A stretch of DNA of 12,617 nucleotides, taken from NCBI GenBank assembly GCA_947259315.1, contig CAMYLR010000018.1, positions 1-12,617 of the forward strand. Reading direction: 5' to 3'. Made by a program: the position numbers and the translations under genes. Each line of letters begins with the position of its first letter. Position 1 is the stretch's first letter. The notes below the pieces were generated by a model. That model did no database searches. It saw only the letters and a program-made list of their open reading frames with translations, and was not told the origin of the DNA. This document shows, one piece after another, positions 1 through 12,617 of the stretch. This stretch comes from an uncultured Gemmatimonadales bacterium (GTDB lineage: Bacteria > Gemmatimonadota > Gemmatimonadetes > JACCXV01 > JAHWKZ01).

Positions 1-373
1 TCTGGGGTCGGTTATCAGTCGCACGCTTGAGCGCGCTTATGATCCGGCTCCACGAAGTATAGGTGGCGTCGGGCAAGTGCTTCCTGGTGCCGGTCACTGC
101 CTTGGCGTCGCCGTCGACAAAGACGATCGGGACCGAGCGCGTGGCCTTCGTCTTCCGCAGCCAAATCCCTAGGTCCCTGCCCTGTGAGGGGCTACGTGAG
201 AGGTCGATTACGGCAAGGTCGGGTGGGTCCGACCGAAGAGATTTCATGCTCGCCGGATCGAGCGGCCCAAAATCGACCTGGTACCCGCTGGCCTCCAGTT
301 TGGCCACGCGTTCCCCTGCCTGCGCCACGTTCCAGTGGATCAACCGCACTAAACGTCTTTTCTCCTTCGTCAT
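1..373 (-). CDS. Degenerate response-regulator receiver-like protein, partial at left edge
   Basis: Translating the minus strand from the ATG at 373-371 gives 124 residues with no stop before the window edge, so the gene is incomplete at its 3' end. The fold pattern resembles a CheY-like receiver: a beta strand (LVRLIHW, 8-14), a helix ending in SGYQVD (29-34), a strand PDLAVIDLS (51-59) with D57 at the phospho-acceptor position, and VPIVFVDG (81-88). It looks degenerate. The usual acidic pair after strand 1 is HWN, the Thr/Ser after strand 4 is replaced by Asp, and the Lys-Pro of strand 5 is missing (TYTSW, 104-108). The start overlaps the glycosylase stop by 4 nt (ATGA) and there is no clear ribosome binding site, which points to translational coupling and co-expression. 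An output domain could lie beyond the edge. A pseudo-receiver is my best reading; a generic Rossmann-like protein is possible. Confidence 0.7.
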   Translation of the reverse strand, partial: MTKEKRRLVRLIHWNVAQAGERVAKLEASGYQVDFGPLDPASMKSLRSDPPDLAVIDLSRSPSQGRDLGIWLRKTKATRSVPIVFVDGDAKAVTGTRKHLPDATYTSWSRIISALKRATDNRPQ

Positions 374-1017
374 GACCCGCGTCGTCGCACTGACAGGTAG
401 TAGTGCCACAGTATACGCGCGGCGACGGCGCGCCACGGCCGCCAGGTTTCGCTCATCACGGCCAACTCTTCGTTGTTCGGGATGTCAGTCAACCCCTTTA
501 GCTCACGTGTGGCTTTCGCAAGCGCCAAGTCGCCGGGAGGCCAAACGTCCGGCCGCCTCAGACCCATCAACAAGTAAATGTTGACCGTCCACTCACCGAT
601 CCCTTTGATCTGCGTCAGGCTAGACTTGATCTCCAAATCGGTCATCTGCTTCAGGTCACGGGTCTTGAGTCGCCCGTCCCGAAACGCGCGCGCCAACTCA
701 CGACCGTAGAGCGTTTTTTGTCGACTGAAACCAGCTTTCCGCAGTGCTCGATCATCGAGCGCGAGAAACGCTCTCGGTGTGACTCGCCCGATTCGCGCGC
801 GCAACCGACGGTACGCCGCGTCGGCCGAAGCAAGCGAGACTTGCTGCTCGAGGATGATGCGCAACAGCGTCGCAAATCCGGGGCTCCGACCCCACATCGG
901 GGGCGGACCGTACCGCTTCACCACCCGCGCCAGGTCACGATCGGCCACGGACAACGCACGGACACCGGTCACGAGCATGTCGGGCGTCAGCGCGGAAGGG
1001 ATCGCTCCGGGTTTCAA
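370..1017 (-). CDS. AlkA-type DNA-3-methyladenine glycosylase (HhH-GPD superfamily)
   Basis: This predicted 215-residue base-excision repair enzyme removes alkylated purines from DNA by cleaving the N-glycosidic bond. It has the family's N-terminal helical signature (GFATLLRIILEQQVS, 47-61) and a helix-hairpin-helix with the GIGEWT core (139-144). The catalytic Asp follows in PPGDLAL (D163), the position of AlkA Asp238, and no catalytic Lys is seen next to it, so it should be monofunctional. The length fits the short AlkA-like form, which lacks the N-terminal extra domain of Escherichia coli AlkA. The start is uncertain. TTG at 1017-1015 lies 2 nt after the cyclase stop and suits coupled translation, while ATG at 978-976 (residue 14) would still keep the conserved core. 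Neither has a good Shine-Dalgarno. It sits between an adenylyl cyclase and a receiver-like gene, an unusual setting for a repair enzyme. Nothing local points to Ada-type control. Confidence 0.88.
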   Translation of the reverse strand: MKPGAIPSALTPDMLVTGVRALSVADRDLARVVKRYGPPPMWGRSPGFATLLRIILEQQVSLASADAAYRRLRARIGRVTPRAFLALDDRALRKAGFSRQKTLYGRELARAFRDGRLKTRDLKQMTDLEIKSSLTQIKGIGEWTVNIYLLMGLRRPDVWPPGDLALAKATRELKGLTDIPNNEELAVMSETWRPWRAVAARILWHYYLSVRRRGS

Positions 1018-1019
1018 AC

Positions 1020-4000
1020 CTATGTCTTTTGTGCCGGCGCCCTGGCGACTTCCAGCAGCGCCGCGTTACGAGGGTGAGCGAGAAAAGTCGGTTTGAGGTC
1101 CGCGGGCAGATTACGCTCAAGTGATCGCATCGCGCGCAACGCCCGTGCCAGCGCGATCCGTTCACGGCGTCGGTCACCGAGCGCGCGACGGACATCGGCC
1201 AGCCGCTCCGCAGCAGCACGCTCGAGTGCGATCTCTCCCAGATGAGCGGCGTGATCCGCAACCTCACCCAGCGATTCCGCGATCTCTGCAGTTGGTTCCA
1301 ACTCTGTCTCGGCATCGGCCCTAAGGAACTTGACCAGAGCTTCCAGCGATCGGTTTCCGGCCAGATCCGCATCACACGATTCGGGCCGACCCCCTCGCGC
1401 GCGCACCTCCGCGCGACATCGGTGAGCTCGAGCGAGTGCCGTGGCGGCAACCAAGCCTGCTGAATTGGTAGTTTGCTCGGTTTTTGCGAAAGCGTCCGCC
1501 GCTTTCGCCCACTCGCCAAGCGCCACCAACCAACGCCCTTCACGCAGTTGCACCTCGTGGCGTTGCTCCTCGACCCCGAGATCATCTACGAGCCGGTCAG
1601 CTTCGTCGAGCGCGGCCCGCGCGCGCTCGTGATCTAGCGCTTGCAAGTACGCGTCAAAAAGCATCAAGCGGGTATTGATTTGGTTCACAGGCTCCAGTAT
1701 TTCGTCTGCCTGTTCGAGGCAGATGTCCAGGTGCCTGAGCGCATCGCTAATCTTGCCGAGCGAGATCTCACAAGTGATTCGGTTCTGTAATGTCACGTAC
1801 CGGGCAAAGGTCCAGCCGATGTCCTCGAGCAGCCGTTCCGCCTGACGCAACGTATTGAGCGCCTCACGCCAAGCCCCCCGCTCCATCGCGACCCGGCCCA
1901 AGTTATTGAGCGCAGAGTACATCATGCGTCGATCACCGATCGCCTCCGCCGTGTGAAACGCCCGCTTGTAATGGCTCTCCGCCCCGTCCAGTTCGTTGCG
2001 CAGATCGAGTAGCAAGTTTCCGATATTCGATAGGCTCTTCGCGATCCCGACCTGATCACCGTGTTTCTCGCGCAACTGGAGCGCGACAGAATGGTGTTCG
2101 AGCGCCTTGTCGGCTCGACTCCGATAGTAGAATACGACACCCATATCGTTGCGTAGGTCGGCCGCTACCAACGGTTCGTCTTGGGGTACCGTCGCCAGGC
2201 CACGCTCAAAAAGCTCGATCGCTTCATCGAGCTTGCCGCGGTACCACGCGACGCGACCGCGTCGTTCCACCCCGCGCGCCACCCAGGTTGGTCGTCCCTC
2301 CGCCGTGCCAAGCTCCTCCAGTCTCTGAAACCACTTCCCTGCCGTCTCGGAATCACCCCGGTAAAGGAGCACGGTCCCAAATATCTCGTTGAAATCCGCG
2401 CGGTCATCGATATCCGGAATCACGTCGGGATTTGACTCAATGGCAGTAGCTACACGCTGCAGGTACTCCTCCGCCCGCGGTAGATCGTAACTCGTGGCTG
2501 CTGCCCGACCCGCGAGCCAGAGGTGCGGTGCCGCCTTTTCTGGTTGCCCCGCGTGCCAGTAGTGAAGCGCGAAAAACTCGGCCTCAGCTCCCATGCGATC
2601 GGCGAAGTGGTCTTCGCCGATCCGTGCCGCCGACTCGTGGAGAACGCGGCGCACACGAACCAACAAGCCGCTGTATGCGACCTCCTGCATGAGTGCATGT
2701 TGAAATCGAAAATGGTCTTCGCCGTCGACCGCCAGGAACCCCTCGCGTTGAAGGGACACCAGAGCTTCGTCGAAGCTGATCGGTTGTTCCTCCAGTGCAT
2801 ACAACAGGCCCAGCAGCGATATCGAGAAGCGGTTCCCCAGCACCGCAGCTGTTTGGAGCAGTGTCTGTAGCGGCGGTGACAACCGGTCGATACGTGACAT
2901 GATCAGGCCCTGTAGCGTGCCGGGCACGGTGGTTGGCGCATCCGCCGTTCCCGCCGTCTCGCCAAGCGTCCGTATCAGTTCCTCGAGGAATAGAGGATTG
3001 CCGGCGCTGCGCTCGATCAAATCACGACGATCCTCCGGCGCGAGATCGTCGAGCAAATCACCAAGCAGCTCTTCGGCGGTCTCCGAGTCTAGCGGCGCGA
3101 CCTGGAGCCACTCGACTTTCTCCGGCAGCCATGGCCGCGACTCCAGCGGTCGACTGGTCACCAGCGCCGCAATCGGGCGGCGGACCAAGGTCGGAAGCAG
3201 GAATGCCAAGAACTCCTGAGTCGCTTCATCTGCCCAGTGAACGTCTTCGATCACCAGTGTGACCGGTTGCTTCCGCGCTGAGGCCTCGAGTAGTGCCGCG
3301 GTTGCCAACCAGCGGTTCTCCCGCGCCGACTGGGGATCTTCGGTGTCGACCTCCGGCGCAGCCTCCAGATTCGCTTCTCGCGCCAAGCTCTCAACACCAG
3401 CGCGGTGTGCTTCACCATCGGTGCCGAGCAGTGCGAACGCCCAATCGCTTGCCGATCGGTCATCGGTCTCCGCGCAGAGCTGGCAAAAGAGCTCGGTTGG
3501 GGGTGGACGCTGACCGGGCAACCGGATCGGCGTGAAACCGATCTCGAGTGTCAGGTGATCGGCATCCGTTCGGTCCAACGCTTCTTGGACCAGACGGCTT
3601 TTCCCGATTCCGGCCTCGGCCTCGATGATCAACGCTCCTCCCTCGCTCACCCACGCTCGCTCGAGAAATGCCTGGATCGTCGAGATCTCCTCATCGCGAC
3701 CGACAAACGGAGTTCTCTCAAAGCGCACTTCCGGCATCGACTCCTCATAACCCACGATCCGGAACGCGCGTACCGGCTGGGACACACCCTTCAGCGTAAG
3801 AGGCGGCACCTCCTCGGCGACAAACCGATCGGAGATCCGTTGGTGAACCATCTCACTCACCAAGACGGTGTTTGGTTCAGCGGCGGTCTCCAGTCGCGAC
3901 GCGACGTTGACCGTATCGCCCAACACGGTGTACTGGAGTTGCATCTCAGATCCCAGTTGCGCCGCCACAACGGTGCCGATGTTGATCCCAACCCGAAGCA

Positions 4001-4481
4001 ACAGAGACTGATCTGACTCTTTGTTATGGCGTTCGATGATGTCGAGCATCGCGAGACCCGCGAGCACCGCGCGTTCGGGGTCGTTCTCGTGCGCTAACGG
4101 AGCACCAAACAATCCCATGACCGCGTCACCCATGAACTTGTCGACGTACCCCTCGTAAGCGTAGATGGCGTCTCCGAGGCTCATGAGAAGAGGATTAAGG
4201 AGCAGCGTTATCTCTTCCGGGTCCATCACCTCCGACATCGAAGTGAACCCCTTGATGTCGGCGAACAGAACGGCGACCTCGCGTCGATCGCCGCGTAGTT
4301 CCTTACGCGCGATTTCAAATTTCGAGCGCAGGCCAGGGGGCAGTTCGGGTCCGGTTGGGGCTGGGGGCGCTTCGGGCGCCACCCCGGCGGATGAGTCGGG
4401 CAGTGGCAAACGAGTTCCGCAGTTGGAGCAAAACTTTGCCCCCGCCGGGAGCTGAGTGCCGCATTCGGTACAGTACTTCAT
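1020..4481 (-). CDS. Zinc-ribbon class III adenylyl cyclase with STAND/AAA ATPase and TPR domains (copy A)
   Basis: This 1153-residue cytoplasmic signalling protein is predicted to convert ATP to cAMP. A double-CxxC zinc ribbon (C4, C7, C18, C21) is followed by a Pro-rich linker and one cyclase domain (about 65-240). Metal-binding Asp75 (FADIKGFT) and Asp119, purine-binding Lys115 and Thr185, and transition-state Asn192 and Arg196 are all present. The Lys/Thr pair is typical of class IIIb adenylyl cyclases. With only one catalytic domain it should work as a homodimer. An ATPase module follows, with FVGRDEE (259-265), Walker A AEAGIGKS (288-295), Walker B LVIEDVHWAD (409-418) and the STAND-type motif GNPLFLEEL (494-502). 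From about 690 to 1100 there are helical TPR-like repeats. The order matches mammalian soluble adenylyl cyclase. The ATG has only a weak ribosome binding site. The gene heads the operon with the glycosylase and receiver-like genes and is divergent from the lipoprotein at 4650. It could make cGMP, but Lys/Thr argues for cAMP. Confidence 0.92.
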   Translation of the reverse strand: MKYCTECGTQLPAGAKFCSNCGTRLPLPDSSAGVAPEAPPAPTGPELPPGLRSKFEIARKELRGDRREVAVLFADIKGFTSMSEVMDPEEITLLLNPLLMSLGDAIYAYEGYVDKFMGDAVMGLFGAPLAHENDPERAVLAGLAMLDIIERHNKESDQSLLLRVGINIGTVVAAQLGSEMQLQYTVLGDTVNVASRLETAAEPNTVLVSEMVHQRISDRFVAEEVPPLTLKGVSQPVRAFRIVGYEESMPEVRFERTPFVGRDEEISTIQAFLERAWVSEGGALIIEAEAGIGKSRLVQEALDRTDADHLTLEIGFTPIRLPGQRPPPTELFCQLCAETDDRSASDWAFALLGTDGEAHRAGVESLAREANLEAAPEVDTEDPQSARENRWLATAALLEASARKQPVTLVIEDVHWADEATQEFLAFLLPTLVRRPIAALVTSRPLESRPWLPEKVEWLQVAPLDSETAEELLGDLLDDLAPEDRRDLIERSAGNPLFLEELIRTLGETAGTADAPTTVPGTLQGLIMSRIDRLSPPLQTLLQTAAVLGNRFSISLLGLLYALEEQPISFDEALVSLQREGFLAVDGEDHFRFQHALMQEVAYSGLLVRVRRVLHESAARIGEDHFADRMGAEAEFFALHYWHAGQPEKAAPHLWLAGRAAATSYDLPRAEEYLQRVATAIESNPDVIPDIDDRADFNEIFGTVLLYRGDSETAGKWFQRLEELGTAEGRPTWVARGVERRGRVAWYRGKLDEAIELFERGLATVPQDEPLVAADLRNDMGVVFYYRSRADKALEHHSVALQLREKHGDQVGIAKSLSNIGNLLLDLRNELDGAESHYKRAFHTAEAIGDRRMMYSALNNLGRVAMERGAWREALNTLRQAERLLEDIGWTFARYVTLQNRITCEISLGKISDALRHLDICLEQADEILEPVNQINTRLMLFDAYLQALDHERARAALDEADRLVDDLGVEEQRHEVQLREGRWLVALGEWAKAADAFAKTEQTTNSAGLVAATALARAHRCRAEVRARGGRPESCDADLAGNRSLEALVKFLRADAETELEPTAEIAESLGEVADHAAHLGEIALERAAAERLADVRRALGDRRRERIALARALRAMRSLERNLPADLKPTFLAHPRNAALLEVARAPAQKT

Positions 4482-4649
4482 TCCAGCGCTTGGGTGTGGG
4501 TTACATATGCCTTTCTGACCACAGAAGTATTATTATACTGCCTTCCGCTCGTGGTGCTGCGCTCTCCATATCGGTAACCCCAGGCCATGCGGCATCGGGC
4601 GGTAAACAGACACGGACGCCCCACGCACTCCTACAGGAGGGTCCCCTCG
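4482..4649. promoter_or_regulatory. Divergent promoter region between cyclase A and lipoprotein A
   Basis: This 168-nt non-coding gap must hold the promoters of both divergent genes. Its most AT-rich part is the inverted repeat AGTAT-TATT-ATACT at 4526-4539. On the minus strand it contains a perfect TATAAT (4537-4532), about 50 nt before the cyclase ATG. On the plus strand it contains TATACT (4534-4539), which would leave a leader of roughly 100 nt before the lipoprotein ATG. I found no convincing TTGACA-like -35 box at 16-18 nt spacing on either strand; the minus-strand hexamer at 17 nt is GCAGCA. The palindrome may only be overlapping -10 boxes, or it may also bind a regulator. Confidence 0.5.
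4635..4641 (+). promoter_or_regulatory. Ribosome binding site deciding the start of lipoprotein A
   Basis: AGGAGGG lies 8 nt before the ATG at 4650. The reading frame is open further upstream to an ATG at 4587, but that start has no such site and would put 21 basic residues in front of the signal peptide. The site therefore fixes the start at 4650. Confidence 0.9.
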
Positions 4650-6371
4650 ATGCGCACGCTGTTTGCCGTTTTTTCCATCGTCTTTGCCATAACTCTGGTT
4701 GGCTGCCAAAACGATGATGCATTGCTCCCGTCCTCGCCTTCGCGATCACTTGACACCGCTGCCGACGACGAAGCGCTCTGTGAGCTCGCCGGGATGATTC
4801 TCGATCGCGGGAAGCTCAACGCCGTCTGCAAGCAACTCAGAAATATTGAACGCCAAGCCGATCGTGGTGAGACGGTCGACGCAGCCCAAAAAGCACGCGA
4901 CTTGATCGCGTTTGTCCTCGACCACTTTCGCGGCGGTCGGCTCAACGATCCACCGGGTCCAGAGACGACCGAGGACGTTCTCGGCGAGCTGATCGCCGGC
5001 ATCGCCGAGCTCGGAGGTCTGCTGCCACCCGGCAGCGGCCCGATCCCACCCGGCGCATTCACCGAGGAAGGCGCATTCGAGGAGTGCAGCGCTTCAGCGG
5101 GATGCACCGTTACTACCGGCACCGAGTTCGCCGGTGCGAACATCCCAGCAGGGACCCCGTTGGTCGACGTGAACACCGGTGAGCCGGTGGACGATTTGAT
5201 CGTCGTCATCAGCCGTGAGAGCGACACGCTCGACCCGTTCACGCAGTTTGGGTTCGACGATTTTCCGCTCTTCTACAACATCACCACTATTCCTGAGGTC
5301 GAGATCCCGAGCAATGGTGGTCTGAACGGCGCTCAGGAGGACGAGATGATCGTCGGCGTGTGTGTCGTCGATCCACCGGATCCATTGGCACCGCCTGAGG
5401 GAGCTGACCTCCGTATCGCCCGTCTCTTCGACGGCGATGAGGGATCGGAAGTCGAGATCACCCCGCTGCGCGACGCTTCGTTCCTCGATTGCACCGGCGC
5501 GAGCACGAACGGAGAGGCTCTAACGGGCTGGCGCGGTTGGCTGGCGTCAGTTTTCGGTCCTGCGGCGTCGGTTCTCGACGTGACCCCGCTGTACGCCAAT
5601 CCAGGCCGGCTAGGTGGCGCGATTTCGGCGTTTAGCACGTACGGCGCGGTGGACGTTTCAGCTCCCGAGCCGGATGGCACCATTCGGGTATCCGGCGGTC
5701 CCTTGGTCGGAAGTGGAACGGGATCCGTTGGCGCGGCGACGCTCGAGGCGGCGTTGAACGACCCGGACAACTTCGGAGGCGAGGGAACCGTCGCCTGCGA
5801 TGTTGATCTCCAGGGCCTGGTCCAGAGTATCGCAGCCGGGGACCTCGTCGACGGTCAGGGAAATCTCCAAGTGGACCTCTTCTTCGCTGGCCTAACTGGA
5901 CAGACATTGTCAGCCGAGGAGGCAACCGAGCTCGCGGCCTTCATGAACGCCGGCGGCGTCGTATACATCAGCGGCAACTCGGGTGGCAATGAAGGGCCGA
6001 GCTATAACCCGCTATTCTCGGAGCTCGATGTCGCGGATCAGTACGACGTCAACACAACAGGCAGCCCCGGCATAACGTCGACGTCGATACCTGTAGCTAC
6101 GCCGGTGACCAACGGGCCGTTCGGCGTTGTGGGTCCGATGAGTTCCACGATTTTCCGGATTCTCCAAACCGACAGTAGCACTGATGTAGCAAGCGTTGGG
6201 GAACTCCCGATTGTGGCCGAGTTGGGTGTCGGCGACGGCTACCTGTCGTGGATGGGCGATCCGCTCTACTTCAACCTGTTCACCGATTCCGACGCGGACA
6301 ACTTGAACTACTTCCTGAACCTGTTCGCGCTCGGGTGCTCAGACGGTGGGGGAGAAGAGGTCCTGCAGTAG
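4650..6371 (+). CDS. Lipoprotein of unknown function with C-terminal GATase-like/Rossmann-type domain (lipoprotein A)
   Basis: This 573-residue protein starts with a type II signal peptide: a hydrophobic stretch (4-17) and lipobox LVGC with lipidated Cys19. Gln follows at +2, so outer-membrane sorting is likely if the host has a Lol system. A short helical segment (41-95) with two Cys comes next. A beta-rich region (about 150-340) contains MIVGVCVVDPPDP (233-245), LRIARLFDG (254-262) and AISAFSTYGAVDV (324-336), a style I associate with Gemmatimonadota envelope proteins. From about 385 to 563 lies an alpha/beta part: strand VDLFFAG (408-414), a helix, then strand GGVVYISGN (435-443). This resembles the class I glutamine amidotransferase-like fold of ThuA/DUF4350-type proteins, but I see no catalytic triad, so it may bind a ligand rather than catalyse. 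It is divergent from cyclase A and ends at a shared terminator. The biochemical role is unknown. Confidence 0.85.
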   Translation: MRTLFAVFSIVFAITLVGCQNDDALLPSSPSRSLDTAADDEALCELAGMILDRGKLNAVCKQLRNIERQADRGETVDAAQKARDLIAFVLDHFRGGRLNDPPGPETTEDVLGELIAGIAELGGLLPPGSGPIPPGAFTEEGAFEECSASAGCTVTTGTEFAGANIPAGTPLVDVNTGEPVDDLIVVISRESDTLDPFTQFGFDDFPLFYNITTIPEVEIPSNGGLNGAQEDEMIVGVCVVDPPDPLAPPEGADLRIARLFDGDEGSEVEITPLRDASFLDCTGASTNGEALTGWRGWLASVFGPAASVLDVTPLYANPGRLGGAISAFSTYGAVDVSAPEPDGTIRVSGGPLVGSGTGSVGAATLEAALNDPDNFGGEGTVACDVDLQGLVQSIAAGDLVDGQGNLQVDLFFAGLTGQTLSAEEATELAAFMNAGGVVYISGNSGGNEGPSYNPLFSELDVADQYDVNTTGSPGITSTSIPVATPVTNGPFGVVGPMSSTIFRILQTDSSTDVASVGELPIVAELGVGDGYLSWMGDPLYFNLFTDSDADNLNYFLNLFALGCSDGGGEEVLQ

Positions 6372-6397
6372 AGACCTCACCCTCGCAACACGAAAGA

Positions 6398-6425
6398 AGA
6401 GGGGTGACCATCCGGTCACCCCTCT
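6398..6425. terminator. Bidirectional intrinsic terminator between convergent genes
   Basis: AGAGGGGTGACC (6398-6409) pairs perfectly over 12 bp with GGTCACCCCTCT (6414-6425) around the loop ATCC. A pyrimidine/T-rich tail (CTTCTTG) follows on the plus strand, and a matching CTTTCG tail follows on the minus strand. It lies in the 70-nt gap between lipoprotein A (plus) and cyclase B (minus), so it can end transcription from both sides. Confidence 0.85.
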
Positions 6426-6441
6426 CTTCTTGTACCAGGTA

Positions 6442-9400
6442 TTACGACGACTCGGAAGGAACCGCGCCTCGCGGGTCTGCATCGAACCTCTCGAGAAGTT
6501 CTTCGGGTAGGTTCTCGCGCAGAGAATCCCTCGCCTCGGCGGCACGCGAGCCCGCCGCTCGCGCGCCCGACTCATCGCCCAAGTCACGAAGCACCTCGGC
6601 CAACCGCTGAAACGCCGCCAGCGCGAGGGAAAGATCTCCGACCTGCAGAGCCAATTCGCCCGCCTCGGTGAGATTATCAGCGGCCGGCTGCAGGGTCCCT
6701 CGCGCGGCAGCTCCGTCGGCGCAAAGGTACTGAACCAACGCTAAGATCGATGGCTGCAAGTCGGGGTCCGCAGCGGAGCAGTTCTCCTCCACCTCCACGC
6801 CGGCGCGTGCGTTGGCTCGCCACTGGTGCGCGGCTGCAATCGTCGCGATATCGACATCTCGTTGCTGGCGGGCCAACTCCTCGGCGCGTGAGGCAGCAGC
6901 AGCAGCCCCTTCCCATTCCCCGCGAGCGGCTGCCAGCCGACCCTCGGAGAGCGCGATCCAATCGTCGTGTTCGGTCACTTTGAGCTCATCAGCCAGCTCT
7001 CGCGCCTTATGTAACCACTCACCGGCCCCGGTGTCGTCCAAAGCGCAAAAACAAACCTCAAACTGAAGTATTCGAACCGCGACGCGATTCCCGGCATCGA
7101 GGATCTCGTCTCCCTCCTGGAGACACGCCTTCAAGACCCGAATCGCACTTCCGATCTGTCCCAAACGCACGTGACAGGCAGCCTGATTCCTCAAACTGAG
7201 GAATCGGAGCTGGGATAACCCGATCTCTTCCGTTACCTCCTGCATGTTTTCGAAGCGATCGATTGCGCTGGCATACTCGCCGAGCTCTAGATCGAGCGTT
7301 CCAAGATTAAGAAGAAGATTACACTGCATTTCGCGGTCGCCGTTCTCTCGAGCGAGAACAAGTGCGCGTTCGTAGTGATCTCGAGCGCCTTCGGGGTCGT
7401 TCTGAAGACGAAGCAGCACATTGCCGATGTTCATAAGGCTCTTGGCATATCCAAACCGATCTTCGGCTTGCTCGCGCAAGTGCAGCGCTTGTCTGTGCTC
7501 GTCTAGCGCGCGATCGACTTCTAAATGAAAGTGGTGCACGAGACCCATCCCGCTGTGCAGATCGGCGGTTGCCCGCTTGTCCGTGGGGGACCGCGCGAGC
7601 CCCTGCTGGAAGAAGACCTGCGCCTCGTCAACTTGTCCGCGGTACAGCGCAATCGCGCCGCGCTGAAACAGGGCCTTGCCGATCCACTCTTCCCGCTTCT
7701 CGATCGTACCAAGTTCTTGCAGTTGTTCGAACCATCGCTCACCGTCCTCGAACCGACCGCGCTCGCGAAGAACGGTACCGTAGGTCGTCATGAATTCCGC
7801 TCGTTGGGCAGACTCGGGTAGCACGCCCGAATCCTCTTGGATCACCTCGGAGAGCCGATTGAGGAAGCGCTCCGCGGCGTGGAGCGCGTAATTGTCCGCG
7901 GCTACGCGGCCGGCGCTCCAAAGATGCGGCGCGGCATCGGCGTGCAGACCCGCCTCCCAGAAGTGATGGGCAAAAAACGGGGCCTCAGCCTCCAAACGCT
8001 CGGCGTAGTGCTCTCCGCCCAATCGCGCGGCCGACTCGTGAAGCACTTTGCGCACTCCACCGAGGATGCTTCCGTAGGCGACCTCCACGACCAAAGCGTG
8101 GCGGAAGCGTCCGATACTATCGGCAACGGGAATCTCGAAGAATCCCTCTCCCTCCAACTCTTGCAAAGCATCGTCGAAACTGACCGGGTGCTGCTCGAGG
8201 CGATAAATCCGCCCAAGTAGCTCAACCGAAAAGGTGGCGCCCAGCACGCTCCCCATCTGGAGTAGCAGCCGGACGGATTCATCCAAACGGTCGATACGGG
8301 ACTGAAGCAACCCTTGGATCGTTCCCGGCACTGAACTGTCGCCGGTCCCCACCTCATCGCGCAGCGACCGAGCCAGCTCTTCGAGATAGAAGGGGTTCCC
8401 CTGGCTCCGCCGGATCAGCTCCTTGCGGTCCTCGGGCCTTAAAGATTCGAAGAAACCCCCCAGGATCGATCGTGCGGCCTCCTCATCGAGGTTGCGGAGC
8501 TCGAGGCGCTCCGCCCCGCCGGGGACCCATTCGAGCGAAGCACCCGAACGAGCCGTAACGATGACACCAACGCGACGGCCAGCGATCAAGCCTATCAAGA
8601 AGCCGAGGAACTCCTCGTCGGTTTCGTCCGCCCAGTGAGCGTCCTCGAATCGGATCAGAACGGGAACCGTCCGAGCCCGGGCACCAAGAAGCGCCATCAC
8701 CGCCAGCCATCGGTTCTGCCGAGCGATACCTGGATCGATATCCTGGGTCGATTCACCGTCGACTGTTTGGAAAAGCTGTCGAACGAGCTGATCGATCCCT
8801 GCCTCGTGATTCTGGAAGTCCTCGCCCAAGAGCTCGGTGGCACTCTCCCTCGCGCTCGCATCATCCTCAGGCACTACCCGGTCCGGATCGGCGACCAGCT
8901 GTCGAAAGAGATCGGTCGAAACAGATTGGCTGCCCGGGAGATCGATCGGGGAAAACTCGACATCGAGAAGATCGAGCTGCAGGCTGGCTCGTGAGAGGGC
9001 TTCGTTCACGAGCCGGCTCTTTCCCGCACCAGCCTCGGCCTCTATGACGAACGTCCCCGGCGCTCCTTCGACGACCCCATGCAAGAAGGAGTCGACCAGC
9101 GCGAGTTCCTCGTCACGACCGACAAATGGGGTCGCCTCACGTGTGGGCGCTGGCGCGGACGGCCGGAAACGGACCACGCGGTAGGCCTGCAGTGGCTCGG
9201 CCTTGCCCTTGACCGTGACTGGATCGACGGCTTCGGTCTCGAACCGGGAATCGATCCGTTCGTGCACGGATTGGCTCACGAGCACCGAGTCAGGAGCGGC
9301 CTCTCCCTCGAGACGCGAGGCCACGTTGACGGTGTCACCCATCACCGTGTACTGCTGCCGCGATTCTGACCCTACGTGTGCAGCTACCACCTCACCTTGG

Positions 9401-9909
9401 TTGAGGCCGACGCGGATCGAGAGCAGATGATCGGAATCGTCGCTTCTCCGCGCCGTCACCTCCAGCATGTCGAGTGCCGCCAGAACCGCTCGCTCGGCGT
9501 CATTCTCGTGCGCAATCGGAGCCCCAAACAGAGCCATGATCGCGTCCCCGATGTACTTGTCGACGTACCCTTCGTACCGATACACGACGTCGGCTAGCTC
9601 GCCCAGCAGCCCGTGCATCACGAGGCTGACCTCCTCGGGGTCGAGCCGTTCGGAGAGCGCGGTGAAGCCGGAGAGATCCGCGAATAAGACGACAACCTCG
9701 CGCCGATCGCCCCGAAGCTCCTCGCGGGCACGCTCGTACTTGGCTCGGAGCTCGGGCGGGATGTTCGGTTCAGGGGCCGCCGGTACGGTCTCCGGTTCTG
9801 CGACTGAGCCAGTTACTGGCGTACCGCATTGAGCGCAAAACTTCGCCCCAGCTGGCAGAGGCGAGCCGCACTCAGTGCAGAATTGATCGGGTTGGGATAG
9901 GTCTGGCAT
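6442..9909 (-). CDS. Zinc-ribbon class III adenylyl cyclase with STAND/AAA ATPase and TPR domains (copy B)
   Basis: This 1155-residue protein is a paralogue of the cyclase at 1020-4481 along its whole length and should also make cAMP. The zinc ribbon has C11, C14, C25 and C28. The cyclase domain (about 68-245) keeps Asp78 and Asp122 for metals, Lys118 and Thr188 for adenine, and Asn195 and Arg199 for the transition state. The ATPase module has FVGRDEE (262-268), Walker A AEAGAGKS (291-298), Walker B VLIRFEDAHWAD (417-428) and GNPFYLEEL (504-512). TPR-like helical repeats run from about 690 to 1120, and the tail shares an 'NLPxxL...PRxA' ending with copy A. The cyclase domain is the best-conserved part and the TPR half the most divergent, as expected if the copies sense different partners. 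The ATG has a good ribosome binding site (GAGG, 9 nt upstream). Unlike copy A, it is followed by a terminator rather than by operon partners. Confidence 0.92.
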   Translation of the reverse strand: MPDLSQPDQFCTECGSPLPAGAKFCAQCGTPVTGSVAEPETVPAAPEPNIPPELRAKYERAREELRGDRREVVVLFADLSGFTALSERLDPEEVSLVMHGLLGELADVVYRYEGYVDKYIGDAIMALFGAPIAHENDAERAVLAALDMLEVTARRSDDSDHLLSIRVGLNQGEVVAAHVGSESRQQYTVMGDTVNVASRLEGEAAPDSVLVSQSVHERIDSRFETEAVDPVTVKGKAEPLQAYRVVRFRPSAPAPTREATPFVGRDEELALVDSFLHGVVEGAPGTFVIEAEAGAGKSRLVNEALSRASLQLDLLDVEFSPIDLPGSQSVSTDLFRQLVADPDRVVPEDDASARESATELLGEDFQNHEAGIDQLVRQLFQTVDGESTQDIDPGIARQNRWLAVMALLGARARTVPVLIRFEDAHWADETDEEFLGFLIGLIAGRRVGVIVTARSGASLEWVPGGAERLELRNLDEEAARSILGGFFESLRPEDRKELIRRSQGNPFYLEELARSLRDEVGTGDSSVPGTIQGLLQSRIDRLDESVRLLLQMGSVLGATFSVELLGRIYRLEQHPVSFDDALQELEGEGFFEIPVADSIGRFRHALVVEVAYGSILGGVRKVLHESAARLGGEHYAERLEAEAPFFAHHFWEAGLHADAAPHLWSAGRVAADNYALHAAERFLNRLSEVIQEDSGVLPESAQRAEFMTTYGTVLRERGRFEDGERWFEQLQELGTIEKREEWIGKALFQRGAIALYRGQVDEAQVFFQQGLARSPTDKRATADLHSGMGLVHHFHLEVDRALDEHRQALHLREQAEDRFGYAKSLMNIGNVLLRLQNDPEGARDHYERALVLARENGDREMQCNLLLNLGTLDLELGEYASAIDRFENMQEVTEEIGLSQLRFLSLRNQAACHVRLGQIGSAIRVLKACLQEGDEILDAGNRVAVRILQFEVCFCALDDTGAGEWLHKARELADELKVTEHDDWIALSEGRLAAARGEWEGAAAAASRAEELARQQRDVDIATIAAAHQWRANARAGVEVEENCSAADPDLQPSILALVQYLCADGAAARGTLQPAADNLTEAGELALQVGDLSLALAAFQRLAEVLRDLGDESGARAAGSRAAEARDSLRENLPEELLERFDADPRGAVPSESS

Positions 9910-9916
9910 GTTTTTT

Positions 9917-9922
9917 ATCCTC
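9917..9922 (-). promoter_or_regulatory. Ribosome binding site of cyclase B
   Basis: On the minus strand GAGGAT precedes the ATG at 9909, with 9 nt between GAGG and the start and an A-rich spacer. This is stronger than anything in front of copy A, so the two cyclases may be translated at different rates. Confidence 0.75.
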
Positions 9923-9969
9923 GAAGTATGCTATTGCATTCTCTGAGGTCAGGCCAAGCATTCCTCTTG

Positions 9970-9976
9970 AAGGAGG
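9970..9976 (+). promoter_or_regulatory. Ribosome binding site fixing a GTG start for lipoprotein B
   Basis: AAGGAGG lies 5 nt before the GTG at 9982. The frame is open upstream to an ATG at 9928, but that start would overlap the divergent promoter and add 18 residues before the signal peptide. The GTG is therefore preferred. Confidence 0.85.
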
Positions 9977-9981
9977 CTCCC

Positions 9982-11331
9982 GTGCGGTTCTCTCTTCGAT
10001 GTCTTCCTGTATTCTCGATCGGTCTGTTGCTTGTGGGATGCCAGGGTGACACCCGGGCACCGGTTGCCCCAGACCGTACGCTTGAAGGCGCGCCGGCAAT
10101 CAAGTGTAATTGGGACAAGAGCGTAACCGACATCTATGAGAACAAGTTCAAGAGCGATAAGACCGCTGCGTGCAAGGACGCCGCCGAGTTTGTGGACGCT
10201 GGCGATCTCACCGCGGCCGAGCTGGTGATCAACGAGCTCTTGGTGGCGCTCTACAACGACTACGCGGCGTGCGTGGGCGCACCTTTTGGCACGCAAGACC
10301 CGGCCGCCTGCCCGTTCAAGGACGGCGCCAATGTCGAGCGCGGCGGTGTGGTCACCTTCGCCCGAGCAACCTGCGACATAGCCCCACCCCCGGACGGCTT
10401 ACCCCGGTCCGGTGACGTCGATTGTGTTGTTCCAGATCCCGAGAACTTGGCGCCACCGACCTTTCCGCCGACCGACCCCACGGCGGACACAGCTGGAGGC
10501 TGGATCGTCGCTGGGCCAATTCGTGAGGACGCGGTTGTCATCCTTCCCAACGGTGAATTCGCGGTTGAGTTGGACGCCCTAACAGTCACCGAGGTGTACG
10601 TCGCGATCCGCGAGAACAAAAAAACCTCGGTCGTCGGCGAATGCCCGGATAAATCCGATAACGATTGCGTGCAGAACAACTACACCGTCGACATGGACGG
10701 CGTAGGCCAAGATTATGACGACAACGACCCGATCGCCGATGGGCCTCCACTGGGACTGTATGTCGAGATCTGCGAGGGGCCGCCTGAGCAAGACATCACA
10801 GACTTCGCTGACGTCCCAGGCCGCTGCGCGCTTGACCCCAATACCAACGAGTTCGAATGCGCACCAGCCGAAGAAACAGAACTGCGCGGTCTCCTAGACC
10901 GTCAACCGGTCGGTTGCAGCAAGGGGGCCCTGGCGTTCGCTCCGAGCACATGGACTGCGGTCGACGCTGACCTCGCGGAGCGCGACGTCGTCTGCAAGGT
11001 GAACTCTCAATCAGCGGCGGTTTCGGAAGGCACGACATGCACCATCCTCGAGCGCGGACCGATTGTTCCGAAGGTCGTCGACAGCTGCGAGACAGTGGCG
11101 ACCCCGTTATTCGGTCCCAAGGCCGCGGAATGCACGATGCGTGACATTCTGGCCGCGAACATCGACGAAGAACACGACGGGTCGGCGGTCCTCTACACGA
11201 TGGAAGCAGCGAAGATCGAGAGCGGTGTGTCCCACTTCGGAAGTGACACCTTTAGCCTCCGCCAAGAGGACCCGGTCTTCGGGAATGTCAAGGAAGTGTT
11301 CGTAGACGTCCGGCCTCCGGGACAACAATAG
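9982..11331 (+). CDS. Cysteine-rich lipoprotein of unknown function (lipoprotein B)
   Basis: This 449-residue protein starts at GTG and has a type II signal peptide: hydrophobic core about 8-18, lipobox LVGC, lipidated Cys20 and Gln at +2. The mature part holds 16 further cysteines spread over its length (42, 64, 97, 110, 131, 148, 221, 229, 264, 282, 293, 312, 338, 353, 369, 384), an even number that suits disulfide bonding outside the cytoplasm. Residues 237-249 (DMDGVGQDYDDND) resemble a thrombospondin type 3-like calcium loop. LYVEICEGPPE (259-269) and GVSHFGSDTFSL (415-426) are faint counterparts of segments in lipoprotein A, whose C-terminal alpha/beta domain is absent here. The N-terminal part (41-97) is helical in both. 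Like lipoprotein A, it is divergent from a cyclase. I do not recognise the family. It may bind a ligand or a surface structure, but nothing shows enzymatic activity. Confidence 0.82.
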   Translation: MRFSLRCLPVFSIGLLLVGCQGDTRAPVAPDRTLEGAPAIKCNWDKSVTDIYENKFKSDKTAACKDAAEFVDAGDLTAAELVINELLVALYNDYAACVGAPFGTQDPAACPFKDGANVERGGVVTFARATCDIAPPPDGLPRSGDVDCVVPDPENLAPPTFPPTDPTADTAGGWIVAGPIREDAVVILPNGEFAVELDALTVTEVYVAIRENKKTSVVGECPDKSDNDCVQNNYTVDMDGVGQDYDDNDPIADGPPLGLYVEICEGPPEQDITDFADVPGRCALDPNTNEFECAPAEETELRGLLDRQPVGCSKGALAFAPSTWTAVDADLAERDVVCKVNSQSAAVSEGTTCTILERGPIVPKVVDSCETVATPLFGPKAAECTMRDILAANIDEEHDGSAVLYTMEAAKIESGVSHFGSDTFSLRQEDPVFGNVKEVFVDVRPPGQQ

Positions 11332-11338
11332 CAATACA

Positions 11339-11372
11339 GGCGTCGCCGTCGGCACATGCCGACGGTGACGCC
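11339..11372 (+). terminator. Rho-independent terminator after lipoprotein B
   Basis: A 15-bp stem (11339-11353 with 11358-11372), containing a single G-U pair, closes the loop ACAT and is followed by TTCTTTCC. It begins 7 nt after the stop codon of lipoprotein B and separates that gene from the next plus-strand gene. The stem is unusually long and GC-rich, though the T-tract is imperfect. Confidence 0.85.
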
Positions 11373-11472
11373 TTCTTTCCCCTCTCCGAACCCTTTCACT
11401 ATCCTGGGGTAGTACTCCTCTTATCGAGCGTTAGTCGGGTCCAGGCGCGGATTCCCCCCGCCGCGCACCGAA

Positions 11473-11478
11473 AAGGAG
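11473..11478 (+). promoter_or_regulatory. Ribosome binding site of the last gene
   Basis: AAGGAG lies 7 nt before the ATG at 11486 and supports that start. In the gap from the terminator to here I see no clear -35/-10 pair. Confidence 0.8.
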
Positions 11479-11485
11479 ACGGGTT

Positions 11486-12592
11486 ATGAGGGTCGTCATC
11501 TCCGCGGTGGTGTTCCTGTTCGTGACGAGCACCTCCGCTTTCGCACAAGACACAACCACGTTCGAAAACCCGATGGTGGACGAGGGTCATCGACTCGATC
11601 TCTGTTTGAGTTGGGGCGCCGATTGCGGCGAGCCCGCCGCCACGGCGTTCTGTGAGGCGGAAGGGTTCGAGAAAGCGGCGCGGTGGGAAGTCGCATCCGA
11701 CATCGGCGATCGCACCCCAACCAAAACGCTGCAAGACGGGCTCGTTTGCGACGAGGGATTCTGCGATGGCTTTAGCTCGGTGACGTGCGAAGCACCCGCG
11801 CCGACCCTCGTGCAAGCAAAGAGCCTCACCACTATCGCACTCGATAGCGGCAGCAAAGTCGAGTTCCTCGAGCCCGAGCCGGGAGTGGTGATGATCGTCG
11901 AGCAAGGTGAGTGGCCGGCGACACCCGCCCTTACGCAACTCGATCTCGGCGAAGACGCCACACCGGCTGATGTCTTCCGCGCACTCGCTCCCGACCAACC
12001 GGTTCCGGAGTCGATTCAGGTCGCCACGCTGGCGGTTCCCGAAGAGGAAGAGCCAGAGGAGCCAGAGCCCGACATCGCGAACAGCGGCGAGCAGATCACG
12101 CTTGTCGCCAAGCCGGCCCTGCCCAAGCTCGAGGGCAAGGAAGTCAAGCCGGTCATGAAGGCCAAGCGCGTCGAGCCGACCGACAAGATACCGGCGCAGC
12201 CAAGTGCGAAGCCGGATCCCGACAACACGCCCAAGCAAGAACCAGCTGATCTGCCACCGACCAACGAAGCAAAGAACCGGGCGGATTGGTTCCAGAAGGA
12301 GTTTTGCCATGCGGGAGGTGGTCGCGACGTTACGTGGTGCTGGCTAAACCGACAGGGCAGGACCAACTACAGTGTGTGGAGCATCGGGATCAGCGCGACC
12401 GTCTACTCATGCGCTGGGACGACTCGATTCGTAACCCAGTACAAGCGGTTTGGGAAATGGAAGACGTATGGCTCAGTCGATGTTCTGCCCGGGCACTACA
12501 TCAGCTTTGGCCGGCTCGGGATCCCGCGCACGCGGCGCAGCGTTGCCGAGGGGTCGTGTTACCACCATTCCGGCGTCGGCGTAAAGCTGTAG
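11486..12592 (+). CDS. Secreted two-domain cysteine-containing protein with Pro/Glu/Lys-rich linker, function unknown
   Basis: This 368-residue protein has a type I signal peptide (1-20, cleavage likely after AFA, before QD). The first domain (about 25-101) has six cysteines (40, 47, 56, 88, 93, 101) in a pattern CLSWGADCGEPAATAFC...DIGDRTPT...VCDEGFCDGF. I recall similar modules in secreted bacterial proteins but cannot name the family; three disulfides are likely. A beta-like segment (108-180) follows, then an acidic PEEEEPEEPEP stretch (185-195) and a basic Lys/Pro-rich stretch (209-252). This resembles the periplasm-spanning linker of TonB, although there is no retained membrane anchor. 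The C-terminal domain (about 263-368) has four cysteines (274, 285, 309, 358) and many aromatic and basic residues (WCWLNRQG, YKRFGKWKTYG). It could be a two-headed periplasmic adaptor or a cell-surface binding protein. It has its own ribosome binding site and lies beyond a terminator, so it is probably a separate unit. Only 25 nt remain after the stop, with nothing visible. Confidence 0.82.
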   Translation: MRVVISAVVFLFVTSTSAFAQDTTTFENPMVDEGHRLDLCLSWGADCGEPAATAFCEAEGFEKAARWEVASDIGDRTPTKTLQDGLVCDEGFCDGFSSVTCEAPAPTLVQAKSLTTIALDSGSKVEFLEPEPGVVMIVEQGEWPATPALTQLDLGEDATPADVFRALAPDQPVPESIQVATLAVPEEEEPEEPEPDIANSGEQITLVAKPALPKLEGKEVKPVMKAKRVEPTDKIPAQPSAKPDPDNTPKQEPADLPPTNEAKNRADWFQKEFCHAGGGRDVTWCWLNRQGRTNYSVWSIGISATVYSCAGTTRFVTQYKRFGKWKTYGSVDVLPGHYISFGRLGIPRTRRSVAEGSCYHHSGVGVKL

Positions 12593-12617
12593 GCGTCCAA
12601 GGATGAGGGGTGGCCGA

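Follow-up and report, generated by a model that had tools for sequence, protein, structure and literature searches.

A candidate envelope-to-cytoplasm signalling module in Gemmatimonadota: lipoproteins encoded beside soluble adenylyl cyclases or Ser/Thr kinases

When a soluble adenylyl cyclase and an envelope lipoprotein are encoded back to back, twice in a row, do they belong to one signalling system, and if so, is the cyclase the only possible partner of the lipoprotein? The locus that raises this question comes from an uncultured Gemmatimonadales bacterium. The window, meaning the whole stretch of 12,617 nucleotides analysed here, opens contig C18, which is 68 kb long and belongs to a draft genome of 2.4 Mb that is 96% complete. 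Within the window lie two consecutive units, each composed of a cyclase gene on the minus strand and a divergent lipoprotein gene on the plus strand. A sequence-only reading had described this repeated two-gene arrangement; all four genes were confirmed, with gaps of 168 and 72 bp inside the units.

1020..4481, minus strand: cyclase 1, 1153 aa; Zn ribbon (aa 3-25), class III cyclase domain (67-235), AAA_16/STAND-like ATPase (258-433), TPR region (about 740-1020); transmembrane segment absent
4482..4649, no strand: intergenic region 1, 168 bp; near-palindromic AT-rich AGTATTATTATACT, candidate bidirectional -10 element
4650..6371, plus strand: lipoprotein 1 (lip1), 573 aa; lipobox TLVGC (Cys19); A1 family; helical N-terminal part, ZU5-like middle (by eye), then C-terminal part
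6397..6426, no strand: inverted repeat between the convergent lipoprotein 1 and cyclase 2 genes, terminator-like on both strands
6442..9909, minus strand: cyclase 2 (cyc2), 1155 aa; architecture as in cyclase 1
9910..9981, no strand: intergenic region 2, 72 bp; AGGAGG, the ribosome site of lipoprotein 2
9982..11331, plus strand: lipoprotein 2 (lip2), 449 aa from a GTG start; lipobox LLVGC

The inverted repeat is strong and long and divides unit 1 from unit 2. Directly 3' of lipoprotein 2, positions 11486-12592 (plus strand) encode a secreted 368-aa protein that could be part of unit 2; it has a signal peptide and Cys in its N-terminal region (LSWGADCGEPAATAFC), and it matches no Pfam family.

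The cyclases and lipoproteins of the window

The zinc-ribbon/cyclase/STAND/TPR architecture first read from the letters holds for both cyclases, which match the Pfam families Zn_Ribbon_1, Guanylate_cyc (above its curated cut-off, E 2.9e-29 and 2.6e-32), AAA_16 and TPR and contain no membrane segment. The motifs FAD, YVDK, GDA and NVASR, located by eye without a structural alignment, are present in both; they cover the two metal-binding Asp, the Lys base contact and the Asn/Arg transition-state residues of class III cyclases. The Walker motifs are also intact by eye. Cyclase 1 carries, in QYTVLGDTVNVASR, a Thr where class IIIa enzymes have Asp, and we take it to be class IIIb-like. By domain score and motifs both proteins would be class III adenylyl cyclases, and cAMP production is predicted.

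Two known identities were considered and rejected. The best NCBIfam match is TIGR03903, over the cyclase and ATPase regions (E 2e-64 and 3e-60), but its scores of 218 and 204 bits lie far below the cut-off of 705.75 and the window cyclases have no Pkinase match, so that they are not TOMM kinase/cyclases, which carry an N-terminal kinase. A Pycsar defence system, composed of a PycC cyclase and an effector, was likewise discarded, since PADLOC matches only the cyclase domain and TPR; the neighbours are lipoproteins without a PADLOC match, not cyclic-nucleotide-gated effectors.

Conserved cyclases had been set against strongly differing lipoproteins, and this contrast survives in part: the cyclases are 47% identical over their full length and BLASTP between lip1 and lip2 gives nothing convincing (E 0.03-0.04), but the N-terminal parts of the two families align over 78 columns by profile-profile comparison (E 2.3e-5, probability 76). 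Lip1 and lip2 thus seem to share an N-terminal part, and both lipoboxes end in LVGC. Neither protein matches Pfam or NCBIfam. In the wider lipoprotein family, the C-terminal parts match Big_1 (6 of 22), RCC1 (two), CARDB, CarboxypepD_reg, Big_3_5 and others; such domain types are typical of adhesion or ligand binding. Structure models were of low confidence, with a mean pLDDT of 35.7 for lip1 alone, too poor for use, and of 39.3 for lip2 modelled with one homologue, where only the last 115 residues mostly reach 60-80. A fold search with this poor lip2 model returned no match below E 0.001 and only weak Ig/CBM-like ones, and a PDB profile search with the lipoprotein family no credible match.

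Two further members of the lip1 type were seen. One, from the same genome (L108, G000:C24, 6313-7164), has no lipobox, is cut at the contig end and is unpaired, being divergent from a putative potassium-channel gene and not from a cyclase. The other (L107) is the start of a lip1-type lipoprotein at the end of a 3-kb contig, G005:C114, which also has the start of another cyclase.

Conservation of the pairing in related genera

Lipoboxes were called by pattern and genes by a crude oligomer-based caller. Over 0.73 Mb of this genome, a lipobox occurs in 5.5% of called genes, and close divergent pairs outside the window have a lipoprotein on 6 of 84 sides. Two cyclase/lipoprotein pairs in a row are therefore unlikely by chance (about 0.005, conservation elsewhere uncounted).

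Cyclase homologues of at least 44% identity were detected solely within the same bacterial family and order, where most genomes are drafts: two in G002, two in G004 (one cut by the contig end) and one fragment in G005. Together with the window's two loci, four loci of these relatives (G002:C136, G002:C48, G004:C16 and G004:C141) have a readable 5' flank, and a lipoprotein adjoins the cyclase in 5 of the 6. The pairing is kept in both G002 and G004, and the close homologues display neither of the outcomes named beforehand as refuting, mostly unrelated neighbours or an origin of the modules in this one genome. The divergent orientation holds for four of the five pairs, including G002:C136 (142 bp apart) and G004:C16 (JAICNR010000049.1), where the lipoprotein is a lip2 homologue; in G002:C48 the lipoprotein gene lies on the same strand, directly upstream of the cyclase.

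In the sixth locus, G004:C141, the cyclase and its neighbours are kept and the lipoprotein alone is absent. Its common neighbours with G002:C136 are two cyclases with several membrane segments, and the lipoprotein was therefore lost or gained there as one gene; the remaining flanking genes vary from locus to locus. These short tandem membrane cyclases (L103, G002:C136, 4011-6487; L105, G004:C141, 2469-4978) follow the lipoprotein in G002:C136 and stand in its place, facing the Zn-ribbon cyclase, in G004:C141. Adjacent membrane cyclases occur only at these two of the relatives' loci, and they are possibly a membrane relay or an extra output.

Cyc2 and the G004:C16 cyclase form a clade (support 95), and so do their lipoproteins (support 100); other cyclase branching is poorly resolved (65). 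By these trees the cyc2 and lip2 subfamilies are co-inherited, and the lip2 profile finds no homologue outside the bacterial family at E 1e-5.

The survey of homologues suggested by the sequence-only reading gave a different result at greater distance, where the refuting outcome of unrelated neighbours did appear. Among remote homologues of the phylum (28-32% identity) a lipoprotein is the 5' neighbour in 1 of 16 loci, and this single one is an unrelated hydrolase; the difference from the close cyclases (5/6 vs 1/16) has a Fisher p of 0.0013, for loci that are related by descent and hence are not independent trials. Lipoprotein pairing is a trait of this cyclase subclade, not of the domain architecture.

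The lip1 family beside transmembrane Ser/Thr kinases

Throughout the phylum, members of the lip1 family normally lie beside transmembrane Ser/Thr kinases. An alignment of lip1, the two lipoproteins of G002 and the C24 relative (A1) was used as a profile against 395 genomes of the phylum and matched in 35, of which hardly any has this cyclase. Twenty A1 loci were read: in 17, a member of one Ser/Thr kinase family is encoded immediately upstream on the same strand; in the remaining three the kinase is one gene away (L221), just downstream (L216) or absent (L215). The complete upstream kinases are 833-923 aa long. A single strong hydrophobic segment separates their Pkinase domain from a conserved C-terminal part, about 500 aa in length, and the kinases are 43-63% identical to the first one; at L217 the contig includes just the C-terminal part. 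With only one hydrophobic segment, basic on its flank, the kinases probably place the C-terminal TolB-like/TPR part in the periplasm. Zn_Ribbon_1, found in the window cyclases, is also matched by 2 of the 17 aligned kinases.

The reverse test started from a profile of the kinase C-terminal part (A4), which matches in 162 of the 395 genomes and does not match the window cyclases. A lipoprotein lies directly downstream in 49 of the 50 A4 loci read: in all of the best 30, 15 of which had neither been fetched through the lipoprotein nor been included in the profile, and in 19 of 20 lower-ranked loci picked from the list blind to their neighbours (L270 is the negative one; L265, L266 and L284 were settled by reading frames). 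Among 20 control kinases from three genomes, the next gene is a same-strand lipoprotein in 2, the lipobox rule having been applied partly by eye to the kinase loci and by script only to the controls, which could slightly favour the former. Earlier, lower counts already differed from the controls (Fisher p 5e-11 for 46/50 and 8e-9 for 31/35), again for loci with a common descent and thus not independent. By these frequencies (17/20 for A1 and 49/50 for A4, vs 2/20 for controls), a lipoprotein/signalling-protein pair occurs phylum-wide, and in this bacterial family a soluble adenylyl cyclase stands where the others have the kinase. The bridge between kinase and cyclase runs through the lip1 family; lip2 is tied to it by a weak N-terminal profile match alone.

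The partner itself is variable. A4 members of about 620 aa (L329-L341, L343, L344) have no kinase domain and instead an N-terminus of roughly 115 aa with hydrophobic segments, which by eye rules out a CadC-like DNA-binding N-terminus; a lipoprotein follows in 10 of 15, and the output domain is therefore dispensable. What recurs is a lipoprotein together with a TPR-containing partner; what changes is the output part. In G002:C32 (L345, 3208-5445) a class III cyclase domain is joined to an A4 part, which in other genera belongs to the Ser/Thr kinases; this fusion is a natural kinase/cyclase output swap, and no adjoining lipoprotein was found there. Some A4 loci have a second kind of lipoprotein, with the motif 'ISDGAH...FFFLPP'. 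Runs of neighbouring Ser/Thr kinase genes were seen in G050:C2 (65-76 kb) and G050:C6 (478-496 kb).

Proposed signalling scheme, alternatives and known systems

The lip1 family has at least two kinds of signalling partner, the cyclase being one, and the whole suggests a widespread, undescribed envelope-to-cytoplasm signalling module in Gemmatimonadota. For the window, we see about an even chance that each unit is a two-gene module composed of a lipoprotein and a cytoplasmic enzyme, and we favour the predicted direction in which the lipoprotein would be the input and the enzyme the output. The lipoprotein would be anchored on the outer face of a membrane, its N-terminal part conserved and its C-terminal part variable and serving recognition, and its role as input-setter is plausible. 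In the kinase version it would meet the kinase C-terminal part outside the inner membrane and could touch it directly, phosphorylation taking place in the cytoplasm. In this bacterial family the soluble adenylyl cyclase would take the kinase's place and, as a class IIIb-like homodimer under the gating of its AAA_16/STAND-like ATPase and TPR scaffold, produce cAMP, to be read by proteins with cNMP-binding domains. Lacking any membrane segment, the cyclase could reach the lipoprotein only through a relay; this may be encoded elsewhere, or the coupling may run through shared expression from the common promoter region. More tentatively, and somewhat short of even, lipoprotein-coupled modules may exist throughout the phylum in which a strongly varying recognition lipoprotein has a signalling partner of interchangeable output, be it a Ser/Thr kinase, a soluble adenylyl cyclase or else a membrane form with no known output, and the window would represent a non-homologous replacement of kinase by cyclase.

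The alternative that survives best, although we consider it rather unlikely, reverses the roles: the lipoprotein would be the target, its expression or export being controlled by cAMP through a CRP-type regulator or by the kinase, and the enzyme would sense another cytoplasmic cue. It agrees with the very short shared intergenic regions, both with opposed -10-like sites (scores 11, 8, 9 and 10, modestly above 22 other divergent regions with a median of about 7 and a maximum of 11), with the four cNMP-binding proteins encoded by the genome, one of them on the window's contig, and with a periplasm out of reach for a soluble cyclase. It fits less well with a site search that found no CRP-type TGTGA-N6-TCACA at the two loci, with the kinase version, which is co-directional and hence lacks a divergent control region, and with the large, probably periplasmic part of the kinase itself. 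Co-expression only, in which both genes would belong to one envelope or surface programme under a common promoter without signalling to each other, is more improbable still: divergent pairs often share nothing but control, and the G004:C141 cyclase exists without a lipoprotein, but the cyc2 and lip2 subfamilies are co-inherited and the lip1 family adjoins an unrelated signalling enzyme throughout the phylum. Chance neighbours multiplied by tandem duplication in one genome, a reading to which the two units in tandem lend themselves, are very improbable indeed: the lipoprotein background is about 5-9%, and the relatives, where either subfamily is found singly, in different genera and amid different flanking genes, already refute this reading.

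If the favoured reading of lipoprotein input and enzyme output is true, a single lipoprotein family can be connected either to phosphorylation or to cAMP. About 30 Ser/Thr kinase genes per genome were counted in three Gemmatimonadota genomes, and we know of no input for any kinase of this phylum; a lipoprotein genetically fixed as the partner of one kinase family, and likewise of a soluble cyclase family, provides directly testable candidate inputs or targets.

The sequence-only reading knew of no described system of this kind. Neither the cyclase-lipoprotein nor the kinase-lipoprotein pairing was found described in the open-access literature, to which the search was mostly confined, but near-analogues exist. 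PknG is a kinase that carries a metal-binding part and TPR. In Corynebacterium glutamicum it is the soluble Ser/Thr kinase of the GlnX-GlnH-PknG system, where the membrane protein GlnX is proposed as the relay from the lipoprotein GlnH (PMC9769921). As in the window, a lipoprotein gene adjoins that of a soluble signalling enzyme, and there the lipoprotein is needed for the enzyme's action (PMC9769921); unlike the window, where no membrane relay gene lies beside the pairs, its operon includes GlnX, its enzyme is a kinase, and GlnH, which binds amino acids, differs in kind from the window lipoproteins. In Sinorhizobium meliloti, the outer-membrane-associated receptor NsrA feeds the adenylate cyclases CyaK, CyaD1 and CyaD2 (PMC7529298), again an envelope protein with an adenylate cyclase. 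NsrA has, however, a beta-barrel portion, its cyclases are inner-membrane-associated (PMC7529298) and the system has no lipoprotein/STAND-cyclase pair; the window lipoproteins have no Pfam match and low-confidence models, and the window cyclases no membrane segment. The TIGR03903 TOMM fusion shares the cyclase and ATPase regions and differs by its kinase domain. Mammalian soluble adenylyl cyclase has the same domain order, no membrane segments and the class IIIb-type Thr, with two cyclase domains where the window proteins have one, and homology searches found many bacterial relatives of the Zn-ribbon/cyclase/AAA_16/TPR type.
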